Below, piece after piece: positions 1 to 64,000 of a stretch of 64,000 nt of DNA. The position numbers and the translations under genes were made by a program. Positions within the stretch are counted from its first letter, which is position 1. The number at the start of each line of letters is the position of its first letter. A model generated the notes under the pieces. The model had not been told where the DNA came from. It saw only the letters and a program-made list of their open reading frames with translations, and ran no database searches. The stretch comes from Pseudomonadales bacterium (GTDB lineage Bacteria > Pseudomonadota > Gammaproteobacteria > Pseudomonadales > Pseudohongiellaceae), in assembly GCA_023257655.1 (NCBI GenBank), contig JALRBQ010000014.1:56261-120260 (forward strand), read 5' to 3'.

Positions 1-823
1 TGGCTGGATTGCCGCAAAAATTGCGGTCGGATGGCAACAACTGGGCACTGCGACCGCTGACGCGGTAGGCGATGAGCCCGATCCACTCGCGTACCGCCAT
101 GCGCAGAATCTCGAGGTTATTGGAAAACTGGAATTGCACCCGCAGCAGATTGCCCTTGCGGGAATAATGATCGACCGGATAGGGATAGACGGTCCAGTCC
201 TGGCCACAGAAAATACCGACCGCACGTGGCATATGAAATGCGGAAGTCACCAGCACCCAGTTGGAACCCGGAGCGGGGGCAACGAGGGCCTTGCTGTTGA
301 CGGCATTCTCGAATGTGTTACGGGACTCGCTTTCGAAGACTATCGCGCGATTGCCCAGACCCAATTGTTCCAGCAGCACGCGCATCGAGTCTGCTTCCTT
401 GAATTCCTGCTCCAGGACCGTGCCGCTGCCGCCGGTGAACACGAGTTGCGCGGTTGGGTAGAGATAGGCGAGGTGCAGGAATCCAGTAACCCGATCCGCC
501 GCATTGCCAAGTTCGGCCTGATTCCAGGCACTGGATTTCACCGCATCGAGGGCGCCACCCAGAACGATGACACCGTCGGCCTGGGCTGGCAGGGCGGCAT
601 TGGCCGCGAACCGGTTCTCCAGAGGCGCGATGAGCCACTCCCCCACGGGCAGAAAGCCGATTAACACGAGCAAGAGCGTGCACAGAGACAGCAGACGCCG
701 GGCGAGGCGCTGCCAGCCGACCAGCAACGCTAGCCAGGCCGACAGCCCGAGCAGCACGATCAGGCTGTCCGGGGAGATCAGCGCCCAGATCAGCTTGGAG
801 GCGAGGAAAAACAGGGTGTCCAT
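1..823 (-). CDS. DUF218 (YdcF/SanA-like) membrane protein, C-terminus cut by window edge
   Basis: This ORF is absent from the track because it runs off the left edge without a stop. Translating the complement from the ATG at 823 gives a hydrophobic N-terminus with two likely membrane segments (about residues 4-30 and 38-60). The DUF218 core follows, with GVIVLGGALD, the FTGGSG loop, a SRNTFENA segment and LVTSAFHMPRA. The family is linked to envelope or cell-wall-precursor functions (SanA, ElyC) in enterobacteria; the exact role here is unknown. Reading frame and motifs are clear, and only the last part is missing. The divergent neighbour is the peroxiredoxin at 1015. Confidence 0.85.
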   Translation of the reverse strand, partial: MDTLFFLASKLIWALISPDSLIVLLGLSAWLALLVGWQRLARRLLSLCTLLLVLIGFLPVGEWLIAPLENRFAANAALPAQADGVIVLGGALDAVKSSAWNQAELGNAADRVTGFLHLAYLYPTAQLVFTGGSGTVLEQEFKEADSMRVLLEQLGLGNRAIVFESESRNTFENAVNSKALVAPAPGSNWVLVTSAFHMPRAVGIFCGQDWTVYPYPVDHYSRKGNLLRVQFQFSNNLEILRMAVREWIGLIAYRVSGRSAQLLPSDRNFCGNPA

Positions 824-916
824 GTCAGGGGCCTGAGCCGGCATCAATGCGATAAGATATTGAATGCTAACTTAATTTCCCACTGATGACACGGGCAATA
901 TTTCCCGCTGCGGAGC

Positions 917-945
917 TTAGAATGTCGCGGTGAATTTGCTACTAT
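917..945 (+). promoter_or_regulatory. Candidate extended -10 sigma70 promoter for the peroxiredoxin
   Basis: TGCTACTAT at 937-945 matches the extended -10 pattern (TGnTAnnAT-like). The -35 region at 917-922 (TTAGAA) is weak. The element sits about 70 nt upstream of the start at 1015, in the divergent gap with the DUF218 gene. It was found by eye only. Confidence 0.35.
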
Positions 946-1014
946 CCCCCAACGCCGTGCCTGCACAGGCCTGAAATTTCCACAACTTCAAGTAATTAAC
1001 CAGGAGTAGAACGC

Positions 1015-1494
1015 ATGACAATCCAAGTAGGGGACAAGGTTCCTGCAGCAACATTCAAGGTGATGACCAGCGAAGGGCCCAAGGATATGACTTCTGATGC
1101 CGTATTTGCCGGCAAGAAGGTCGCTTTCTTCGCCGTTCCGGGCGCTTTCACACCCGGTTGCTCCATGACCCACCTTCCCGGCTTTGTGGTCCAGGCCGAT
1201 GCGATCAAGGCCAAGGGTGTCGATACTATCGCCTGCATGGCGGTGAATGACGCCTTCGTGATGGGTGCCTGGGGTCAACAGCAGAATGCAGAGGAAATCC
1301 TCATGCTCGCTGACGGCAATGGCGAGTTCACCGCGGCTCTGGGGCTGGAGCTGGATGCCAGTGGCTTCGGTATGGGGAAACGCGCGAAGCGTTTCGGCAT
1401 GATCGTGGAAAATGGCAAGGTGACTTACCTTGGCATCGAAGCGCCCGGCGAGATCAAGGTGAGTTCCGCCGACGCAATCCTCGCACAATTGTAA
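1015..1494 (+). CDS. Peroxiredoxin, Prx5-type (AhpC/TSA superfamily)
   Basis: This 159-residue cytosolic thiol peroxidase reduces hydrogen and alkyl peroxides, using glutathione/glutaredoxin or thioredoxin as donor in this family. The peroxidatic-site motif PGAFTPGCS places the catalytic cysteine at residue 49, followed by the typical Prx5 sequence MTHLPGF. There is no signal peptide. The start is set by AGGAG 9 nt upstream of the ATG. Length is normal for bacterial Prx5 (about 155-170 residues). It looks monocistronic. It contrasts with the second peroxiredoxin at 29186, which is exported and has UGA at the active site. Confidence 0.93.
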   Translation: MTIQVGDKVPAATFKVMTSEGPKDMTSDAVFAGKKVAFFAVPGAFTPGCSMTHLPGFVVQADAIKAKGVDTIACMAVNDAFVMGAWGQQQNAEEILMLADGNGEFTAALGLELDASGFGMGKRAKRFGMIVENGKVTYLGIEAPGEIKVSSADAILAQL

Positions 1495-1521
1495 TTCGGT
1501 CGACACTCGCCCACTGGTACG

Positions 1522-1558
1522 GCTTCCCGGAATTTTTCGCTTTCAATACCCGGGAAGC
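1522..1558 (+). repeat. Inverted repeat downstream of the peroxiredoxin
   Basis: A perfect 9-bp inverted repeat, GCTTCCCGG (1522-1530) and CCGGGAAGC (1550-1558), with a 19-nt AT-rich loop lies 27 nt after the peroxiredoxin stop. It has no T-run behind it, so it is not a classic intrinsic terminator. It could aid Rho-dependent termination or stabilise the 3' end. Confidence 0.4.
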
Positions 1559-1643
1559 GCGCCAATGCACCTGCCGACTGACGGTGGGTGCTTGTGGGCA
1601 ACAAGGCTCGGCCACGGCTAACTGGTGAGAATAGGTGAACACC

Positions 1644-2354
1644 ATGATTACGAACAACGTAGAATATAACGACGGTGATGTTTTGTTGGAGGGTTTCGTC
1701 GCGTATGAGGAAACCGATGTCCAGAAACCACTCGTGCTGGTGGCTCACGATTGGAGTGGTCGTCGCCAGTTTGCCTGTGATGCCGCGACCAGGATCGCGG
1801 AACTCGGCTACGTTGGATTCGCACTCGACATGTATGGCAAGGGCATATTCGGTTCCGACAATGATGTCGCTGGCAATTCCGCCCTGATGAATCCTCTGGC
1901 GAGCAATCGCGCCTTATTGCGTCAGCGCATTCGCGCCGCCCTCGTGGCCGGACGCAATATCCCTCAGGTCGATGCAACGCGCGTTGCGGCCATGGGTTTC
2001 TGTTTCGGTGGTATGTGCGTGCTCGAACTGGCCCGTTCCGGTGCCGATGTGCGCGGTGTCGTCAGCATTCATGGCATCTTTGCGCCGGGTGATGAGCCCA
2101 ACGCATCGATTGTGTCCAAGGTCCTGTGCCTGCATGGACACGATGATCCGATGGTGCCGCCGGAGCAGGTGCTGGCCTTCGAGACTGAGATGTCGGAGGC
2201 GGGTGTCGATTGGCAGATGCATGTTTATGGGGGCACCACACACGCGTTCACGAACCCGGCCGCCAATAATCCGGACTTCGGCACAGTCTTCAATGCCACG
2301 GCCGAGCGTCGGGCCTATCAGTCGCTGACGAGCTTCCTGGCAGAAATTTTCTAG
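1644..2354 (+). CDS. Dienelactone hydrolase family protein
   Basis: A 236-residue alpha/beta hydrolase of the dienelactone hydrolase family. GFCFGG carries the cysteine nucleophile (C120), as in true dienelactone hydrolases. CLHGHDDPMVP holds the acid residue, and GGTTHAFTNP holds the catalytic histidine. There is no signal peptide, so it is cytosolic. The track starts at a GTG (1635), but the ATG at 1644 has AGGT 7 nt upstream and is the better start. The natural substrate is unknown; these enzymes hydrolyse lactones or activated esters. No aromatic ring-cleavage genes are nearby. Confidence 0.88.
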   Translation: MITNNVEYNDGDVLLEGFVAYEETDVQKPLVLVAHDWSGRRQFACDAATRIAELGYVGFALDMYGKGIFGSDNDVAGNSALMNPLASNRALLRQRIRAALVAGRNIPQVDATRVAAMGFCFGGMCVLELARSGADVRGVVSIHGIFAPGDEPNASIVSKVLCLHGHDDPMVPPEQVLAFETEMSEAGVDWQMHVYGGTTHAFTNPAANNPDFGTVFNATAERRAYQSLTSFLAEIF

Positions 2355-2372
2355 CCACCTGCTGCCAATGAC

Positions 2373-2408
2373 AAGAATAAGAACAATAAGAACAATAAGA
2401 ACAAGAAG
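2373..2408 (+). repeat. Purine-rich tandem repeat, 9-bp unit x4
   Basis: AAGAATAAG, AACAATAAG, AACAATAAG and AACAAGAAG lie head to tail in the gap before the SLC13 gene, followed by further AAG-rich sequence that ends in its ribosome-binding site. The tract is AT-rich and almost free of pyrimidines, unlike the surrounding DNA. Confidence 0.85.
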
Positions 2409-2428
2409 ATTAAGAATAAGGAAGCAGA

Positions 2429-4132
2429 ATGAGCAGTAACAGCGTGATTGGCCAGCCCATAATCACTCCTTTGCGGTCGCGAATCGGACTCTGGCTGGGA
2501 CCGGTTGTCTTCGTCGCGATGGTGTTATTCGTCGATCTCGATCCTGCACATCCTCTCGTTACTCGCATGGCAGCCGTGATCATGCTGATGGCCATCTGGT
2601 GGATTACCGAGGCGATTCCACTCTCGGCGACGGCGCTGTTGCCCATCGTACTGTTTCCCTTGCTCGGCATCATGCGAGGCCGCGAGGTATCGGCGGTCAG
2701 TCGTATCGATTTCGATACCACCTCGTTCCGTGGCGGCCTGCAGCCTTCAGATCTCGACATCATCTATCCCAATGTCGCTGCGCAATACATGGACTGGATC
2801 ATTCTGCTGTTCATGGGCGGCTTCATCATCGCCGTCGCCGTAGAAAAATGGAACCTGCACAAACGCATCGCGCTGCACATTCTGCGTCTCATTGGCGGGC
2901 AGCCACATAGGCTCGTGCTGGGCTTCATGATTGCCACCGGTTTTCTCTCGATGTGGTTATCGAATACCGCGACAGCAATGATGATGATGCCGATGGGCAT
3001 GTCTCTGATTCTGCTGTACGAAGATCTTAACAGGCAGATCGTTGCGGAGGGTGGCACTGTCGATGCGCGCGCGGACAACTTTGCCCTCAACCTGTTGCTG
3101 GGCATCGCCTATGCGGCATCAATTGGAGGCTTCGCGACACTCATTGGTACGCCCCCGAATGGCGTACTTGTCACTCAGTTACCCCAGTTGTTTCCAGACG
3201 CGCCGGAAATCACCTTCGCAGCGTGGATGGTATTTGCGCTGCCCATGAGCCTGACCTATCTGTTGCTGGCCTGGGTGTTACTGACGCGCTTCGTGTTCCC
3301 TCTGCCAGCTACGACGCCGTTCAGTGGCCGTGATTTCATCAATAACGAAATCAGGAAGCTGGGTGTCATGTCCGTCGAGGAGAAACGTGTCGCGGGCGTG
3401 TTTGTCGCGGTCGCGGTATTGTGGATGACGCGCAAGGAACGCCTGTTCAGCGACGATCTTGATATCTTCGGCTGGAGTCATTATCTCGACGCGTTCCTTG
3501 TCGGTATCGGCACCAATCCCGTCGGCGCCCTGCTCGATGACGGCACGGTGTCGATCGCCATGGCGCTGCTGTTATTCATTATTCCTGCCAGCAAGCAGAC
3601 CGGGGGTCGACTGCTGGACTGGGACGACGCCCGCAAGGTGCCCTGGGGTATTCTGCTGCTGTTCGGCGGTGGCCTCGCCATCGCAAAGGGCTTCACAACC
3701 TCGGGACTGTCAGATTACATCGCGATGCAATTGCAGGCCGTGCTGGGTGACGCCAATCCGCTGGTCATCGTCATCAGCACCGTGACTTTTATCACGAGCC
3801 TGACTGAAGTCTCTTCAAACACGGCGACAATCTCACTGTCACTGCCAATCATGGCCAGTCTGTCCCAGGCCATGGAGGCGCATCCGCTGCTGCTATTGAT
3901 CCCGACCACGCTCGCGGCTTCCTGCTCGTTCATGCTGCCGGTTTCGACGCCACCGAATGCCATCGTTTACGGCTCTGGCCGTATTCCTATCATGAAGATG
4001 GTCATCGCGGGGATCTGGCTCGATGTGCTCTCGGTGATCTTGTTGACCGGGTTCGTCTACACGCTGGGCCACCTGACTTTCGATGTGCTGGGCCCGTTTC
4101 CGGACTGGGCGCGACCACTCGGTGGTGGTTAA
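2429..4132 (+). CDS. SLC13/DASS family sodium-coupled anion (dicarboxylate) transporter
   Basis: A 567-residue inner-membrane protein with about 11-13 hydrophobic segments. It has both SNT motifs of the DASS family (WLSNTAT around residue 180 and SSNTATISL around 470), which form the two sodium/substrate hairpins in VcINDY-type carriers. WWITEAIP near residue 60 is the usual family signature. The likely role is uptake of C4-dicarboxylates or related anions, but the exact substrate cannot be read from sequence. The start is supported by AAGGAAG 7 nt upstream. An insertion around residues 310-380, containing FSDDLDIFGW, is longer than in the shortest family members. No other operon genes are evident. 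Confidence 0.9.
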   Translation: MSSNSVIGQPIITPLRSRIGLWLGPVVFVAMVLFVDLDPAHPLVTRMAAVIMLMAIWWITEAIPLSATALLPIVLFPLLGIMRGREVSAVSRIDFDTTSFRGGLQPSDLDIIYPNVAAQYMDWIILLFMGGFIIAVAVEKWNLHKRIALHILRLIGGQPHRLVLGFMIATGFLSMWLSNTATAMMMMPMGMSLILLYEDLNRQIVAEGGTVDARADNFALNLLLGIAYAASIGGFATLIGTPPNGVLVTQLPQLFPDAPEITFAAWMVFALPMSLTYLLLAWVLLTRFVFPLPATTPFSGRDFINNEIRKLGVMSVEEKRVAGVFVAVAVLWMTRKERLFSDDLDIFGWSHYLDAFLVGIGTNPVGALLDDGTVSIAMALLLFIIPASKQTGGRLLDWDDARKVPWGILLLFGGGLAIAKGFTTSGLSDYIAMQLQAVLGDANPLVIVISTVTFITSLTEVSSNTATISLSLPIMASLSQAMEAHPLLLLIPTTLAASCSFMLPVSTPPNAIVYGSGRIPIMKMVIAGIWLDVLSVILLTGFVYTLGHLTFDVLGPFPDWARPLGGG

Positions 4133-4210
4133 CTGATTGATTGTGATCGCTTTTGTTAAACAGATACGGCAGAAAATGTGATTCTGCACCGAAACTTGTT
4201 ATGTTATGGT

Positions 4211-4228
4211 GCTGCCCGAAAAGGCAGC
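4211..4228 (+). other. Hairpin in the leader of the diguanylate cyclase gene
   Basis: GCTGCC-CGAAAA-GGCAGC forms a perfect 6-bp stem, 78 nt after the SLC13 stop and 70 nt before the cyclase start. No U-tract follows it. It could be a 3'-end structure of the transporter mRNA or part of a 5' UTR. I tried to match it to a c-di-GMP riboswitch and could not. Confidence 0.35.
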
Positions 4229-4298
4229 GAATGCCCGCGTCGGCAAGCGGTTTCAGGGTGCAGTGCACTCTGAGCACTAACAACACGAAATTGTGCCT

Positions 4299-4946
4299 AT
4301 GAATGGCCAGCAAAATTCCGGTCCCGTCCCCATCACCGTCTGTCCGGCAGGCGATGACCATTGTCCTCATCATGCCGAAGTGCAGCGCCTGCGCGATGAG
4401 ATCAAACACCTTGCCGCGATGGTGCGTACGGACGAGCTGACGGGGCTGTTCAATTTTCGTTATTTTACGCAGGCCCTGAGCCTGGAGATGGAGCGTACGC
4501 GCCGCTCTGGCCAGCCGACCTGTCTCATCATGCTCGACCTCGACCACTTCAAGGACATCAACGATATCCACGGTCACGAAGTTGGTAACAACGTGTTGCG
4601 GCATATCTCCAGCCTGATCCAGAAGACAGTGCGACGACTCGATATTCCCTGTCGATACGGTGGCGAGGAATTCACGATTATTCTACCGGACACCAGCCTG
4701 AAGCAGGGCGTCCGCTTCGCCAATCGTTTGCGTCTGATCATTGAAAATGCGCCCTTGGATGTCGGCACAGCCAGACTCGGCATCGAGGCCAGCTTTGGCG
4801 TCGATGTGTATAACCGCGGTGATCAGGCGAGTGAGAAGGAATTTGTCGAGAAGGTGGACTCTTACCTCTATCAGGCAAAGCAGGAAGGCCGCAACCGCGT
4901 GTGTCACAAGGACGAACCCGACGACCTCGAAGCGAGTCAGAACTAG
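4299..4946 (+). CDS. Diguanylate cyclase (GGDEF domain, active-site GGEEF)
   Basis: A 215-residue soluble protein that should make c-di-GMP from two GTP. The GGDEF domain spans about residues 43-205, with RTDELTGLFNFRYF at its start, the metal-binding LDLDHFKDIND and the active-site loop GGEEF (121-125). RRLD lies exactly five residues before GGEEF, so the product-inhibition I-site is intact. The first 30 residues contain CPAGDDHCPHH, a Cys/His-rich patch that might bind metal, followed by a short coiled-coil-like helix. The ATG at 4299 is preferred to the GTG at 4293, but neither has a strong ribosome-binding site. The 3' end overlaps the convergent Nudix gene by 4 nt. Confidence 0.93.
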   Translation: MNGQQNSGPVPITVCPAGDDHCPHHAEVQRLRDEIKHLAAMVRTDELTGLFNFRYFTQALSLEMERTRRSGQPTCLIMLDLDHFKDINDIHGHEVGNNVLRHISSLIQKTVRRLDIPCRYGGEEFTIILPDTSLKQGVRFANRLRLIIENAPLDVGTARLGIEASFGVDVYNRGDQASEKEFVEKVDSYLYQAKQEGRNRVCHKDEPDDLEASQN

Positions 4947-5602
4947 TCTGGCATTGTCGCGTGTCGAGTCACTGCTTCGGCGAGATGGTGCAGGATATTC
5001 GCCGTTGCCCCCCAGATCCGGTAATCCTCAAACAGCAATTCCAGAATTTGGCGAGGCTGCTCGTTGAACAGAATCTCACTGCGTCGATAGGCTTCCGGAT
5101 TCAGCACCAGCTCCAGCGGTGCTTGAAAGATGTCGGCAACTTCGACAGGGCAGGGTGTGAATTGCAGGCCCGGTTCGATCAACCCAATGACCGGCGTCAC
5201 GCGAAAACCCGATGGCAGGGCCATCTCGCCGAGTTGGCCGATGATCTCCACTGCATCCCGACGCAAGCCGATCTCCTCTTCACTCTCACGCAGTGCCGTT
5301 GACACCGCATCGGCATCCCGTGCCTCCCAAGTCCCGCCAGGCAGGCTGATCTGGCCGGCATGACTCTTCAGATTGGCCGAACGCACCGTGAGTACCACAT
5401 GACTCTCCTGGGTCGCGCTGTTGCGGGTGACGGGAATCAGCACCGCCGCCTTGCGCAGGCTGTCGAGTTGGGCCATGGCCATGCGATTGACGTGAGGGTT
5501 GGGATGTTGAATGAAGCCGGGATGGCGCTGCTGTTGACTGGCCAGATAGTCGAGCAGGATGTCATAGCGCGTGCTGATGGGGCCAGTCTGTGACGTCGTC
5601 AT
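4943..5602 (-). CDS. Nudix hydrolase, CoA pyrophosphatase type (NudL/NUDT7-like)
   Basis: A 219-residue cytosolic enzyme expected to cleave CoA or acyl-CoA to phosphopantetheine and 3',5'-ADP. The family-specific motif before the Nudix box (LTVRSANLKSHAGQISLPGG) and the box itself (ALRESEEEIGL) match the UPF0035/CoAse subgroup of Nudix proteins. The start ATG is at 5602. It is convergent with the diguanylate cyclase, with a 4-nt overlap of the 3' ends. Upstream, an intrinsic terminator separates it from the TonB receptor gene, so it probably has its own promoter in the short gap. Confidence 0.9.
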   Translation of the reverse strand: MTTSQTGPISTRYDILLDYLASQQQRHPGFIQHPNPHVNRMAMAQLDSLRKAAVLIPVTRNSATQESHVVLTVRSANLKSHAGQISLPGGTWEARDADAVSTALRESEEEIGLRRDAVEIIGQLGEMALPSGFRVTPVIGLIEPGLQFTPCPVEVADIFQAPLELVLNPEAYRRSEILFNEQPRQILELLFEDYRIWGATANILHHLAEAVTRHATMPD

Positions 5603-5627
5603 TCCGGGTGCTCATCGCGTGAAAGGC

Positions 5628-5659
5628 AAAAAAATGCCGACTTGAGGTCGGCATTTTTT
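5628..5659 (-). terminator. Bidirectional intrinsic terminator after the TonB receptor gene
   Basis: A perfect 8-bp stem, ATGCCGAC/GTCGGCAT with a 5-nt loop, is flanked by A-runs on one side and T-runs on the other. Read on the minus strand it lies 33-65 nt after the TonB receptor stop. Confidence 0.88.
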
Positions 5660-5692
5660 ATCACTCTATCGGACTCGCGTCCAATGTCTGTA

Positions 5693-7768
5693 CTAGCGGA
5701 ACTTCCAGTTAACAGCCAGGAAGGCGCGCGCCGGTTCACCAGGGAAATAACGATCACCGGTGAAGGCAGTCCAGTCAGCCCGCTCTGCGTACTCCACATC
5801 GGTGATGTTTAACAGGTTCAGCGACACGTTGATAGTGTCATTGACCTGATACTGGGTGCGCAGGTTCAACAGGTCGTGGCCGTCGTAGGAGGCGGTGTTT
5901 TCTGGGTTTGTGTAGTACTTGCCCATGTTCACCCATTCCAGTTCGGTCAGCAGCTTCGCATTCGGACGCCATTGCAGGTGCAGGTTACCGAAGGCATTCG
6001 GTGCACCATCGACATCGTTGCCGCGCAGGGCAGCACCATTGGAGTCTTCCGAGTTCTCTACCGTGTGGCTGGCGAGATTCAAGGTGCCGCGTACTGACAG
6101 GGTGGCGGTGATGTCATAGCCGGCACCCAATTCGAGACCGCGATGCTTCGTGTGTACCCCATTCAGGTTGATGCGATTGCTGTCAGTGATGATTTCATTG
6201 GTCTTGTCCATGTAATAGACCGTGGCGGAATAATCCCAGTCACTGCCAGCCCCGACGAAGGCAATCTCGTAGCTCTCGAGCTCGACCGATTCGAGGTCCG
6301 CGACATTCTGGTTGTTCTGTAAACGATAAAGTTCGGTCGCCTGGGGGGCGCGGAAGCCATTCTGCACGCGCAGTTGCAGGCTATTGCTGTCGTCAAAGGA
6401 ATAGCTCAGTCCCAGTTTTGGCGAGAGGTCGGTAAAACTATCGTCGCGATCGGCCGGGCGATTGTAACGGCAGCCACCAAAGCCACAGGGCACGCCATTT
6501 TCCTTGACGCGACCATCCACCATCAGGTTGTCGTAGTCATAGTTGATGTCTTCGAGACGCAAACCCAGCGACAGATCCCAGTTCTCGCTGAGACTCTGCT
6601 CGTAGCTGATAAAGGCACCCATCTGCCGCGCGTCAACTTCGTAGTCATACTGGCGTCCCTGTGGAATCGTGTTGCGCAGGAACGCTGATCCCACAGTCGG
6701 ATTCGGCTGGAACTGTTTCAGCTTGCCATTGGTGGACTCGATATCGATGCCCATCGCCAGTCGCGCGTTGTTGGCCAGCGTGCGATAACCCGCCGTCTGT
6801 AAACCAACACTGCGGTGTTCGGAGTCCTCGATCGGCAAGCCGGGCAGGAAGTGCTGGATGAAGTTCATGTTGGCTTCGCGGAAATAGGGCGTCAGTACGA
6901 TGTCCCAATCGTCCACGTGCTGGGTGAACCGGGTCCACACGCGGTTATTGACGCTATCGCGATACGCTTCAGGGTTTGGGTTGGTATCGCGCAGTGAACC
7001 CTTGTAGGCTTTCGGGCCGACCACGTAACCGGCAGTTTCCTGATTCAGGTTGCTGAAGGTGAAACCGCCATCGAGTGTCGCGCCTTTCGCCGTCGCGTAA
7101 TGGTACAGCCATGACACCTTCTGCTGATCGACGCCGCTATCGTCGCGATAGCCTTCTTCACTGACACCATTGACGAGCAGCAGCTGCTTGAAATTACCGT
7201 AGTCATGGCCCAGACGACCTTTCACGCGCCAGGACCCTTCGGGACCGCTCTCAAGCGTTACCTCACCAGCTTCACCCGGCTCAGGCAACACCACATTGAT
7301 CAGGCCATGCATCGCATTGGAGCCCCAGAAGGCGCTGCCCGGACCGCGGACGACCTCGATGCTGGCGGCGTTTTCGCTATGCGCGTCGAACATCTCGTTG
7401 ACGTTACAGAAGCCTGCCGACCGCAGAGGGATACCATTCTCGGCCGTGAGGAATGCGCCACAGGCGCCGCCTCCGGTGAATACGGGAGAGCGAATCGCGA
7501 TCAGGCTCTCCTGGCCATTGTTGCGATTAATATTGACGCCGGGGAGGCGGTTGAGTGCTTCCTGGTAGTGGGTGTGCGCAATCAGATCCAGATCCTGCTG
7601 GCCCAAAACGGAAACAGCGGCATTGATGTCTGACAGTCCTTCAGACCGCCTGCTGTTGGAAGTAACCTTGATCTCTTGGATCGCGTCACGACCGCTTTGC
7701 GCCAGTGCAGGAACTGCCGTTGCTGCCGTGCTGAATGCGATCGCTGTGAACAGTAACTTGCGAATCAT
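5693..7768 (-). CDS. TonB-dependent outer-membrane receptor
   Basis: A 691-residue outer-membrane transporter. It has a signal peptide (MIRKLLFTAIAFSTAATAVPALAQ) and a plug domain from about residue 40 to 170 (VLGQQDLDLI, LNRLPGVNINRN, IEVVRGPGSAFWGSNAMHGLINVV). A 22-strand barrel follows, with NGFRAPQATELYRL, the C-terminal RDWTAF region and a terminal aromatic. The TonB box is not obvious. The substrate is unknown; the architecture fits siderophores, vitamin B12 or carbohydrate oligomers. It is divergent from the nitronate monooxygenase and followed by a terminator. A GGAGAGAG ribosome-binding site precedes the start. Confidence 0.93.
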   Translation of the reverse strand: MIRKLLFTAIAFSTAATAVPALAQSGRDAIQEIKVTSNSRRSEGLSDINAAVSVLGQQDLDLIAHTHYQEALNRLPGVNINRNNGQESLIAIRSPVFTGGGACGAFLTAENGIPLRSAGFCNVNEMFDAHSENAASIEVVRGPGSAFWGSNAMHGLINVVLPEPGEAGEVTLESGPEGSWRVKGRLGHDYGNFKQLLLVNGVSEEGYRDDSGVDQQKVSWLYHYATAKGATLDGGFTFSNLNQETAGYVVGPKAYKGSLRDTNPNPEAYRDSVNNRVWTRFTQHVDDWDIVLTPYFREANMNFIQHFLPGLPIEDSEHRSVGLQTAGYRTLANNARLAMGIDIESTNGKLKQFQPNPTVGSAFLRNTIPQGRQYDYEVDARQMGAFISYEQSLSENWDLSLGLRLEDINYDYDNLMVDGRVKENGVPCGFGGCRYNRPADRDDSFTDLSPKLGLSYSFDDSNSLQLRVQNGFRAPQATELYRLQNNQNVADLESVELESYEIAFVGAGSDWDYSATVYYMDKTNEIITDSNRINLNGVHTKHRGLELGAGYDITATLSVRGTLNLASHTVENSEDSNGAALRGNDVDGAPNAFGNLHLQWRPNAKLLTELEWVNMGKYYTNPENTASYDGHDLLNLRTQYQVNDTINVSLNLLNITDVEYAERADWTAFTGDRYFPGEPARAFLAVNWKFR

Positions 7769-9090
<1,322 letters not shown>

Positions 9091-9114
9091 TATCACCCGC
9101 AAACAGGACAGAGC

Positions 9115-9918
9115 ATGCAAATTAAAGACAAAGTAGTAGTAGTAACCGGCGCGGCCAGTGGCATCGGCAAGGCATTGTGCGAACGCTTTGCCCGGGAAGG
9201 CGCGAAGGCCATCGTGTTATCGGATATCGACCAGGCTGGTATCGATACTGTCGCCGCCAGTCTCGCGCCCATCTCCGCGACTCTGGCTGTCCGCTGCGAT
9301 GTCGGACGCGAGGACGATGTGAAGGAACTGGTTCGACAGGCCATTGCCCGTTTTCGCCAGATCGACCTGTTCTGTTCCAATGCTGGCATCTTTACCGCCG
9401 GCGATGAGACGGTTTCCAATGCGCAATGGCAGACGATCTGGGACATCAACGTGATGGCCCACATCTATGCGGCGCGTGCCGTATTGCCTGCCATGCTGGA
9501 GCGGGGAGAAGGCTATCTGCTCAACACCTCTTCTGCGGCTGGCCTGTTAAGCCAGGTTGGCTCGGCACCGTATTCTGTGACAAAACATGCCGCCATCGGA
9601 TTTGCTGAATGGTTGTCGATCACCTACGGCAATCGAGGAATCAAGGTATCCGTCTTGTGTCCGCAGGCGGTGCGCACGAAAATGACTGCGGTCGGCGATG
9701 GTGATGGCGGAGTGGCGGGACTGGATGGCATGCTGGAGCCTGAGCAACTGGCCGAAACCGTCGTTGCCACACTCGCCGAAGAGCGCTTCTTGGTGTTACC
9801 GCACCCGGAAGTCCTGACTTATATGCGCCGCAAGACTGATGACTACGATCGTTGGCTCGGTGGCATGCGCCGGCTGCACGAGAAATTTCAGGACATCTAC
9901 CGCAGGCGCCAGCAATAG
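9115..9918 (+). CDS. Short-chain dehydrogenase/reductase (SDR)
   Basis: A 267-residue classical SDR that uses NAD(P)H to oxidise or reduce an alcohol/carbonyl. TGAASGIG (about residues 11-18) binds the cofactor, and SDID after beta-2 has an acidic residue that favours NAD(H). NAG, the catalytic Ser (NTSSAAG) and the YSVTKHA motif give the Asn-Ser-Tyr-Lys tetrad. AGGACA precedes the start. It follows the NMO gene closely. The substrate is unknown. Confidence 0.9.
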
Positions 9919-9972
9919 GCGGCGGTAGCTGCGCGAGCTCACACTTTCCTTGATGGAATCGGGAGGGCGAAA

Positions 9973-10665
9973 ATGTTACTTCGAAAAATTCTGATGGGCC
10001 TGAGCGTGGGTTTCGCACTCGGTGCTGCTGCACTCGTGCAGGCGCAGGAGCGCATCACACTCGATGATGGCACAGTATTGAATGTCTTCATCGTGGCGCC
10101 TACGACAGGCACAGCTCCCCATCCCCTGGTCATCCTCATGGGCGGTGGCCCGGGCAATGCCACCATCTCTGCGGATACTTCGCGCTGGCTGGGTTCGGGC
10201 TTCGCGGCCCGAGGCTGGTATGTGGCGGTGCCAATCTCGCCGGATAATCGTTCCTTTCGCGGCCCGGCCAGCAATGCACTGATCGCGTCACTGATCGGAA
10301 CGCTTGAGAAACGGGAAGAGGTGGCGGCGGGTAAGGTGCTGCTCGCAGGTGTGTCCAATGGGGGTATGTCAGCACTTGAGATCGCGCGCCGCGATCCCGA
10401 TCGTTATCTGGGTGTCGCCGCGGTACCGGCGATCTCAACTGGCCGCACGAAGAACGACAGCCTGAAAGGATTCTCCGTGTATTTGCGCATCGGTGGTGAC
10501 GACCAGCTGGGCTGGGCAGACAACTTCAACGAAACTGTCGAGAGCCTGACCTCGGCCGGTGTCGATCTCGATGCTGAGATACTTGAAGGCGCTCCTCACA
10601 TGTTTCGTATGGATTGGTCGACGTTGGGTCCCTGGCTGGAGAAACGTCTCGCGACGCGGCCCTGA
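9973..10665 (+). CDS. Secreted alpha/beta hydrolase (dienelactone-hydrolase-like)
   Basis: A 230-residue protein with a signal peptide (MLLRKILMGLSVGFALGAAALVQAQ), so it is probably periplasmic. The hydrolase core has MGGGPGNA as an oxyanion-type loop, GVSNGGMSA with the serine nucleophile, GGDDQLG near the acid and GAPHMFRMD with the histidine. GGGAGG precedes the start. It is convergent with the HIT-family gene, only 1 nt apart. The substrate is not predictable, though serine-ester or lactone hydrolysis is likely. Confidence 0.8.
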   Translation: MLLRKILMGLSVGFALGAAALVQAQERITLDDGTVLNVFIVAPTTGTAPHPLVILMGGGPGNATISADTSRWLGSGFAARGWYVAVPISPDNRSFRGPASNALIASLIGTLEKREEVAAGKVLLAGVSNGGMSALEIARRDPDRYLGVAAVPAISTGRTKNDSLKGFSVYLRIGGDDQLGWADNFNETVESLTSAGVDLDAEILEGAPHMFRMDWSTLGPWLEKRLATRP

Positions 10666-10666
10666 C

Positions 10667-11122
10667 TCAGTCCGGTATGACGAGCCCGCGAGTCACGAGT
10701 CGCTCCCGGATCGCTTGCATGAGTGGGCCGTCGCGCTCCGGATCAAACCCGGGGGCCTGTTCCCAGTTATAGAACCATACCGGTTTTAACCGCAGTGTTT
10801 CCGGTTCATCGGCATAGCGCGGGAACAGGTGGGCATGCAGCGCCGGTTCCACATTGCCAATCATCTCGTAGTTGATGCGCAGCGCTCCTGTCAGTTCAAG
10901 CAGTACGTCCCCTACCACAGACATCTCGTAGAGAAACACCTTGCGATCGGGCTCAGGCATGGCATTGAGATTGGCGACCACCGGATCCGGAAGTAACAAG
11001 CAATAGCCGCGCACAAACTGGACATCGCCCAACACGACCCAGCCAGAGCTGAGACGAGCGATACTCTTCGGGTAAGTGCCTGCCTGGCACTCACGAACAC
11101 GTTGATGAATCAGGGTAGGCAT
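10667..11122 (-). CDS. HIT-family-like nucleotide hydrolase
   Basis: A 151-residue protein with the HIT fold pattern. NYEMIGNVEPALHAHLFPRY contains HxH of the histidine triad, but the third triad position is F instead of H. If aligned as in Hint proteins, the middle (nucleophilic) histidine is kept. Likely reactions are hydrolysis or transfer on nucleotide phosphates. The track ORF begins 11 codons upstream; the ATG at 11122 is chosen because homologous sequence begins there. It is the last gene of the long minus-strand block. Confidence 0.7.
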   Translation of the reverse strand: MPTLIHQRVRECQAGTYPKSIARLSSGWVVLGDVQFVRGYCLLLPDPVVANLNAMPEPDRKVFLYEMSVVGDVLLELTGALRINYEMIGNVEPALHAHLFPRYADEPETLRLKPVWFYNWEQAPGFDPERDGPLMQAIRERLVTRGLVIPD

Positions 11123-11166
11123 GGATCGGATCTCGGTGGTAGCAGGGCAGAGCACACATTACCGCA

Positions 11167-11535
11167 TCAGGTCAGAGGTAACCACTGGAGTCGGGATTCC
11201 TCGTAGACATTCACTGTAGGCACGTACTTGTCCGGATTGTCGAGGCAGCAGGTGGTAACGTCGACGTCTTGCGGCCGGTCTGTCGTGTGAAAGAACAGCG
11301 GCGTGCCGCAGTCACGACAGAAATGCCGCGTGCCTTTCTCGGAGGAATGCAGCACGGCGGGGTTGCCTTCGCGCAGGTGCAGCGCAGTCCGTGGTACGAT
11401 GATCCAGGTGACGAAGGGCGCGGCACTGGTGCGACGACACATCGAGCAGTGACAGTTCGCCACCAGATAGCTGCCATCCTGCTTCTCGTCGATCGTGAAC
11501 TGAATCTTGCCACAGAAGCATCCGCCCTCGATCAT
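11167..11535 (-). CDS. GFA/CENP-V domain protein (zinc-binding), copy 1
   Basis: A 122-residue GFA-family protein. The cysteines that bind two zincs are visible: GGCFCGKI, CHCSMCRR and HFCRDCGTPLF. The family is named after glutathione-dependent formaldehyde-activating enzyme, but most members have no proven activity. The ATG at 11535 has GGAGGAACAGGC upstream, so the longer track ORF is not used. A second, distinct GFA protein lies at 12574. Confidence 0.88.
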   Translation of the reverse strand: MIEGGCFCGKIQFTIDEKQDGSYLVANCHCSMCRRTSAAPFVTWIIVPRTALHLREGNPAVLHSSEKGTRHFCRDCGTPLFFHTTDRPQDVDVTTCCLDNPDKYVPTVNVYEESRLQWLPLT

Positions 11536-11557
11536 GCCTGTTCCTCCGCTCGTAATA

Positions 11558-12133
11558 TTAGTGTCTGTCGTCGGTATCGCCGGTGCGTTTCTCCAACACA
11601 TCCCGGCGTATCCACGAACCTGACTTGAAAGCAGTAGGCCCGCGCCGTTGCTCTTCGATGTAGCCCTCTACCCGTGCCACGAATTCCGGCGAGGCCAGGC
11701 TGTGCCAGGGCTTGGCCTGCAACCAGAGTGTGTAAAGAGTATCGGCGCCGACGATTTCGATGGCGACGCTGCGGCTGGCCTGCTGCGCCATACCGGGCTC
11801 ACCGACAACCAGCGCGCGCTCGAAATTGGAGCGCTGCGTGTTCACAAAATTGATGAAGAGATTGTTCAGGCGAATGCCTTCGACGTCCGACAGTGTCTGA
11901 TCGGTGAGTCCCTTGTGCCAGATCGTCGCAAGGCCCTCATTCTCCGCGACCGAGGATCGCCAGCGTCCAACGGAGTCGGTATGCCGATCCATTAACATGG
12001 CGCGTTCGAGGACATTCGACTCCCGCATGGCCTTCGTATTCTGACGCAATTGCACAATCAGGAAAATCAGGGACGCGATCACCCCAATCGCGCCAACGGC
12101 CTCGCTCAGTGCTGCAACGGCATCCCAGTTCAT
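11558..12133 (-). CDS. Conserved protein with one N-terminal membrane helix, function unknown
   Basis: A 191-residue protein. One membrane segment (about residues 12-30, AIGVIASLIFLIVQLRQN) is followed by a cytosolic, helix-rich domain with SVAENEGLATIWHKGL and a FVNTQRSNFE segment. The pattern resembles a small uncharacterised membrane family seen in marine proteobacteria, but I cannot name a domain. The start ATG at 12133 is well placed in front of the hydrophobic helix. Confidence 0.7.
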   Translation of the reverse strand: MNWDAVAALSEAVGAIGVIASLIFLIVQLRQNTKAMRESNVLERAMLMDRHTDSVGRWRSSVAENEGLATIWHKGLTDQTLSDVEGIRLNNLFINFVNTQRSNFERALVVGEPGMAQQASRSVAIEIVGADTLYTLWLQAKPWHSLASPEFVARVEGYIEEQRRGPTAFKSGSWIRRDVLEKRTGDTDDRH

Positions 12134-12186
12134 GGTGGTTTTTCTCAGGCAGGGTGAACGGTCTGTTTGTGTCCAGGGTCAAATTC

Positions 12187-12546
12187 TCAGAGGCCCACGT
12201 CAGTCCAGACGGCCAGTTCATTGCCGCTGGGTTCGGTGAAGTGAAAGCGACGACCGCCGGGAAACGCAAAGATCGGTTTCGTGATCTTGCCGCCTGCACT
12301 CACTACCTTCGATTCGACAGCCTCCAACGCGTCGGTATAGAGAATCACCAGCGCGCTGCCGGCGGCGCTGGCAGCGACCAGATCGGCCCGGTAGAAACCG
12401 CCATCGAGGCCGGCATCGGCGAAGGAGACATAATCGGGGCCATAGTCTGTGAATTGCCAATCGAAAACGGTCTGGAAGAAGGCTTTGGTGGCGGCAATAT
12501 CCCGGGCGGCGAATTCGACATAATTGATCTTGTTGTTGGTTGGCAT
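12187..12546 (-). CDS. VOC-superfamily (glyoxalase-like) protein, copy 1
   Basis: A 119-residue single VOC unit with INYVEFAARDIAATKAFFQTVFDW at the start and FHFTEPSGNELAVW at the end. Metal-ligand-type residues (E in VEF, E in NELAVW) are present. Members include glyoxalases, dioxygenases and resistance proteins, so function is open. The neighbouring GFA genes on both sides suggest a small-electrophile theme, which is inference. Confidence 0.85.
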   Translation of the reverse strand: MPTNNKINYVEFAARDIAATKAFFQTVFDWQFTDYGPDYVSFADAGLDGGFYRADLVAASAAGSALVILYTDALEAVESKVVSAGGKITKPIFAFPGGRRFHFTEPSGNELAVWTDVGL

Positions 12547-12573
12547 AGCTCGACTCTTTTTGGGTTCTTCAGC

Positions 12574-12936
12574 TCAATCCATGCCGATGCCGTCAGTCGC
12601 GCGCACCGGAATGCCCTCGGGGGAGAAGTGTTCCAGACAGAATACATTCACGCCGTAGTGATCAGGCGCTGTGCGCTTGCGATGAAAGGGATAGATACCG
12701 CAGGTCTTGCAGAAATAGTGAACGGCGGTGTGGGTGTGAAACTGGTAACGGGACAGGGCTTCCTCTCCCGCGACCAGTGTGAAGCGATCCTCATGCACCT
12801 TGAGCATTAACGCATTCCTGCGCCGGCAGATGGAGCAGTCGCAGGTCGTCAATTCCGGAAAATCGCTGACGATTTCGAATCGGACTGCCCCACAATGACA
12901 ACTGCCGGTGTAACGCTGCTCGTTTCGCGCGGGCAT
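12574..12936 (-). CDS. GFA/CENP-V domain protein (zinc-binding), copy 2
   Basis: A 120-residue GFA protein with GSCHCGAVRFEI, CDCSICRRR and HYFCKTCGIYPFHR, giving the full set of zinc cysteines. It is clearly a different sequence from the copy at 11167, so not a recent duplicate. Its start lies 4 nt after the stop of the upstream 347-residue gene, which suggests translation from one message. Confidence 0.88.
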   Translation of the reverse strand: MPARNEQRYTGSCHCGAVRFEIVSDFPELTTCDCSICRRRNALMLKVHEDRFTLVAGEEALSRYQFHTHTAVHYFCKTCGIYPFHRKRTAPDHYGVNVFCLEHFSPEGIPVRATDGIGMD

Positions 12937-12939
12937 GGC

Positions 12940-13983
12940 CTAGTTATTGGCTTGCGCCTCTGCTTCCAGCAGGCGTGCGCCGGCCAGTATGCCCGGCATC
13001 GCATAGTTGCCTTCATGGCAGGCATACTCGTACATCTGGCCATCGGTGGCGTGGAAGCTCAGTTCGGCAGTCCACGGCTGCGTATAGAGATTCGCATCGT
13101 CTACGGTGAACTGATACACGATCTCGTCTTCGGAATAGCGCGTGAAGCGCTCGGTAATCTTGCCATCGGCTGAGATCGGTACCGAACTCTGTTCCATTTG
13201 CTGTGGATTGATGTTGATGGTTTCCACGACCAGCGTACCGTCTTCGTACCAACCGGTTGAATCTCCGAGCCAGGCGTTTAACACATCCGGTCGATGGTTG
13301 GCGCGCGCCTCGGCGGCGGTGGCGAAGGTCGGAATGATGCGGGCGTCGTGCACCATCTCGACCAGAATCACGACATAGTCGTCAGTCTGCACGAACTGGT
13401 AAGTACTGTTGTACAGCGTGCCCATCATGCCCGGGCCGGCGGTGTTTCCGAATCCCAGCAGACAGCGTTCGGCCAGAGGCAGCGCCTCAGGACCGGAATT
13501 ATCGCCGTTGCCGGTCAGATAGCGGCGACCAAAGCCGCGATCGGCAAACGTTACCTTCGGCGTTTCCAGTCGGGGCACGCGGCCACTCGGGGGATCGATG
13601 ATGTAGGAGGTACGGAATTCACCCTTGACCAGTGCCAGATTGGATCCGGGATCGACCCAAAACGAGTTGTAACCGCGCAGCCCGAAGTCGAAGCTGCCTT
13701 CGGGTGGAGCACCCGTTTCCTCGTCGACAGGAATATTCGCGTCAAAATCACCCGGTGCGATTCCCGCGATCGGAGTAGCATCGGCAATCTGCCGAGCCTC
13801 GTCGGGGCTGACGATGAGCTTGTCGACACCGGTTGGCCGGGTCAGGTTGGTCAGAGAGGCATTGGTCCAGATGCCGGAGAGGTCCGGGCGCGCGCCAGAT
13901 TGCGCAAGACTCGCAGTGGAAGTGAAGGCCAGACTCAGGCCAAGCAAGGTTGCGGTGACGGTAACCGGAGTGATTGATTTCAT
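12940..13983 (-). CDS. Secreted protein of unknown function (PDLSGIW-type)
   Basis: A 347-residue exported protein. The signal peptide (about residues 1-27, ending TASLAQ) is followed by RPDLSGIWTNASL, a start seen in a family of secreted proteins with no assigned role. The rest has many aromatic and Gly residues, MVHDARIIP, GWYEDGTLVVETININ and ELSFHATDGQMYEYACHEGNY, suggesting a beta-rich, lipocalin-like or propeller-like fold. A good ribosome-binding site (AGGAGAACAGC) precedes the ATG. The ATG overlaps the stop of the cupin gene as ATGA. No enzymatic motif is recognised. Confidence 0.75.
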   Translation of the reverse strand: MKSITPVTVTATLLGLSLAFTSTASLAQSGARPDLSGIWTNASLTNLTRPTGVDKLIVSPDEARQIADATPIAGIAPGDFDANIPVDEETGAPPEGSFDFGLRGYNSFWVDPGSNLALVKGEFRTSYIIDPPSGRVPRLETPKVTFADRGFGRRYLTGNGDNSGPEALPLAERCLLGFGNTAGPGMMGTLYNSTYQFVQTDDYVVILVEMVHDARIIPTFATAAEARANHRPDVLNAWLGDSTGWYEDGTLVVETININPQQMEQSSVPISADGKITERFTRYSEDEIVYQFTVDDANLYTQPWTAELSFHATDGQMYEYACHEGNYAMPGILAGARLLEAEAQANN

Positions 13984-14525
13984 GCTGTTCTCCTGTGTTC
14001 CATATGCGCCAGAGGCGATTGTGGAATGACTGTGCCTGGATTAATGGCACACGGGATAAAAGGTATTCCTGTCGTGACAGTTTGTAAAGCGTGCACCCGG
14101 GAATGCAGCACTCCCGTAGCGGCGCATAAGGGTCGGTAGCCCGTGACCGGTGTGCTCACCGGGGTGCCGATTGTCTTGATAATATGCACCAGAAATTTTG
14201 CTGGCGCGGTCGTGCTGTTATTGCGCGAGACGGTGTGAACATTTTCCGGATTCCCGTAGAACATCTCGCCCGGAGTCAGAATCACCGGTTCTCCGCCGGC
14301 GACCTGCATGGTGATCTCTCCCTCGAGCACATAGACGAAGACGTGGGCATTGTGGCGATGTGGAGAAGAAGCCTGGCCCGGCGCCAGGTTTACTTCCAAT
14401 ACCAGCATCTCCTGATCTGCCGGCAGGGAGGGCAGTGGCAGATTCAGAAGCGGTCCCTCGGCTGCCGTGAGCAGAGAACTGCCAACCACGGTTATCGCCG
14501 CGAGCACCCATCGTAATGCTGCCAT
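13980..14525 (-). CDS. Secreted cupin-domain protein with unusual C-terminal tail
   Basis: A 181-residue protein. A signal peptide (MAALRWVLAAITVVGSSLLTAAEG) is followed by a single cupin (about residues 40-125) with metal-site motif 1 SSPHRHNAHVFVYVLEGE and motif 2 PGEMFYGNPENVHTVSRN. The ATG at 14525 has GGGAGGCAAC upstream; the longer track start is rejected. After about residue 130 the sequence (GYRPLCAATGVLHSRVHALQ and on) no longer looks like a cupin, and may come from read-through after a frameshift or loss of an earlier stop. The frame ends in an ATGA overlap with the next gene. Confidence 0.8.
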   Translation of the reverse strand: MAALRWVLAAITVVGSSLLTAAEGPLLNLPLPSLPADQEMLVLEVNLAPGQASSPHRHNAHVFVYVLEGEITMQVAGGEPVILTPGEMFYGNPENVHTVSRNNSTTAPAKFLVHIIKTIGTPVSTPVTGYRPLCAATGVLHSRVHALQTVTTGIPFIPCAINPGTVIPQSPLAHMEHRRTA

Positions 14526-14595
14526 GTTGCCTCCCGTATTATGCGTTGTGTGCATCGCTTCGTTGACGCGATCCAGCGTAATCGTTCTCTGGGGT

Positions 14596-15000
14596 CTAGT
14601 CGTTCTGCAGCAATTCAACCCAGTTACCGTCGGGATCAGTCACGATGGCGATCGTGACACCGGGACGGATCACCTTGGCAGGAACGACGATCTTCTGGCC
14701 GGCGTCTTCCACGTGTTGCAGGCATGCGCTGAGATTGCTTACGGTAATTGTCCAGTAGCGATAACCAGTGGCGCCTCGAATGCCACCAGGAGCTGCCACG
14801 GCGGTGGGCTTCGGGTCGAGGGCAATCACCTTGACAACACTGTCACCGACCTTGAATCGGTTCATGGTGCCACCACCCGGCATCGGGATAGCGGCTTCGA
14901 ATTCAAGACCAAGTGTATCCCGGTAGAAGCCAAGCATGGCTTCGATGTCGTTCGCTATTATGCCAATATCGATGGCAGGTTTGCTTACACTCACTGGCAT
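14596..15000 (-). CDS. VOC-superfamily (glyoxalase/bleomycin-resistance-like) protein, copy 2
   Basis: A 134-residue VOC protein with AIDIGIIANDIEAMLGFYRDTLGLEF and IAIVTDPDGNWVELLQ, the typical first and last strands with metal-ligand positions. It is cytosolic. It sits between the cupin and aldehyde dehydrogenase genes in the minus-strand block. A lyase or isomerase role on a small keto-substrate is possible but not shown. Confidence 0.87.
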   Translation of the reverse strand: MPVSVSKPAIDIGIIANDIEAMLGFYRDTLGLEFEAAIPMPGGGTMNRFKVGDSVVKVIALDPKPTAVAAPGGIRGATGYRYWTITVSNLSACLQHVEDAGQKIVVPAKVIRPGVTIAIVTDPDGNWVELLQND

Positions 15001-15036
15001 GATGACTTCCTTTCTATGACCGAATGGTAGACCGGA

Positions 15037-16470
15037 TCAGGCGGCACCGAACAGGGATTTTGTTTCCAGAAATTCCTCGAAGCCTTCCAGGCCCCATTCC
15101 CGGCCGTTGCCGGATTTCTTGTAACCACCGAAGGGTGCCGCATTGTCCGCTGGCGCACCGTTGATGTGGACCATGCCAGTGCGAATCTGGCTGGCGACGC
15201 GGCGCGCATGTTCAGGCTCGCCGGATACATAGCCTGAAAGTCCGTACTCGGTGTCGTTTGCGATGCGGATAGCATCGGCGTCATCCTTGTAAGCGATGAT
15301 CGACAGCACAGGACCGAAGATTTCCTCACGAGCAATTGTCATGTCATTGGTGACATTGCCGAATACAGTTGGCTTGATGAAATAACCCTTTTCGAGACCC
15401 TCCGGTCTGCCAGTGCCGCCAGCGACAAGTTCAGCGCCTTCATCGATGCCTTTCTGGATCAGGTCATTGATCTTTCTGTACTGCACTTCGCTCACGACCG
15501 GGCCGAGACGCTTCGTCTCATCATTGGGATCACCCACTGTAGCCTTGGCCACAGCCGCCCTCGCAATTTCCATGGCCTCGGCCATGCGTGCCGCAGGAAC
15601 TAACATTCGTGTCGGGGCATTACAGGATTGGCCGCTGTTGACGAAACAGCCGATGACGCCGCCACTCACCGCCTTGGCGAAATCGGGAGCGTCATCCAGA
15701 ATGATGTTTGCCGATTTGCCGCCGAGTTCCTGTGTTACCCGCTTAATACCATCGGCTGCAGCCCTTGCCACCTCGCGACCGGCGCGCGTGGAGCCGGTGA
15801 ATGACACGAGATCGATTTCAGGATGCGCGGAGATTGCCGCTCCTACAGTTGGGCCGTCGCCGTTAACAAGATTGAAGACGCCGGCCGGCAGGCCGGACTC
15901 TGCGATGATCTCAGCCAGGATATAGCCGCTGATCGGTGCGATCTCACTTGGCTTCAGGACCATTGTGCAACCCGCGGCGATTGCGGGCGCAACCTTGCAG
16001 GCGATCTGGTTCAGGGGCCAGTTCCAGGGCGTGATGAGGCCACAGACGCCAGCGGGTTCCTTGACGATGCGTGTCGTGCCTCGAATTTCCTCAAACTCGA
16101 AGTTCTCGAGCACCTTGATGATTGTCGCGAAGTGACCAAGACCGCTGCCCACCTGCGCCGTCTTGGCGAGAGTCATCGGCGCCCCCATCTCATTGGAGAC
16201 TGCAGTGGCGAGCTCATCGGCCCGGGCCTTCATGCCCGCGATGATGTTGCGGATCACCGTTAGTCGTTGCTCAACGGTAGACAGCGACCATTCTGCGAAG
16301 GCGGCGCGGGCGGCTCTGGCTGCGGCATCCACATCCTCTGCGGTACCCATGCTGATAGTGGCGAAGGCCTCTTCGGTGGCGGGATTGATCACGTCCAGCG
16401 TCGCTCTTCCAGCCGGTTCTACCCATTTGCCATCGATGAAGAATTTGGTATAGGCCTTGGTCATTTTCAT
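15037..16470 (-). CDS. NAD(P)-dependent aldehyde dehydrogenase
   Basis: A 477-residue class-3-fold aldehyde dehydrogenase oxidising an aldehyde to its acid. The catalytic cysteine is in FVNSGQSCNAPTRML and the general base glutamate in TQELGGKSANI. TPWNWPL and the SFTGSTRAG loop bind the cofactor. There is no signal peptide. Length is typical. It is the first gene of the minus-strand block down to 10667, with a 37-nt gap to the VOC gene. The best guess is a broad-range aliphatic or betaine-type aldehyde enzyme. Confidence 0.92.
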   Translation of the reverse strand: MKMTKAYTKFFIDGKWVEPAGRATLDVINPATEEAFATISMGTAEDVDAAARAARAAFAEWSLSTVEQRLTVIRNIIAGMKARADELATAVSNEMGAPMTLAKTAQVGSGLGHFATIIKVLENFEFEEIRGTTRIVKEPAGVCGLITPWNWPLNQIACKVAPAIAAGCTMVLKPSEIAPISGYILAEIIAESGLPAGVFNLVNGDGPTVGAAISAHPEIDLVSFTGSTRAGREVARAAADGIKRVTQELGGKSANIILDDAPDFAKAVSGGVIGCFVNSGQSCNAPTRMLVPAARMAEAMEIARAAVAKATVGDPNDETKRLGPVVSEVQYRKINDLIQKGIDEGAELVAGGTGRPEGLEKGYFIKPTVFGNVTNDMTIAREEIFGPVLSIIAYKDDADAIRIANDTEYGLSGYVSGEPEHARRVASQIRTGMVHINGAPADNAAPFGGYKKSGNGREWGLEGFEEFLETKSLFGAA

Positions 16471-16569
16471 ACTCCCGTTGATTCGATTACACTGTGTGCG
16501 GTCTGTGCGTTATGCTTGCGCGGCCCGCTAGTATACCTGATTTTTCCGAGCCCATAAGAAGTCGTCGAA

Positions 16570-17313
16570 TTGAATCCAATCAATAAAGCCATCGGCGAAC
16601 ACCTCGCCACGTTCCTGACCAAATCCCTGCCGGGCTATCAACGCCTGGACACTATTTCGATCGAAGGCGTGGCGGCGACGATGCAAACGGGCGATATCCT
16701 GCTCGTAGAGGGCAATAGCCGCATCAGCACGGCAATCAAGTACCTCACACAATCCTCCTGGTCACACGCCTGTCTCTATGTGGGAGAGCCGGGCGGCAAG
16801 AGCTCTGATTTCAATCTTATCGAAGCAGACTTGAAAGAAGGGGTACGTCTGATCAATCTGGATTTTTTCGCGAGTTTCAACTTGCGCATCTGCCGGCCGG
16901 TGAACCTGTCCCCGGAGGATACGCACAAGCTGGTGGAATTTGCCCGGTCGAAGCTCGGCTTCAAATACGATCTGCGTAATGTGTTTGATCTGATACGCTA
17001 TGTCGTGCAGAAACCTGCGGTGCCAAACCGTTATCGCCGCGCGATGCTCAGCCTCGGCAGTGGTGAACCCACTCGGGCAATTTGCTCAACGCTGATCGCT
17101 GAAACCTATCAGTCGATAAACTATCCGATTCTGCCGAGTCGCAGCGGTGATTCCGGCAAGGATGGCGAGGTTCCCCAGTTCTACAGGCGCCACTTCACCC
17201 ACTTTACTCCACGAGATTTCGATCTCTCCCCGTATTTTCGTATCGTGAAGCCAACCATAGAGAGCGGATTCAACTATCAGGACTTGCGCTGGCAGGAGCC
17301 GACCGGGTTTTAG
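16570..17313 (+). CDS. YiiX-like permuted NlpC/P60 (papain-fold) hydrolase
   Basis: A 247-residue protein of the YiiX/YebB-type permuted NlpC/P60 group. GDILLVEGN, then SSWSHACLYVG with the catalytic histidine, and later AICSTLIAETYQ with the catalytic cysteine appear in the permuted order His...Cys. Such enzymes cleave amide bonds in lipids or peptides. The start is a TTG at 16570; no in-frame ATG precedes the conserved start of the domain. There is no signal peptide. It is divergent from the ALDH gene. The fold is well supported; the substrate is unknown. Confidence 0.82.
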   Translation: MNPINKAIGEHLATFLTKSLPGYQRLDTISIEGVAATMQTGDILLVEGNSRISTAIKYLTQSSWSHACLYVGEPGGKSSDFNLIEADLKEGVRLINLDFFASFNLRICRPVNLSPEDTHKLVEFARSKLGFKYDLRNVFDLIRYVVQKPAVPNRYRRAMLSLGSGEPTRAICSTLIAETYQSINYPILPSRSGDSGKDGEVPQFYRRHFTHFTPRDFDLSPYFRIVKPTIESGFNYQDLRWQEPTGF

Positions 17314-17372
17314 CGCAGCGCCAGGCTGGCGGGATAGTGATCCCGATAAGCTTAGATACGTAATGCGGAAAG

Positions 17373-17414
17373 CGAAAAACGAAAAACGAAAAGGGAAAAA
17401 CGAAAAGCAAAAAA
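17373..17414. repeat. Purine-rich tandem repeat, 7-bp unit x6
   Basis: CGAAAAA, CGAAAAA, CGAAAAG, GGAAAAA, CGAAAAG and CAAAAAA lie head to tail in the gap between the convergent YiiX-like and S41-like genes. On the minus strand it ends in a T-rich run just downstream of the S41-like stop and could help termination there. Confidence 0.85.
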
Positions 17415-17435
17415 AGAGAAAGTAATAAAACGCCG

Positions 17436-18488
17436 CTAGATTCGCCCCAGCAGCACATTGAATGCGGCCTCGAATTGAGGATCGCTGCGCGTGGACTGGC
17501 TGAGGGGGTAGGGGATGAGCAGTTTCGGCTCGACATGGAAGGCACCCAGGGGCTGATTGTCGATCGCGCCCGGGCTTGCCAGCTGTTCGTAACGACCAGG
17601 TGCCGGTTCGGCTACAAAAATGTATTCCAGCAGACTCGTATCGATGGCTTCTCCCACAGTCGTCACGCGGTCCAGCTTCGCCAATTGATAGGCGAGCAGG
17701 GCAGCGCCGCCGGCCGTGGTGGCGTCAATGAGCACGGCAACAGGCTTGCCGTAGGGGCGATCTCGCAAGGGGCTGGCATCTCGTTCGAGTCGCGTGTGGA
17801 CTGAGCCGGGGCCAGTGAGTTCGAATAAGTCGCGGCGTGAAGGCAGGAAGCTGTCCAGGTGCTGGATGCTCAGATACCCATAGCTATTGCGCAGGTCCAG
17901 AATCAGGCCATCGCTCAGGGCGAGCTCGGCGATGACGCGGATGAAGCCGAGTACATCATTGAGGTTGCGGGACAGGCTCCAGGGGTGAATGTAGGCGATT
18001 GTCTTGTTACCGGCACTGAATTCCTGAATGCTGTTGAGGAAAGCGCTGCGGCGGCTGTCGTTCAGGTTCTCGAATACCGGTGTCGGTGAGAGTGTCAGCC
18101 GTTCCCCTTCACGCTCGAGTTCTAGCGTGGTTGCCTCGGCGCCGGTTAGCACCCCGGTTGGCTGGAAAGGCATGCCATTGAGGCTTAGCAATTTGTCTCC
18201 CCGGCGGATGCCAACACGTTCAGCGGGGTAATCGTTCAGCAGGGAGGTGACGACATAGCTGCCATTCTCCATCTGCACTGTCATGCCGAAGTGCCAGAGC
18301 GCCGCCGTTTCCCGGGCAGGTCCCTGCAACGCCTGCAGCAGATGCCCATCTGCACTGTTCGCCTGGATCTCGGGCTCGCTGCCGGGCTGGGCGCTGGCAA
18401 GGGTACTGCCAACAAGCACGGTGCCTGCAATCACACAGACAAGGCAGTGGGCGCGCTTGAACAGTTTTGTCAGCACACTGAAGGACAT
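17436..18488 (-). CDS. Exported PDZ + S41 (C-terminal-processing-like) protein, probably inactive
   Basis: A 350-residue protein. The signal peptide is about residues 1-34. A PDZ domain follows (about 60-145; YPAERVGIRRGDKLLSLNG). Then comes an S41-like core with IAYIHPWSLS, DGLILDLRNSYGY and KPVAVLIDATTAGGAALLAYQL. In active S41 peptidases the last motif reads roughly TxSAAE with the nucleophilic Ser; here it is TTAGGAA, so the Ser is Gly and the usual following acidic residue is missing. The start ATG (18488) lies just after the GST stop (18493), and the longer track ORF would overlap the GST gene. Likely a scaffolding pseudoprotease. Confidence 0.8.
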   Translation of the reverse strand: MSFSVLTKLFKRAHCLVCVIAGTVLVGSTLASAQPGSEPEIQANSADGHLLQALQGPARETAALWHFGMTVQMENGSYVVTSLLNDYPAERVGIRRGDKLLSLNGMPFQPTGVLTGAEATTLELEREGERLTLSPTPVFENLNDSRRSAFLNSIQEFSAGNKTIAYIHPWSLSRNLNDVLGFIRVIAELALSDGLILDLRNSYGYLSIQHLDSFLPSRRDLFELTGPGSVHTRLERDASPLRDRPYGKPVAVLIDATTAGGAALLAYQLAKLDRVTTVGEAIDTSLLEYIFVAEPAPGRYEQLASPGAIDNQPLGAFHVEPKLLIPYPLSQSTRSDPQFEAAFNVLLGRI

Positions 18489-18492
18489 GGAA

Positions 18493-19116
18493 TCAGGCAA
18501 TAACCTGCAGGGCGCGCTGCGCCGCAGGACGGGCGTAATGCCGTTCGCGCAAGGCGACATAGTGCTCGGGCACGTCGAACTGGAAGCGGATCGCCCAGTT
18601 GAAGGTCTGAGCGAGCAGGATGTCAGCCATCGTGAACGTGTCACCGATCGCGTATTGCCCATCACCTAACAGATGGTCTAAGGTCTTGATGGCCTTGGCG
18701 AATTCAAACTTGGCAGTCTCCAGCATCTGGGGGATACGCTGAGCCTCGGGTAGGGCGAAGCGGTGCTTGCCATTGCTCCACAGCGGCTGTTCCAGTTCCG
18801 CGAGTATGAAGAACAAGAGTTCGTCATAACGGGCCATCAGGGTTGTATCATCGCGCGGTATCAGGTTGGCTGCCGGTGCGGCGCGGCCGATGTAGTTCAC
18901 GATTGCCGCACTCTCAGTCAGAATCAGATCGCCATCGACAAGGGTAGGGACCTTGCCCTGCACATTGAGTGCAAGGTAGTCAGGATTCTGGGCGCTGTCC
19001 GGAGCGGCGGGATCGGTCAGCAGCTTAACCGGAACGTAGTCGTACGCGAGCCCGCTCTCTTCCAGTGCCCAGAGTGCACGAAAGGAACGGGACTGTGCCA
19101 TGCCATACAGCTTCAT
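18493..19116 (-). CDS. Glutathione S-transferase family protein
   Basis: A 207-residue cytosolic GST. The N-terminal thioredoxin-like domain (KLYGMAQSRSFRALWALEESG, about residues 2-75) contains the GSH-site segment LVDGDLILTESAAIVNYI. The helical domain has DGQYAIGDTFTMADILLAQTF, a typical N-capping motif. The ATG at 19116, with GGAG 9 nt upstream, is preferred to the GTG at 19125. It lies 4 nt before the S41-like gene. The substrate is unknown. Confidence 0.9.
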   Translation of the reverse strand: MKLYGMAQSRSFRALWALEESGLAYDYVPVKLLTDPAAPDSAQNPDYLALNVQGKVPTLVDGDLILTESAAIVNYIGRAAPAANLIPRDDTTLMARYDELLFFILAELEQPLWSNGKHRFALPEAQRIPQMLETAKFEFAKAIKTLDHLLGDGQYAIGDTFTMADILLAQTFNWAIRFQFDVPEHYVALRERHYARPAAQRALQVIA

Positions 19117-19207
19117 CGATTTCACTCCTGCAGGAAGCCGGAAAAAAAGAATGGTGCAGCTTGTTCAGCGGCACCATTCGTTGGTGTCTTGCCTTGTGGA
19201 AAGCTGT

Positions 19208-19861
19208 TTAGTCGATCGCAAAGCAATAGAAATAACCCGCACCACCGGTTGCCACCAGATCGGCCTGACTGCAGCCGCGGGAAGCATGGGCGCTGTTCCA
19301 GGAGGTCGGATTCTGGCCGCCTCCCTGACGGTCGAAGTGGCCGACCTGAGCCGAGCCTTCGCCGTTACTGGTCCAGTTGCTGCACGTATGGTCCATGCCA
19401 TCGTCGATGGTGCGGCCATCCAGGGTGGAGCCGGTAAGAATGTCGTGCTGGTTTGGCGTATCGCCGCGACCATTCACGACGGTGCCGTTCTCGGTGAGGG
19501 AATTCTGTTTGCCAAGGTCCATAAACTCGCTGTGCAGACGATTCAGGTTCTCTGCCACCATCACGCCCTTTGCGTTATACCACGGCCCGAAGCCGATACG
19601 GTCACGGGCATTTACTGCTGGCTGGTCGCCGGCGGCATTGACGCTCAGATAGGCGCGCCAGGTTTTGCCGCGTGAGCCAGCGGCCCGCGCCAGATTGGCA
19701 CAGTGCGCGTCGGCACCGGCCAGGCCGCCAAGGTTTGCGCCATCACCAGAACCGGCGCTCGTGATGAAAAAGCTCATCGCATTGTCCTGGGAATACAGGG
19801 TTGTGAAGGAGGCGGTCGCCGCTAACAGGGCGATTGATCCCAACAGGTATTTCTTCTTCAT
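19208..19861 (-). CDS. Secreted lectin-like (DUF1554/C-type-lectin-fold-like) protein
   Basis: A 217-residue exported protein with a signal peptide (MKKKYLLGSIALLAATASFTTLYS). The core FFITSAGSGDGANLGGLAGADAHCANLA is typical of the DUF1554/endostatin-like lectin-fold group. Four cysteines (AHC, HTC, RGC, FYC) could form two disulfides. GWY-type aromatic patches (GFGPWYNAKGV, CSNWTSNG) fit a ligand-binding surface. GGAG 9 nt upstream sets the ATG at 19861. It follows the PQQ dehydrogenase in the same direction, so the two may be co-expressed and act on the same extracellular substrate (inference). Confidence 0.7.
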   Translation of the reverse strand: MKKKYLLGSIALLAATASFTTLYSQDNAMSFFITSAGSGDGANLGGLAGADAHCANLARAAGSRGKTWRAYLSVNAAGDQPAVNARDRIGFGPWYNAKGVMVAENLNRLHSEFMDLGKQNSLTENGTVVNGRGDTPNQHDILTGSTLDGRTIDDGMDHTCSNWTSNGEGSAQVGHFDRQGGGQNPTSWNSAHASRGCSQADLVATGGAGYFYCFAID

Positions 19862-19994
19862 CGAATAACTCCTCGATACGTTGACTTGCATGAATTGCAG
19901 GATGAGTTCTCGTCAGACCTGCGCGGTGGATTCGATATCCGCGATCAGTGGTGACTGATCGCGGACATGAAATCCTTCGTCGCTACACGCTTGA

Positions 19995-22025
19995 CTAGTG
20001 CGCAGCGCCAGCGGCAGGTGCTGCGCCAGGCAGTGCCATGGCGGTCAGCGTGCTACCTGTCTGCATGATGATGTACTGGTGTCCGTCGTGTACCCAACTG
20101 CTCATGCCATAACGGCTGATAGCGGGAACTTCGATCGCGGCAACTTCTTCACCGGTCATCTTGTCGAGCGCATACAGCATCGGTGTGCCGGCGCTGTCGA
20201 TATTGCCATAGATCAGCAGCGAGGCAGTGGCAACCATCGGACCAACAGAGCCGGATCCAGTATTACCGGGATCGACACCCTTGTCGGCGAGAATGTCGAT
20301 GATGCGTTGCGGTGTGTAACCGGCAGGGCGCATCCAGAGTTCGTCACCGGTATTCATGTCGATGGCGGTGATGCGGCTATACGGCGGCTTCCACAGCGGG
20401 ATGCCAGCCGGGTGTCGCGGTGATGGACCGCCATTGGCTGCCGCGTAGCGGGACAGCGTGACGCCAGTTGGAGCCTCGTAGTAGGTGTCGGCCTCTTCAC
20501 CGGTAACCAGCTGACGAGAGCTGCAGTTATAGGTAGAAATGATGTACATCACACCGGAGGTCGGATCAGCCACCGGAGGGTGGGTGATATTCACCGCGCC
20601 GGAAGGACACATCAAAGAGGCGATCTTGCCGGACGGATGGCCGCGCTGGATGGGCGGATTGAATACCGGACCCAGGTTGTAGTTGGCGACAGCCGTCAGC
20701 GCCTGCTGACGAATCTCCGGAGTGAAGTCGGCGAGATAGTCGATGCTTGCGCCGACTTTCTCGAAGGGAGCCGGCTTGGTCGGGATCGGTTGGGTTGCTG
20801 CCAGTTTCTCACCGGGTACGGTCGATGGTGGCATCGGTGTTTCCACGATAGGCCAGATCGGTTCGCCGGTGCGGCGATCGAACGTATAGACATAGCCCTG
20901 CTTGGTGGCCTGGGCCACGATCGGCGTCGGGCCACTCGCGGTGTTCACATCCAGCAGGATCGGCGCCGTCGGGGTGTCATAGTTCCAGATATCGTGATGC
21001 ACCATCTGGAAGTGCCAGGCCCGTTGGCCGGTTTTCGCATCCAGTGCGATCAGGCTCGTGCCGTAGAGGTTGTCGCCTGGAGAATGGCCGCCATAGTAGT
21101 CGATGGTAACGCCATTGGTCGGGATGTAGACGAGATCCAGGGCCGGGTCGGCAGAGATCGGGGCCCAGGAGGAGATGTCGCCGGTGTAGGTCCAGGCGTC
21201 ATTTTCCCAAGTCTCGTGTCCGTACTCGCCGGGCTGCGGGATCACGTTGAACTTCCACAGGAACTCGCCGGTGCGGGCATTGTAGCCGAGAATATCGCCG
21301 GGCACGTTTTCAATGCGAGACTGGTGATAGCCCTGCTCAGCCGAGTTGCCCACGACAATCACATCATTCACGACGATGGGCGGAGACGAGGAGGTAATGT
21401 AGCCGCGTTCGAGCGGCAGCCCCTCATATGGATCGTAGGGATGACCGAGATCTGCCAGCAGATCGACCACGCCGGTCTTCGGGAAGCCGGGAATAGGCAC
21501 TGGTTTGCCAAAGCCTTCGATGGGCGCGCCAGTCTCGGCGTCCAGAGCAGTCAGGAAGAACGCAGGCGAAATGATGTAGATGACATCGCGGCCATCGATC
21601 TGCCCGTAGCCCACGCCCTTGCCGTAATCGGCGCGCATGGAGTAGTTCCAGCGGGGTGTATCGGGTTCACGGTATGACCAGATCGTGGTGCCGGTCTTCG
21701 GATCGATAGCTATCACATGGCGGCGCGCGCCTGCGACTGTGTAGAGTCGGCCATTAATATAGCTCGGAGTAGAGCGGCCGCTTTGGGCTTCGAAGCTGGC
21801 GCCGTCCCAGGTCCAGGCGACTTCGAGGTCCTTGAAATTGTCCTTGTTGATCTGGTTGGCCGGAGAGTAGCGGGTATGGCCCCAATCACTGCCGAGGGTT
21901 ACCCACTCAACATCCTCTGGTTGGGCGAAGGCGCCGGCCGGAAGCATCAAGCTGGTGAGCAACAGGGATTTCAGCAAAGATCGGGCGTTGAACAGACTGC
22001 GTATGAGTTGGGATTTTCTTGTCAT
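19995..22025 (-). CDS. PQQ-dependent periplasmic dehydrogenase (quinoprotein), no heme domain
   Basis: A 676-residue exported quinoprotein. A signal peptide (about residues 1-35, ending AGAFAQ) is followed by an eight-bladed propeller with WVTLGSDWGHTRYSP, GTTIWSYREP and repeated GE-W/L-W strands (GYITSSSPPIVVNDVIVVGNS, GEFLWKFNVIP, GQRAWHFQMVHHDIWNYD). These match PQQ alcohol/glucose dehydrogenases. There is no CxxCH heme motif, so it must pass electrons to a separate cytochrome or quinone. The ATG at 22025 with GAGGTACC upstream is chosen over the track start. It is divergent from the DUF1592 gene. The substrate (sugar or alcohol) is not determined. Confidence 0.88.
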   Translation of the reverse strand: MTRKSQLIRSLFNARSLLKSLLLTSLMLPAGAFAQPEDVEWVTLGSDWGHTRYSPANQINKDNFKDLEVAWTWDGASFEAQSGRSTPSYINGRLYTVAGARRHVIAIDPKTGTTIWSYREPDTPRWNYSMRADYGKGVGYGQIDGRDVIYIISPAFFLTALDAETGAPIEGFGKPVPIPGFPKTGVVDLLADLGHPYDPYEGLPLERGYITSSSPPIVVNDVIVVGNSAEQGYHQSRIENVPGDILGYNARTGEFLWKFNVIPQPGEYGHETWENDAWTYTGDISSWAPISADPALDLVYIPTNGVTIDYYGGHSPGDNLYGTSLIALDAKTGQRAWHFQMVHHDIWNYDTPTAPILLDVNTASGPTPIVAQATKQGYVYTFDRRTGEPIWPIVETPMPPSTVPGEKLAATQPIPTKPAPFEKVGASIDYLADFTPEIRQQALTAVANYNLGPVFNPPIQRGHPSGKIASLMCPSGAVNITHPPVADPTSGVMYIISTYNCSSRQLVTGEEADTYYEAPTGVTLSRYAAANGGPSPRHPAGIPLWKPPYSRITAIDMNTGDELWMRPAGYTPQRIIDILADKGVDPGNTGSGSVGPMVATASLLIYGNIDSAGTPMLYALDKMTGEEVAAIEVPAISRYGMSSWVHDGHQYIIMQTGSTLTAMALPGAAPAAGAAH

Positions 22026-22403
22026 TATTGGTACCTCTTCAATATAAAACAGCGCTCTGATCGCACTACTGGCAGCTGGGATCGGATCAAACTGTCCCGA
22101 GATTAACGCAGCCATCTGCATTTGTCATGCGCCCGTTGAGCGCGCAAACACTGCAACGACAGAGCGATTGTTCGGTCCTGCCGGACTCACATCTGGCAGA
22201 GGATCCAACAGTACCTGCCCTGCACACCAAGGATTTGTCCCGCAAGCGGGATTTTTGTACTACAATCAGGCTCGTCCTAACCGGTCGCGGTCTGATTCAC
22301 CCGGTTTTTGACCCGAATTTGGCGTCGATATTACGCTCGCTGCCAGACCCGGAAAGCGCACACCAGAAGCAGTTAAAAGAGCAGGAAAAACACGAATTCT
22401 GCC
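22026..22403. other. Divergent intergenic region, PQQ dehydrogenase / DUF1592, with a leader hairpin
   Basis: 378 nt without a supportable gene. It contains a hairpin TCCCG-CAAG-CGGGA at 22238-22251 followed by five T residues, which would work as a short intrinsic terminator or attenuator on the plus strand. TACAAT (22261-22266) just after it is a good -10 match, with no clear -35. The ORF 22127-22561 overlaps the DUF1592 start and has no family resemblance. Confidence 0.45.
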
Positions 22404-24875
22404 ATGCCATCCTTCGCCCCAATGCTCGTTCGCAACCACCTGCAAGCGCTGGTGCTAGCCTCGCTGTGCAGTGTTTTCTGCCCCGCTGCCTTAGGCCAGG
22501 CCGAGCCGGGCGCCACCGAATACAGGGCGCTGGTCGATCAGTATTGCGTCGCCTGCCATAACTCACAATTCAACAATGCCGGGGTCATTCTTGAAGGGCT
22601 GGATATGTCCGCGCTGAGCCAGGATGCCGAGGTGTGGGAGCGGGTGATGCGCAAACTGCGCTCTCGCGCCATGCCCCCGCCGGGTAGCCCGCGCCCGGAC
22701 GAAGCCGTCTATCAGGTCATGATCGGCTGGATGCAGCAGCAAATTGATACCGCCGCGCGCGTCGCTCCCAACCCCGGACGCACGGAAACCTTCCATCGAC
22801 TGAATCGCTACGAATACAAGGCTGCCATCGAGGATCTGTTGGCGATCTCGGTCGATGTGGAGGAAATGTTGCCCGGGGACAACACTTTCGATGCCGGTTT
22901 CGATAATAACGGAGCCATGCTGTCAGTGTCGCCGGTATTGCTCGAGCGCTATCTGCTCGCTGCGCGCAAGATCAGTCGCCTCGCGGTTGGCATCGCTCCT
23001 GCCACGCCTTCGATCGACAATTACAAGGTGCCGCTCAACCTGATTCAGGATGAACGCACCGATCCGCGCCTGCCCTTCGGATCGCGGGGCGGCACGGTAG
23101 TGGAACACTATTTTCCAGTGGATGGTCGCTATCGGGTCAAGGTCGACCTGCAGACGCAGTACAACGATTACCTGCGCGGCATGGGTCGTAAACACACGCT
23201 GGATATTCGCCTCAACGGGGCGTTACTGCAGCGCTTCCAGGTTGGAGGGGAGGCGCCAGGCATGGCATCGCCAGAGGGCTATGCCGGCAACATCATGATG
23301 GATCCCGAATGGGAAGACTACATGCACCATGCCGACGACAAGCTATTCGTTGAATTCGAGGCGAAGGCGGGTCCGCAACAGTTGACGGTGTCCTTCGTGC
23401 GCAATCTCGTCGAGCAGCCCGGCATCTTGCAGCCCCGACAGACCAGCTATGCTCTCGCCACCGAGCAACGCTACTTCGGCAATGCCGCGGTCGATCTGGT
23501 GACAATCACCGGACCCCTCGAGACCTACCAGCCGGGCAATACACCCAGTCGTCGTCGTATTTTCAGCTGCCAACCCGCGGAATCCTCCGACGCCCGGGCT
23601 TGTGCCCGTGACATTCTTGCCGATCTCGCCACCACCGCCTATCGGCGGCCAGTCACAGACTCAGAGCTCGATACTTTGCTCACGTTCTATGGTGAAGGAG
23701 AGGATTTTGAATCCGGCATTCAACGCGCGATCGAACGGCTGCTGGTCGATCCAAATTTCCTGTTTCGCATTGAGCACGATCCTGCCGGCATCCTGCCGGA
23801 TGCGACCTACGCGGTGAGCGACATCGAGCTGGCTTCACGGCTGTCCTTCTTCCTCTGGAGCACAATCCCGGATGCCGAGTTGCTGGAAACAGCCATCGCA
23901 GGCCGACTCTCCGAGCCCTCTGAGTTGACCCGGCAGGTTGAGCGCTTGCTGCATGATCCGCGCGCGGCGGATTCGCTGGTCCGAAATTTCGCAGCCCAGT
24001 GGCTGCAGTTGCGCAATCTGAAAACACACTTGCCGGATCCCGAAATCTTCCCCGAATTCGATGAGAATCTGCGCGAGGCCTTTCTTCGCGAAACCGAACT
24101 GTTCATCGCGCACACGATTGAAAATGATGCCAGTGTCATCGAGCTGCTGGATGCCAATTACACCTTCGTCAATGAACGCCTCGCTCGCCATTACGGCATC
24201 GATGGTATCTATGGCCCACACTTCCGCCGGGTTGAATTCGCCGCCGGCGATATCCGTGGCGGGTTGCTGGGGCAGGGCAGCCTGCTGACGGTGACTTCCT
24301 ATGCCAATCGCACCTCACCGGTTTTGCGCGGCAAATGGTTACTGCAGAACATAGTCGGTTCGCCACCGCCTGAACCTCCGCCCAACGTGCCGGCCCTGCC
24401 CGACAGCGGCAAGCAGGGACAACCGGCGTCTGTGCGGGAGCGGCTTGAAGAGCATCGCCGCAATCCGGTTTGTGCCAGTTGCCATGCTCCCATGGATCCG
24501 CTCGGCTTTGCCCTGGAAAACTTCGATGCGATCGGCAGTTGGCGTCGCATCAGCGAGGGTGGCAGTGTAATCGATGCGTCGGGGATCTTACCAAACGGTA
24601 TAAAATTCGAGGGTGTGCTGGGTCTCCATGATCATCTGGTGAGTGACGCGCCACTGTTTGCTGAAACCGTCACTGAAAAATTACTGGCATTTGCACTCGG
24701 ACGGGGCTTACAGTATTTCGACCGTCCGACCATCCGCCAGATTGTGCGAGACGCGGCGCCGGAGGATTATCGCTGGTCGGCACTCGTGAAGGGCATCGTG
24801 CTGAGTCCGGCGTTTCAAATGCGGCGGGCGGAGTCAGCTGATGCGGGTCTGGCTGTGGCCGAGGAGAGTCTCTGA
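22404..24875 (+). CDS. Secreted DUF1592-family protein with two CxxCH heme motifs
   Basis: An 823-residue exported multi-domain protein (domains 1587, 1592, 1588 and 1585 as in planctomycete-type cytochromes). An N-terminal cytochrome-c-like domain has YCVACHNSQFN (CxxCH) and MPPPGSPRP as the distal Met region. The DUF1587 part holds HRLNRYEYKAAIEDLL, and the central domain has ASRLSFFLWSTIPD. The DUF1588 part holds VCASCHAPMDPLGFALENFD, a second CxxCH. The C-terminus is DUF1585-like (KLLAFALGRGLQYFDRP). The role is unknown, thought to be extracellular redox or polymer use. The signal peptide begins at M1 or M7. Its TGA overlaps the ATG of the DUF1552 gene. Confidence 0.9.
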   Translation: MPSFAPMLVRNHLQALVLASLCSVFCPAALGQAEPGATEYRALVDQYCVACHNSQFNNAGVILEGLDMSALSQDAEVWERVMRKLRSRAMPPPGSPRPDEAVYQVMIGWMQQQIDTAARVAPNPGRTETFHRLNRYEYKAAIEDLLAISVDVEEMLPGDNTFDAGFDNNGAMLSVSPVLLERYLLAARKISRLAVGIAPATPSIDNYKVPLNLIQDERTDPRLPFGSRGGTVVEHYFPVDGRYRVKVDLQTQYNDYLRGMGRKHTLDIRLNGALLQRFQVGGEAPGMASPEGYAGNIMMDPEWEDYMHHADDKLFVEFEAKAGPQQLTVSFVRNLVEQPGILQPRQTSYALATEQRYFGNAAVDLVTITGPLETYQPGNTPSRRRIFSCQPAESSDARACARDILADLATTAYRRPVTDSELDTLLTFYGEGEDFESGIQRAIERLLVDPNFLFRIEHDPAGILPDATYAVSDIELASRLSFFLWSTIPDAELLETAIAGRLSEPSELTRQVERLLHDPRAADSLVRNFAAQWLQLRNLKTHLPDPEIFPEFDENLREAFLRETELFIAHTIENDASVIELLDANYTFVNERLARHYGIDGIYGPHFRRVEFAAGDIRGGLLGQGSLLTVTSYANRTSPVLRGKWLLQNIVGSPPPEPPPNVPALPDSGKQGQPASVRERLEEHRRNPVCASCHAPMDPLGFALENFDAIGSWRRISEGGSVIDASGILPNGIKFEGVLGLHDHLVSDAPLFAETVTEKLLAFALGRGLQYFDRPTIRQIVRDAAPEDYRWSALVKGIVLSPAFQMRRAESADAGLAVAEESL

Positions 24876-26194
24876 TGATTATTACGAAGAAGTGTTTACC
24901 TCGTCGGACCCTGTTGAAAGGTCTCGGTACCGCGCTTTCGCTGCCGCTGCTTGACGCGATGGTCCCGGCGCTCACCGCACAGGCAGCCACGGCAGCACCG
25001 GTGAAGCGACTCGGCGTGGTCTACATTCCGAACGGCATGGCGATGGAATACTGGACACCTGCTACAACGGGAGCCGGATTCGAGCTGACACCGGTAATGC
25101 GCCCGCTGGCGAGTTTTCACGACAGGATTCTGCCCATTTCCGGGCTCAAGCTGCCCTGGGACAACGCCCCTCACGCGGGTGGTTCTGCCCCGTTCCTGAC
25201 TGGCTCGGTAGGCAATACCGGAGAGACTGACATCCGCTGCAGCGTGTCAATGGACCAGATCGTAGCCCGTGAATTCAGCCAGCACACCCAACTCGGGTCG
25301 CTGGAGCTGGCGATGGAAGATCGGGGGAACTCGGGGCAGTGCAGCAACAGTTTCGCCTGCATCTACACCAATACCATCGCCTGGCGTGACGCCACCACAC
25401 CGCTGCCGATGCAGAATAATCCACGTATCGTATTCGAACGCATGTTTGGTGATAGCGAGAGTACCGATGCGCAGGCTCGCCAGCTACGAATCCGGAATGG
25501 TCGCAGCATCCTCGATTCGGTGTTAGGCACTGTCAATGATCTCAAGCGCGAAGTTGGCGCCGCCGATCAGGACAAGATCAATCAGTACCTCGATGGCGTG
25601 CGCGACGCCGAGCGCCGTTTGGAGAAGGCCGAGGAGCAACAGGACAAGGCCTTGCCGGTCGTCGACCGCCCGTCGGGCATTCCTGCCAATTATGAACAAC
25701 ACGCAAAACTGATGTTCGACTTGCAACTGCTCGCCTATCAGACCGACCTCACGCGGGTTATCACCTTCATGCTGGGTCGCGAGCAGAGCAGCCTCACGTA
25801 TTCCGAGATTGGCGTCGCAGAGGCACACCATCCGCTCTCGCACCACGCCTATGATCCGGTAAAGATAGAGACGATGTCGCGCATCAACACTTTCCACGTC
25901 AGTCTCTTCAATTACTATCTCGAGCGTCTCGATGCGACGGCTGATGTTGAGGGCAGTCTGCTCGACAATACCCTCTTGCTCTATGGCAGTGGTATCTCGG
26001 ACAGCCACGTTCACAAGCATGACAACCTGCCAATCCTGCTCGCGGGCGGAACGAATCTCGGGATCAAGGGTGGTCGCCATCTGCAATTCACCCGCGACGA
26101 GCCGCTGGCAAACCTAATGGTAACTGTTATGGATGCGATGGGTGTGCACGTGGAACGCCTTGGCAACAGCGTCGAGGCACTTCCGATCGGTTAG
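24875..26194 (+). CDS. DUF1552 family protein, partner of DUF1592 protein
   Basis: A 439-residue protein with a Tat-like start (PRRTLLKGLGTALSLPLLDAMVP), so export in folded form is likely. RLGVVYIPNGMAMEYWTP and LLLYGSGISDSHVHKHDNLPILLAGG match DUF1552. The HDNLPILLAGG part resembles sulfatase/phosphatase-like DUF1501 proteins with metal-site residues. The gene overlaps the DUF1592 stop by 1 nt (TGATG), and the two families usually co-occur. It is convergent with the ankyrin gene 13 nt away. Confidence 0.9.
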   Translation: MIITKKCLPRRTLLKGLGTALSLPLLDAMVPALTAQAATAAPVKRLGVVYIPNGMAMEYWTPATTGAGFELTPVMRPLASFHDRILPISGLKLPWDNAPHAGGSAPFLTGSVGNTGETDIRCSVSMDQIVAREFSQHTQLGSLELAMEDRGNSGQCSNSFACIYTNTIAWRDATTPLPMQNNPRIVFERMFGDSESTDAQARQLRIRNGRSILDSVLGTVNDLKREVGAADQDKINQYLDGVRDAERRLEKAEEQQDKALPVVDRPSGIPANYEQHAKLMFDLQLLAYQTDLTRVITFMLGREQSSLTYSEIGVAEAHHPLSHHAYDPVKIETMSRINTFHVSLFNYYLERLDATADVEGSLLDNTLLLYGSGISDSHVHKHDNLPILLAGGTNLGIKGGRHLQFTRDEPLANLMVTVMDAMGVHVERLGNSVEALPIG

Positions 26195-26206
26195 CGCGGC
26201 ATTCGT

Positions 26207-27733
26207 TCAGAGCGTGGCGCCCAGAGAGCGTAGCAGTTCAGCAGTAGATTCATTCGCGGCGGCGCTCTGGCCGACACCGCGACCCCGTAAACGCAAGGCA
26301 TTCGCCAGCGGCGTTACCCCTCGTGTGTTGACCGCTTCCAGTTCCGCGCCATTCTCGGCCAGAAAACGCACTATTGAGTCATAACCGCGGGCGGCTGCCT
26401 TGTGCAGCGCGGTATCGTCATTGCGATTGCGGGCATTGATGTCGATACCCAATTCCAGTGTATAGGCGATCATCTCCAGAGCTCGACGTTCCTGTTCGCC
26501 GGGATCGGCAATGCCGCGTGTCTCTTCCTCGAAGAAGGGTTCGCGGCCGTCGATGGCAAGCATTAGCAAGGTATCCCGCGACTCCGTCATGAATCCGGTG
26601 TCGGCACCGGCGTCTATCAGCGCCTGCAGAATGTCCTTCTGGCGATAGACGGCTGCAATCCACACCGGCGTAGTCCCGACAAGCTGTTCGCGAATGGCAA
26701 AGTCACGGCTGTCCCGACGCGCTGGTGTCGGGCTCAGGACCTTGGCATCGAGATTGGCGCCATGGGCGATGAGGGCTTCGACGAGCAAAAGATCCTGATG
26801 TGGAATGGCGATATGCAAGGCGGAATAGCCGGCGCCGGCCAGATTCGGGTCGGCGCCGTTATCGAGGAGGAAGCGGGCGAATTCGCTGTGGCCACTGTGT
26901 GCGGCGATCACCAGCGCCGTTGTGCCATCGGCCGCTTTGTCATCGACATCGGCACCTGCGGCGAGCAGTTGCCTGGCGACGGCGATATCTCCCTGTTGCG
27001 CCGCGTACAGGAAGGCGGTGTAACCGCCCTGCACGATTTCGTAGATGGCGTCGCGAACCGCCGGAATGGCACCGGCAGGTTGCGCGACCTCAATCCAGGT
27101 GGCACTGCGGGCAGACACGTCGGCGCCGTGGGCGAGCAGGACTGCAACCACGTCGGGGTGGCGTTGCGCGGCCGCCCACATGAGTGCTGTCTGTTGCTGC
27201 TCGGTTTCCGCGGCATTAACCACCGCGCCGTGAGCCAGGAGCATTTCCACCAACGCCGGATTACCGCTACGCGCCGCCATCATTAGCGCCGTCTCGCCCG
27301 AGGGAAGGGCGACTGTGGCGTCTGCGCCAGCCTCCAGCAGAACCTGCGCGAGAGTGTCACTGCCATTCTCGGCGGTCAGCCACAGCGGCGTGACACCGAG
27401 TTCATTGCGGATGTCGGCATTGGCATCGGCAGCAAGCAGCGTTTGTACCATCGCCAGGTTAGCCGACTGCGTGGCCCAGTGCAGGGCAGCAGTGCCATCG
27501 CCGTAAGTGGAGTCGGGCGACACATTACTCGCCAGCAAGGAACGAACCTGGGTCAGATCATCTGCCTGTGCCGCCTCTACCAGACGCACGTCATTGAGTC
27601 GGGGCAGAGCTGGACGATCGGGAATAAAGCTGGAGGCCAGCAAGAGCAACGTGGCTATCAGTGCGCCGGTGAGTGCCGACAACAGGAACAGTTGGATGCG
27701 ATTGAGTTTGCGCGTCTTGCTGCGTTTGGCCAT
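26207..27733 (-). CDS. Ankyrin-repeat protein, membrane-anchored
   Basis: A 508-residue protein. A membrane segment (about residues 13-35) is followed by about ten ankyrin repeats, for example GTAALHWATQSANLAMVQTLL, ETALMMAARSGNPALVEML and DTALHKAAARGYDSIVRFL. The repeats probably lie in the periplasm, after an uncleaved signal anchor. Proteins of this type are often found beside DUF1592/DUF1552 pairs and may help assemble that system (inference). Length and repeat number are ordinary. Confidence 0.88.
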   Translation of the reverse strand: MAKRSKTRKLNRIQLFLLSALTGALIATLLLLASSFIPDRPALPRLNDVRLVEAAQADDLTQVRSLLASNVSPDSTYGDGTAALHWATQSANLAMVQTLLAADANADIRNELGVTPLWLTAENGSDTLAQVLLEAGADATVALPSGETALMMAARSGNPALVEMLLAHGAVVNAAETEQQQTALMWAAAQRHPDVVAVLLAHGADVSARSATWIEVAQPAGAIPAVRDAIYEIVQGGYTAFLYAAQQGDIAVARQLLAAGADVDDKAADGTTALVIAAHSGHSEFARFLLDNGADPNLAGAGYSALHIAIPHQDLLLVEALIAHGANLDAKVLSPTPARRDSRDFAIREQLVGTTPVWIAAVYRQKDILQALIDAGADTGFMTESRDTLLMLAIDGREPFFEEETRGIADPGEQERRALEMIAYTLELGIDINARNRNDDTALHKAAARGYDSIVRFLAENGAELEAVNTRGVTPLANALRLRGRGVGQSAAANESTAELLRSLGATL

Positions 27734-27978
27734 TGTGCATTGCCTGCTGCTGGCTCTTGTGTGAAGCCGATACTAGCACGACACTTGGGGCGAGTGGCAG
27801 ACCGATAACCAGGGCAGCCTGTCAGGCCATTCCCCCTTGACTCTGCCCCGGCCGACCCCAGAATGAGCGCAGAATCTGAAGCAACTGAGCACCAGCATTC
27901 AGTGCCAATTCAGGCGGAACGGGGTATAACACCCCAGAACGGATCGCCGTAGGGGCGGTCCAGAGACTGGAAGACGCA

Positions 27979-29061
27979 ATGGCCATGCAGCGGCTGACAC
28001 AATTCCTGAAATTCGCGGGCATTCCGGGGCTGCTGCTCGCCGGCGTGGCCTGGAATTACGCCGCGGTGGCGCAGGAGATACCTCCCTCGGCTGCCGAAAC
28101 CATCCCGCAGGAGGTCGCACCAGACCCGGTGGATGTGCCGGAGGTGCCGGCGGTGGATGCCGCTGAACTCGCGCGCGAGCGCAGCGAGCGTACTCAGGCG
28201 ATTGAAGAAATGCAGAGTGAGTTTGGCATCTACAGTCCCCAACTCGCCGAGGCCTATGCCGACTTCGGCGCCTATTACCTCAATCTCGGCGACTACGAGA
28301 GCGCGATTGCGCAGTACACATCGGCCCTGCAGATCGCGCGCATCAGCTACGGCCTGTACGGCGAGGAACAGCTGCCGGTGATCCAGAAGCTGATCGAAGC
28401 CAACCAGCAACGACAGGACTGGGAAGAGGTCGACAAGCTGCAACACCTCGCCTATCACATCAGTACCCGTCTCTACGAGATCAAAGATGCGCCTTACCTG
28501 CTCGCGGCGACGGCATATGGCGATTGGAAGTTGCGTGTCGTGAAGGAAAATCTGCTGCAGATGAACAGCCGCACGCTGATTCGGGAGACTGAAGACCTGA
28601 GTGCGTTTTATGACAAGGTGATAGCCCGGTTGGAGACCGAATCGGAGGCGAGTCAGGAAGACCTGTTGCAATTGCTGTATGGCGAATCCATCGCCGACAT
28701 TTCGCTCGCCCGCATGGCGGCGATGACGCCGTTTACTGCCTTTCAAGGGACCGTGTCGCAGTATGTCACCGAGACCCGTTGCCAGAACGGATTGAATTCA
28801 CAAGGGCAGGTTGTGCGCCAGTGCTTCAGCGTGCAAGTGGAAAATCCGCGCTATCGCCAGTCGCAACAGGATGCCAAGCAGATTGCCGTGACTCAGTACA
28901 CTCGAGAGGTGACACGGTCCATCGACAAATTGCAGGCGATCTCGGCCGCAAGCGTCGCTCTCACCGCTGAACAGCGGGCGGCACTGGACAGCCACATCGC
29001 CGAATTGCAGACCGAATCCATCCAACTTCAACGCGTGGCCCGACGCCGCTCTCTGTTCTAG
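27979..29061 (+). CDS. Secreted TPR-containing protein
   Basis: A 360-residue exported protein. After the signal peptide (AVAQE, about residue 33), a low-complexity Pro/Glu/Val linker leads into a TPR-like region (residues about 75-130) with [31 protein letters not shown]. The C-terminal half is helical and has one Cys pair ([14 protein letters not shown]). GGAAGACGC precedes the ATG. It is probably periplasmic. No enzyme motif is seen. The neighbour downstream is the selenoprotein candidate, 124 nt away. Confidence 0.75.
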
Positions 29062-29185
29062 GTCGCGCTTTCTTCAATTCGGCGGGACTGCCGGAATTAC
29101 TGGTAATTTGTTGCAACTAAGAGTACAAAAGTGGGGTCAGCCGGGTTTCGACCAGGCTGAGTTTGCGCAATCAATGGAGGAGAGT

Positions 29186-29728
29186 ATGTCTCAGTACATC
29201 AACCGGCTCAGTCGGCTGTTGCTATCCGCACTCGTTGCGGCCGTAGCACTCGGCAGCCAGCTTGTGGCTGCACTGGAAGTCGGGGATCAAGCCCCGGATT
29301 TTTCCTTGCAGGCATCCGATGGCAAGACCTACACCATGTCCCAGTTCAAGGGCGTGCGACCCGTAGTCATTGCCTTCTTTCCCAAAGCCTTCACCGGCGG
29401 ATGAACCATGCAATGTAAAGCGCTGCGTGACAGTGCCAAAGAAATTCAAAGTTTCGACGTTGCTTACTTTATGGCCAGTGTAGACACACTGGAAGACAAC
29501 ACGGCGTTTGCGGCAGAGCATGAGGCAGGATTCCCGATTATGGCGGATCCCACCAAGGCCATGTCGACGGCGTACGGTGTGTTGGGTGAACGCGGTTTCA
29601 ACAACCGCTGGACTTATTACATCAGTGCCGAAGGCATCGTGTTGAAGATTGACAAGGAAACCAACCCGGCAACGGCGGGCAAGGATCTGACGAGAACCAT
29701 GGAAGAACTGGGTTTTCCGAAGATCTAG
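29186..29728 (+). CDS. Exported peroxiredoxin with in-frame UGA at the peroxidatic cysteine: candidate selenoprotein
   Basis: 180 residues if UGA (29402-29404) is read as selenocysteine. The signal peptide ([29 protein letters not shown]) starts at an ATG with GGAGGAGAGT upstream. The peroxiredoxin fold has [19 protein letters not shown], then [10 protein letters not shown]73-TMQCKALRD, and continues with [11 protein letters not shown] and FNNRWTYYI. In BCP/PrxQ-type relatives the position of U73 is the peroxidatic Cys, and C77 would be the resolving Cys. The frame is intact on both sides, so the two track ORFs (29108-29404, 29408-29728) are one gene. A candidate SECIS and a terminator support this. 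The alternative is a nonsense mutation of TGT/TGC. Confidence 0.8.
29402..29436 (+). promoter_or_regulatory. Candidate bacterial SECIS element after the UGA
   Basis: The UGA is followed by 15 nt and then the stem GCGCTG (29420-29425), loop CGTGA, CAGTGC (29431-29436). This is a 6-bp stem with one G-U pair and a 5-nt loop that has G at its second position. The distance and loop G agree with the loose bacterial SECIS model as I remember it. A competing, weaker fold (GCAATGT with ACAGTGC) is also possible. Confidence 0.55.
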
Positions 29729-29754
29729 AACCAGGTTTTACCAGCCAGACCCCG

Positions 29755-29790
29755 ACGGGTGTCAGAGCTTGCTCTGGCACCCGTTCTTCG
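29755..29790 (+). terminator. Strong intrinsic terminator after the peroxiredoxin gene
   Basis: ACGGGTGTCAGAGC and GCTCTGGCACCCGT (29755-29784) form a 14-bp stem with one G-U pair and a TT turn, followed by TTCTTCG. It lies 27 nt after the stop of the peroxiredoxin gene. Confidence 0.85.
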
Positions 29791-29936
29791 TTAGCCCTTC
29801 TGCAGTGAAGAGATCCAGCACAATCATGGCAGAATCCGGGCACTTTCTGTCCGTTCCATGATTTTGTCCGCTTCGGTTGTAGCGCTCCTGACCCTGTGCC
29901 AGAATGACCGCCTTCTGTTTTGAGCGGAGTGAATCC

Positions 29937-30797
29937 ATGTCCAAGACTGGCTTGTGGGCAATTGCCGCGGTCGCGGTGCTTACCCTGCTGTATCTGGTCT
30001 ATCTCGCGGCGACGTTCGAAGCGCCCGCGGGTACTACTACGGTGGCGATTCCGCCGCCGACCCTGCAACCGGTGGTTCGCGAAACGCCCGCTCCACTGCC
30101 GAGTACCCAACTGGCTCCCCCGCCCGAATCTGTTACCGCAACAACGAGCGCGCCGGCGACGGTGGCACCGAAACCGGCAGAAGTTCAAGCGCCGGCTCCT
30201 GTCGTGGCCGACATCGAACTGCCGTCGCTGGGGGAGAGTGATAATTTTATCGCCAACGGGCTGCGTGCGGTGCAAAACGGGGCGACTCTGCTGCGACTGC
30301 TGACCAACGAGCAGATGCTCCGCAAATTCGTCGTGTTCGTGGACAACGTCAGCCGCGGCAGCTTCCCGCAAACGGGCTTGCCCTATCGACCTATAGGACA
30401 GGAAATGCCAGTTACGAACGTGGACGATAATCTGTACACCATGAACAGCAGTGCCCACAACCGGTTCGACCAGTTTGTCGATGCGTTCGTGGCACTTGAT
30501 ACTGATCAGGCCATGCTGTTGTACCGAACGGTGTCTCCCCTGTTGCAACAGGCCTATGCCGAAATCGGCTTTCGGGACGTGAATTTCGACGACACGCTGC
30601 GCACAGCCATCAATCGGGTGCTGAGTGTGAGCGAAGTGCCAGGACCCTATCAGCTCGTGAAACCTTCGGTGATGTTCCTGTATGCCGATGCCAGTATTGA
30701 GAACCTTTCCGCTGTGAACAAGCAGTTGATTCGTCTTGGGCCCGACAACAGTGCCAAGGTAAAGACCAAGCTGCGGCAGTTCCTCGCACAGCTCTAA
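29937..30797 (+). CDS. DUF3014 family protein
   Basis: A 286-residue membrane-anchored protein. One N-terminal helix (about residues 5-23) is followed by a long Pro/Ala/Thr-rich linker (to about residue 90). The conserved DUF3014 domain then holds LLRLLTNEQMLRKFVVFVDNVSRG, HNRFDQFVDAFVALD and YQLVKPSVMFLYADASIE. Function is unknown; a periplasmic location is likely. The ATG at 29937 with GGAGTGAATCC upstream is preferred to the track start. Confidence 0.87.
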   Translation: MSKTGLWAIAAVAVLTLLYLVYLAATFEAPAGTTTVAIPPPTLQPVVRETPAPLPSTQLAPPPESVTATTSAPATVAPKPAEVQAPAPVVADIELPSLGESDNFIANGLRAVQNGATLLRLLTNEQMLRKFVVFVDNVSRGSFPQTGLPYRPIGQEMPVTNVDDNLYTMNSSAHNRFDQFVDAFVALDTDQAMLLYRTVSPLLQQAYAEIGFRDVNFDDTLRTAINRVLSVSEVPGPYQLVKPSVMFLYADASIENLSAVNKQLIRLGPDNSAKVKTKLRQFLAQL

Positions 30798-30828
30798 CGC
30801 TCGTTATTCGGAAGAGTGCTTCATTCCA

Positions 30829-31677
30829 ATGCCAGAAATCACCTCGCCGCTAATTTCCGTTGACTGGTTGCAGCGACACCTGGGTGACCCCAATCTGGTA
30901 ATTCTTGATGCGTCGGTGCCGCCTGTGGTGCCGGGGTTTCAGGCGCTGAATGCAGGCGCAACGTTTCGGGCCATCCCCGGAGCGCGGCGCTTCGATTACG
31001 ACAAGACAATCTGCAAACCCGGCACATCCTTGCCGCATATGATGCCGACGGCGGAGCATTTCCAACAGGAAGTGCGCAAGCTGGGCATCAATCGCGACAG
31101 CGTCATCGTCGTGTATGACGATGTGGGTGTCTATGCGAGCCCGCGTGCCTGGTGGATGTTCCGGGCCATGGGTCATGCCGCCGTCGCCGTTCTGGACGGC
31201 GGATTGCCGGCGTGGATCGACGCCGGCTTGCCCGTTACCGATAGTCTGGCAAGCGCTGCACAGGGCGACTTTGTTGCCAGCCTGGACCCGGACCTCTTCT
31301 GTGATTTTGAAGTGGTGCTGGCTGCGCTGGACGATTCCTCCTGCCAGATCCTCGACGCCCGTTCCGCTGGCCGCTTTCATGGCACGGCCCCTGAACCTCG
31401 CCCTGGCATGCGCAGTGGTCACATGCCCAACGCCAAAAACCTGCCGTTTCCGGACGTTTTGGAGGGTGGCAGGATGAAACCGGTGGCCGAGTTGCAGTCG
31501 CTGTTTGCGAATCTGGCGCAGCCTGAACAGCGCGTGATTACGAGTTGCGGCTCGGGACTCACCGCCTGCGTGCTCACGCTGGCCGCCAACCTCGCCGGAT
31601 ATAACCGGCTGTCCGTGTATGACGGTTCCTGGGCGGAGTGGGGTGCTCCCGGCCATCTGCCCGTCGTCACCGACTGA
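30829..31677 (+). CDS. sseA: 3-mercaptopyruvate/thiosulfate sulfurtransferase (two-domain rhodanese)
   Basis: A 282-residue two-domain rhodanese. The N-terminal domain is inactive (VDWLQRHLGDPNLVILDAS), and the C-terminal domain carries the catalytic cysteine in ITSCGSGLTACVL. The loop CGSGLTA is of the CGSGVTA type found in mercaptopyruvate sulfurtransferases, whereas thiosulfate rhodaneses have CRKGVTA. It would move sulfane sulfur from 3-mercaptopyruvate or thiosulfate to thiols or cyanide. It is cytosolic. The ribosome-binding site is distant and weak. It is convergent with an MscS gene. Confidence 0.87.
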   Translation: MPEITSPLISVDWLQRHLGDPNLVILDASVPPVVPGFQALNAGATFRAIPGARRFDYDKTICKPGTSLPHMMPTAEHFQQEVRKLGINRDSVIVVYDDVGVYASPRAWWMFRAMGHAAVAVLDGGLPAWIDAGLPVTDSLASAAQGDFVASLDPDLFCDFEVVLAALDDSSCQILDARSAGRFHGTAPEPRPGMRSGHMPNAKNLPFPDVLEGGRMKPVAELQSLFANLAQPEQRVITSCGSGLTACVLTLAANLAGYNRLSVYDGSWAEWGAPGHLPVVTD

Positions 31678-31709
31678 TCTTTTTCTCTCTGTTGCCAGCG
31701 CTATCAGCG

Positions 31710-32225
31710 CTACGCCTGCGGGTGGTGGTGGCCGGCGTCCAATTTGATCAAGGGCTTCTGAATCAGCAGATTGTTCGGATAATTGATGAGATTCAAACCG
31801 TCATCTTCGATCAGCACCTGAAACATGGTGATGTCGATAATGGTGCCTTCCAGGGAATTGTCACCATCGACGATGCGTATCCGGTCGCCGATGCGAGCAG
31901 GGTAATAAAAGAAGATGACGATGCTGGCCGTCAGGTTGCTGAGAATCGACCACTGCGCGAACAGGGCGACGCCGCCGATGGCGAGCACCGACGAGCCGAA
32001 CACCAATATGCCGTGGTAGTCCACGCCCCAAATGAAAAACAGGATGAACAGGGACAGCAACGCGATCGCAAAATTGAACACTTTAGAGATGTACTTCGCG
32101 CGCTTCGGCGCCGCCATCTTGCGCTCTCCGATGCGGGTCAGGACCCGCGAAGTGGTACCTGAACCGAACAGATAGGCGATCAGGACGAGGCTGCTCAGGA
32201 ACCAGTTCATGTAGTTAGAATCCAT
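31710..32225 (-). CDS. Small MscS-family mechanosensitive channel
   Basis: A 171-residue protein with three membrane segments (about residues 4-22, 48-66, 72-100). The third is the pore-type helix LAIGGVALFAQWSILSNLTASIVIFFYYP. It is followed by the MscS beta domain start RIGDRIRIVDGDNSLEGTIIDITMFQVLIEDDG. The protein stops after the beta domain, so the C-terminal alpha/beta cage domain of E. coli MscS is absent. The ATG at 32225 is used; the track ORF is longer. Confidence 0.85.
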   Translation of the reverse strand: MDSNYMNWFLSSLVLIAYLFGSGTTSRVLTRIGERKMAAPKRAKYISKVFNFAIALLSLFILFFIWGVDYHGILVFGSSVLAIGGVALFAQWSILSNLTASIVIFFYYPARIGDRIRIVDGDNSLEGTIIDITMFQVLIEDDGLNLINYPNNLLIQKPLIKLDAGHHHPQA

Positions 32226-32386
32226 AGTTTTCCGTAATATCGTGCGCGCTGGTGCAGCGAAAACAGCAATTATCACCTGCACGACTGCAGACGGAAACCG
32301 TTTTTACTCGAATCCCGCTTTTCGCTACAATGCACGCTCACAACTTTGCTGCGGATTTACGTTCCGTCTTGCAAACAGGAAGCACT

Positions 32387-33415
32387 ATGTCTATTTCCAA
32401 GACGTCTGTCTCTACGACGCCAGACGCGGCGGCGCCCGTGGTGGTCGCCGCACTCTATAGATTCGCGGATTTCCCCGATTTCGCCGATTTTCGCCAACCC
32501 CTGCTCAAACTCATGCTCGATCAAGCTGTACGCGGCACGCTGTTACTCGCCACTGAGGGCATCAATGGCACAATCGCCGGTTCTCGTGAAGGCATCGATG
32601 CGGTGCTGGCCTGGTTGCGCCGCGATGCGCGCTTCGCCGCGCTGGAGGCGAAAGAATCCTTTGTCGCGGACAACCCGTTCTATCGCAGCAAGGTCAAACT
32701 GAAGAAAGAGATTGTCACGATGGGTGTCGAGGACATCGATCCACGGCAAATTGTTGGTACCTACGTGGCCCCCAAAGACTGGAATCAGCTCATCGATGAT
32801 CCCGACGTGCTGGTGCTCGACACCCGCAATGAATACGAGGTGGAAATTGGCAGCTTTCGCCGTGCCGTCAATCCCCATACCACGTCATTTCGCGAATTCC
32901 CGGTTTATGTGGCGCAACACCTCGATCCAAAGAAACACAAAAAGGTGGCAATGTTTTGTACCGGTGGTATTCGTTGCGAAAAGTCCACGGCCTATCTCAG
33001 GCAACACGGTTTCGAAGAGGTCTATCACTTGCAAGGTGGCATTCTGAAATATCTGGAGGAAGTGCCGGAGACAGAAACCCGTTGGGAAGGCGAATGCTTT
33101 GTATTTGATAATCGCGTCACGGTGAATCATCGCCTCGAGCGCGGTAATTACGACCAGTGCCATGCCTGCCGCATGCCTATTACAGAAGCAGACAAACAGA
33201 GCGAGCACTATCAGAAAGGTATCAGCTGCCATCATTGCTATGACAAGCATGATCGTCATCAGATTCAGCGTTATGCCGAGCGTGAAAGACAGATGCAACT
33301 CGCCAGGGCGCGGGGAGAGGCTCACATCGGGCAACCGATGCAGGAGACCATCGCTCAGCGTCGCGAGCGCAAACGCCACTTCAAGGAGCAGCAACGGGCG
33401 CAAGAGAAAAGCTAG
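32387..33415 (+). CDS. trhO: tRNA uridine-34 5-hydroxylase (rhodanese-like)
   Basis: A 342-residue member of the YceA/TrhO family, which makes 5-hydroxyuridine at tRNA position 34 with O2. The N-terminal acylphosphatase-like domain has [15 protein letters not shown], then [11 protein letters not shown]. The rhodanese domain holds [20 protein letters not shown] and the active cysteine in [16 protein letters not shown]. The C-terminal part is CxxC-rich (CHACRMP and CHHC), with a basic tail RERKRHF. AGGAAG precedes the ATG at 32387. The divergent MscS gene lies 162 nt away. Confidence 0.92.
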
Positions 33416-33508
33416 CGCCTCGCCGTGGCGATAACCCTCCGCGGTGCCATAGCCACCCACAGGTTATTGGGATATAGTCGGCCAATAACAAGAAGAAGGG
33501 TGTCGCCT

Positions 33509-35863
33509 ATGACTGATGTTCTCTCGAAGTCCACAGCTCCTCGCGTCTTTCCAATTATTCTCTGTGTGATCGCCGCCCCGCTAATCCTCGGTGGCGTTCA
33601 ACTCGTGTTTCTGGCCGGTTCATTCTATTACTTGTTGGCGGGGCTGGCGCTGGTCGCTTGTGCGCGCAAGCTCTGGAATGCGGATCCCACGGCCTCCCTG
33701 ATCTATGGTGGCTTGCTGGTGGCAACGATAGCGTGGGCTCTGCTCGAAGCCGGAACCAATCTGTGGGCACTGCTGCCACGCATCGTGCCCCTGGCAGTGA
33801 TCGGCCTGTGGTTTCTCACTCCCTGGTTGCGCTGCACCTTGTACAGCGGCACACCTCCACCCCTGTTTGCTTCCAGCCTCTCGCGCTATGCCGTGCTGAT
33901 CGGGTTTGTCGTAACCGCCTACGTGTTGATCGCCGGCAGTGGATACACCGTGAATCCGCTGGCGCCTCGCAGCACGCAAACGGCAGTCAATAGCGCGACC
34001 GACTGGCCCTCCTATGGCAACACGGTTGGCGGGACACGCTATTCTCCACTCGCAGAAATCAACCGTGACAATGTCGAGGATCTGGAGCTGGCCTGGAGTT
34101 TTCGCACCGGCGCCGGCGGTGCTTTCAAGGCGACTCCGTTGCAGATCGGGGAGCTGTTGTATTTCTGCACCGGCGGCAATATCGTGATCGCACTCGATGC
34201 CGATAGCGGCGAGTTGCGCTGGCAATTCGATCCGCTGGTCAGCCCCGAACATCTGGAATTCGCGCGATACTTCACAACGGGCTGTCGCGGGGTGTCTTAC
34301 TATGCGGCACCTCCCGAATACGACGGCGAGTGCAAGGAGCGCATCCTGACGGCGACATCCGATGCACGATTAATTGCGATCGATGCCATCACCGGTGCCC
34401 GCTGTTCACAATTTGGCGAGCAGGGCGAGATTAACCTCACAATCGGTATGGGGAATGATCCGTTGTTGTTCAACTTCCAGACTTCACCGCCAGGTATCGT
34501 GCGAGGTAACGCAGTGGTGGGTGGCTGGGTGCTGGACAATCGCAGTGTCGGCGAGCCCTCGGGTGTCGTCCGTGCCTTCAATGCCATCAGTGGCCAGTTC
34601 GCCTGGGCCTGGGACATGGGACGACCGGGAATCAATACCGAGCCATTGCGTGGTGAGGTTTACACGCGCGGCACGCCCAATGTCTGGAGTCTGTTCAGCG
34701 TCGACGAAGAGCTGGGCCTGATCTACGCGCCGACCGGGAACGAGACACCGGACTACTTCGGCGGTCAGCGCATGGAAGCGAGTGAGCAGTATGCCAGTTC
34801 GGTAGTGGCCATCGATGGCGAAACCGGTGCTGTGCGCTGGTCCTACCAGACCACGCATCATGACATCTGGGATTATGATGTACCGTCACAACCGGTGCTG
34901 CTCGATTTGCCTGATGCTTCGGGTCAGGTGGTGCCTGCAGTGCTCGTGCCGACCAAACGCGCCGAGGTGTTTGTGCTCAATCGAGTCACCGGGGAACCGC
35001 TGTTCGACATTGAGGAGCGTCCGGTTCCGCAGAGCGGTGGCGTGCCGGAGGACTTCGTGGCGGCGACCCAGCCGTTCGCTGTCGATCTGCCAAACTTCCG
35101 GCCTGACCTGAGTGAACGCAAGATGTGGGGCATCACCCCAATCGATCAGATGCTGTGTCGCATTGAATTTCGCAAGATGCGTTATGAGGGTCACTTCACT
35201 GTGCCCGGAACTGACACGATCCTGCAATTTCCAGGTAATGCCGGAGGTCACAACTGGGGTAGCGTGAGTGTCGACGAAGCGAATCACATCATGGTCGTCA
35301 ATCCGCTGGTCATGTCCAACCAGCTAACCCTGTATCCCCGTGACAATCTGCCGTCAGGTGTTCCGAACAATCAGGTAGGCACGCCTTACGCGCAAACTAC
35401 GGTGCGCTTCATTTCACCGCTGCAGATTCCCTGCCAGCAGCCACCGTATGGTGTGCTCGCAGCCGTGGATCTTGAAACCAAACAATTGTTATGGGAGAGG
35501 CCAATCGGCAGCGCCAAAGCCAGTGGCCCTCTCGGCATTCCTACCCGGCTCCCGCTCACCGTAGGGACACCGCAGTCCGGCGGTACCGTCACTACCGCCG
35601 GCGGTTTGATCTTTATTGCCGGCACCTTCGACAATACCGTGCGCGCCATGGACTTGCTGACTGGTGAGGAACTCTGGCAACATCCTTTACCGTATACTGC
35701 GCAGGGTACGCCGATGACCTATAAGACCTCGGCGGGTGCGCAGACTGTCATCGTCACGGTGCCAGTATTCAATTCCACCTCCGCCGTTGGCTTTCGCGTG
35801 CTGCCGGCAGCCGAAGAAGATCCGTTGGGGGGTTATGTTTTCGCTTACAGGTTGCCGCAGTAG
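33509..35863 (+). CDS. Membrane-bound PQQ glucose-dehydrogenase-type quinoprotein
   Basis: A 784-residue protein of the Gcd type. Five N-terminal membrane helices (about residues 12-145) anchor it to the inner membrane. The periplasmic PQQ propeller follows: WPSYGNTVGGTRYSPLAEIN, SVDEELGLIYAPTGNETPDY, WSYQTTHHDIWDYDVPSQPVL and GHNWGSVSVDEANHIMVVNP. Family members oxidise aldoses to lactones and pass electrons to ubiquinone. The ATG at 33509 (AAGGGTG upstream) is preferred over the track start. No pqq biosynthesis genes are in the window. It overlaps the M42-like gene by 29 nt. Confidence 0.9.
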   Translation: MTDVLSKSTAPRVFPIILCVIAAPLILGGVQLVFLAGSFYYLLAGLALVACARKLWNADPTASLIYGGLLVATIAWALLEAGTNLWALLPRIVPLAVIGLWFLTPWLRCTLYSGTPPPLFASSLSRYAVLIGFVVTAYVLIAGSGYTVNPLAPRSTQTAVNSATDWPSYGNTVGGTRYSPLAEINRDNVEDLELAWSFRTGAGGAFKATPLQIGELLYFCTGGNIVIALDADSGELRWQFDPLVSPEHLEFARYFTTGCRGVSYYAAPPEYDGECKERILTATSDARLIAIDAITGARCSQFGEQGEINLTIGMGNDPLLFNFQTSPPGIVRGNAVVGGWVLDNRSVGEPSGVVRAFNAISGQFAWAWDMGRPGINTEPLRGEVYTRGTPNVWSLFSVDEELGLIYAPTGNETPDYFGGQRMEASEQYASSVVAIDGETGAVRWSYQTTHHDIWDYDVPSQPVLLDLPDASGQVVPAVLVPTKRAEVFVLNRVTGEPLFDIEERPVPQSGGVPEDFVAATQPFAVDLPNFRPDLSERKMWGITPIDQMLCRIEFRKMRYEGHFTVPGTDTILQFPGNAGGHNWGSVSVDEANHIMVVNPLVMSNQLTLYPRDNLPSGVPNNQVGTPYAQTTVRFISPLQIPCQQPPYGVLAAVDLETKQLLWERPIGSAKASGPLGIPTRLPLTVGTPQSGGTVTTAGGLIFIAGTFDNTVRAMDLLTGEELWQHPLPYTAQGTPMTYKTSAGAQTVIVTVPVFNSTSAVGFRVLPAAEEDPLGGYVFAYRLPQ

Positions 35864-37973
35864 TGAAATAAAGACACTGGCACTACGGCTCGTGATGCTG
35901 ACAGGATTCTGCCTGTCGGCCTCGAGTGCGGTCGCTCAGCCTGAGGCGCTGTCGCGGCTCGCGTCCTGGGTGGCGCTCGATGCGCCGACGGGTCACGAAC
36001 ACCTGGCGCTGGACGCAATCGCTGAACAATTTCCCGGCTGGGAGCGGGACCGATACGGCAATCTCAGCCGCACGGTCGGCTCCGGTTCACCGCATCGAGT
36101 CGCCGTGTGTGCCATCGATGCCTACGCCTATGCCATCAGCCAGATCACCGACGCTGGCTATCTGCGTCTGCATCGCCTTGGTTCAGGGTCACGTCACCCA
36201 CTCTGGGACCAGATGCACGAAGGTCAACAGCTACGCATTTCCACGCGCAGTGGTCCGGTAATCGGCGTTACGGCCATCGCTAATGGCCACTTCGCCGCCC
36301 AGCACCGCGACGAGACGGCGATTGTCTCTGCCGACGATCTGTGGCTGGACGTCGGCGCCGAATCCGCTGCTGAGGCGGCCGCGCTCGGCATCGCGCTGCT
36401 CGATCCGGTTACGCGCAATCTGCCCGCCTGGTATTTCGGCGATGAGATCGGCGGCCCTCGCAGTGGTGCCCGCGTGGGTTGCGCCGCACTGATGGCGGCA
36501 GCGCAGGCGAGCATCAATGGCGCGCAGGGCAGCACCAGCTATGTGATGAGTGTGCAGCAGGTGTTCGGTTGGGTCGGTCTGGGCGCGGCGCTCGGCAATC
36601 TGCCGGTTGCCGATGAGCTGATTGTTCTGGCCCCGGGTGCGGCAGTCGCGCGCGACCAGGTCGTCTCGGGCCTAGGAGGCCGCGTCGATGATCGCCTCGC
36701 CACGCGTGCCCGCGCGATACGCTTGCTGGCCCCGGCGGTGTCCGACCCGGATGCCCTGATGGAGCGGGTTGGGCTGTCGTCAGCGACCGCGCTGCTACGC
36801 AGTCTCGTCTCGGCGATCGATCCGGCACGCACTGGCCTGCCGGACTGGGTGGCCGCGCCTGCTCCAGAGCGAGAACTCAATAATTTGGCCGAGCGCTGGG
36901 GCTCCGGACCCAACATCCGCCGGCTGCAGGAGATCGAGGCTATACTGGATCAGCTGGCTGAGAAGTCAGCGACACCCGGTCACGAAGGCCCCATCCGCAA
37001 TACGATTTACGAAGCCTTGCCGGCGTGGGCACAGGAACTCGCCCAGGCCGACGCGCTCGGCAACCTGTGGGTGGAGTTTGGGCCGGCGGGTCCGGCTACG
37101 GTGTTCATGGCCCACATGGACGAAGTGGGTTTCGAGATTGCAGCGATCGATGCTAACGGCATCGTGGCACTGGAACGTAAAGGCGGTGCTGTGGCGTCAG
37201 CCTGGGAGAGTCAGCCGGCCGTAGTCACCGTGGATACCGGCACTAACATCGACTCGTTAGTGAATGCGCCGCAGCTGCGCGGTGTGTTCCTGACCCGGGG
37301 CGACGCGGTTGACAAAAATCCGGATACAGTAAGCGCCTGGTTCGGGATGAACTCGGAGCAACTCGCTGCCGCCGGTGTCAGGGTCGGCATGGGTGTTACC
37401 GGTTATAAGGAAGGGCATCGCATGGGGGCCTATCGCTATGCGTCGCGCTCTCTCGATGATCGCGTCGGTTCCACGGCCTTGCTCACCGCCCTGCAAGGGC
37501 TCGATCCGGCACGCGTCGCCAGCCGTGTGATCTTCGCCTGGTCGGTGCGAGAGGAGGGCGGTCTGAATGGGGCTGCCGCATTGGCGGCCGTGGTTGGAGA
37601 TCGCTCGCGGCGCATCTACAGCATCGATACCTTTGTCACCTCTGATACGCCACTTGAGTCTCCGCACTTCGCGTATGCGCCGCTGGGCCAGGGCCCGGTC
37701 CTGCGCTCAGTCGAAAACGCCGCCATGGCGGTTCCCTTCGAGCTGGACCGCAACCGCCGAATCGCCGCAGACGCCGGCATCGCTGTGCAGATCGGACTGA
37801 CCCAGGGCGGGACCGATGGCACCACATTCACGTTCTATGGTGCGCCGAACGCCGGCCTTTCCTGGCCCGGTCGCTACAGCCATTCTCCCGCGGAGATCGC
37901 CGATCTGCGTGATGTCGCCGGTCTGGTCGACCTGATTCAGGCGATGGCACTGGAGCCGGTGGATTCCCAATGA
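35835..37973 (+). CDS. Exported tandem M42-like (aminopeptidase-type) protein, first half degenerate
   Basis: A 712-residue protein with a signal peptide. The second half (about residues 370-712) has M42 signatures: TPGHEGPIRNTI, AHMDEVGFEIAAI with the metal His and Asp, SRSLDDRVGS, the REEGG glutamates and SIDTFVTSD. The first half repeats the same plan (APTGHEHLALDAI, CAIDAYAYAISQI, GDEIGGPRSGARVG, VQQVFGWVGLGA) but lacks most metal ligands. So it is an internal duplication with one dead copy. The start is unsure: ATG 35835 overlaps the previous gene, and ATG 35895 is shorter. Confidence 0.78.
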   Translation: MFSLTGCRSSEIKTLALRLVMLTGFCLSASSAVAQPEALSRLASWVALDAPTGHEHLALDAIAEQFPGWERDRYGNLSRTVGSGSPHRVAVCAIDAYAYAISQITDAGYLRLHRLGSGSRHPLWDQMHEGQQLRISTRSGPVIGVTAIANGHFAAQHRDETAIVSADDLWLDVGAESAAEAAALGIALLDPVTRNLPAWYFGDEIGGPRSGARVGCAALMAAAQASINGAQGSTSYVMSVQQVFGWVGLGAALGNLPVADELIVLAPGAAVARDQVVSGLGGRVDDRLATRARAIRLLAPAVSDPDALMERVGLSSATALLRSLVSAIDPARTGLPDWVAAPAPERELNNLAERWGSGPNIRRLQEIEAILDQLAEKSATPGHEGPIRNTIYEALPAWAQELAQADALGNLWVEFGPAGPATVFMAHMDEVGFEIAAIDANGIVALERKGGAVASAWESQPAVVTVDTGTNIDSLVNAPQLRGVFLTRGDAVDKNPDTVSAWFGMNSEQLAAAGVRVGMGVTGYKEGHRMGAYRYASRSLDDRVGSTALLTALQGLDPARVASRVIFAWSVREEGGLNGAAALAAVVGDRSRRIYSIDTFVTSDTPLESPHFAYAPLGQGPVLRSVENAAMAVPFELDRNRRIAADAGIAVQIGLTQGGTDGTTFTFYGAPNAGLSWPGRYSHSPAEIADLRDVAGLVDLIQAMALEPVDSQ

Positions 37974-38365
37974 GCGAAGAGCAAACTCCCTATCTGACTC
38001 TGGCGATGAGTCCCTACGGCTCCCTGCTGGGCATCGAACTGGTAGAGTATTCGCCGGGTCATGCGCTGTGTCGCATCAAGCTCGTGCCTCATCACTACAA
38101 CACCGGTGGCCGCGTGCACGGTGGTGTGCTGAGCTCGCTCGCCGATACCGCCGCCGGCGTCGCCGTGCGCACGATTCGCCCCGAGGGCAGACTGTCGGCG
38201 ACAACTGATCTCAACATCGCCTTCATCCGCCCGCCGCAGGGTGACACGCTCGAGGCCATCGCCGAAGTCATTCACGCCGGCAAGCGTCTGTATCGGGTGG
38301 AGATCAGCATTCATTGCGAGGGCAAGCTCATCGCCAGGTCCTCAGCCACGTTCATGTTGGTGTAG
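37970..38365 (+). CDS. PaaI-type hotdog thioesterase
   Basis: A 131-residue acyl-CoA thioesterase of the PaaI/YbgC-like hotdog group. YNTGGRVHGGVLSSLADTAAGVAV contains the HGG loop and the Asp/Glu-type active position of this family. It is cytosolic. The ATG overlaps the stop of the M42-like gene (ATGA), implying coupled translation despite the different cell location. The natural substrate is unknown. Confidence 0.9.
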   Translation: MSEEQTPYLTLAMSPYGSLLGIELVEYSPGHALCRIKLVPHHYNTGGRVHGGVLSSLADTAAGVAVRTIRPEGRLSATTDLNIAFIRPPQGDTLEAIAEVIHAGKRLYRVEISIHCEGKLIARSSATFMLV

Positions 38366-38667
38366 TGTGCTCGCTCCTCGCTGCGTCTAAGTTTCTCCGC
38401 GGTTCGCATGTTTTTGATTCAGTGGCTTCGAACGGCACCGCGGCGGCCTATCTGGTTCCGCTGCAGACCTGTAGCAAACTACCCCGGGGAGCGCCTCCGG
38501 CCAATTCTGAAAAAGACTCCAATAAAACAATCTGATCTTCAGAAAAATTCATCGCATAGTTTGCTGCCGATAGAATTTCACAGGCATAAAAAAAGGCGCA
38601 CCGAAGTGCACCTTTTGTTTGGAGCGTCGGGTTGAACGATGTGGCTGTTCAACCCTGAGTGTCGAGC
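38366..38667. other. Gap after the thioesterase, with the receptor terminator
   Basis: 302 nt without a supportable gene. It contains the minus-strand terminator described next. Short ORFs here (38408-38635) have no codon or family support. Confidence 0.5.
38586..38620 (-). terminator. Intrinsic terminator with UUCG loop after the large TonB receptor gene
   Basis: On the minus strand, AAAAGGTGCAC-TTCG-GTGCGCCTTTTTTT forms an 11-bp stem with one T-G pair, closed by a stable cUUCGg loop and followed by T residues. It lies about 50 nt after the receptor stop. Confidence 0.9.
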
Positions 38668-41451
38668 TTAGAAATCGACTCTGACGCGAGCGTAGTAGAA
38701 CGCGCCTTCGATACCCCACGGGGATGAACCGGTGTAGGTATTACCAGAACCGATAGTGCCGTCGAGGTTGTCGATATCCACAGGAGCTTCTTCATCGAAC
38801 ACGTTGTTCGCGCCGATGACGAAGGTGTAGTTGTCGTTCCAGGTGTAGGCTGCTTCAACGTCGAAGATAGTCTCGCCGCTGTAGCAGTTATCCCGGTACA
38901 GACCGAATGTGCAGTCGATCGTGTAACCGGTTCCCTTCGCGCCACGTGCTGTGGGGTCACCGCTCCAGCTGGCGTCGATCCAGTCATCATAGTAGCTGGC
39001 GCGAGCGAGGAAGCGGAAGTCGTTATAGAAGTGGTTATAGGTAAACACGCCCCGATTTTCCGGATTGTAGTTTTCCAGTTCCAGCACGCGGTCACGGCTC
39101 ACTTCAGAACCGGCGTTGTCCACTTCGGTCTCGGTCCAGTTCCAGGCCCCGACCAGTGTACCGCTACCGGCGTTGCCCCAATCCAGACTGTAGGTACCCA
39201 CGATATCGATACCGGTAGTGGTGGTCTCGAAGTCGTTGGTGTAGAAGGACACGGAGCTCAGGTCAGCCGCGCCAGGGACGCCTAACTCCTGCAGACACAG
39301 GGCCAGGTTGCCGGCGGGGTTAGCTCGCGCGCCCGGGCAGTTCTGGCCGGCAGGAACGCCGAGACCGCGGATGTTGATCGTACCGGTCTGTGAGATACGG
39401 TCTTCGATGTTGATGCTGAAGTAGTCAACAGTCAGATTCAAGGCTGGAGTCACATCCCATACCACACCAGCGGAGAAGTTGGTGGATTCCTCTGGTGTCA
39501 ATGCCTCGGCACCCAGGAATTGGGCGATCGGATTGGTCGGAGGAATCTGGCCGCGCTGCTGCAGCTGGCCGTCTACGGTGATCGTCGACAGCTTGGTTAC
39601 GTTTTCCTGACCCGGAGTCGGAGCACGGAAACCAGTGTTGTAGGAGGCGCGCAGAGTGAGGTCGTCAGTCACTCGGTAGCGACCGGCAACCTTGTAGTTG
39701 CTGGTGTCGCCGAAGCTTTCGAAGTCCTCGTAACGCAGCGCAATACCGGCGGTCAAGGCGTTAGTAATATCGGCCTCGAGGTCGGTATAGACGGCGTAGT
39801 TGGAGCGGCCCCAGAGACCGGCTTGCTGTGGGCTGAAGCCAGCGAAGCCGTGGGCACCGATGCTCAGGTTGGGCAGGGGTGTCACGCCATCGGAGTAGGT
39901 GTTGGAACCATTAACGTTCTGGAACGCATATTGGCCCGCGTTCCAGGAACGCTCTTCGCCGATAATGGTTTCAAAACGCTCATCGCGCCACTCGCCGCCG
40001 AAGGCGATGTTAAGGTCTGAGGCGAAACCGTCAACCGGCATGGAGTAGTTGAAGTCAACGTTGAAGTTGGTTTCAGACTGCACATAGGAGCCGAGATCGA
40101 AGTCACGCTGCAGCGCACCGTTGACGAAGCCGTTGGGACCATTGGACGGGTTCCAGGTGTTGTTCAGGAAGAACGATACCTTGTTGCGGCCGTAGCTGGC
40201 GCTGACATCATAGGTCAGGTTGCTGCTGAGATTGCCGCGGAAACCACCGACGAGGCTACCATCCTTCAGGTTGCCGCCGAATTGAGGCGTGTAGCCTCCG
40301 GGTACGACCTGGTTCATGACCCAGCAGTTCGCAGGCAATGCAGCCAGTGCGGCCGCATCGGCGGCGACCTTGGCGGCGTCCAGCGGCTTGCCATTGCTGC
40401 CCGAGCCAGGGCTGCGCAAGGCGGGACAGTTGGAAGTTATGCCGGTCTGGCCAGCCTTGATTGTAGTATCAACGATCGCGCGGACATTGCCATTAGCAGT
40501 GTAGGTGCCATCGCGGTCGTTCGGGTTACGGTAGAAGAAACCACCTTCGGTTTCGCGCTGGCCGTAGTTACCGAAAGAGTAGAACTCCAGGTCGCTGGAG
40601 AGCTGGATGCCGGAATTGAAGAAGATGTTCCAGTTGTCGCGGTATTCAGGACCGCCCCAAACCTGCGCATAAGGCTGGGCAATGCTGGCTTTCTGCTGCG
40701 CGTTACCGCTGGCGATCAGGGTCGCGGCGTCTGTGCGCTGAGTGGAACGGCTGGTGGCGTCCTGTTCCATCCAGGTGCCGGTGACGTTGAGGAAACCACT
40801 ATCACCGAGTGGCAGGCCGATATTGCCCATGAGTTGCAGCAGGTCACCGTCGCCTTCGCCGAACTCGCCAGTGCGCGCTTCCAGAGTCATGCCTTCGTTG
40901 GAATCGTTGAGCGCGAAGTTGATCACGCCAGCGATCGCGTCAGAGCCGTACAGGGCCGCCGCACCGTCACGCAGAATTTCAGTCTGCTTGATTGCCAGCG
41001 AAGGAATGGCAGAAATGTCAGCACCCTGGGAACCAGCTGCCAGTGAACCGCCGAGTTCGGCGATGACGCCGGAACGGTGGCGGCGCTTGCCGTTCACGAG
41101 TACCAGGATGTTATCCGGTGGCAGACCGCGCAGGTTGGCAGGTCGCACGATGGTGGCAGCGTCTGAAATAGACTCGCGCTGCACGTTGTAAGAGGGGACA
41201 GCAGTGCGCAACATCTCGTTGAGGTCTGCATAGCCCATATTCTGGAATTCATCACCGCCGATGACATCGACTGGCACTGATGAGTCAGACGCGCTCCGTT
41301 GCGGTCGTCGAGAACCGATGGTGATGATTTCTTCTACTAAATCATCAGCTTGCTGTGCGAAAACCATTGGAGCGTAGCCAGCTGGTAGTAGCAATCCAAG
41401 AGCGATTGCGACTGGTAGAGCTTTTTTGGCCAATCCAGGTCGGTTAGTCAT
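38668..41451 (-). CDS. Large TonB-dependent receptor
   Basis: A 927-residue outer-membrane receptor. Signal peptide (MTNRPGLAKKALPVAIALGLLLPAGYAPMVFAQ). Plug domain: VDVIGGDEFQNMGYADLNEMLRTAVPS, VNGKRRHRSGVIAELGG and EILRDGAAALYGSDAIAGVINFALN. Barrel: RYEDFESFGDTSNYKVAGRYRV, TGFRAPTPGQENVTK, INIEDRISQTGTINIRG and a terminal F. This size class often handles oligosaccharides or peptides, but the substrate cannot be read. The 5' leader has a strong ribosome-binding site (AAGGGGGAAATAA). The terminator behind it has a UUCG loop. Confidence 0.93.
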   Translation of the reverse strand: MTNRPGLAKKALPVAIALGLLLPAGYAPMVFAQQADDLVEEIITIGSRRPQRSASDSSVPVDVIGGDEFQNMGYADLNEMLRTAVPSYNVQRESISDAATIVRPANLRGLPPDNILVLVNGKRRHRSGVIAELGGSLAAGSQGADISAIPSLAIKQTEILRDGAAALYGSDAIAGVINFALNDSNEGMTLEARTGEFGEGDGDLLQLMGNIGLPLGDSGFLNVTGTWMEQDATSRSTQRTDAATLIASGNAQQKASIAQPYAQVWGGPEYRDNWNIFFNSGIQLSSDLEFYSFGNYGQRETEGGFFYRNPNDRDGTYTANGNVRAIVDTTIKAGQTGITSNCPALRSPGSGSNGKPLDAAKVAADAAALAALPANCWVMNQVVPGGYTPQFGGNLKDGSLVGGFRGNLSSNLTYDVSASYGRNKVSFFLNNTWNPSNGPNGFVNGALQRDFDLGSYVQSETNFNVDFNYSMPVDGFASDLNIAFGGEWRDERFETIIGEERSWNAGQYAFQNVNGSNTYSDGVTPLPNLSIGAHGFAGFSPQQAGLWGRSNYAVYTDLEADITNALTAGIALRYEDFESFGDTSNYKVAGRYRVTDDLTLRASYNTGFRAPTPGQENVTKLSTITVDGQLQQRGQIPPTNPIAQFLGAEALTPEESTNFSAGVVWDVTPALNLTVDYFSINIEDRISQTGTINIRGLGVPAGQNCPGARANPAGNLALCLQELGVPGAADLSSVSFYTNDFETTTTGIDIVGTYSLDWGNAGSGTLVGAWNWTETEVDNAGSEVSRDRVLELENYNPENRGVFTYNHFYNDFRFLARASYYDDWIDASWSGDPTARGAKGTGYTIDCTFGLYRDNCYSGETIFDVEAAYTWNDNYTFVIGANNVFDEEAPVDIDNLDGTIGSGNTYTGSSPWGIEGAFYYARVRVDF

Positions 41452-41894
41452 TTATTTCCCCCTTAGGAAAAAAAGGTTGTTAACTGTATTGAATAGCTTG
41501 TGGGTTTACACAGTGATCAGACACCACCCCAATACACCGATCTGGGGCTGATCGAGCGTGTGTTCGAGTACTGCGTGGGTTAGAAGGATAAAAGGCTGCT
41601 TCCTAAATGTCCATCTTTGGGGCGCGATAAAATCGCCGTATTTCAACCGAATAGTGCCATTTTTCGCGGTTCCTGGAAGCCCTGCCCCGCTCCTGTGCAG
41701 ACCCCAGGGAAACACCGCACCATGATCAGCCTGAAATTTGCACTGCTTTGGGCGCATTTCGTGCTGAAAAGTGCTTTTTGCGAGGGATTGCTGTCGCCGG
41801 GCTGACGCGCTGTGCTGATCGACGGTTCCGTATGCTAGACTGCGCCGACACACGATTGGACTCATGCGTCTTCTCCCTCGAGGTATTCCACACG
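41452..41894. other. Divergent intergenic region, TonB receptor / gluconate-dehydrogenase-type pair
   Basis: 443 nt without a convincing gene. Two TGATC copies (around 41514 and 41549) flank a GGGG/CCCC stretch, which may form a weak inverted element. A -10-like TATGCT lies near 41831 in front of the plus-strand gene, with no clear -35. The short ORF 41617-41805 has no family resemblance. Confidence 0.4.
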
Positions 41895-42473
41895 ATGTCA
41901 CATGCGCTCTCGCGCCGCGCCTTTCTAGCTGCTTCAGCCGCCGCCGGACGCGGATCGCTGATCGCCCTGACCTTGCCAATGATTCTCACCGCCTGCAGTC
42001 GCGCCACCGAGGCGATGTTGGAGGGGGGACGGTTGCACACCTTCACCGCGGACGAGGCGAAGGAGCTGGATGCCATCGCTGCCCGGATTATTCCCACGGA
42101 TGAAACACCGGGCGCGCGCCAAGCAGGAGTCGTCTACTTCATGGACTACGTGCTTGGAGACGAGCGTGACAAGGAGCTGGCGGCGGTGCGCCAGGGGCTC
42201 GCTGAACTGCAGTCAGCCAGCGCGAGCACCTATGGAGAACCGACCTTCAGCAGTCTCGATGCGGCCAGCCAGGATCGCTTGCTCAACAGCATCGAGCGCG
42301 GTGAATTTTTCCAGACGCTACGCTTCCTGACCGTCGCCGGCATGTATGCCTTGCCGGAATACGGTGCGAACCCTGAACGTATCGGCAATGCTCTCAGCGG
42401 CTTCGAGGCACGACACGCCTGGCAGTCACCCTATGGCTTTTATGACGCTGACTACGCCGCGAAGGGAGAATAA
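41895..42473 (+). CDS. Gluconate-2-dehydrogenase small-subunit-like protein (Tat exported)
   Basis: A 192-residue protein. SRRAFLAASAAA is a twin-arginine signal with a lipobox-like LTACS, so it is probably a periplasmic lipoprotein or a Tat substrate. The mature part has LHTFTADEAKELDAIAARIIPTDETPGARQAGVVYFMD, matching gluconate 2-dehydrogenase subunit 3. It probably escorts or binds the GMC flavoprotein encoded next (2 nt between the stop and its ATG). It uses an ATG at 41895, shorter than the track ORF. Confidence 0.87.
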   Translation: MSHALSRRAFLAASAAAGRGSLIALTLPMILTACSRATEAMLEGGRLHTFTADEAKELDAIAARIIPTDETPGARQAGVVYFMDYVLGDERDKELAAVRQGLAELQSASASTYGEPTFSSLDAASQDRLLNSIERGEFFQTLRFLTVAGMYALPEYGANPERIGNALSGFEARHAWQSPYGFYDADYAAKGE

Positions 42474-42475
42474 CC

Positions 42476-44164
42476 ATGGCTGAAGCCTCTACCGCAACTA
42501 CCAGCACAGGCGCCACCCACTCGACCCGCGAGGCGGTTGATTTTGTCATCGTCGGTTCCGGCGCTGCCGGCGGTATTGTGGCCAAGGAGCTTGCCACTGC
42601 CGGTTTCTCTGTCGTGGTACTGGAGCAGGGGCCGCATCTGCAGGCTGCCGATTTCAAGCACGACGAATGGGGTTATTCGATCAATGATGCGCTGACCTGG
42701 GGACCCCGGCAGGGGCACCCGCAGACGGTACGCAGGAATGCCAGCGAAACGGCGCAGTTGTCCGATCGGGCGGCGCTCGGCTACGCCCACAACGTCGGGG
42801 GTTCCAGCGTCCACTTTTCCGGCAATTTCTGGCGCTTCCGGCCGATCGATTTCATGGAAGCCAGCGTGCGCGGTACCGTCCCCGGCACCAATTTTACAGA
42901 CTGGCCGATTCGCTACGAGGATCTGGAGCCCTATTACACCAAGGTCGATTGGGAAATCGGTGTTTCCGGATTGCAGGGTCCCTGGGATCCGCCGCGTTCA
43001 CGTCCTTATCCCTGCCGTCCCATGCCCATCAAGGGGTCCGACGTGCTGCTGGAGCGAGCGGCAAAAAAATTAGGGCTGAACCCGTATCCAGCGCCGGTTG
43101 CGATTCTGTCGGAGCCGCACAACGGTCGCCCCGCGTGCATACACTGCGGCTTCTGCAACGGCTTCGGCTGCGAAGTGAATGCCAAATCGTCATCCATGGC
43201 GGCCATGATTCCACTGGCGCTGGCGTCCGGCAATTGTGAATTGCGCACCGGCTGCACCGTCGCCCGTGTCGAGACCGATGCCCAGGGCCGCGCGTCAGAG
43301 GTCGTCTATTGGGAAGCCGACGGCACAGAGCAATCGCAATTGGCCAAGGCCGTGGTGCTCTGTGCCAATGGCGCAGAGACACCGCGCCTGTTGTTGTTAT
43401 CCGAGTCCAGCCGCTTCCCCGACGGACTCGCAAACAGCAGCGGCTATGTGGGTCAAAACCTCATGTTCAATGGCTATTCCTCGGTCGTGGGTCTGTTCGA
43501 TGAGCCAGTGAATGCTTACAAGAGTGTGCCGGCAACGCGCGTTGTTCACGATTTTTATTCGCTGGATCCGAATTTGGGCTTCTACGGTGGTGGTGGCATC
43601 GACGGCCGCCACCCGAATCGCGGCTTGCCGATGGAGTCTGCACTGAATGGCAGTTTCTTCAGTGGCAAATTCTGGGGCAGTGAGTACAAGCGCAGTCTGG
43701 AGACAGAGTTTACGCACACCGCCGGCTTCGATGGGCACACAACTTCGCTGCCATTGGCAACCAACAACATCACCCTCGATCCTACGGTGAAAGACAAGTG
43801 GGGTCGCGCGGCGCTGCGGCTGACATACACCGATCATCCGGATGACCTCGCAACGATGAAATTTTTCTATGAGAAAAGCATGGAGCTGATGGAAGCGGCG
43901 GGGGCGAAGCAGCGCGTCGGCTTCTACGCGGAGAATGGTCAGCTGGGTGGTGTGCACCTGCTGGGCACCTGCCGCATGGGTGACGATCCGGCGACTTCCG
44001 TTGTCAACAAATTCAATCGCTCACACGATGTGCCGAATCTGTTCATGGTGGATGGCAGCAGTCTCGTCACGTCCGGACGTGGTCAACCGACGATGACGAT
44101 TATGGCGCTGGCGTTCCGCACCGCCGACAACATCATTCAGGCGGCGCAGCGGGGCGAGATCTAA
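42476..44164 (+). CDS. GMC-family FAD-dependent oxidoreductase
   Basis: A 562-residue flavoprotein. The FAD-binding start is DFVIVGSGAAGGIVAKELATAG (residues about 21-42). ALGYAHNVGGSSVHFSGNFWRF is near the FAD pocket. C-terminal GMC signatures: HLLGTCRMGDDPATSVVN and NLFMVDGSSLVTSGRGQPTMTIMALAFR. It lacks its own signal peptide and is most likely carried by the Tat signal of the small subunit. AAGGGAGAATAACC precedes the ATG. The expected reaction is oxidation of a sugar, sugar acid or alcohol. No cytochrome c subunit is present nearby. Confidence 0.9.
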   Translation: MAEASTATTSTGATHSTREAVDFVIVGSGAAGGIVAKELATAGFSVVVLEQGPHLQAADFKHDEWGYSINDALTWGPRQGHPQTVRRNASETAQLSDRAALGYAHNVGGSSVHFSGNFWRFRPIDFMEASVRGTVPGTNFTDWPIRYEDLEPYYTKVDWEIGVSGLQGPWDPPRSRPYPCRPMPIKGSDVLLERAAKKLGLNPYPAPVAILSEPHNGRPACIHCGFCNGFGCEVNAKSSSMAAMIPLALASGNCELRTGCTVARVETDAQGRASEVVYWEADGTEQSQLAKAVVLCANGAETPRLLLLSESSRFPDGLANSSGYVGQNLMFNGYSSVVGLFDEPVNAYKSVPATRVVHDFYSLDPNLGFYGGGGIDGRHPNRGLPMESALNGSFFSGKFWGSEYKRSLETEFTHTAGFDGHTTSLPLATNNITLDPTVKDKWGRAALRLTYTDHPDDLATMKFFYEKSMELMEAAGAKQRVGFYAENGQLGGVHLLGTCRMGDDPATSVVNKFNRSHDVPNLFMVDGSSLVTSGRGQPTMTIMALAFRTADNIIQAAQRGEI

Positions 44165-44192
44165 ACCGCGCTGAGCGCGCGGCGAGTGGGTA

Positions 44193-44702
44193 TTACTGAT
44201 CGGCTGCGCTCTTGATGCTCGCATACACCGATGCGGTACCATCGCGCTTCATCAGCAGCACGTCGTAAGGTGTGAAGCGTCCTCCCATCTCCATACCCGG
44301 GCTGCCCATCGGCATGCCCGGCGCCGCCAATCCCAGTGCGTTAGCCGGCGGGGCCGCGAGAAAAGCGGTAATGTGACGCGCCGGTACATGGCCTTCAAAC
44401 ACGTATCCCTCTTCAGTCACCGCGGTATGGCAGGATTGCCAGGCAGGTTGCACGCCCAATTCGGCCTTCACCTGGTTGAGATCGGCCGGATGAATGACGG
44501 TAGACGCAAAACCATGCTGTTGCATGTGGTCGATCCAGTTGGCGCAACATCCACACGTCGGATCCTTGTACACATCCAGCGGCTTTCCGCGTGAGTCCTG
44601 TGCCAGCAAGGGCAGGGAGGTGGCACCCAGGGTCAGGGCCGTGGCCAGTCGCAGCAGTCGACGGCGAGTGAGTGTGAGCGCGGTGTGTGTCTTGGCTTGC
44701 AT
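44193..44702 (-). CDS. DUF411 metal-binding protein, exported
   Basis: A 169-residue protein. RRRLLRLATALTLGATSLPLLAQ is a Tat-like or Sec signal. The DUF411 domain holds DVYKDPTCGCCANWIDHMQQHGF with a CxCC metal site, and ELGVQPAWQSCHTAVTEEGYVFEGHVPARHI. A CGMP-rich tail GMPMGSPGMEMGGRF may bind copper. DUF411 proteins are found with copper-resistance genes in many bacteria. GGAG 7 nt upstream of the ATG supports the start. Confidence 0.88.
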   Translation of the reverse strand: MQAKTHTALTLTRRRLLRLATALTLGATSLPLLAQDSRGKPLDVYKDPTCGCCANWIDHMQQHGFASTVIHPADLNQVKAELGVQPAWQSCHTAVTEEGYVFEGHVPARHITAFLAAPPANALGLAAPGMPMGSPGMEMGGRFTPYDVLLMKRDGTASVYASIKSAADQ

Positions 44703-44955
44703 AATAGGCTCCGGGTAATACTGATCAGGGCTAGCCTACTGCGCTGCGCCTGAACCTTCAAGTCGCGAAGGGTTCAACTTGCGCGGTTGCCTCGTTGGTG
44801 CCAATCACGTACCATGCACGCCGGCTGCCATCCACGCAGCCCGTCGGACGACTCAAACCTCATTCCAGTAGCTGTTTTTTCCTTCCTCCCGCGGCCCGCT
44901 GCCGTGTGAAGTCGTGACTCGCAACAACCCGTTATTCGTCGAGGCGACGTTGACA

Positions 44956-46335
44956 ATGATTCTGAACAAACTGCACCTCAATCGCGTGACGCTTGCTGAG
45001 CTCCTGCAGATTGCCTTGCCGATGGTGGTGTCACAGGGCACGTTCGCGGTGATGACGTTTACCGACCGGTATTTCCTGTCGCAACTGAGTCCGGCTCACA
45101 TGGCTGCCGCCCTCGGCGGCGGCGTCGCCACGTTCTTCTCTTTCTGCTTCTTCTCAGGCCTGCTGTCTTACACCAATGCCATGGCAGCTCAGTACCTTGG
45201 CTCCGAGCAATTGGCAAAATGTTCCAAGGTCGTGACTCAGGGACTCATTGTCACCGCGGGTTGTCTGCCTGTGCTCGGCATCATTGCGTTCTTCGTGTCA
45301 GACATCTTCGCGGCGATGCAACACGATCCGCAGCAGGTGGAACTGGAACGACTGTACTATCTGGTGTTGATGGCAGGGTCCGGTATCACGCTCGCGAAGA
45401 TCTGCCTGTCGTCCTATTTCGCCGGCATTTCGCGCACACGCGTTGTCATGGTGTGTGACATCATCGGCCTGTTGGTGAATGTGCCGCTGTCGTACGCCAT
45501 GATCTTCGGCCACTTCGGCTTTCCGGCAATGGGTATTCTGGGAGCGGGACTGAGCACGATCATCGCCACCACGGTGTCGCTGACGTTGTTCGTCTGCTTC
45601 TATCTGGGCAAACGCCATCGGGAAAAATTTCACGTGCTGCAGTCCTTCCATTTCGACCGCGGCATCCTGCGCCGCTTCCTCCGACTCGGCTTGCCTTCCG
45701 GGTTCGAGTTGTTCCTGAATGTCGCGGCGTTCAACCTGTTCCTGTTGATGTTTCAGTCCTACGGCGTGGCCCAGGGGGCCTCAGCCGCTATCGTCTTCAA
45801 CTGGGATATCCTCTCCTTCATTCCAATGATGGGGCTCAATATCGGGGTGATCAGCCTGATTGGCCGATTCGTGGGTGCCGGCAACATGGAGCGGGCGAAT
45901 GAGGTCATCGCTTCGGGTTTCCTGTTGGGCCTGTGTTATTCGGGCACTCTGGCGCTGCTGTTCATTTGCCTGCGATCGCCGATGGTTGAGGTATTTGCGC
46001 CTCCTGGTGGGGATTTCAGCGAGATTAGGGAACTGGCCACCTTCATGATGATCGGCCTCTCCAGCTATTGCATGGCCGATTCCATCATTCTGGTCTCCGG
46101 AGGCGTGCTGCGCGGGGCGGGCGACACCCGCTGGCTTTTCTATACATCGACCTCTCTGCATTGGGCCATGCTGGTGGCGCAATTCTTCATCATCCAGGTG
46201 TTTGAGATGGGGCCACGCACGTCCTGGCTCGCTTTCGTCTCGATGCTGTTCGCAATCGCCATCGTGTACGTATTGCGCCTGCGGGGAGGGCGCTGGCGAG
46301 ATCCGGCGGCCTTGCGCATGGTGATGGCAGAATAG
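44956..46335 (+). CDS. MATE-family efflux transporter
   Basis: A 459-residue inner-membrane protein with about 12 hydrophobic segments. Typical MATE sequence at the start: LAELLQIALPMVVSQGTFAVMTFTDRYFLSQL. Paired N- and C-half features include PSGFELFLNVAAFNLFLLMF and GVLRGAGDTRWLFYTS. It exports cationic drugs or metabolites by Na+ or H+ antiport. The ATG at 44956 (AGGCGACG upstream) is preferred to the GTG at 44914. It is divergent from the DUF411 gene. Confidence 0.88.
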   Translation: MILNKLHLNRVTLAELLQIALPMVVSQGTFAVMTFTDRYFLSQLSPAHMAAALGGGVATFFSFCFFSGLLSYTNAMAAQYLGSEQLAKCSKVVTQGLIVTAGCLPVLGIIAFFVSDIFAAMQHDPQQVELERLYYLVLMAGSGITLAKICLSSYFAGISRTRVVMVCDIIGLLVNVPLSYAMIFGHFGFPAMGILGAGLSTIIATTVSLTLFVCFYLGKRHREKFHVLQSFHFDRGILRRFLRLGLPSGFELFLNVAAFNLFLLMFQSYGVAQGASAAIVFNWDILSFIPMMGLNIGVISLIGRFVGAGNMERANEVIASGFLLGLCYSGTLALLFICLRSPMVEVFAPPGGDFSEIRELATFMMIGLSSYCMADSIILVSGGVLRGAGDTRWLFYTSTSLHWAMLVAQFFIIQVFEMGPRTSWLAFVSMLFAIAIVYVLRLRGGRWRDPAALRMVMAE

Positions 46336-46429
46336 CCCCAGTCGGAAGTCGCCTGTGAGTCTTGCAGCCTGCGGGACAAGCGGTTAGCCTGTCGTCTGTC
46401 AAAATCAAGGCTCCGCAAGAGAGTTCTCT

Positions 46430-47632
46430 ATGTCTGCCCCACGTATCCTCATCCCGTTCCTGCTCACCGCCTGCCTGGCGCCCACCCCTGGTCTGGGTCA
46501 GGCCGGTTATGACGAAGCGCTGCTCAACCAGAAGCGGGTCTTTACAAGCGCCGGCGCGCAGGCAATGGCGGAACCGTTCGTTGGCATCGCCACGTCTGCC
46601 GGTATCAGGGAAGGGCTGTTTCCGCTCCGCGCGACCGGCGCCTCGACTGAAATGGTGGTTCACGCGGCCAACCTGTTTCTCTCAACGATGTCGCCCATGC
46701 AACTCAGTCGCAGCCAGTTCGCCATAGATGACCCTGAATGGCGTAATTGGTCGAATGTCGATGTCGGCATCTTTGCGCGCCATGGCATCAGCCTGGAAGA
46801 GATGTCTGATCAGCAAAAGGCGGCCGCCTGGAACCTGCTCAGTGAGTCGCTGAGTCCCGCCGGTCTGAGCAAGACCCAGCGCATCATGCGTACAGAGCAA
46901 ACCCTGCTCGAACTTAACGGCGAACCCATCCGCTACGGCGAGGAAAAATATTATTTCACGATCATGGGCAATCCCTCGAACGAGGAGCCCTGGGGTTGGC
47001 AACTCGATGGCCATCATCTGGTGATCAACTTCTTCGTGCTGGGTGATCAGATTGTAATGACGCCGGCATTCTGGGGAGGAGAGCCAGTTGTCACAGATTC
47101 CGGCAAATATGCTGGCAATGTCATCATGCAGGAAGAACAGAATCTTGGGCTTGCCTTCATGCAATCACTCGATGCGTCCCAGCAACTGCAAGCGACGATC
47201 AATCCGGAAAAAACCCGCAACGCACCGATGGCGGCGGCCAATGCCGACAACCAGCAGATCGACTTCGCCGGCATTCGCGGCGGTGATCTGAGTGGCGCGC
47301 AGAAAGCCCTGTTGCTGAACATTGCGCGCGTGTATGTCGGTAATTTGCGCGAGCCCCATGCTGCGGTGACCATGGACGATGTGAGTCAGTACATAGATGA
47401 AACCTATTTTGCATGGATTGGTGCGGCGAGCGATGACGCCGCATTTTATTACCGCATTCACAGCCCCGTTATTTTGATTGAATTCGATCATCAGAATCCG
47501 GTGGGGACCTTGCAGAAGAACACGCCCGGCATGCCGACGCGCGATCACATTCACACCGTAGTGCGCACGCCGAACGGAAACGACTACGGTAAGGACCTGT
47601 TGCGCCAGCATCTGCTGGCACACCCACATTAG
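46430..47632 (+). CDS. DUF3500 family secreted protein
   Basis: A 400-residue protein with a signal peptide (PRILIPFLLTACLAPTPGLGQAGY). The core WGWQLDGHHLVINFFVLGDQIVMTPAFWGGEPV and the C-terminal NPVGTLQKNTPGMPTRDHIHTVVRTPNGNDYG fit DUF3500. The conserved His/Asp residues suggest a metal site, but no activity is known. The ribosome-binding site is weak (AAGAGAG). It is followed by the NHL propeller gene. Confidence 0.85.
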   Translation: MSAPRILIPFLLTACLAPTPGLGQAGYDEALLNQKRVFTSAGAQAMAEPFVGIATSAGIREGLFPLRATGASTEMVVHAANLFLSTMSPMQLSRSQFAIDDPEWRNWSNVDVGIFARHGISLEEMSDQQKAAAWNLLSESLSPAGLSKTQRIMRTEQTLLELNGEPIRYGEEKYYFTIMGNPSNEEPWGWQLDGHHLVINFFVLGDQIVMTPAFWGGEPVVTDSGKYAGNVIMQEEQNLGLAFMQSLDASQQLQATINPEKTRNAPMAAANADNQQIDFAGIRGGDLSGAQKALLLNIARVYVGNLREPHAAVTMDDVSQYIDETYFAWIGAASDDAAFYYRIHSPVILIEFDHQNPVGTLQKNTPGMPTRDHIHTVVRTPNGNDYGKDLLRQHLLAHPH

Positions 47633-47748
47633 GCTATCGGCTCGTCGCGGTTTCGATTCGCGTCTCCGGTACGATCTTGACTTTGCAATCGCGAGAGGTC
47701 ATGTTCCGCTGTCATATCGCGATTTATTTGTGACTCCAGAGGTGAACG

Positions 47749-48918
47749 ATGAAGAGAAGAACAACCACAGCTTATCGCTTGAAAACCACGCTCGTACTGC
47801 CTGCTGCCGTCGCCGGTCTGGCGCTGGCGGTATTGGCGAGCCCGGCTTCGGCTCAGGGTCGTCGCGGTGCCATTCAGCCAGCGGCGCATGCCAGTGTGAC
47901 GCCTATCAACAACCTGCCAAATCCCTATGAGACACAGCGCAATTTCGGCACCCTGCCGGATGGTCGCAGCTGGGGTTCGGTGAGTGCCGTGAATATCGAC
48001 ATCGATGGCATTCATGTCTGGGCCGGTGACCGTTGCGGTACCAATTCCTGCGCGACAACGCCCACCATCGATCCTATCGTCAAGCTGGATCCGAATGGCA
48101 ACGTCGTGCAGAGCTTTGGCGCTGGTCAGATCCTGTGGCCTCACGGCATGGACGTGGACAGTGAAGGCAATGTCTGGGTAGTGGATGCTCGTGTCGCCAA
48201 TGCCAATGAGATTCGAGAAAATCCCGCCGCTGCCAAGCTTGGTAGCACGGTGATGAAATTCAGCCCGACTGGCGAGCTGTTGCTGACAATCGGCACTCCC
48301 GGCGAGATCGGTGATCCGCCCACGCATCTGACCGACCCCAATGACGTGTTAGTAGCGCCAAATGGCACTATTTACATCGGAGAGACGCATGGCGCCCAAT
48401 TCCAGGATGAACCCGGTCCGGATTCGAAGAGCCGTATCTCCATGTACCGTCCCGACGGCACTTTCATTAAGAGTTTTGGTGAGTGGGGCTTTGAGGATGG
48501 TCAATTCCGTTCGCCCCATTCTCTGGCGATGGATTCTCAGGGTCGGATCTTTGTCGCCGATCGCGGCAATGTGCGCATCCAGATCTTCGATCAGGACGGT
48601 AATCATCTCGATACCTGGTACCAGTTCAGCCGTATCAGCGGTATCTTCATCGATGACAATGACATGCTGTACGCGATCGACTCCGAGTCTGACCCGAATT
48701 ACAACCCGGGCTGGCGCAAGGGCTTGCGTGTAGGCAGTGCCCGAACTGGTGAAGTGATGTATTACATACCCGAGCATATGTCCGAGCGCGCTTCAGGGAT
48801 GGGCGGCTACGGTTCCATGGGTGAGGGTGTAACCGTTGATCGTAACGGTGTGGTCTATGCGGGTGAAGTAGGTCCGGTGCAGGGAATGACAAAATTCATT
48901 CCGCGCCTGATGCCGTAG
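47749..48918 (+). CDS. Secreted NHL-repeat beta-propeller, copy 1
   Basis: A 389-residue exported protein. Signal peptide about residues 1-33 (ends ASPASAQ). It has about six NHL-type repeats: QILWPHGMDVDSEGNVWVVDA, PNDVLVAPNGTIYIGETHG and GQFRSPHSLAMDSQGRIFVADRGNVRIQIFD. The final propeller blade contains GYGSMGEGVTVDRNGVVYAGE. NHL propellers bind protein or peptide ligands, or act as lyases (peptidyl-alpha-hydroxyglycine lyase group). It resembles the protein at 60315. AGAGGTGAACG precedes the ATG. A terminator follows. Confidence 0.85.
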   Translation: MKRRTTTAYRLKTTLVLPAAVAGLALAVLASPASAQGRRGAIQPAAHASVTPINNLPNPYETQRNFGTLPDGRSWGSVSAVNIDIDGIHVWAGDRCGTNSCATTPTIDPIVKLDPNGNVVQSFGAGQILWPHGMDVDSEGNVWVVDARVANANEIRENPAAAKLGSTVMKFSPTGELLLTIGTPGEIGDPPTHLTDPNDVLVAPNGTIYIGETHGAQFQDEPGPDSKSRISMYRPDGTFIKSFGEWGFEDGQFRSPHSLAMDSQGRIFVADRGNVRIQIFDQDGNHLDTWYQFSRISGIFIDDNDMLYAIDSESDPNYNPGWRKGLRVGSARTGEVMYYIPEHMSERASGMGGYGSMGEGVTVDRNGVVYAGEVGPVQGMTKFIPRLMP

Positions 48919-48933
48919 TTCAGGCCTGCAACG

Positions 48934-48968
48934 AAAAAAGGCAGAGCGGTGACGCCCTGCCTTTTTTT
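48934..48968. terminator. Bidirectional intrinsic terminator
   Basis: An A-run at 48934-48939 is followed by GGCAG-A-GCG, loop, CGC-C-CTGCC and seven T residues. The stem has one internal A/C mismatch. It serves the plus-strand NHL gene and the minus-strand cyclophilin gene, which converge here. Confidence 0.85.
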
Positions 48969-48993
48969 ATGCCCGCTATTCCGGGAACTTAGC

Positions 48994-49938
48994 CTAGTTC
49001 GCCGATTTCAGAGTGAAGATCAACTGATTGGCATCGGTGAGCTGAAACACCACATTGGTATACGCGACAGCTGTGCCTACGACCAATTCAGGCAAGGTCA
49101 GCTCATTCGTCGCTGTATTGAACGTGGCGATCTTTTCGACGGTTGCTGGCAGCGCCTTCACGCTGGCAGAGATAGCCTGAATCTTCACCTCGGGCTCGAG
49201 AGAATAGAGGGAGAAGGCGAGTGACAACAGGCCCAGCTCACCGGCATTTACCTTGACCTGGAGGATGTTGGAGGTCGAATTGAACACGTTGGGATTGGCC
49301 GACAGGTTTTCGATCACACTCATCGAAAGAGTGACCAGGTTCGCCGAAAGCAGCGGCAGCGCCGTGAAGTTCACCAGTGGCACAGTCTCTAGCCCGGTAG
49401 TGAGGCTGTAGCGTTGCAGTGCGTTGATGGCATCGACGACTGCCATGCCGTTGTCGAGTACGCGGCCGAATGCCGTGAATCCGCCGTTCTGCGCATCGAG
49501 ATTCGCCGCATTGTTGCCGGTATTGATGAACCACTGGCTGCTCGCACTGTTGGGATCGCCGGCGACCTTGGCCATGGCGATCGTGCCGCGGGTGTTGGAC
49601 ACATTGAACTCGTTGACGATGGTCGAGTCGACAGCGATAGGCATGAAGTTTTGCGCCGATTCATTGAAGGTCAGCCAGCCTCCCTGAACCACGAAGCCAG
49701 GCTCCGTGCGGTGGACTACCGTGCCGTTATAACGACCGCTACGCACATAATTCAGGAAATTGGTGACAGTGACCGGCGCAATGTCATCAAATAGTTCCAG
49801 GGTAAAACCGCCCAGTGGTGTCGTCACACGCACCAGGGTATTGGCCGCGCTGGCAACTGAAGTCGCGGTGAGCATTACGCCAACGAGGGCAAATTGCGCG
49901 AGTGCGAGGCGTATTCGCAGAGTGAGTCGGGTGGTCAT
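48994..49938 (-). CDS. Secreted cyclophilin-type peptidyl-prolyl isomerase with C-terminal extension
   Basis: A 314-residue exported protein. Signal peptide (MTTRLTLRIRLALAQFALVGVMLTATSVASA). The cyclophilin domain covers about residues 35-195, with TPLGGFTLELFDDIAPVTVTNFLNYV, VVHRTEPGFVVQGG and FINTGNNAANLDAQNGGFTAFGRVLDNG. The final 120 residues are an unusual extension of small/hydrophobic strands with no known domain. It should assist periplasmic protein folding. The ribosome-binding site is weak. It follows the DUF3445 gene by 45 nt. Confidence 0.87.
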   Translation of the reverse strand: MTTRLTLRIRLALAQFALVGVMLTATSVASAANTLVRVTTPLGGFTLELFDDIAPVTVTNFLNYVRSGRYNGTVVHRTEPGFVVQGGWLTFNESAQNFMPIAVDSTIVNEFNVSNTRGTIAMAKVAGDPNSASSQWFINTGNNAANLDAQNGGFTAFGRVLDNGMAVVDAINALQRYSLTTGLETVPLVNFTALPLLSANLVTLSMSVIENLSANPNVFNSTSNILQVKVNAGELGLLSLAFSLYSLEPEVKIQAISASVKALPATVEKIATFNTATNELTLPELVVGTAVAYTNVVFQLTDANQLIFTLKSAN

Positions 49939-49983
49939 GGTTGCTATAGTCTTAAAGAGGGTATCAGGGTGCTTGTCGCCGCG

Positions 49984-50832
49984 TTACCAGCCGATCTTTT
50001 TCCTGAGGGACAATAATCCCTTGTAGGTGAGTTGTTCAGTCGGCAAGTTATGCAGAATGTTGTGCAGGTCCGCTTCCAGTCCGGGGGTTTTCAGCAAATC
50101 TTCCAGTCGGTGCAGATAAATTCGAATGGAAAAGATAATAGCATTTGCGGCGGGTAACCTTAACAGGGATTGCCGCTCAATGCGCCAATAAATGTCCAGT
50201 TTGTGATCGCCGTCACTCGACTGGTCACGCCACCGTAATTCGTTACCGGGTTGCAGTGACCAGTTGATTCGGCTTACCGGCTTGTCTGCCTTGAGTCCCG
50301 CCAGCAGTCGGTCAACCCGGGCGGCGAGCTGCGCTTCATATCCCGGCACCGGGGCATGGATGGCTGCCAGCGTGGCACCGAGCTTTTCTTCCAGGCGCCA
50401 GTTTGAGGGCGAACAAACACTCGCCGCCGCCAGCCGATAGCTGTTGCCTTGTGGCTCGAGCAACACGATGTCTTCCTGGATCCAGCGACTGCAGGCGGCA
50501 AGCGAACGATCGGCGAGGGGCCAGCGCAGGCCCGACGGTAAATGCATCAGGTTCCCGTCTACAAGCGCATAGCTGTCGCCGTGCCAATGCAGTAAATGTT
50601 CCAGCAAAAAATCGGCAAACAGCCCCTGCAGCGCATATGAGGACGGCAGACACGCGATGACCTGTTCCTGGTGATGCTGCAGGCAGTCAGCCTTGTGGGC
50701 GTGAAATCGGGCGAAATCGGCGTCCGGTTGTAACCAGTCAGCAGGATGCAACGAAGACAGTCCCAGACGCAGCACGGTTTGCTGCGTGCCATCCGGTAGA
50801 TAGGGTGGAGGAACCTGACTGTCGAGACGCAT
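49984..50832 (-). CDS. DUF3445 (heme-dependent oxidative N-demethylase-like) protein
   Basis: A 282-residue protein. LRLGLSSLHPADWLQPD, then RSLAACSRWIQEDIVLLEPQ, HAPVPGYEAQLAARVDRLLAGL and the C-terminal FSIRIYLHRLEDLLKTP are the conserved blocks of DUF3445 proteins, related to the HDOD enzyme that demethylates dimethylamine. The ATG at 50832 with AGGAAGCCCCCC upstream is used, much shorter than the 392-residue track ORF. No ferredoxin or tetrahydrofolate partners are nearby, so the substrate is open. Confidence 0.82.
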   Translation of the reverse strand: MRLDSQVPPPYLPDGTQQTVLRLGLSSLHPADWLQPDADFARFHAHKADCLQHHQEQVIACLPSSYALQGLFADFLLEHLLHWHGDSYALVDGNLMHLPSGLRWPLADRSLAACSRWIQEDIVLLEPQGNSYRLAAASVCSPSNWRLEEKLGATLAAIHAPVPGYEAQLAARVDRLLAGLKADKPVSRINWSLQPGNELRWRDQSSDGDHKLDIYWRIERQSLLRLPAANAIIFSIRIYLHRLEDLLKTPGLEADLHNILHNLPTEQLTYKGLLSLRKKIGW

Positions 50833-50936
50833 GGGGGGCTTCCTGAATGCAGATGCAAGAATGCTGGGCGCGTAAAAGTGCGAGGCAAGTATAGCCGGTT
50901 CGTGGCCGGACGCGCTGCACTCTGGTGCACGGCAGT

Positions 50937-50985
50937 GAGGAAGGCGGCAACAGGAGGAAGGCGGCAACAGGAGGAAGGGCAATAG
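50937..50985 (+). repeat. Tandem repeat, 17-bp unit x2 plus a partial third
   Basis: GAGGAAGGCGGCAACAG occurs twice head to tail (50937-50953, 50954-50970), followed by a shortened copy GAGGAAGGGCAATAG. It lies in the divergent gap between the DUF3445 gene and the SSS/CNT operon, about 65 nt upstream of the first operon gene. Confidence 0.85.
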
Positions 50986-51051
50986 GACTAGACTCTGCCG
51001 TCTTGTCTCTTTATGCTCGGGCAACCCTGGTCGTGAGAAGCGGGAGTACGC

Positions 51052-51576
51052 ATGCGCAATCCGATTATCGTCGCAATCTTTGCCATCTGCAGCGTCATGG
51101 CATTGATACTGCTCGCCATCATCGTCGCTGATCCCATTGCCAACTCGGGAGGCATGCCACACCCGACGATTGCTGGACTCATGGTGGGGGGCGACGGCGC
51201 CGCCCGTCTCGAAGAAATCGGCGGACTGGCATTCGCCTTCCAGTGCCTGTTACTGCTGCTGATCGTCGCGCTGTGTGCGCTCGGTGTCAGTCCGCGTCAC
51301 CGCACACCTCAACTCTATGCACTGCTCCTTCTTACCTATCTCTTCACCCTGCTGATCTGGTGGCAGATGTACTTCGGACACCTGGACTATCTCGAGACGC
51401 GGACAACCGGTTACTTCCTCGGCTTCCCGCTCGCGACCGCCTGGCAGATGTACGGTACCTGGTTCGGTGCCATCCCGCTGATCCTGATCTATACGCTGGG
51501 ATTCAAGAAATTTATCCACAGCGATGAAGACGAGGCCAGCTATCAGCAATTGCTTAAAGACAATGGAATGGAATAA
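51052..51576 (+). CDS. Small membrane protein with four TM helices, unknown function
   Basis: A 174-residue protein with hydrophobic segments at about residues 5-25, 60-84, 88-108 and 127-147. Short conserved-looking loops are HPTIAGLMVGGDGAARLEEIGG and QMYFGHLDYLETRTTGYFLGFPLATAWQ. No domain is recognised. It is the first gene of a plus-strand operon: its TAA is 3 nt before the SSS symporter ATG. CGGGAG precedes the ATG. An accessory subunit of the symporter is possible. Confidence 0.75.
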   Translation: MRNPIIVAIFAICSVMALILLAIIVADPIANSGGMPHPTIAGLMVGGDGAARLEEIGGLAFAFQCLLLLLIVALCALGVSPRHRTPQLYALLLLTYLFTLLIWWQMYFGHLDYLETRTTGYFLGFPLATAWQMYGTWFGAIPLILIYTLGFKKFIHSDEDEASYQQLLKDNGME

Positions 51577-51579
51577 GAC

Positions 51580-53076
51580 ATGGAAGCCTACCGGCAGGAA
51601 ATAATCATCGGAGCGGTGCTCGTCTACATGGTGTTCTGCGTGCTCACCGGATTGTGGGCGATGCGACGCACGAAATCCTCCAGTGATTTCTTCATCGCCG
51701 GTCGCGGGCTCGGGCCGATTGTGGTGTCCCTGGCACTTTTCTCCAGCACCCTCAGTGGATTCGGTTTCGTCGGTGGCCCGGGTCTGGTGTATTCCACGGG
51801 AGTCAGCTCATTCTGGATGATCGTCATCTCCTCAACGGGTTATGCACTGGGCTTCTTCCTCGTCGCGAAACGGATTCGCATGATCGCCAGTCTTCGTAAC
51901 TGTATTTCTCTGCCCGACGTGGCAGCGGCGCGCTATGGCAGCGAGCCGGTGCGATTTCTGCTTGCACTCACGATCGTCCTGGGTGTGATGGGTTACCTTG
52001 CCACCCAGATACTGGCGATGGCGGTGGTCATGCAGGCCATTCTGTCTGGGACCGAAACGTTTGCGAACATCGGCCTGATTAGCTGTGTCGTGATTTCGGG
52101 TACGGTGCTGATCTTCTATTGCGTCACCGGTGGCATCATTGCCTCGGTATACACCGACGTGGTGCAGGGGGGCATCATGATGGTCGCCGGCGTCCTGATC
52201 CTGATCGCAGCGACCTCCGTCTTCGACGGCGGCATGCAAGAGGCGACCTCGATCATCCTGGCCGACGATGCCGAGGCGATTATGCCGTTTGGCACTGCGG
52301 GCATCATGGCGTCTTTAGGCTGGTTCTTTGTGTTTGGCCTGGGACTTGCCGGCCAGCCCCATCTTGTCACGAAGATGATGATGAACAAGAACATCGCGGA
52401 CAACCGCACCATTCTGCCGATGTCACTGCTGGGTTATGTGCTGGCGGCACTGCTCTGGGTCTCCATTGGCATCGTCATGCGGGCCGCCGTGCTCGCGGGT
52501 GTGAGCGAACCGCTGGCGCTGCCCGATGACGCCGCCTCCGTCTTCCTGTCTGCCTTCACTAATCCCCTGCTCGCTGGCATCGTGTTTGCGGGTCTTTTCG
52601 CCGCCATCATGTCCACCTCAGACGCCTTTCTCAATATCGGAACTGCCGCCATTATTCACGACATTCCCAAGGCCTTGCGGGGCAAGAGTCTGGAGAATGA
52701 ATTATTGTGGGCGCGCATCGTCACCGTGCTGCTCGCGGTGGTTGCCGCAGGCTTCGCGCTGTATTCACATTTCCAGGACGCAACGCTTGTCGCCTTGCTG
52801 GGCGCCTTCGGTTGGGCCACGTTCGCCTCCGGTATTTTCCCGGTGATCGCGATCGGCCTGAATTGGAAGGGCGCGAGTGCAACAGGCGCGATCGTCGCGA
52901 TCGTGTCCAGCCTGCTCATCAATTTTATCGCGCAATTGTCGGCAATCCAGATCCCCTATGGCATCAGCGGTGGACTGGTGGCCTTCGTTACATCAATGGT
53001 CTTGTTCATCGGGGTGTCACTGGCGACCCGTACCAGATCGCTGGATGATGATATCGATGCCTTGATGGATATCTAG
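51580..53076 (+). CDS. Sodium:solute symporter (SSS family)
   Basis: A 498-residue inner-membrane symporter with about 13 helices. SSS signatures include SSSDFFIAGRGLGPIVVSLALFSSTLSGFGFVG, the segment GQPHLVTKMMMNKN, and FTNPLLAGIVFAGLFAAIMSTSDAFLNIGTAAI with the sodium site. It has the LeuT-type fold. It is second in the operon. The substrate is not defined; the nearby CNT transporter makes a nucleoside or related metabolite one possibility. Confidence 0.9.
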   Translation: MEAYRQEIIIGAVLVYMVFCVLTGLWAMRRTKSSSDFFIAGRGLGPIVVSLALFSSTLSGFGFVGGPGLVYSTGVSSFWMIVISSTGYALGFFLVAKRIRMIASLRNCISLPDVAAARYGSEPVRFLLALTIVLGVMGYLATQILAMAVVMQAILSGTETFANIGLISCVVISGTVLIFYCVTGGIIASVYTDVVQGGIMMVAGVLILIAATSVFDGGMQEATSIILADDAEAIMPFGTAGIMASLGWFFVFGLGLAGQPHLVTKMMMNKNIADNRTILPMSLLGYVLAALLWVSIGIVMRAAVLAGVSEPLALPDDAASVFLSAFTNPLLAGIVFAGLFAAIMSTSDAFLNIGTAAIIHDIPKALRGKSLENELLWARIVTVLLAVVAAGFALYSHFQDATLVALLGAFGWATFASGIFPVIAIGLNWKGASATGAIVAIVSSLLINFIAQLSAIQIPYGISGGLVAFVTSMVLFIGVSLATRTRSLDDDIDALMDI

Positions 53077-53119
53077 GGCGGAATATCAGAGTGGCGCAAC
53101 GCAACCGGGTTGGCTAATC

Positions 53120-54388
53120 ATGCTCTTCGTACAGGCGCTTGCCGGAATCTTCGTATTTATCGCCCTCGCCGTGCTGTGCAGCGAGCAGCGTCGGGTACCG
53201 GACTGGCGGCTGTTGGTGGCTGGCCTGGCCCTTCAGTTCCTGTTCGCCTTCATCGTCTTTCGGGTTGACTTCATCCAGCGGATGCTCGCCGCGATCAACC
53301 AGGCGGTCTCCGCGGTTGTCGGCGCCACCGAGGCTGGCACGCTGTTCGTCTTTGGCTATCTGGGCGGCGACCCCGCGAATGTCGCCTATCCGTATGATGT
53401 ATCTAATGCTGGCGCGACCGTAGTTCTCGCGTTTCGCATCCTGCCCCTGATTCTCTTGTTTACGGTGCTGTCTGCCATCCTGTGGCATTACCGCATCCTG
53501 CCCTTGATCGTCAGAGGTTTCGCCTTTGTTCTGCGACGCAGCATGGGTGTCGGCGGCGCGGTGGGCCTGAGTGCAGCCGCCAACATCTTCATCGGTATGG
53601 TGGAATCACCGGCACTCATTCGACCCTATCTCAAGTCACTCACCCGCAGCGAAATGTTTATTGTCATGTCCTGTGGCATGGCGACGGTGGCGGGCACGGT
53701 CATGCTGCTTTATTCGGTGATTCTGCAGAATGTCATCGCTAATGCCCTCGGGCATATCCTCACCGCCTCTGTCATCAGCGCGCCCGCAGCCATCATGCTG
53801 TCGCTCATCATGGTTCCGGCCCAGTCAAGCGCGACCATCGGTCCAGACACGGCTGAGGTCGCAAGCGCAACCCAGTATCACAGCCTGATGGATGCCATTA
53901 CCCGTGGCACCAGTGATGGCCTCAAGCTGATGGCGAATGTCGGTGCCATGTTGTTGGTGCTGGTGGCGCTGGTTGCCCTGCTCAACAGCGCCCTGTCGCT
54001 GCTGCCAGTGCCCGGCGAGCAGCCGCTGACCCTGCAATTAGTGCTCGGGTATCTGTTTGCACCGCTGACCTGGCTGATGGGAGTTCCCTGGTCGGAGGCG
54101 ATGACAGCGGGAAGCCTGATGGGCATCAAGACCGCGCTTAACGAATTGATTGCCTTTATCGCCTTGGCCGATTTAACGCCGGGCAGCCTGTCATCGAAAT
54201 CCACGATCATCATGACGTATGCGCTGTGTGGCTTCGCGAATTTTGGCAGCCTCGGCATCATGATCGCCGGGCTCACCGGCATGTGTCCTGAACGCACTCA
54301 GGAGATCGTGACACTCGCCCCGAAGTCGTTGATCTCGGGCACGCTCGCCACCTGTATGACAGGCGCCATCGCCGGCTTACTCTACTGA
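53120..54388 (+). CDS. Concentrative nucleoside transporter (CNT/NupC family)
   Basis: A 422-residue inner-membrane protein with 8-10 helices. Conserved CNT sequence: GWYL-type start is weak, but GYLGGDPANVAYP, VGGAVGLSAAANIFIGMVESPALIRPYL, LTRSEMFIVMSCGMATVAGTVMLLYSVIL and LPVPGEQPLTLQLVLGYLFAPLTWLMGVPWSEA are typical. It imports nucleosides with Na+ or H+. Third gene of the operon, 43 nt after the symporter; the ribosome-binding site is weak. Confidence 0.9.
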   Translation: MLFVQALAGIFVFIALAVLCSEQRRVPDWRLLVAGLALQFLFAFIVFRVDFIQRMLAAINQAVSAVVGATEAGTLFVFGYLGGDPANVAYPYDVSNAGATVVLAFRILPLILLFTVLSAILWHYRILPLIVRGFAFVLRRSMGVGGAVGLSAAANIFIGMVESPALIRPYLKSLTRSEMFIVMSCGMATVAGTVMLLYSVILQNVIANALGHILTASVISAPAAIMLSLIMVPAQSSATIGPDTAEVASATQYHSLMDAITRGTSDGLKLMANVGAMLLVLVALVALLNSALSLLPVPGEQPLTLQLVLGYLFAPLTWLMGVPWSEAMTAGSLMGIKTALNELIAFIALADLTPGSLSSKSTIIMTYALCGFANFGSLGIMIAGLTGMCPERTQEIVTLAPKSLISGTLATCMTGAIAGLLY

Positions 54389-54419
54389 GCGCAGAGTCTA
54401 TTTCCCGTCACACCGAGTG

Positions 54420-55916
54420 TCAGAATTCTTCAAGGCCTTCGCCGAAACTCGGCGCAATCTGAGCCCGGTGACGTTTGAGCATCATGTCCCGGCGCAGGCG
54501 TCGAATCGCCATATAGCTGCCGGTGCCACAGACCAGTGCGACACCCAGCAGGAACAGCAGCATGAAACTGTCCCACACCGGTCGGCTGCGCAGCCATGCC
54601 GTGAAGTCGCCACGATGCAGACCATAGAAGAGCCAGCGATACAGGCGTAATTCCGAGTCAACCTTGCGCAGCAGCATGCCGCTCAGCGGACTCAGGTAGT
54701 AGATGCGATTTTGGTCATCGGCGAGGCTGACGCGGTATACCGGAAATTCCAGCGCTTCGTGATGATCGTAATAATAGGCATCGCTCTCGGAGATCAGGGT
54801 CTCTGAACGAATCTCGGCCTCAGGACGCAGGCGTGTGGCCAACTGACTCAGATCCTGATTCGTCAGCGGCTGTGGCCGGAATGTCATCGGATTCAGGCGT
54901 TCTCCGGCACCGGTACCGGCATAGGCAATGAGCTGGGCATCACCGCGCAGCACAGACAGTTGGGCGCGCACGGCCAGGCCCGGATTGGTCTGAGGCAGGC
55001 GCTGCAAGACCGATTCGATGTCGCGCCAGGTCAGCGGTCGCTCAGTGAGGCGCTGCGCCTCCGCACGTCCACCTTCGCCCTCCAGCGCTCCCCAGGGATT
55101 CATCGAGAGCAGGCCGCTGGCGACCCAGGTGAGAGTCAATACGCCGAATATCAAACCTGCATAGTGGTGGTAGAGCGCCATGCCGCGATACGGTGACAGG
55201 CGACCGTTGGCGCGGGCACGGAATTGACGGATGCCGATGTAAAGCCCGGTCAAGGTCAGGAAGATGCCGAGAATTGTCAGCCAGATGACGACCTGGGCCC
55301 ACAACGCCGTGTGTTGTCGAAGGATGGTAGGGTACAGCCAGTGAATGACCGCTCCCGCAAAACCCCAGAATCGTTGTGATGACGTAGTGAGCTGTACGAT
55401 CTCGCCGGTCTTGCTGGAAATATACAACTCGGTTCCCGCCGCATCATCCACAGTGAATTTATAGAGCGGTCGCAAGGGGTTGTAGGCGCCATAAACAGTC
55501 CACTGGTCATTGAAGATTTGTGCACTCAGAGTGGCGATAGCGCCTGGCAGATGTGAGCTTGTGAAAGCGTTGGCCAAAGCCTGAGCCTTGGATTCGGTGA
55601 TTGAGTCGATGCGCGTGCCCTGCCGCAGATCATAGGTAAGCAGGCCTCGCTCCAGCGAACTTGCGCGCAGGACCGGTACCTCTCCCAGCATTTCGATGCG
55701 CGCATCGGAAAAGTTCTCGTCCCGTAATAACCGCGAATCTGGCAGCTCGCAGCAGTTGGCGACCTCGAGAGGGCTTAGCAGGGCCAACTGTTCGCGTGCA
55801 TCGAGTTCGGGATACTCCTGGTACATCATGATGATACCCGACAGGGTCCAGATCAGCATGATGAGGCCGACCCCGATACCGAGATAGCGATGCAGCAGAA
55901 AGAGGAGGCGTATCAT
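54420..55916 (-). CDS. PepSY-domain membrane protein (siderophore-reductase-like)
   Basis: A 498-residue protein with four helices, of the PepSY-associated TM group found next to TonB receptors (PiuB/FhuF-type reductive iron uptake). The N-terminus has RLLFLLHRYLGIGVGLIMLIWTLSGIIMMYQEYP with the conserved His, and HHYAGLIFGVLTLTWVASGLLSM lies in the middle. PepSY parts: DGRFYL-type sequences appear as LYISSKTGEIVQL and YYLSPLSGMLLRKV. It probably receives electrons for ferric-siderophore reduction. The start at 55916 is better than the track start. Confidence 0.85.
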   Translation of the reverse strand: MIRLLFLLHRYLGIGVGLIMLIWTLSGIIMMYQEYPELDAREQLALLSPLEVANCCELPDSRLLRDENFSDARIEMLGEVPVLRASSLERGLLTYDLRQGTRIDSITESKAQALANAFTSSHLPGAIATLSAQIFNDQWTVYGAYNPLRPLYKFTVDDAAGTELYISSKTGEIVQLTTSSQRFWGFAGAVIHWLYPTILRQHTALWAQVVIWLTILGIFLTLTGLYIGIRQFRARANGRLSPYRGMALYHHYAGLIFGVLTLTWVASGLLSMNPWGALEGEGGRAEAQRLTERPLTWRDIESVLQRLPQTNPGLAVRAQLSVLRGDAQLIAYAGTGAGERLNPMTFRPQPLTNQDLSQLATRLRPEAEIRSETLISESDAYYYDHHEALEFPVYRVSLADDQNRIYYLSPLSGMLLRKVDSELRLYRWLFYGLHRGDFTAWLRSRPVWDSFMLLFLLGVALVCGTGSYMAIRRLRRDMMLKRHRAQIAPSFGEGLEEF

Positions 55917-56011
55917 TGGCGTGTCCGAATTGAGCCGCTCAGACTTGAGACTACTGCACTGCGGATTGGCGGGCAATCCGCAGCAGAGCAGGCGGGTCGG
56001 CGTGCGCTCCG

Positions 56012-57473
56012 TTAGAAGCGATAGGTGTAGGCGAGGTGCAAGGTGCGCTCCATGCCGAGATTGGCGAAGTTATAACCGGCACCGGTAACGTCGACAGTGC
56101 CGCGATCAATACGGGTTGCGTACACCTCATCGAAGACGTTTTCCAGTCGCAGCACGAACTGGTGCTCACCCTCTCTGCCGGCGTTGTAGAACGCCGACAG
56201 ATCGGTCACCACATAATCTCCCCGTTTTACGCCGCGGCGGCCGTTGATATCCCCGACGAAGTCACTGGACAGTGAGAAACCCAGTGGTCGGGCCGTGCTG
56301 CGATAGTCCAGGCGCAGTTTCGTTTCGCTCTTGGGAATACTCGTCAGTTGCGGCCCACTACCGTTGAACTGGGCTTCGGTGCGGGTGTGGCTCAGGTTAG
56401 TGCTCCATTGTGCATTCAACGCTATGGTGGCGAGAAGTTCGTAGCCGTCCATATTGACCTCATCATCGGTGTTGATAAAGCTCTCACCTTCGACACTGCC
56501 GATTACCAGAGGCACATAGGAGTCGATGTAGTTGGTGATATCCCGACTGAAATAGGTCAACTCGTAAGTGACGGTGCCGAGAGTGCCGCCAATTGCGAGA
56601 TTGATGTTTTCACTCTTCTCCGGCTCGAGATTGGGATTGCCAATCGTAAAGAAGCCGCCATCCGGCACCCCATCACTGTCTTCATCGTAGTACTCGTTCA
56701 CGAACAGCGCCTCGGCATCGGGCAGACGGAACGAAGTGCCGACATTGCCCTGGAAATACAGGGACTCCGAGAAGGCGTGTTTGCCAGTGAGATTCCACAC
56801 CGTCGAATCATCCATGTTGGAGGCCTGGTTATTGCGCACTCCCAAGGCGAAGGTGGTGTTCTCCAGCAGTTCTGCTGTACTGCGAATCTGGAAGAAAGGC
56901 GCGGTCACATGCTCCTTCGTGCTGCCAATCCGATAGACATCGTCTTCACCGGAGAAGCTCTGGTGATCGATACCAAGAACGTATTCGAAGCTGCCACCGA
57001 AGTTGAGCTTGGTCATGGCATTGACGCCGTAGTCCTCGTAGCCCCAGAAATCCTTGTTATTAAGTGTGCGGGTGCCGCCGTCGACCTGGCCACTGGCATT
57101 CAGTGTGTTGTAGATGCGCGTGTAACGGGTATCCCAGTTGTGTTGGTAGGCCTTCACGAACAAGTCGACGTTGTCGTTGAGCGTCAGGTCGTACTTCAGG
57201 GTCAGGATGTCTTTCTCGCGGGCATTCACAGTGTGCCGGTTGAGGAAAGGACGAGCGAAGTCGACTTCGTTGTCGGTGAACAGGTACTGCAGGGACAGAC
57301 GCGAGCGCTCGTTGATGTTCCAGGCGTATTTCAGGCCCAGAGTGTTGACGTCATAGCCACGCTCACGGTCAGTGGCACTGGGCTGGATATCGGCACTGCG
57401 CCAGGGTACTCGTGGCAAAGGACCCGAGCAGGCACAGCAGGCAGGTGAACAGCAGGTGTCGCGTCAAGGCCAT
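56012..57473 (-). pseudogene. TonB-dependent receptor with internal deletion and frame break (plug lost)
   Basis: From the ATG at 57473 (GGGAGACACCCA upstream) the sequence reads MALTRHLLFTCLLCLLGSF, a clear signal peptide, up to ATSTLAQ (codon at 57396-57398). After this the frame breaks into a stop within a few codons. In another frame the ORF 57418-56012 (468 residues) continues with RERGYDVNTLGLKYAWNINERS and a normal barrel ending in LGMERTLHLAYTYRF. The plug domain (about 130-200 residues) is missing. The pattern fits a deletion joining the signal peptide to the barrel out of frame, or an assembly artefact. The intact ancestor was probably the iron receptor of the PepSY pair. Confidence 0.75.
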
Positions 57474-57645
57474 TGGGTGTCTCCCTGAGGTTGGACGGAT
57501 AAATGGGTCTCGACTGGATTAACGCGGCGCACCGGCTGGCGTTGACTTATCGGTCAGAAATACCCGGCTTCTGCCAACTGCGTCACATTGCGCGCCGGGG
57601 AGAGCGCTGCTGCCGCAATGACACGGCGGGTAGGGTGTGATTTAG

Positions 57646-57672
57646 CTCTTCACTCTCTGCACTCTCTTCACT
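57646..57672 (-). repeat. Tandem repeat, 9-bp unit x3, spanning the DUF1653 stop
   Basis: CTCTTCACT, CTCTGCACT and CTCTTCACT (plus strand) cover the stop codon at 57668-57670 of the DUF1653 gene. On the minus strand the tract is purine-rich (AGTGAAGAG-type). It is the last gene of the operon. Confidence 0.85.
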
Positions 57673-57907
57673 CAACCATGTCGCCAACGTACTGAAATCG
57701 CGGCCGGGTCACTCCGTCGATCTCGATGGTCTCGAGGAACATGTGGAGGGGGCGGACCCATAGACCGAACTCGCCATACAGGGCGCGGTACACCGCCAGC
57801 GCTTCCCGTGTCTCACTGTGGTGGGCAATCTCGATCAGGTCGTAGTACTTGCCCTTGTAGTGCAGGTATTTGCCGAGGGGAATCGCACCCGGGTCCGGTT
57901 GGCTCAT
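57668..57907 (-). CDS. DUF1653 protein
   Basis: A 79-residue cytosolic protein. LGKYLHYKGKYYDLIEIAHHSETREALAVYRALYGEFGLWVRPLHMFLETIEIDG fits DUF1653 over its full length. The function is unknown. Its ATG overlaps the stop of the preceding gene (ATGA), so it is the last gene of the ECF-sigma operon by position. Confidence 0.9.
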   Translation of the reverse strand: MSQPDPGAIPLGKYLHYKGKYYDLIEIAHHSETREALAVYRALYGEFGLWVRPLHMFLETIEIDGVTRPRFQYVGDMVE

Positions 57908-58434
57908 AAGGGGAAGTCCGGCGGTGGCAACGGGGGCTGACCGGAGCGCGGACCGAAGTCTGGCCTGCCATCGTCTCCCATGCGGCGATCACGACCGTCC
58001 ATCGGCCCGCGTCTGTGAATGAAGGCCACGGCTTTTTCGCGTTCCTCGGGGGAGAGATGATTCAGCATTTCCACCGAATGCCTGTGCGACATGCGCTGGT
58101 AGCGCAGGTTCGCGTCGCGCAAATCGCTGAAGGCCTGTTCCAGCGCCTCGCGGTCGAAATCAGCGCTCATCATCAGCTCGTTAACGTGGCGCTGCGATTC
58201 GAACATCTCGCGTCGAATCGGACGGATCTCGTCGGCGCTCTGTTCGAGAAGAGGTAGCATCTCGGCGCGACGCTCTTCACTCAGGTCCCGCACCATCCAG
58301 TTGACGTTGGGCGGAAGCGGGCGGCCGATGAATTCGTCGGCACGGGAGAAACGATAGAAGATGCCGCCGACGAAGAACAGGTTCACGGCGAGTGAGGTGA
58401 CCAGTGCGAGCAGGAGAAGACGGGTCTGATTCAT
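57904..58434 (-). CDS. Periplasmic Spy/CnrR-like heavy-metal sensor protein
   Basis: A 176-residue protein with an N-terminal signal anchor (LLLLALVTSLAVNLFFVGGIFYRF). The helical periplasmic domain holds LPLLEQSADEIRPIRREMFESQRHVNELMMSADFD and NLRYQRMSHRHSVEMLNHLSPEEREKAVAFI, matching the LTxxQ-like/CnrR-type family of periplasmic metal or stress sensors. It starts 2 nt after the anti-sigma stop. The His-rich MSHRHS segment may bind metal. In CnrYXH-like systems this class of protein regulates the sigma factor. Confidence 0.85.
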   Translation of the reverse strand: MNQTRLLLLALVTSLAVNLFFVGGIFYRFSRADEFIGRPLPPNVNWMVRDLSEERRAEMLPLLEQSADEIRPIRREMFESQRHVNELMMSADFDREALEQAFSDLRDANLRYQRMSHRHSVEMLNHLSPEEREKAVAFIHRRGPMDGRDRRMGDDGRPDFGPRSGQPPLPPPDFPL

Positions 58435-58436
58435 GA

Positions 58437-58892
58437 CTAGAACAGGTTCTCCGTATAATCATTCAGCGACAGCATGTACAGCTCGTCATCCCAGTAATCG
58501 AAACCAGGACTCTCATTGGAGATGCCGAAGCTGAAGAAATTGCCGACCACAATGCCCACGACAAGGGGCAAGCAGGCTGCCATTGCCGGTCGCCAGAACT
58601 GTTTGCCTGGTGCATTGGACGGAAACAGCCACTCCAGCACAGTGTCGACGAGCGAACGGGAGCAGGGTGGCAGGGGCTGGTTCTGAATACGGGATTCCAG
58701 GCCGGGAAACTCCGGCACGGGCACTGCATCGAGTAGCATGTCGAGTCGCCGTTGTTGCTGCAGTAACTCGCGAGCCAGGGCATCTTCGCTCAGAAGCTGC
58801 TGGCACGCAGCACGAACAGAAGCCGGCCAGGACTCTGATGCAGCGCCGTAGCGGTCAACAATCTCTGTAAAGTCTGTCATTGTCAGTTTCAT
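58437..58892 (-). CDS. Putative anti-sigma factor (single-TM)
   Basis: A 151-residue protein. The first 90 residues are cytosolic (EIVDRYGAASESWPASVRAACQQLLSEDALARELLQQQRRLD), resembling the N-terminal part of zinc-less anti-sigma proteins. One membrane helix follows (about residues 107-126) and a short periplasmic tail of about 25 residues. It directly follows the ECF sigma gene, which is the usual order. No known anti-sigma motif (HxxxCxxC) is present, so the assignment rests on context. Confidence 0.65.
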   Translation of the reverse strand: MKLTMTDFTEIVDRYGAASESWPASVRAACQQLLSEDALARELLQQQRRLDMLLDAVPVPEFPGLESRIQNQPLPPCSRSLVDTVLEWLFPSNAPGKQFWRPAMAACLPLVVGIVVGNFFSFGISNESPGFDYWDDELYMLSLNDYTENLF

Positions 58893-58935
58893 AGGCTGAT
58901 TACCGGCTTGCAGGGTCTACCGAAAAGATGTGCAT

Positions 58936-59508
58936 CTAGTGCAGTTCCTCAAGTAGGGTCGTCGCGTCGATGCCGTCCAACACCAGACGTTCACGTAGCG
59001 CACGCTTTGCCCGGGCAATTGCCGATTCCAGAGCCGTCACCGAGATCGCCATGATAGCAGCCGCTTCCTTGTTGGAAAAACCCTGATAGTGACACAGCAT
59101 CAGGGCGCTGCGCTGGTTCTCCGGCAGTTCTCGAAAGGCGCGCTGCAACTTCTCGGCAGCACCGCGATCACCCTCCTGGGCGAATGACTGCTGTCTGTTC
59201 GGTTCTGCCTCCTCTTCGGAAAAACTCTCCTGCGTCTGTACGTGGCTGTGTTTACGCAGGTGATCGATACACAAGTTATGTGTTATGCGGTGCAGCCAGG
59301 TGGTCAGGCTCGACTTCTCTGGCTGCCATTTCGTCGCATTGATCCACAATCGCAAAAATGTTTCCTGGGCGATGTCTTCAGTTTCGCGACTCGACCCAAG
59401 CATTCTATAGGCGTAATGACTGATCGGTTTCAGATGCTTCGTCACAATGGCCTTGTAAGCAGACTGGTCACCATTGCAGACTGCACGCATCATTTCTTCA
59501 TCAGTCAT
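58936..59508 (-). CDS. ECF-type RNA polymerase sigma factor
   Basis: A 190-residue ECF sigma factor. Region 2 (about residues 10-80) has HYAYRMLGSSRETEDIAQETFLRLW; region 4 (about 125-180) has LPENQRSALMLCHYQGFSNKEAAAIMAISVTALESAIARAKRALRERL. Its linker is Gln/Glu-rich. It probably controls its own operon. The ATG at 59508 starts MTDEEMM; the ribosome-binding site is weak. Confidence 0.93.
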   Translation of the reverse strand: MTDEEMMRAVCNGDQSAYKAIVTKHLKPISHYAYRMLGSSRETEDIAQETFLRLWINATKWQPEKSSLTTWLHRITHNLCIDHLRKHSHVQTQESFSEEEAEPNRQQSFAQEGDRGAAEKLQRAFRELPENQRSALMLCHYQGFSNKEAAAIMAISVTALESAIARAKRALRERLVLDGIDATTLLEELH

Positions 59509-59534
59509 TACGCGTTTGCTTGAACCTCTAAGCG

Positions 59535-60149
59535 CTAGTTCCGTGCGGGACGGTCACCGCGTGGGCCTTGACCCTGATTATGTCCATCGCCGTGACTCTG
59601 GCTCTGACCATGTTCCTTGCCGTGACCTTGGCCCTGGCCGCCAGGACCGGGACGGCCCATGCGCGGTGGTCGCAATTCTTCAGCATCGAGGACGCCATCG
59701 TCATTGCGATCCATTTCGGTAAAGTTGGCAGTCTGAAATTCGTTCAAGGTTACAATGTCATCGCCATTGACGTCCATCGCCTGGAAACGAGCCGTGGCCC
59801 GCTCGGTCATTCTGGCCTGCATTTCTGCCATGTGCGCGAGTTGATCTTCGCTCGGCTCGGGGCGATTGGCGTCGTCACGATCGCCGCCGCGCCGTCCCAT
59901 ACCGCCCATGCCAGGGCCCGGTCGGGCATTGAGGAATTCGTCGATCGTCAACACGCCATTCCCGTCGGTATCCATGCGGGCAAGCATGTTGTTCTCGCCT
60001 GACTGGAATTCCATCAGGTTGACAACGTCATCGCCGTTGGTATCGAGGGTTTCCAGCATGCGGTTGTCATGCTCGTGTTCATCCGCCGCCAGCGCGAGGC
60101 TGCTGCATGTCAGTAATCCGGCACTTATAAAAAGGTGAAGCTTGTTCAT
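59535..60149 (-). CDS. Secreted EF-hand calcium-binding protein
   Basis: A 204-residue exported protein. Signal peptide (MNKLHLFISAGLLTCSSLALA) followed by four EF-hand loops: DTNGDDVVNLMEF, DTDGNGVLTIDEF, DVNGDDIVTLNEF and DRNDDGVLDAEEL. The last 40 residues are Gly/Gln/His-rich (GQGQGHGKEHGQSQSHG) and may bind metals. The start at 60149 has GCAGGAGATGC upstream. It lies first in the ECF-sigma operon (27 nt before the sigma gene), suggesting that calcium or metal status is linked to the sigma response. Confidence 0.88.
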   Translation of the reverse strand: MNKLHLFISAGLLTCSSLALAADEHEHDNRMLETLDTNGDDVVNLMEFQSGENNMLARMDTDGNGVLTIDEFLNARPGPGMGGMGRRGGDRDDANRPEPSEDQLAHMAEMQARMTERATARFQAMDVNGDDIVTLNEFQTANFTEMDRNDDGVLDAEELRPPRMGRPGPGGQGQGHGKEHGQSQSHGDGHNQGQGPRGDRPARN

Positions 60150-60270
60150 GTTGCATCTCCTGCAGATTAGGTTCATGGGTTTATACGCAGGGGATTAAAT
60201 TACCCGTCGCTGTGTTGCGGTTACTTCGAACCCGGATCGGTGTAAGCTAGGCCCTCTGCGAGTCATCAAA

Positions 60271-60300
60271 AGCCACCAAGAGCAACCAAGAGCAACCGAG
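60271..60300 (+). repeat. Tandem repeat, 10-bp unit x3
   Basis: AGCCACCAAG, AGCAACCAAG and AGCAACCGAG lie head to tail and end 14 nt before the start of the NHL gene at 60315, running into its GGAGACAG ribosome-binding site. Confidence 0.85.
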
Positions 60301-60314
60301 AGCGGAGACAGACC

Positions 60315-61250
60315 ATGCCCAGTATTAATTCTGCACGTCAATCTGCCAGTCATACCCTCCTGCAAAGCCTGCTGTTGGCGGCTTGCCTGTCCTCCGGGGC
60401 CACGTTGGCCCAAACTTATGTCATGGACCCTGATTGGCCCAAACCCCTGCCAGACGGCATCGAATGGGGCCAGGTGCCTAACGTCACCATCGACAAGGAC
60501 GGCTACATCTATGCATTCCACCGTGCCGAGCCACCGGTCCTGAAATTCGATCGCGACGGAAATCTCGTCAAAACCTGGGGCTCGGAATGGATCTCATTGC
60601 CGCACGGCTTTAGGGCGGCCCCCGATGGTGCCCTGTGGGCGACGGACTTCCAGCGTGACACCGGCCAGACGGTCACCAAGTTTGATACGGAAGGACGGGT
60701 TCTACTACGCTTCGGTGCCCGTGGTTTCAGCGGTACCAGTCCAAATACCTTCGATGGCCCGGCCGACGTGGCAGTAGCCGAGAATGGTGACATCTTCGTC
60801 GCCGATGGGCATTACAACAACCGCATCGTCAAGTTTAGCAAGGAAGGGCGCTATTTGATGGAGTGGGGCACTCGCGGTGCCGGCAAGGGTGAACTGGATA
60901 TGCCCCACACCATCGTCATCGATCGGCGTGGTCGAGTGCTGGTCGGAGACCGTTCCAATCACCGCATCCAGATTTTCGATCAGCAAGGAACCTATCTCGA
61001 TGAATGGACCCAGTTCGGCTGGCCCAGCGGAATGTTTATCGACCAGAACGATGTGCTGTATGTAGCGGACTACCAGGACAAGCATGGTGTCACTTACGGC
61101 AGTGCCGAAACCGGCAAGGTGCTTGGGTTCATCGCGGGCTCGGAACCGGAAGGCGTTGTCGTCGATGCCGAGGGCAATGTCTACACCGGAGAAGTCACCG
61201 GTGGCGATGGTGGTCCGGGGCGCATCATGCGCAAATTTATCAAGCAGTAG
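60315..61250 (+). CDS. Secreted NHL-repeat beta-propeller, copy 2
   Basis: A 311-residue exported protein. Signal peptide about residues 1-35 (ends GATLAQ). It has about six NHL-type blades: WGQVPNVTIDKDGYIYAFHR, PADVAVAENGDIFVADGHYNNRIVKF and MPHTIVIDRRGRVLVGDRSNHRIQIFD. It shares blade sequence with copy 1 (IQIFDQ..G..LD.W..F...G.FID..D.LY). The ribosome-binding site GGAGACAG comes directly after a tandem repeat. It is divergent from the EF-hand gene and may share its regulatory region. Confidence 0.87.
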   Translation: MPSINSARQSASHTLLQSLLLAACLSSGATLAQTYVMDPDWPKPLPDGIEWGQVPNVTIDKDGYIYAFHRAEPPVLKFDRDGNLVKTWGSEWISLPHGFRAAPDGALWATDFQRDTGQTVTKFDTEGRVLLRFGARGFSGTSPNTFDGPADVAVAENGDIFVADGHYNNRIVKFSKEGRYLMEWGTRGAGKGELDMPHTIVIDRRGRVLVGDRSNHRIQIFDQQGTYLDEWTQFGWPSGMFIDQNDVLYVADYQDKHGVTYGSAETGKVLGFIAGSEPEGVVVDAEGNVYTGEVTGGDGGPGRIMRKFIKQ

Positions 61251-61263
61251 GGGATAGGGGCGC

Positions 61264-63096
61264 TCACAAATACATCCTGCTCAGGATCACCGTGTACGAT
61301 AACCACATGATGATTGTGAGGGGGATGCCCACCTTCAGGAACTCATTGAAACTGTAGTTGCCGGCGTTCATCACGAGCAGATTGGTCTTGTAGGACATCG
61401 GCGTGGCAAAGCTGAGATTTGCACCGAACAAGACAGCGAGCACGAAGGGCTCCGCTGGCACGCCAAGTTGCTGAGCGATGCCGACAGCGATTGGTGTGCC
61501 AATGACCGCGGCGGCGTTGTTGGAGACGATGTTGGTCATGATGCCAATCAGCAACATCAGTGCGCTCATGATGAAGGTCGGTGACGCACTCTGGAAGAAA
61601 TACAGGAAGACCTCCGTCATGTAGAGTGAGGCCCCGGTAATATCCAGCGCCTGGCCGATCGCGAGACTCACGGCCACGACGAAAATGACAGAGGAACTGA
61701 GTCCGCGAATCGCGCCTTCTAGGCTCAGGCTGCGCGACGCGATCATCAGCATCGCGCCAACCACGCTGCTGACGGCGATCGGGATAAAGCCCAGCGCCGA
61801 AACCGCTACCGCAACAAACAGGATCAGCAGCGCGATTGGCGCTTTGCCAGTTCGCGGCACGTCTTCCGAGGCATCCAGAACCAGAAAATCAGTGTTCATC
61901 TTGAGTTTGCGGATATTCTCCTTGTCACCCTGCACCAGGAGCACGTCGCCCGGTTCCAACACCACTTCCATGATCTCCTCATGGGGCTTCCAGATATCCT
62001 TGCCGGCTCGATGCAAGGCCAGCACGATGAGCTGATGCTGTTCCAGGAAGCGGGTATAGCGCAGGTTCTGACCCGCCAGTTTGGAGCCACTCACCACGGC
62101 AATCTCAGCAACTTTCTGGTTCTCGGCCATCAGCGGGTGATCCTCGTTCACCTCGGCATCCTCGGAATAAAGAGTTGCCTTTAACGCCTCAGCGGCGGCA
62201 CGAATCTTCTTCGCGGTGTCCATAACACGCAGGCGGTCGCCGGCGTGCAATACCACATCAGGCAGCGGGTATAAAAAATTGTCCCCGCGTTTTACGCGAA
62301 CGAGACTGATGCCGTCGTCGATGCGCGCCTTGGCCTCGGCGATAGTGAGTCCGACCGCAGGGCTGTCTTCGTCGAGATTGAGGCGGGCCTGAAACATGCG
62401 AGGCGAACTGTCACTGATCTGGATTTCCCTCTTCGCTATCAGCAGCGGGGCGATCAGCCACAGATACAGGATCGCGATGCTGCCGGCGAGCGCGGCCGGC
62501 ACGACGAAGTCGAACATCTCCATGCGCGCCAGGCCCAGGTCATTGGCCACACTCACAACCAACAGGTTGGTCGAGGTGCCGATCGTGGTTCCCATGCCGC
62601 CGACAATCGTCGCGAAACCCATTGGCATCAGGATTTTTGACGGTGAGCCGCCAGTGCGCAGACAGACGCTGATCAGGATCGGCAACAGCAGCACGACGAT
62701 CGGCGTGTTATTCATGAAGGCGCTGAGGATAGCGCTGAAGATCAGTGTGACGAGGGCCGAGATGATCGGTGAGATGCGCCAGGCACGGGTGAGCAGTCGG
62801 CCAAAGGGTTCCAGCGCGCCAGTCTGAACCAGCCCCTGGCCAATCACCATCAGTGCGCAGACGGTGATGAGGGCCTCGTGGGCAAAGCCCTGAAAGAAAT
62901 CGACCGCCTCGAACGGCTCGCCGTGTCCGGTGAAGGGAAACAGGGCGAAAACCAGTGTCAGTACACTGAGAATAATAAGACTGGAGATCTCCAGTTTCAG
63001 CTGCGGCCGCGTGAACAGGGCGAGAGCGATCACCATCATGATCAGCGCGAACAACGCATGCAGATTGGGGATTTCCGGAAAGGCAGTAATCATCAC
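61264..63096 (-). CDS. SLC13-type permease with two RCK-C (TrkA-C) domains
   Basis: A 610-residue inner-membrane protein. Helices lie at both ends, with FMNNTPIVVLLLPILISVCL as the first SNT-type hairpin and IVSNNAAAVIGTPIAVGIAQQLG as the second. Between them (about residues 215-395) lie two RCK-C domains: GISLVRVKRGDNFLYPLPDVVLHAGDRLRVM and GSKLAGQNLRYTRFLEQHQLIVLALHRAGKD with VLEPGDVLLVQGD. Such proteins are sulfate, citrate or other anion carriers; the RCK-C domains may sense ligands. It starts 23 nt after the MscS gene stop, so the two may be cotranscribed. Confidence 0.9.
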   Translation of the reverse strand: MMITAFPEIPNLHALFALIMMVIALALFTRPQLKLEISSLIILSVLTLVFALFPFTGHGEPFEAVDFFQGFAHEALITVCALMVIGQGLVQTGALEPFGRLLTRAWRISPIISALVTLIFSAILSAFMNNTPIVVLLLPILISVCLRTGGSPSKILMPMGFATIVGGMGTTIGTSTNLLVVSVANDLGLARMEMFDFVVPAALAGSIAILYLWLIAPLLIAKREIQISDSSPRMFQARLNLDEDSPAVGLTIAEAKARIDDGISLVRVKRGDNFLYPLPDVVLHAGDRLRVMDTAKKIRAAAEALKATLYSEDAEVNEDHPLMAENQKVAEIAVVSGSKLAGQNLRYTRFLEQHQLIVLALHRAGKDIWKPHEEIMEVVLEPGDVLLVQGDKENIRKLKMNTDFLVLDASEDVPRTGKAPIALLILFVAVAVSALGFIPIAVSSVVGAMLMIASRSLSLEGAIRGLSSSVIFVVAVSLAIGQALDITGASLYMTEVFLYFFQSASPTFIMSALMLLIGIMTNIVSNNAAAVIGTPIAVGIAQQLGVPAEPFVLAVLFGANLSFATPMSYKTNLLVMNAGNYSFNEFLKVGIPLTIIMWLSYTVILSRMYL

Positions 63097-63118
63097 CAGG
63101 CCTTGCGTTGGCAGCGCG

Positions 63119-64000
63119 TCAATCGTTGGACGATGGCACCTGTTCCTGACTCTTGATGATCAGTTCCCGGTGCGGATATGGAATCTTGACGCCATTGGCT
63201 TTCAGCGCATCCCACAGGGACAGCAGAACCTGACCCCTGATGTTCGTCAGGCCGCGCTGGGGATCCTTGATCCAGAAGCGCAGCACGAATTCCAGCGAAG
63301 AGTCTCCGAACTTCGTCATCCAGCACACCGGGGCCTGGTCATCGACCACACGGGGGACGTTGCGTGCCGCCTCAATCGCGAGGGCGGTGACCTGGTGTGG
63401 ATCCGAATCGAATGAGACGCCGAACGAAACATCGAGTCGCACCAGGTCATCCGAGAAAGACCAGTTGATCACTTCGCGGGTAATGAAGTCCTCGTTCGGG
63501 ATCAGGTATTCGCGCCCGTCCCGTGTAACGACCGAAATGAAACGGGCGCGCAGCTCACGTATCCAGCCGAAGGTTTCGCCGACAGAAATCGTATCGCCAG
63601 GCTTGATTGACCGGTCGGACAGGATAATGAGGCCCGAGATGAAATTGGAGACGACTTTCTGCAGGCCGAAACCGATACCGACACCGATGGCGCCAGACAG
63701 CACCGACAGCACTGTCAGGTCGATGCCGACGGCCGAGATCGCCACGACACCGGCGAAGACGATGAGGGTGATTCTCAGAATCTTGCCAATCAGAATTCGC
63801 AGACTCGGGGTCAGCTCCTCATTGCGTTGAATGCGACGGTCGAGGAAGTTGCCAATGGTAACGGAGCCGAACAGCGTGACGGCAAGCGTGACGACAACTT
63901 TGATCAACAGCAGCAGCGAGATTCGGAACGAACCGATCGAGAATCCGATGTCATTGAGCAACTCGGCGATGTTGTCATCGATGCCGACGATGACCAGGGC
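63119..64000 (-). CDS. MscS-family mechanosensitive channel, N-terminus beyond window
   Basis: At least 293 residues; the reading frame is open to the window edge, so the track's TTG start (63961) is not real. Three helices are visible (RISLLLLIKVVVTLAVTLFGS, ILIGKILRITLIVFAGVVAISAVG, LTVLSVLSGAIGVGIGFGLQKVVSNFISGLIIL), the last being the pore helix with the Gly/Ala packing motif. The beta domain (DRSIKPGDTISVGETFGWIRELRARFISVVTRDGREYLIPNEDFI) and C-terminal cage (VSFDSDPHQVTALAIEAARNVPRVV) follow. It is a typical larger MscS. It lies upstream of the SLC13/RCK gene. Confidence 0.92.
   Translation of the reverse strand, partial: ALVIVGIDDNIAELLNDIGFSIGSFRISLLLLIKVVVTLAVTLFGSVTIGNFLDRRIQRNEELTPSLRILIGKILRITLIVFAGVVAISAVGIDLTVLSVLSGAIGVGIGFGLQKVVSNFISGLIILSDRSIKPGDTISVGETFGWIRELRARFISVVTRDGREYLIPNEDFITREVINWSFSDDLVRLDVSFGVSFDSDPHQVTALAIEAARNVPRVVDDQAPVCWMTKFGDSSLEFVLRFWIKDPQRGLTNIRGQVLLSLWDALKANGVKIPYPHRELIIKSQEQVPSSND

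Follow-up and report, generated by a model that had tools for sequence, protein, structure and literature searches.

A predicted exported peroxiredoxin with selenocysteine at its active site in a marine Pseudohongiella-related bacterium

Known Selenocysteine Peroxiredoxins and Their Relation to the Locus

Peroxiredoxins carrying selenocysteine (Sec) in a TxxU motif are already known and are abundant in sea water (PMC1088965, PMC2398784). As far as the available extracts of the Sargasso Sea and GOS selenoproteome reports describe them, these enzymes (PF00578/COG1225) have a peroxidatic Sec, come from marine bacteria and have widespread Cys homologues, and the preliminary description of the present locus was right to state that such bacterial selenoproteins exist. 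The gene analyzed here, found in a 64,000-nucleotide stretch of DNA (the window), shares the Pfam family, the TxxU motif, the predicted peroxidatic Sec, the marine hosts and the Cys homologues, and belongs to this already known kind of selenium enzyme. By these descriptions, the present gene could well already be among the published sequences. Its less expected features are a predicted export signal and a putative single partner Cys at position +4 (U-x3-C), compared with +5 in PrxQ; the same extracts make no mention of either for the Sargasso/GOS peroxiredoxins (PMC1088965, PMC2398784). A search of the open-licence literature found no paper linking selenoproteins with Pseudohongiella or OM182.

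A peroxidatic Sec is also present in PrxU of Eubacterium acidaminophilum (NCBIfam NF040737), but the present protein scored 42.7 bits with that model, against a cut-off of 270, which marks it as a member of a different peroxiredoxin subfamily. The PrxQ/BCP thiol peroxidases (NF006960; 81.8 bits, cut-off 140) have in common with it the Gly before the peroxidatic residue, the fold and the helix position, whereas predicted export and Sec in place of Cys set the present protein apart. None of the NCBIfam models reached its cut-off on this protein. The partner Cys also differs from that of the 2-Cys PrxQ enzymes, being invariant at +4, while the BCP paralogue of the same genome (L009, CTVQAC) has it at +5; the position of the resolving Cys is known to differ from one PrxQ structure to another (PMC5302317). 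AhpE of Mycobacterium tuberculosis was the best PDB sequence match (E=3e-17), was among the top structural matches and shares the AFTG motif, but it is a 1-Cys enzyme with Cys at this site, and its aligned sequence lacks a signal peptide.

The explanation that covers the locus as a whole, to which we assign a probability of roughly 96%, is an exported PrxQ/AhpE-like peroxiredoxin with a SECIS-directed Sec73 as its peroxidatic residue, probably resolved by Cys77. Judged from sequence, the TGA almost certainly encodes Sec, placed in the active site of an exported enzyme that destroys peroxides. This decoding had been proposed in the preliminary description, and it is supported by the sel genes, by the Sec/Cys column of the alignment and by a SECIS hairpin with covariation; selenium incorporation is predicted.

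Protein Family, Active Site and Proposed Function

A Pfam search matched residues 32-153 to AhpC-TSA (PF00578; E=3e-30, 105.1 bits against a cut-off of 26), and the match ran continuously across the TGA, confirming that the in-frame codon interrupts an otherwise intact peroxiredoxin. Alignment with 38 homologues revealed that P66, T70, position 73 and R141 are invariant, and that the TGA occupies the C column of the PxxxTxxC motif, exactly at the peroxidatic Cys, as had been claimed. In an AlphaFold model (mean pLDDT 90), residue 73 was placed near the start of helix 71-82, in agreement with the structures of Bcp1, AhpE and PrxQ. Among proteins of known structure, M. tuberculosis AhpE and the Bcp proteins of archaea are its best relatives. 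The N-terminal hydrophobic helix was modelled with lower confidence; a similar signal-like leader occurs in the homologues listed, which makes a periplasmic location of the enzyme likely.

In the proposed mechanism, the SECIS hairpin immediately 3′ of the UGA would recruit SelB and Sec-tRNA(Sec), leading to insertion of Sec at residue 73. The Sec73 selenolate would attack H2O2 or an organic peroxide, and Cys77, a helical turn further on, would probably then resolve the selenenic acid into an intramolecular Sec73-Cys77 selenenylsulfide, from which a periplasmic thiol reductant would restore the enzyme. Cys77 is a plausible resolving residue, and in the mature protein it is the sole Cys besides Sec73. 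Export would pose the question of how re-reduction of the selenoprotein proceeds in the periplasm.

A U-x3-C arrangement within one helical turn is also a possible redox pair, and together with the predicted export it would suit a selenoprotein acting as an envelope reductase or disulfide-exchange enzyme instead of a peroxidase. Such a function is improbable, since the full peroxiredoxin signature (PxxxTxxU and Arg141) is kept and the CxxC motif of thioredoxins is absent.

Gene Structure and the Status of the TGA Codon

Translation through the TGA, which is codon 73, yields a single 180-aa protein from ATG 29186 (Table 1). The upstream mechanical ORF starts earlier, at TTG 29108; ATG 29186 was preferred because it has the ribosome-binding site GGAGGAG, as the preliminary description had noted, and agrees with the start of the orthologues. 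A scan of the window for TGA-interrupted frames ranked the codon-73 site second of 301; the top-ranked frame looks like two adjacent genes. The terminator proposed earlier was borne out in part, in that a very strong hairpin (14 bp, -24.8 kcal/mol, z -4.8) lies 3′ of the gene, but it has a weak T tail and was not among the terminators returned by a consensus terminator scan. When the TGA is taken as a stop, annotation splits the enzyme into two fragments, and an antioxidant enzyme of a common marine lineage is hidden. The gene is genuine, and annotation can easily get it wrong.

Table 1. Positions of the gene, its predicted functional elements and its conserved neighbors in the window.
Feature	Position	Strand	Basis or remark
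TPR protein, conserved upstream neighbor	27979..29061	+	synteny
Ribosome-binding site GGAGGAG	29176..29182	+	read from sequence; 3 nt 5′ of ATG 29186
Predicted Sec peroxiredoxin gene	29186..29728	+	180 aa; stop TAG 29726-29728
Predicted signal peptide, residues 1-29	29186..29272	+	cleavage VAA/LEV placed by eye
Active-site motif P66-K-A-F-T70-G-G-U73 (PxxxTxxU)	29381..29404	+	family alignment
UGA codon, Sec73, predicted peroxidatic residue	29402..29404	+	orthologue TGA/TGT column; sel genes in genome
Cys77, putative resolving residue (U-x3-C)	29414..29416	+	invariant in alignment
Predicted bacterial SECIS hairpin	29420..29436	+	stem GCGCUG/CAGUGC, loop CGUGA 29426-29430
Arg141, conserved active-site arginine of peroxiredoxins	29606..29608	+	invariant in 38 homologues
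Hairpin 3′ of gene, possible terminator (weak T tail)	29754..29785	+	folding
DUF3014 protein, conserved downstream neighbor	29904..30797	+	synteny
Rhodanese-domain protein (sulfurtransferase-like), conserved neighbor	30829..31677	+	synteny

Termination at the TGA followed by a restart at ATG 29408, two codons on, would produce two proteins. A single codon (ACC) separates the two triplets, rather than the two codons given in the preliminary description. This arrangement is very improbable: the single peroxiredoxin domain would be split and its peroxidatic residue lost, the downstream hairpin would be left without explanation, and the Met is not a conserved start, its column holding Ala in L054 and L085 (both Sec homologues) and Ile or Val in those with Cys. 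It is equally hard to credit that the UGA is read as another amino acid (Trp or Cys, for example, by near-cognate read-through) or that the code has changed, since 13 of the 35 window ORFs of at least 900 nt end in TGA (some of these ORFs are perhaps not genes), the genome encodes SelB and a tRNA-Sec with a UCA anticodon, and homologues swap TGA with Cys codons only. A pseudogene or sequencing error, in which a TGT/TGC Cys codon was mutated or misread as TGA, would fit the TGT/TGC codons at this site in L036 and in sister-genus orthologues but is already refuted by independent assemblies: the same TGA recurs in 31 further homologues, nearly all from separate assemblies, the frame is intact, synonymous sites 3′ of the TGA are constrained, and strong purifying selection acts on the part downstream of it (dN/dS 0.02-0.11), upholding the earlier judgment that the gene is not decaying.

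The SECIS Element

The published bSECIS model calls for a loop of 3-9 nt with a G within its first two positions, a stem of 4-16 bp, a UGA-to-loop distance of 16-37 nt and an energy of at most -7.5 kcal/mol (PMC13188914). The hairpin GCGCUG-CGUGA-CAGUGC lies within these bounds, having a 5-nt loop, a 6-bp stem, a UGA-loop spacing of 21 nt and an energy of -7.9 kcal/mol; G and U occupy positions 2-3 of its C-G-U-G-A loop. On its own, as a 25-nt fold, the hairpin has only modest stability (z about -2), and it is unexceptional within a 53-nt fold, and an Rfam scan of the region returned no matching family.

Codons 79-83 (GCG CTG CGT GAC AGT) never change in 29 Sec genes. Each of the corresponding residues (Ala, Leu, Arg, Asp, Ser) has two to six possible codons, and comparable codons elsewhere in the gene had a mean synonymous diversity of 0.49 in 29 sequences. 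Synonymous variation in codons 79-84 was lower than in the rest of the gene (Mann-Whitney p=4e-4), and pairwise dS was 0.14-0.32 in codons 74-86, compared to roughly 1.5 and above in codons 87-180, where it was often saturated. The hairpin persists in diverged Sec homologues despite altered letters. In L082 and L054, a stem G-U pair is replaced by G-C. In L085, the loop-closing G-C is replaced by C-G and another G-C by U-G, while the loop CGUGA is kept. The covariation score was 0.122 compared to 0.054 for shuffled alignments, and none of 500 shuffles reached it; the clearest compensatory changes come from one distant sequence, L085. Cys homologues do not have the stem, with 48% of cells paired, and the same columns were no better than shuffled. 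On these comparative data, the hairpin is a SECIS element with covariation. The SECIS data are the strongest evidence for Sec, as they are explained neither by decay nor by ordinary constraint on the protein.

Distribution of Sec and Cys Forms

A species-genome scan recovered 27 full or nearly full relatives from other genomes (60-87% identity), of which 26 have TGA at codon 73 and one (L036) has TGT. In the alignment check proposed by the preliminary description, close homologues had only Sec (TGA) or Cys in this column. Most of the further homologues with TGA (28 of the 31) come from the Pseudohongiella-related group of the window itself. Among 195 genomes of the order, the TGA form was found in three of the window's genus (counting the window's own genome) and in one of another family, while the Cys form was found in three sister-genus genomes and many others. 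Two more TGA forms, with 68% and 44% identity, were found in other families of the class. A tree built by a short search with position 73 masked required three Sec/Cys changes, at least two of them on well-supported branches. A search of viral contigs found no relatives, and among the matches listed from plasmid and phage records there were only distant peroxiredoxins (<40% identity).

The gene order TPR - peroxiredoxin - DUF3014 - rhodanese is kept, with gaps where a locus is cut or a neighbor is missing or has diverged too far. The Cys form of the close relative L036 is flanked by the same TPR and DUF3014 genes and therefore occupies the same locus as the Sec form. Related genera that carry the Sec form or the Cys form at a shared syntenic locus offer a natural experiment on why bacteria keep or lose selenocysteine.

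Selenocysteine Decoding Machinery

The genome that contains the window (3.1 Mb in 101 contigs, 93% complete, 2.5% contamination) was found to encode selA (497 bits), selB (366 bits), selD (261 bits) and tRNA-Sec (selC; 66.9 bits, anticodon UCA), all on contigs other than that of the window. The absence of selA, selB and selC had been named beforehand as the finding that would speak against Sec, and this objection therefore falls. SelD (L046 247-2529) forms a fusion with an NADH-dehydrogenase-like domain, and its active-site motif contains Cys rather than Sec; fusions of this type were reported from GOS data (PMC2398784).

All six checked whole genomes with the TGA form have selA and/or selB. 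By a hand count in the order sample, SelA was present in 4/4 genomes with the TGA form versus 9/25 with the Cys form, and the machinery therefore looks necessary but insufficient for the Sec form. Two sister-genus loci, L051 and L052 (genomes G184 and G045), have the Cys form in genomes that have kept selA and selB, so that the machinery was not lost there, whether the Sec form had been replaced or had never existed.

Formate dehydrogenase is the most usual selenoprotein. A search of the window's genome for its alpha subunit gave no match over the cut-off and no in-frame TGA. A SECIS covariance model run over the same genome revealed no convincing gene besides the peroxiredoxin; two weak matches (E 0.7 and 4.5) had no selenoprotein-like frame on inspection. 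A more tentative proposal, which we hold to have somewhat less than an even chance, is that the protein represents a distinct exported subfamily of marine Pseudohongiella-related bacteria, in which the single Sec and single Cys of the mature protein, at a spacing of four residues on the same helix, would form a periplasmic Sec73-Cys77 selenenylsulfide, and which would also be a main reason why the Sec machinery is kept.

In the window's own genome, an ORF recognized by eye as tyrosine-integrase-like (L002 50-649, C70) adjoins the tRNA-Sec gene. This suggests a genomic island inserted at selC, a site at which such islands are known in E. coli.

Follow-up and report, generated by a model that had tools for sequence, protein, structure and literature searches.

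A tandem M42 peptidase-like protein with a metal-site half and a loop-histidine half: a candidate composite active site

Canonical peptidases of family M42 have one unit per chain, which carries the catalytic metals and a loop histidine together, and those studied assemble into dodecamers. What would a chain do that holds two such units, one of them stripped of its metal site? The question is raised by a gene in the window, by which we mean the whole 64,000-nucleotide stretch of Pseudomonadales contig JALRBQ010000014.1 that was analyzed. A reading of the letters alone (the sequence-only reading) had described the product as a tandem M42-like protein with an active-looking half and a degenerate half. 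We examined both halves by domain search, structure prediction, and comparison with relatives.

Two M42 units in one predicted exported chain

The gene and its parts are as follows.

35835..37973, + strand: tandem M42 gene, an open reading frame of 712 amino acids (aa) matching PF05343 twice, a pseudo-half followed by an active-looking half
35835..35936, + strand: aa 1-34, probable Sec signal peptide, recognized by eye from a hydrophobic stretch and an A-x-A motif
35952..36875, + strand: half 1 (aa 40-347), M42 fold without a metal site (Pfam, PDB matches, AF2 model, Foldseek)
36876..36929, + strand: linker joining the halves (aa 348-365; from the alignment and the modeled secondary structure)
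36930..37970, + strand: half 2 (aa 366-712), M42 unit with a complete metal site (full-length PF05343 match, PDB M42 matches, Foldseek)

The frame opens with an ATG at 35835 (an upstream GTG at 35736 is a possible alternative), closes with a stop codon ending at 37973, and is undisrupted in a 22-row full-length alignment with relatives. The Sec-like signal sequence ends in SASSAVA-Q, with cleavage predicted after AVA, and signal-like N termini are present in most of the aligned relatives too, in agreement with the earlier suggestion of an exported form. The G+C content of the gene (0.647, versus 0.582 for the window) is the highest among the genes checked; since its relatives lean the same way, this richness may reflect protein composition more than recent transfer.

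Both halves passed the curated cut-off of PF05343 (23.2 bits). Half 2 (aa 409-700) scored 140.6 bits across profile positions 1 to 292 of 292, and half 1 (aa 82-252) scored 63.4 bits (E = 2.3e-17) across positions 8 to 176, so the domain search recommended for the two halves recovers M42 in each. The chain thus contains two M42 units in place of the single unit by which the family is recognized. An FGGY_C match on half 1 fell below its family cut-off and was dismissed as chance. A sequence search with half 1 alone found M42 aminopeptidases of solved structure (9qr6, E = 9e-9; 5ds0, 2e-8; PhTET1, 4e-8). An AF2 model of half 1 by itself, built with 21 relatives, had a pLDDT of 82.7 and a pTM of 0.84, and Foldseek placed it with the M42 TETs (9qr6, E = 5e-19, TM 0.74; PhTET1, TM 0.75). 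Half 2 matched M42 both by sequence against the PDB and by Foldseek, and profile-profile comparison of the two halves gave an E value of 1.5e-7 over 205 columns. The full-chain model had a pTM of 0.81, with low confidence at the half-1 loop (aa 149-166, pLDDT <50). An unrelated fold for half 1, the outcome named beforehand as fatal to the tandem interpretation, is ruled out by the PDB sequence matches, the AF2 model, and Foldseek; the structure predicted for half 1 is M42 (TM 0.74).

Residues kept and lost in each half

A survey for the same layout, also proposed beforehand, returned 64 fused relatives, the window included, from Gammaproteobacteria, Gemmatimonadota, and Acidobacteriota. It also returned 10 split pairs, in which a half-1-like gene is followed by an adjacent half-2-like gene on the same strand. 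The architecture had been called unusual; it does have two units in place of the usual one, but it is no lone oddity. The units were aligned as 19 ordinary M42 proteins, 64 fused and 14 separate half-1 units, and 64 fused and 10 split half-2 units. As an independent control we added 24 further ordinary single-unit M42 proteins from Pseudomonadota, for an ordinary total of 43. The positions that matter in the window protein are listed below.

36111..36113, + strand: half-1 Ala93, in the place of the canonical metal-binding His of HxD; A, G, P, S, Q, N, or T in 77 of 78 half-1 units
36276..36338, + strand: half-1 dimerization-domain loop (aa 148-168, NGHFxxQH), aligning with the canonical M42 PPH loop
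36288-36290, + strand: codon of His152 in the half-1 loop; His in 78 of 78 half-1 units
37113..37121, + strand: half-2 HMD (His427 and Asp429), invariant in 74 of 74 half-2 units
37278..37334, + strand: half-2 loop RGVFLTRGDAVDKNPDTVS (aa 482-500), shortened and without the loop His; 0 of 74 with His at the column
37455..37457, + strand: half-2 bridging Asp541, present in every half-2 unit readable there
37551..37556, + strand: half-2 catalytic base Glu573 and ligand Glu574, with the out-of-frame locus L100 as the one exception among readable half-2 units
37626..37628, + strand: half-2 ligand Asp598 (unit alignment)
37881..37883, + strand: half-2 ligand His683 (unit alignment)

In half 2 the metal set is complete (ligands H427, D541, E574, D598, and H683, together with catalytic E573 and D429 of the HxD motif), and the M42 loop histidine (PPH or xxH) is absent, as in all 74 half-2 units. 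Half 1 has the loop histidine in the form of His152 and has lost the ligands and the catalytic Glu, its sole remaining active-site acid being Asp95, the D of HxD. The contrast between an active-looking and a degenerate half therefore stands: PF05343 is found in both, the ligands of half 2 are complete, and half 1 has nearly none. All four motif pairs quoted in support of a repeated layout are present. The statement that half 1 lacks the metal His and most Asp/Glu is right for nearly all ligands and needs correction at Asp95, which is retained. The word "dead" fits the metal site of half 1 but not its loop, which keeps in 78 of 78 units the very His that is missing from half 2.

Across the family, the two losses are reciprocal. 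Every ordinary single-unit protein (43/43) has all ligands and the loop His. At the loop column, His is found in 43/43 ordinary, 78/78 half-1, and 0/74 half-2 units; at the first position of HxD, the corresponding counts are 43/43, 1/78, and 74/74. The C-terminal ligand His occurs in no half-1 unit and in all readable half-2 units, and the bridging Asp is left in one half-1 unit. Half-2 ligands other than the HxD His are present in every readable unit except the out-of-frame locus L100. The half-2 loop is also about 9 residues shorter, with a median of 19 to 20 residues versus 27 to 29 elsewhere. In a smaller alignment of 21 versus 21 units the reciprocal pattern was perfect.

Glycines aside, five positions of half 1 never vary in any readable row (E55, D72, D95, H152, and D172), and a sixth, R213, is conserved at 99%; all six are canonical M42 positions. 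Of the half-1 invariants, only the two that lie in the loop segment, H152 and D172, are lost from most half-2 units. Two simpler accounts of the loop column were ruled out. A substitute His elsewhere in the half-2 loop is found in only 14 of 74 units, at scattered positions with no conserved place, and a generic loss of the loop His throughout M42 is contradicted by the 43 single-unit controls (43/43 retain it). Taken at the level of sequence, these data provide strong evidence that labor would be divided between the halves. One half-1 unit, at L117, retains a His at the HxD position (VTHIDEPGY) and has lost the other ligands; it is a possible less-degenerate intermediate.

A proposed composite active site and competing readings

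We propose that the two halves form a fused M42 pseudo-heterodimer sharing one composite active site, to which half 2 would contribute the metals and half 1 the histidine, and we give this reading a probability of roughly 0.7. Half 2 would bear the two-metal site and the catalytic Glu. Half 1, having no metal site, would pair with the half 2 of its own or of another chain and lend its loop His152 to the site of half 2. The loop of half 2, useful only to the dead site of half 1, would have been free to shorten and lose its His. If each loop serves the partner unit, the loop of the dead unit must stay and that of the live unit is dispensable; a half-2 homodimer fits less well, because it would need half 2's own loop. 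The chain, predicted to be exported, would be an aminopeptidase for extracytoplasmic peptides, and the split form would be the same heterodimer unfused, made from two adjacent genes with predicted signal peptides.

Several precedents bear on a loop acting in trans. Ordinary M42 and M18 aminopeptidases are built from dimers in which the loop histidine of each subunit extends to the metal site of the other. In human DNPEP, of family M18, the equivalent His170 makes contact with the bound inhibitor from the other subunit, and the H170F mutant is inactive; a loop-swapped site in M42 is predicted by the authors of that study (PMC3472314). In PhTET2, His123 lies close to the active site of the adjacent subunit in some structures, and loop mutations lower substrate affinity by up to tenfold, for which the authors favor a substrate-stabilizing role (PMC8993905). 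Cryo-EM of the same enzyme places the loop His >20 Å from the site (PMC8993905), and so even canonical action in trans would be transient.

That half 1 serves half 2 only structurally, as a dimer partner or a scaffold for folding, and has no part in the active site is unlikely. M42 units are built as dimers (PMC4220976), so half 2 would need a partner surface, and half 1 has retained the whole M42 fold. However, a scaffold has no need for a flexible-loop His, which is nonetheless invariant in all 78 half-1 units, and this explanation does not account for the loss of exactly that His in all 74 half-2 units.

We regard as improbable a function belonging to half 1 itself, such as binding a peptide, a cell-wall fragment, or a new metal. 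Candidate conserved residues for it exist (His113, His121, Asp125, Glu129, His152, and His157) and are invariant in the closer relatives of the window protein (HPLWDQ..E.Q and NGHF..QH), but among these histidines only His152 is invariant over all half-1 units, and the other residues are missing in Terriglobia and in split forms.

Very improbable, in our judgment, is a regulatory or autoinhibitory half 1 beside a half 2 that functions independently with its short loop, in the manner of M28 or M20 members of the same clan that have no such loop. The half-2 loop is indeed short, and clan relatives such as M28 do without the dimerization domain (PMC3472314); yet such an arrangement gives no reason for half 1 to have kept the loop His, and in ten of ten split pairs both halves, one of each kind, occur together. 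The idea that half 1 is a functionless, decaying duplicate accommodates the lost metal ligands and is refuted by conservation: half-1 units are 43 to 66% identical to that of the window over their full length across phyla, 21 half-1 rows share >50 invariant columns, the fold is retained, and the architecture is common to 64 fused genes.

The composite-site reading can be set against known enzymes. With the M42 TETs (PhTET1/2/3, TmPep1050, MJ0555, and SpPepA; PF05343) the window protein shares the fold in both halves, the full metal site and catalytic Glu in half 2, and the loop His in half 1, but these features are divided between two halves of one predicted exported chain. No M16 family match was among the Pfam matches of the window protein, and its likeness to M16 is an analogy of architecture only. 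In M16 (clan ME), an active and a degenerate half are fused in insulysin/pitrilysin and form separate subunits in mitochondrial processing peptidase (MPP); the active half is N-terminal, and the degenerate half helps in substrate binding. The M16 fold and clan are unrelated to those of the window protein, in which the pseudo-half is N-terminal and would act as a loop-His donor.

DNPEP resembles the proposed arrangement in that the loop His of the opposing subunit completes the active site (PMC3472314), but it belongs to another family and is a homodimer in which each unit gives and receives a loop and neither is degenerate. Differing M42 paralogs do share one complex in the PhTET2-TET3 heterododecamers, which are nevertheless built from homodimers (PMC4220976), and in Bacillus subtilis YtoP-YsdC; in the passages of the latter report that were consulted, no mention of degeneracy of YtoP or YsdC was found (PMC10090944). 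The literature searched, with subscription papers outside its scope, held no relevant report of a tandem, inactive, or pseudo M42. The parts, the trans-loop principle (M42/M18), and the fused pair (M16) are thus known, and an active and a dead unit fused within M42 would be new. The odds slightly favor an undescribed M42 branch that arose by ancient duplication and reciprocal degeneration and occurs as split pairs or fusions in at least three bacterial phyla.

If correct, the composite-site reading would amount to a proof from nature that a partner subunit completes the M42 active site, in an exported peptidase whose catalytic unit is an asymmetric, single-site pseudo-dimer and not a symmetric dodecamer. 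So far the case for a cross-subunit role of the TET loop has been built on crystal loops that are disordered, on NMR, and on changes in KM, all with a 0.5-MDa dodecamer. Here loop donor and loop acceptor would be separate within one chain, so that a half-1 mutation could be read in the kinetics of half 2 without confusion from symmetry. The family would also be a clear case of an enzyme pair made mutually dependent through complementary loss and maintained both split and fused. For annotation, half 2 alone would pass as an ordinary M42 peptidase, and half 1 would be overlooked.

Relatives, split forms, and gene neighborhood

A scan of 84,980 species genomes yielded 22 full-length tandem relatives, assigned by their records to Gammaproteobacteria, Gemmatimonadota, and Acidobacteria-type taxa, with 45 to 68% identity in the 21 aligned. 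A half-1 profile matched in 34 of 198 genomes from the class of G381 (Gemmatimonadota), 33 of 200 from the class of G377 (Bryobacterales by title), and 13 of 149 from the class of G383 (Vicinamibacterales by title). In the window's order (146 genomes) the only match was the window's own, and in its class (369 genomes) there was no match of similar strength. The tandem gene is absent from two sampled genomes of the window's genus and is the sole M42 gene in the genome that the window comes from; a plasmid collection gave only single M42 matches and no tandem relative. The majority of carriers among the gemmatimonads and acidobacteria encode ordinary single-unit M42 proteins as well. A pseudogene or assembly artifact is ruled out by the occurrence of relatives in many independent assemblies.

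Seven of the split pairs are in the gemmatimonad genomes read, where they take the place of the one gene present in others, and three (L098, L110, and L119) came from acidobacterial searches. Each gene of all ten pairs has its own predicted signal-like N terminus; a frameshift origin is therefore unlikely, as ten of ten second genes start with such a sequence. Single half-1 frames at L101, L103, L105, and L118 were not counted as pairs; they have no second half in the available stretch, and some lie near contig ends. The gemmatimonad pairs L085-L091 mostly sit between purN-like and purH-like frames, recognized by eye.

In a quick tree computed after the loop and ligand columns had been removed, and in which canonical M42 was not a clean outgroup, the 40 rows of half-1 units grouped in one clade and the 36 rows of half-2 units in a second, both at an SH-aLRT of 99. 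Fused and split forms interleave in both clades in a similar order. The tree fits one duplication with division of labor and, later, fusion or fission on more than one occasion, in a direction that it does not show.

Exported-looking M42 proteins are wider than the tandem family, as judged from single-unit examples at L018, L042, L053, and L054. That at L018 (4670-5896, + strand; Vicinamibacterales), with a counterpart at L042, has a Tat-like RRDFL N terminus, all ligands, and the loop His and lies directly upstream of a tandem gene. Those at L053 and L054 are similar to the L018 protein.

Two genes overlap the tandem gene in the window.

33425..35863, + strand: membrane-bound PQQ-dependent dehydrogenase, upstream (TIGR03074, 849.6 bits, above cut-off)
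37970..38365, + strand: hotdog thioesterase, downstream (TIGR00369, PF03061)

The dehydrogenase gene runs 29 bp into the start of the tandem gene, and the ATG of the thioesterase gene lies in a 4-bp overlap with the tandem stop, an arrangement that suggests an operon of the three; both neighbors are shared with five gammaproteobacterial relatives. The gammaproteobacterial order (window 32252-38365) is UPF0176/TrhO, membrane PQQ dehydrogenase, tandem M42, and hotdog thioesterase. Most of it recurs in several gammaproteobacterial relatives, often with UPF0176/TrhO in front, and in the relatives a MocA-type oxidoreductase comes next. The dehydrogenase/thioesterase context is kept only among gammaproteobacterial relatives; other phyla differ, and for this reason we draw no substrate from the neighbors. 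At L004, two consecutive PQQ dehydrogenase genes precede the tandem gene.

Elsewhere in the window, a planctomycete-type cytochrome protein (DUF1592/1588/1585/1587/1595) adjoins a DUF1552 (HXXSHH) protein at 22404-26194, in a proteobacterial genome, and a DUF1588/1592 protein lies downstream of the tandem gene at L003. A DUF3500 protein (346 bits) is encoded at 46430-47632 of the window.
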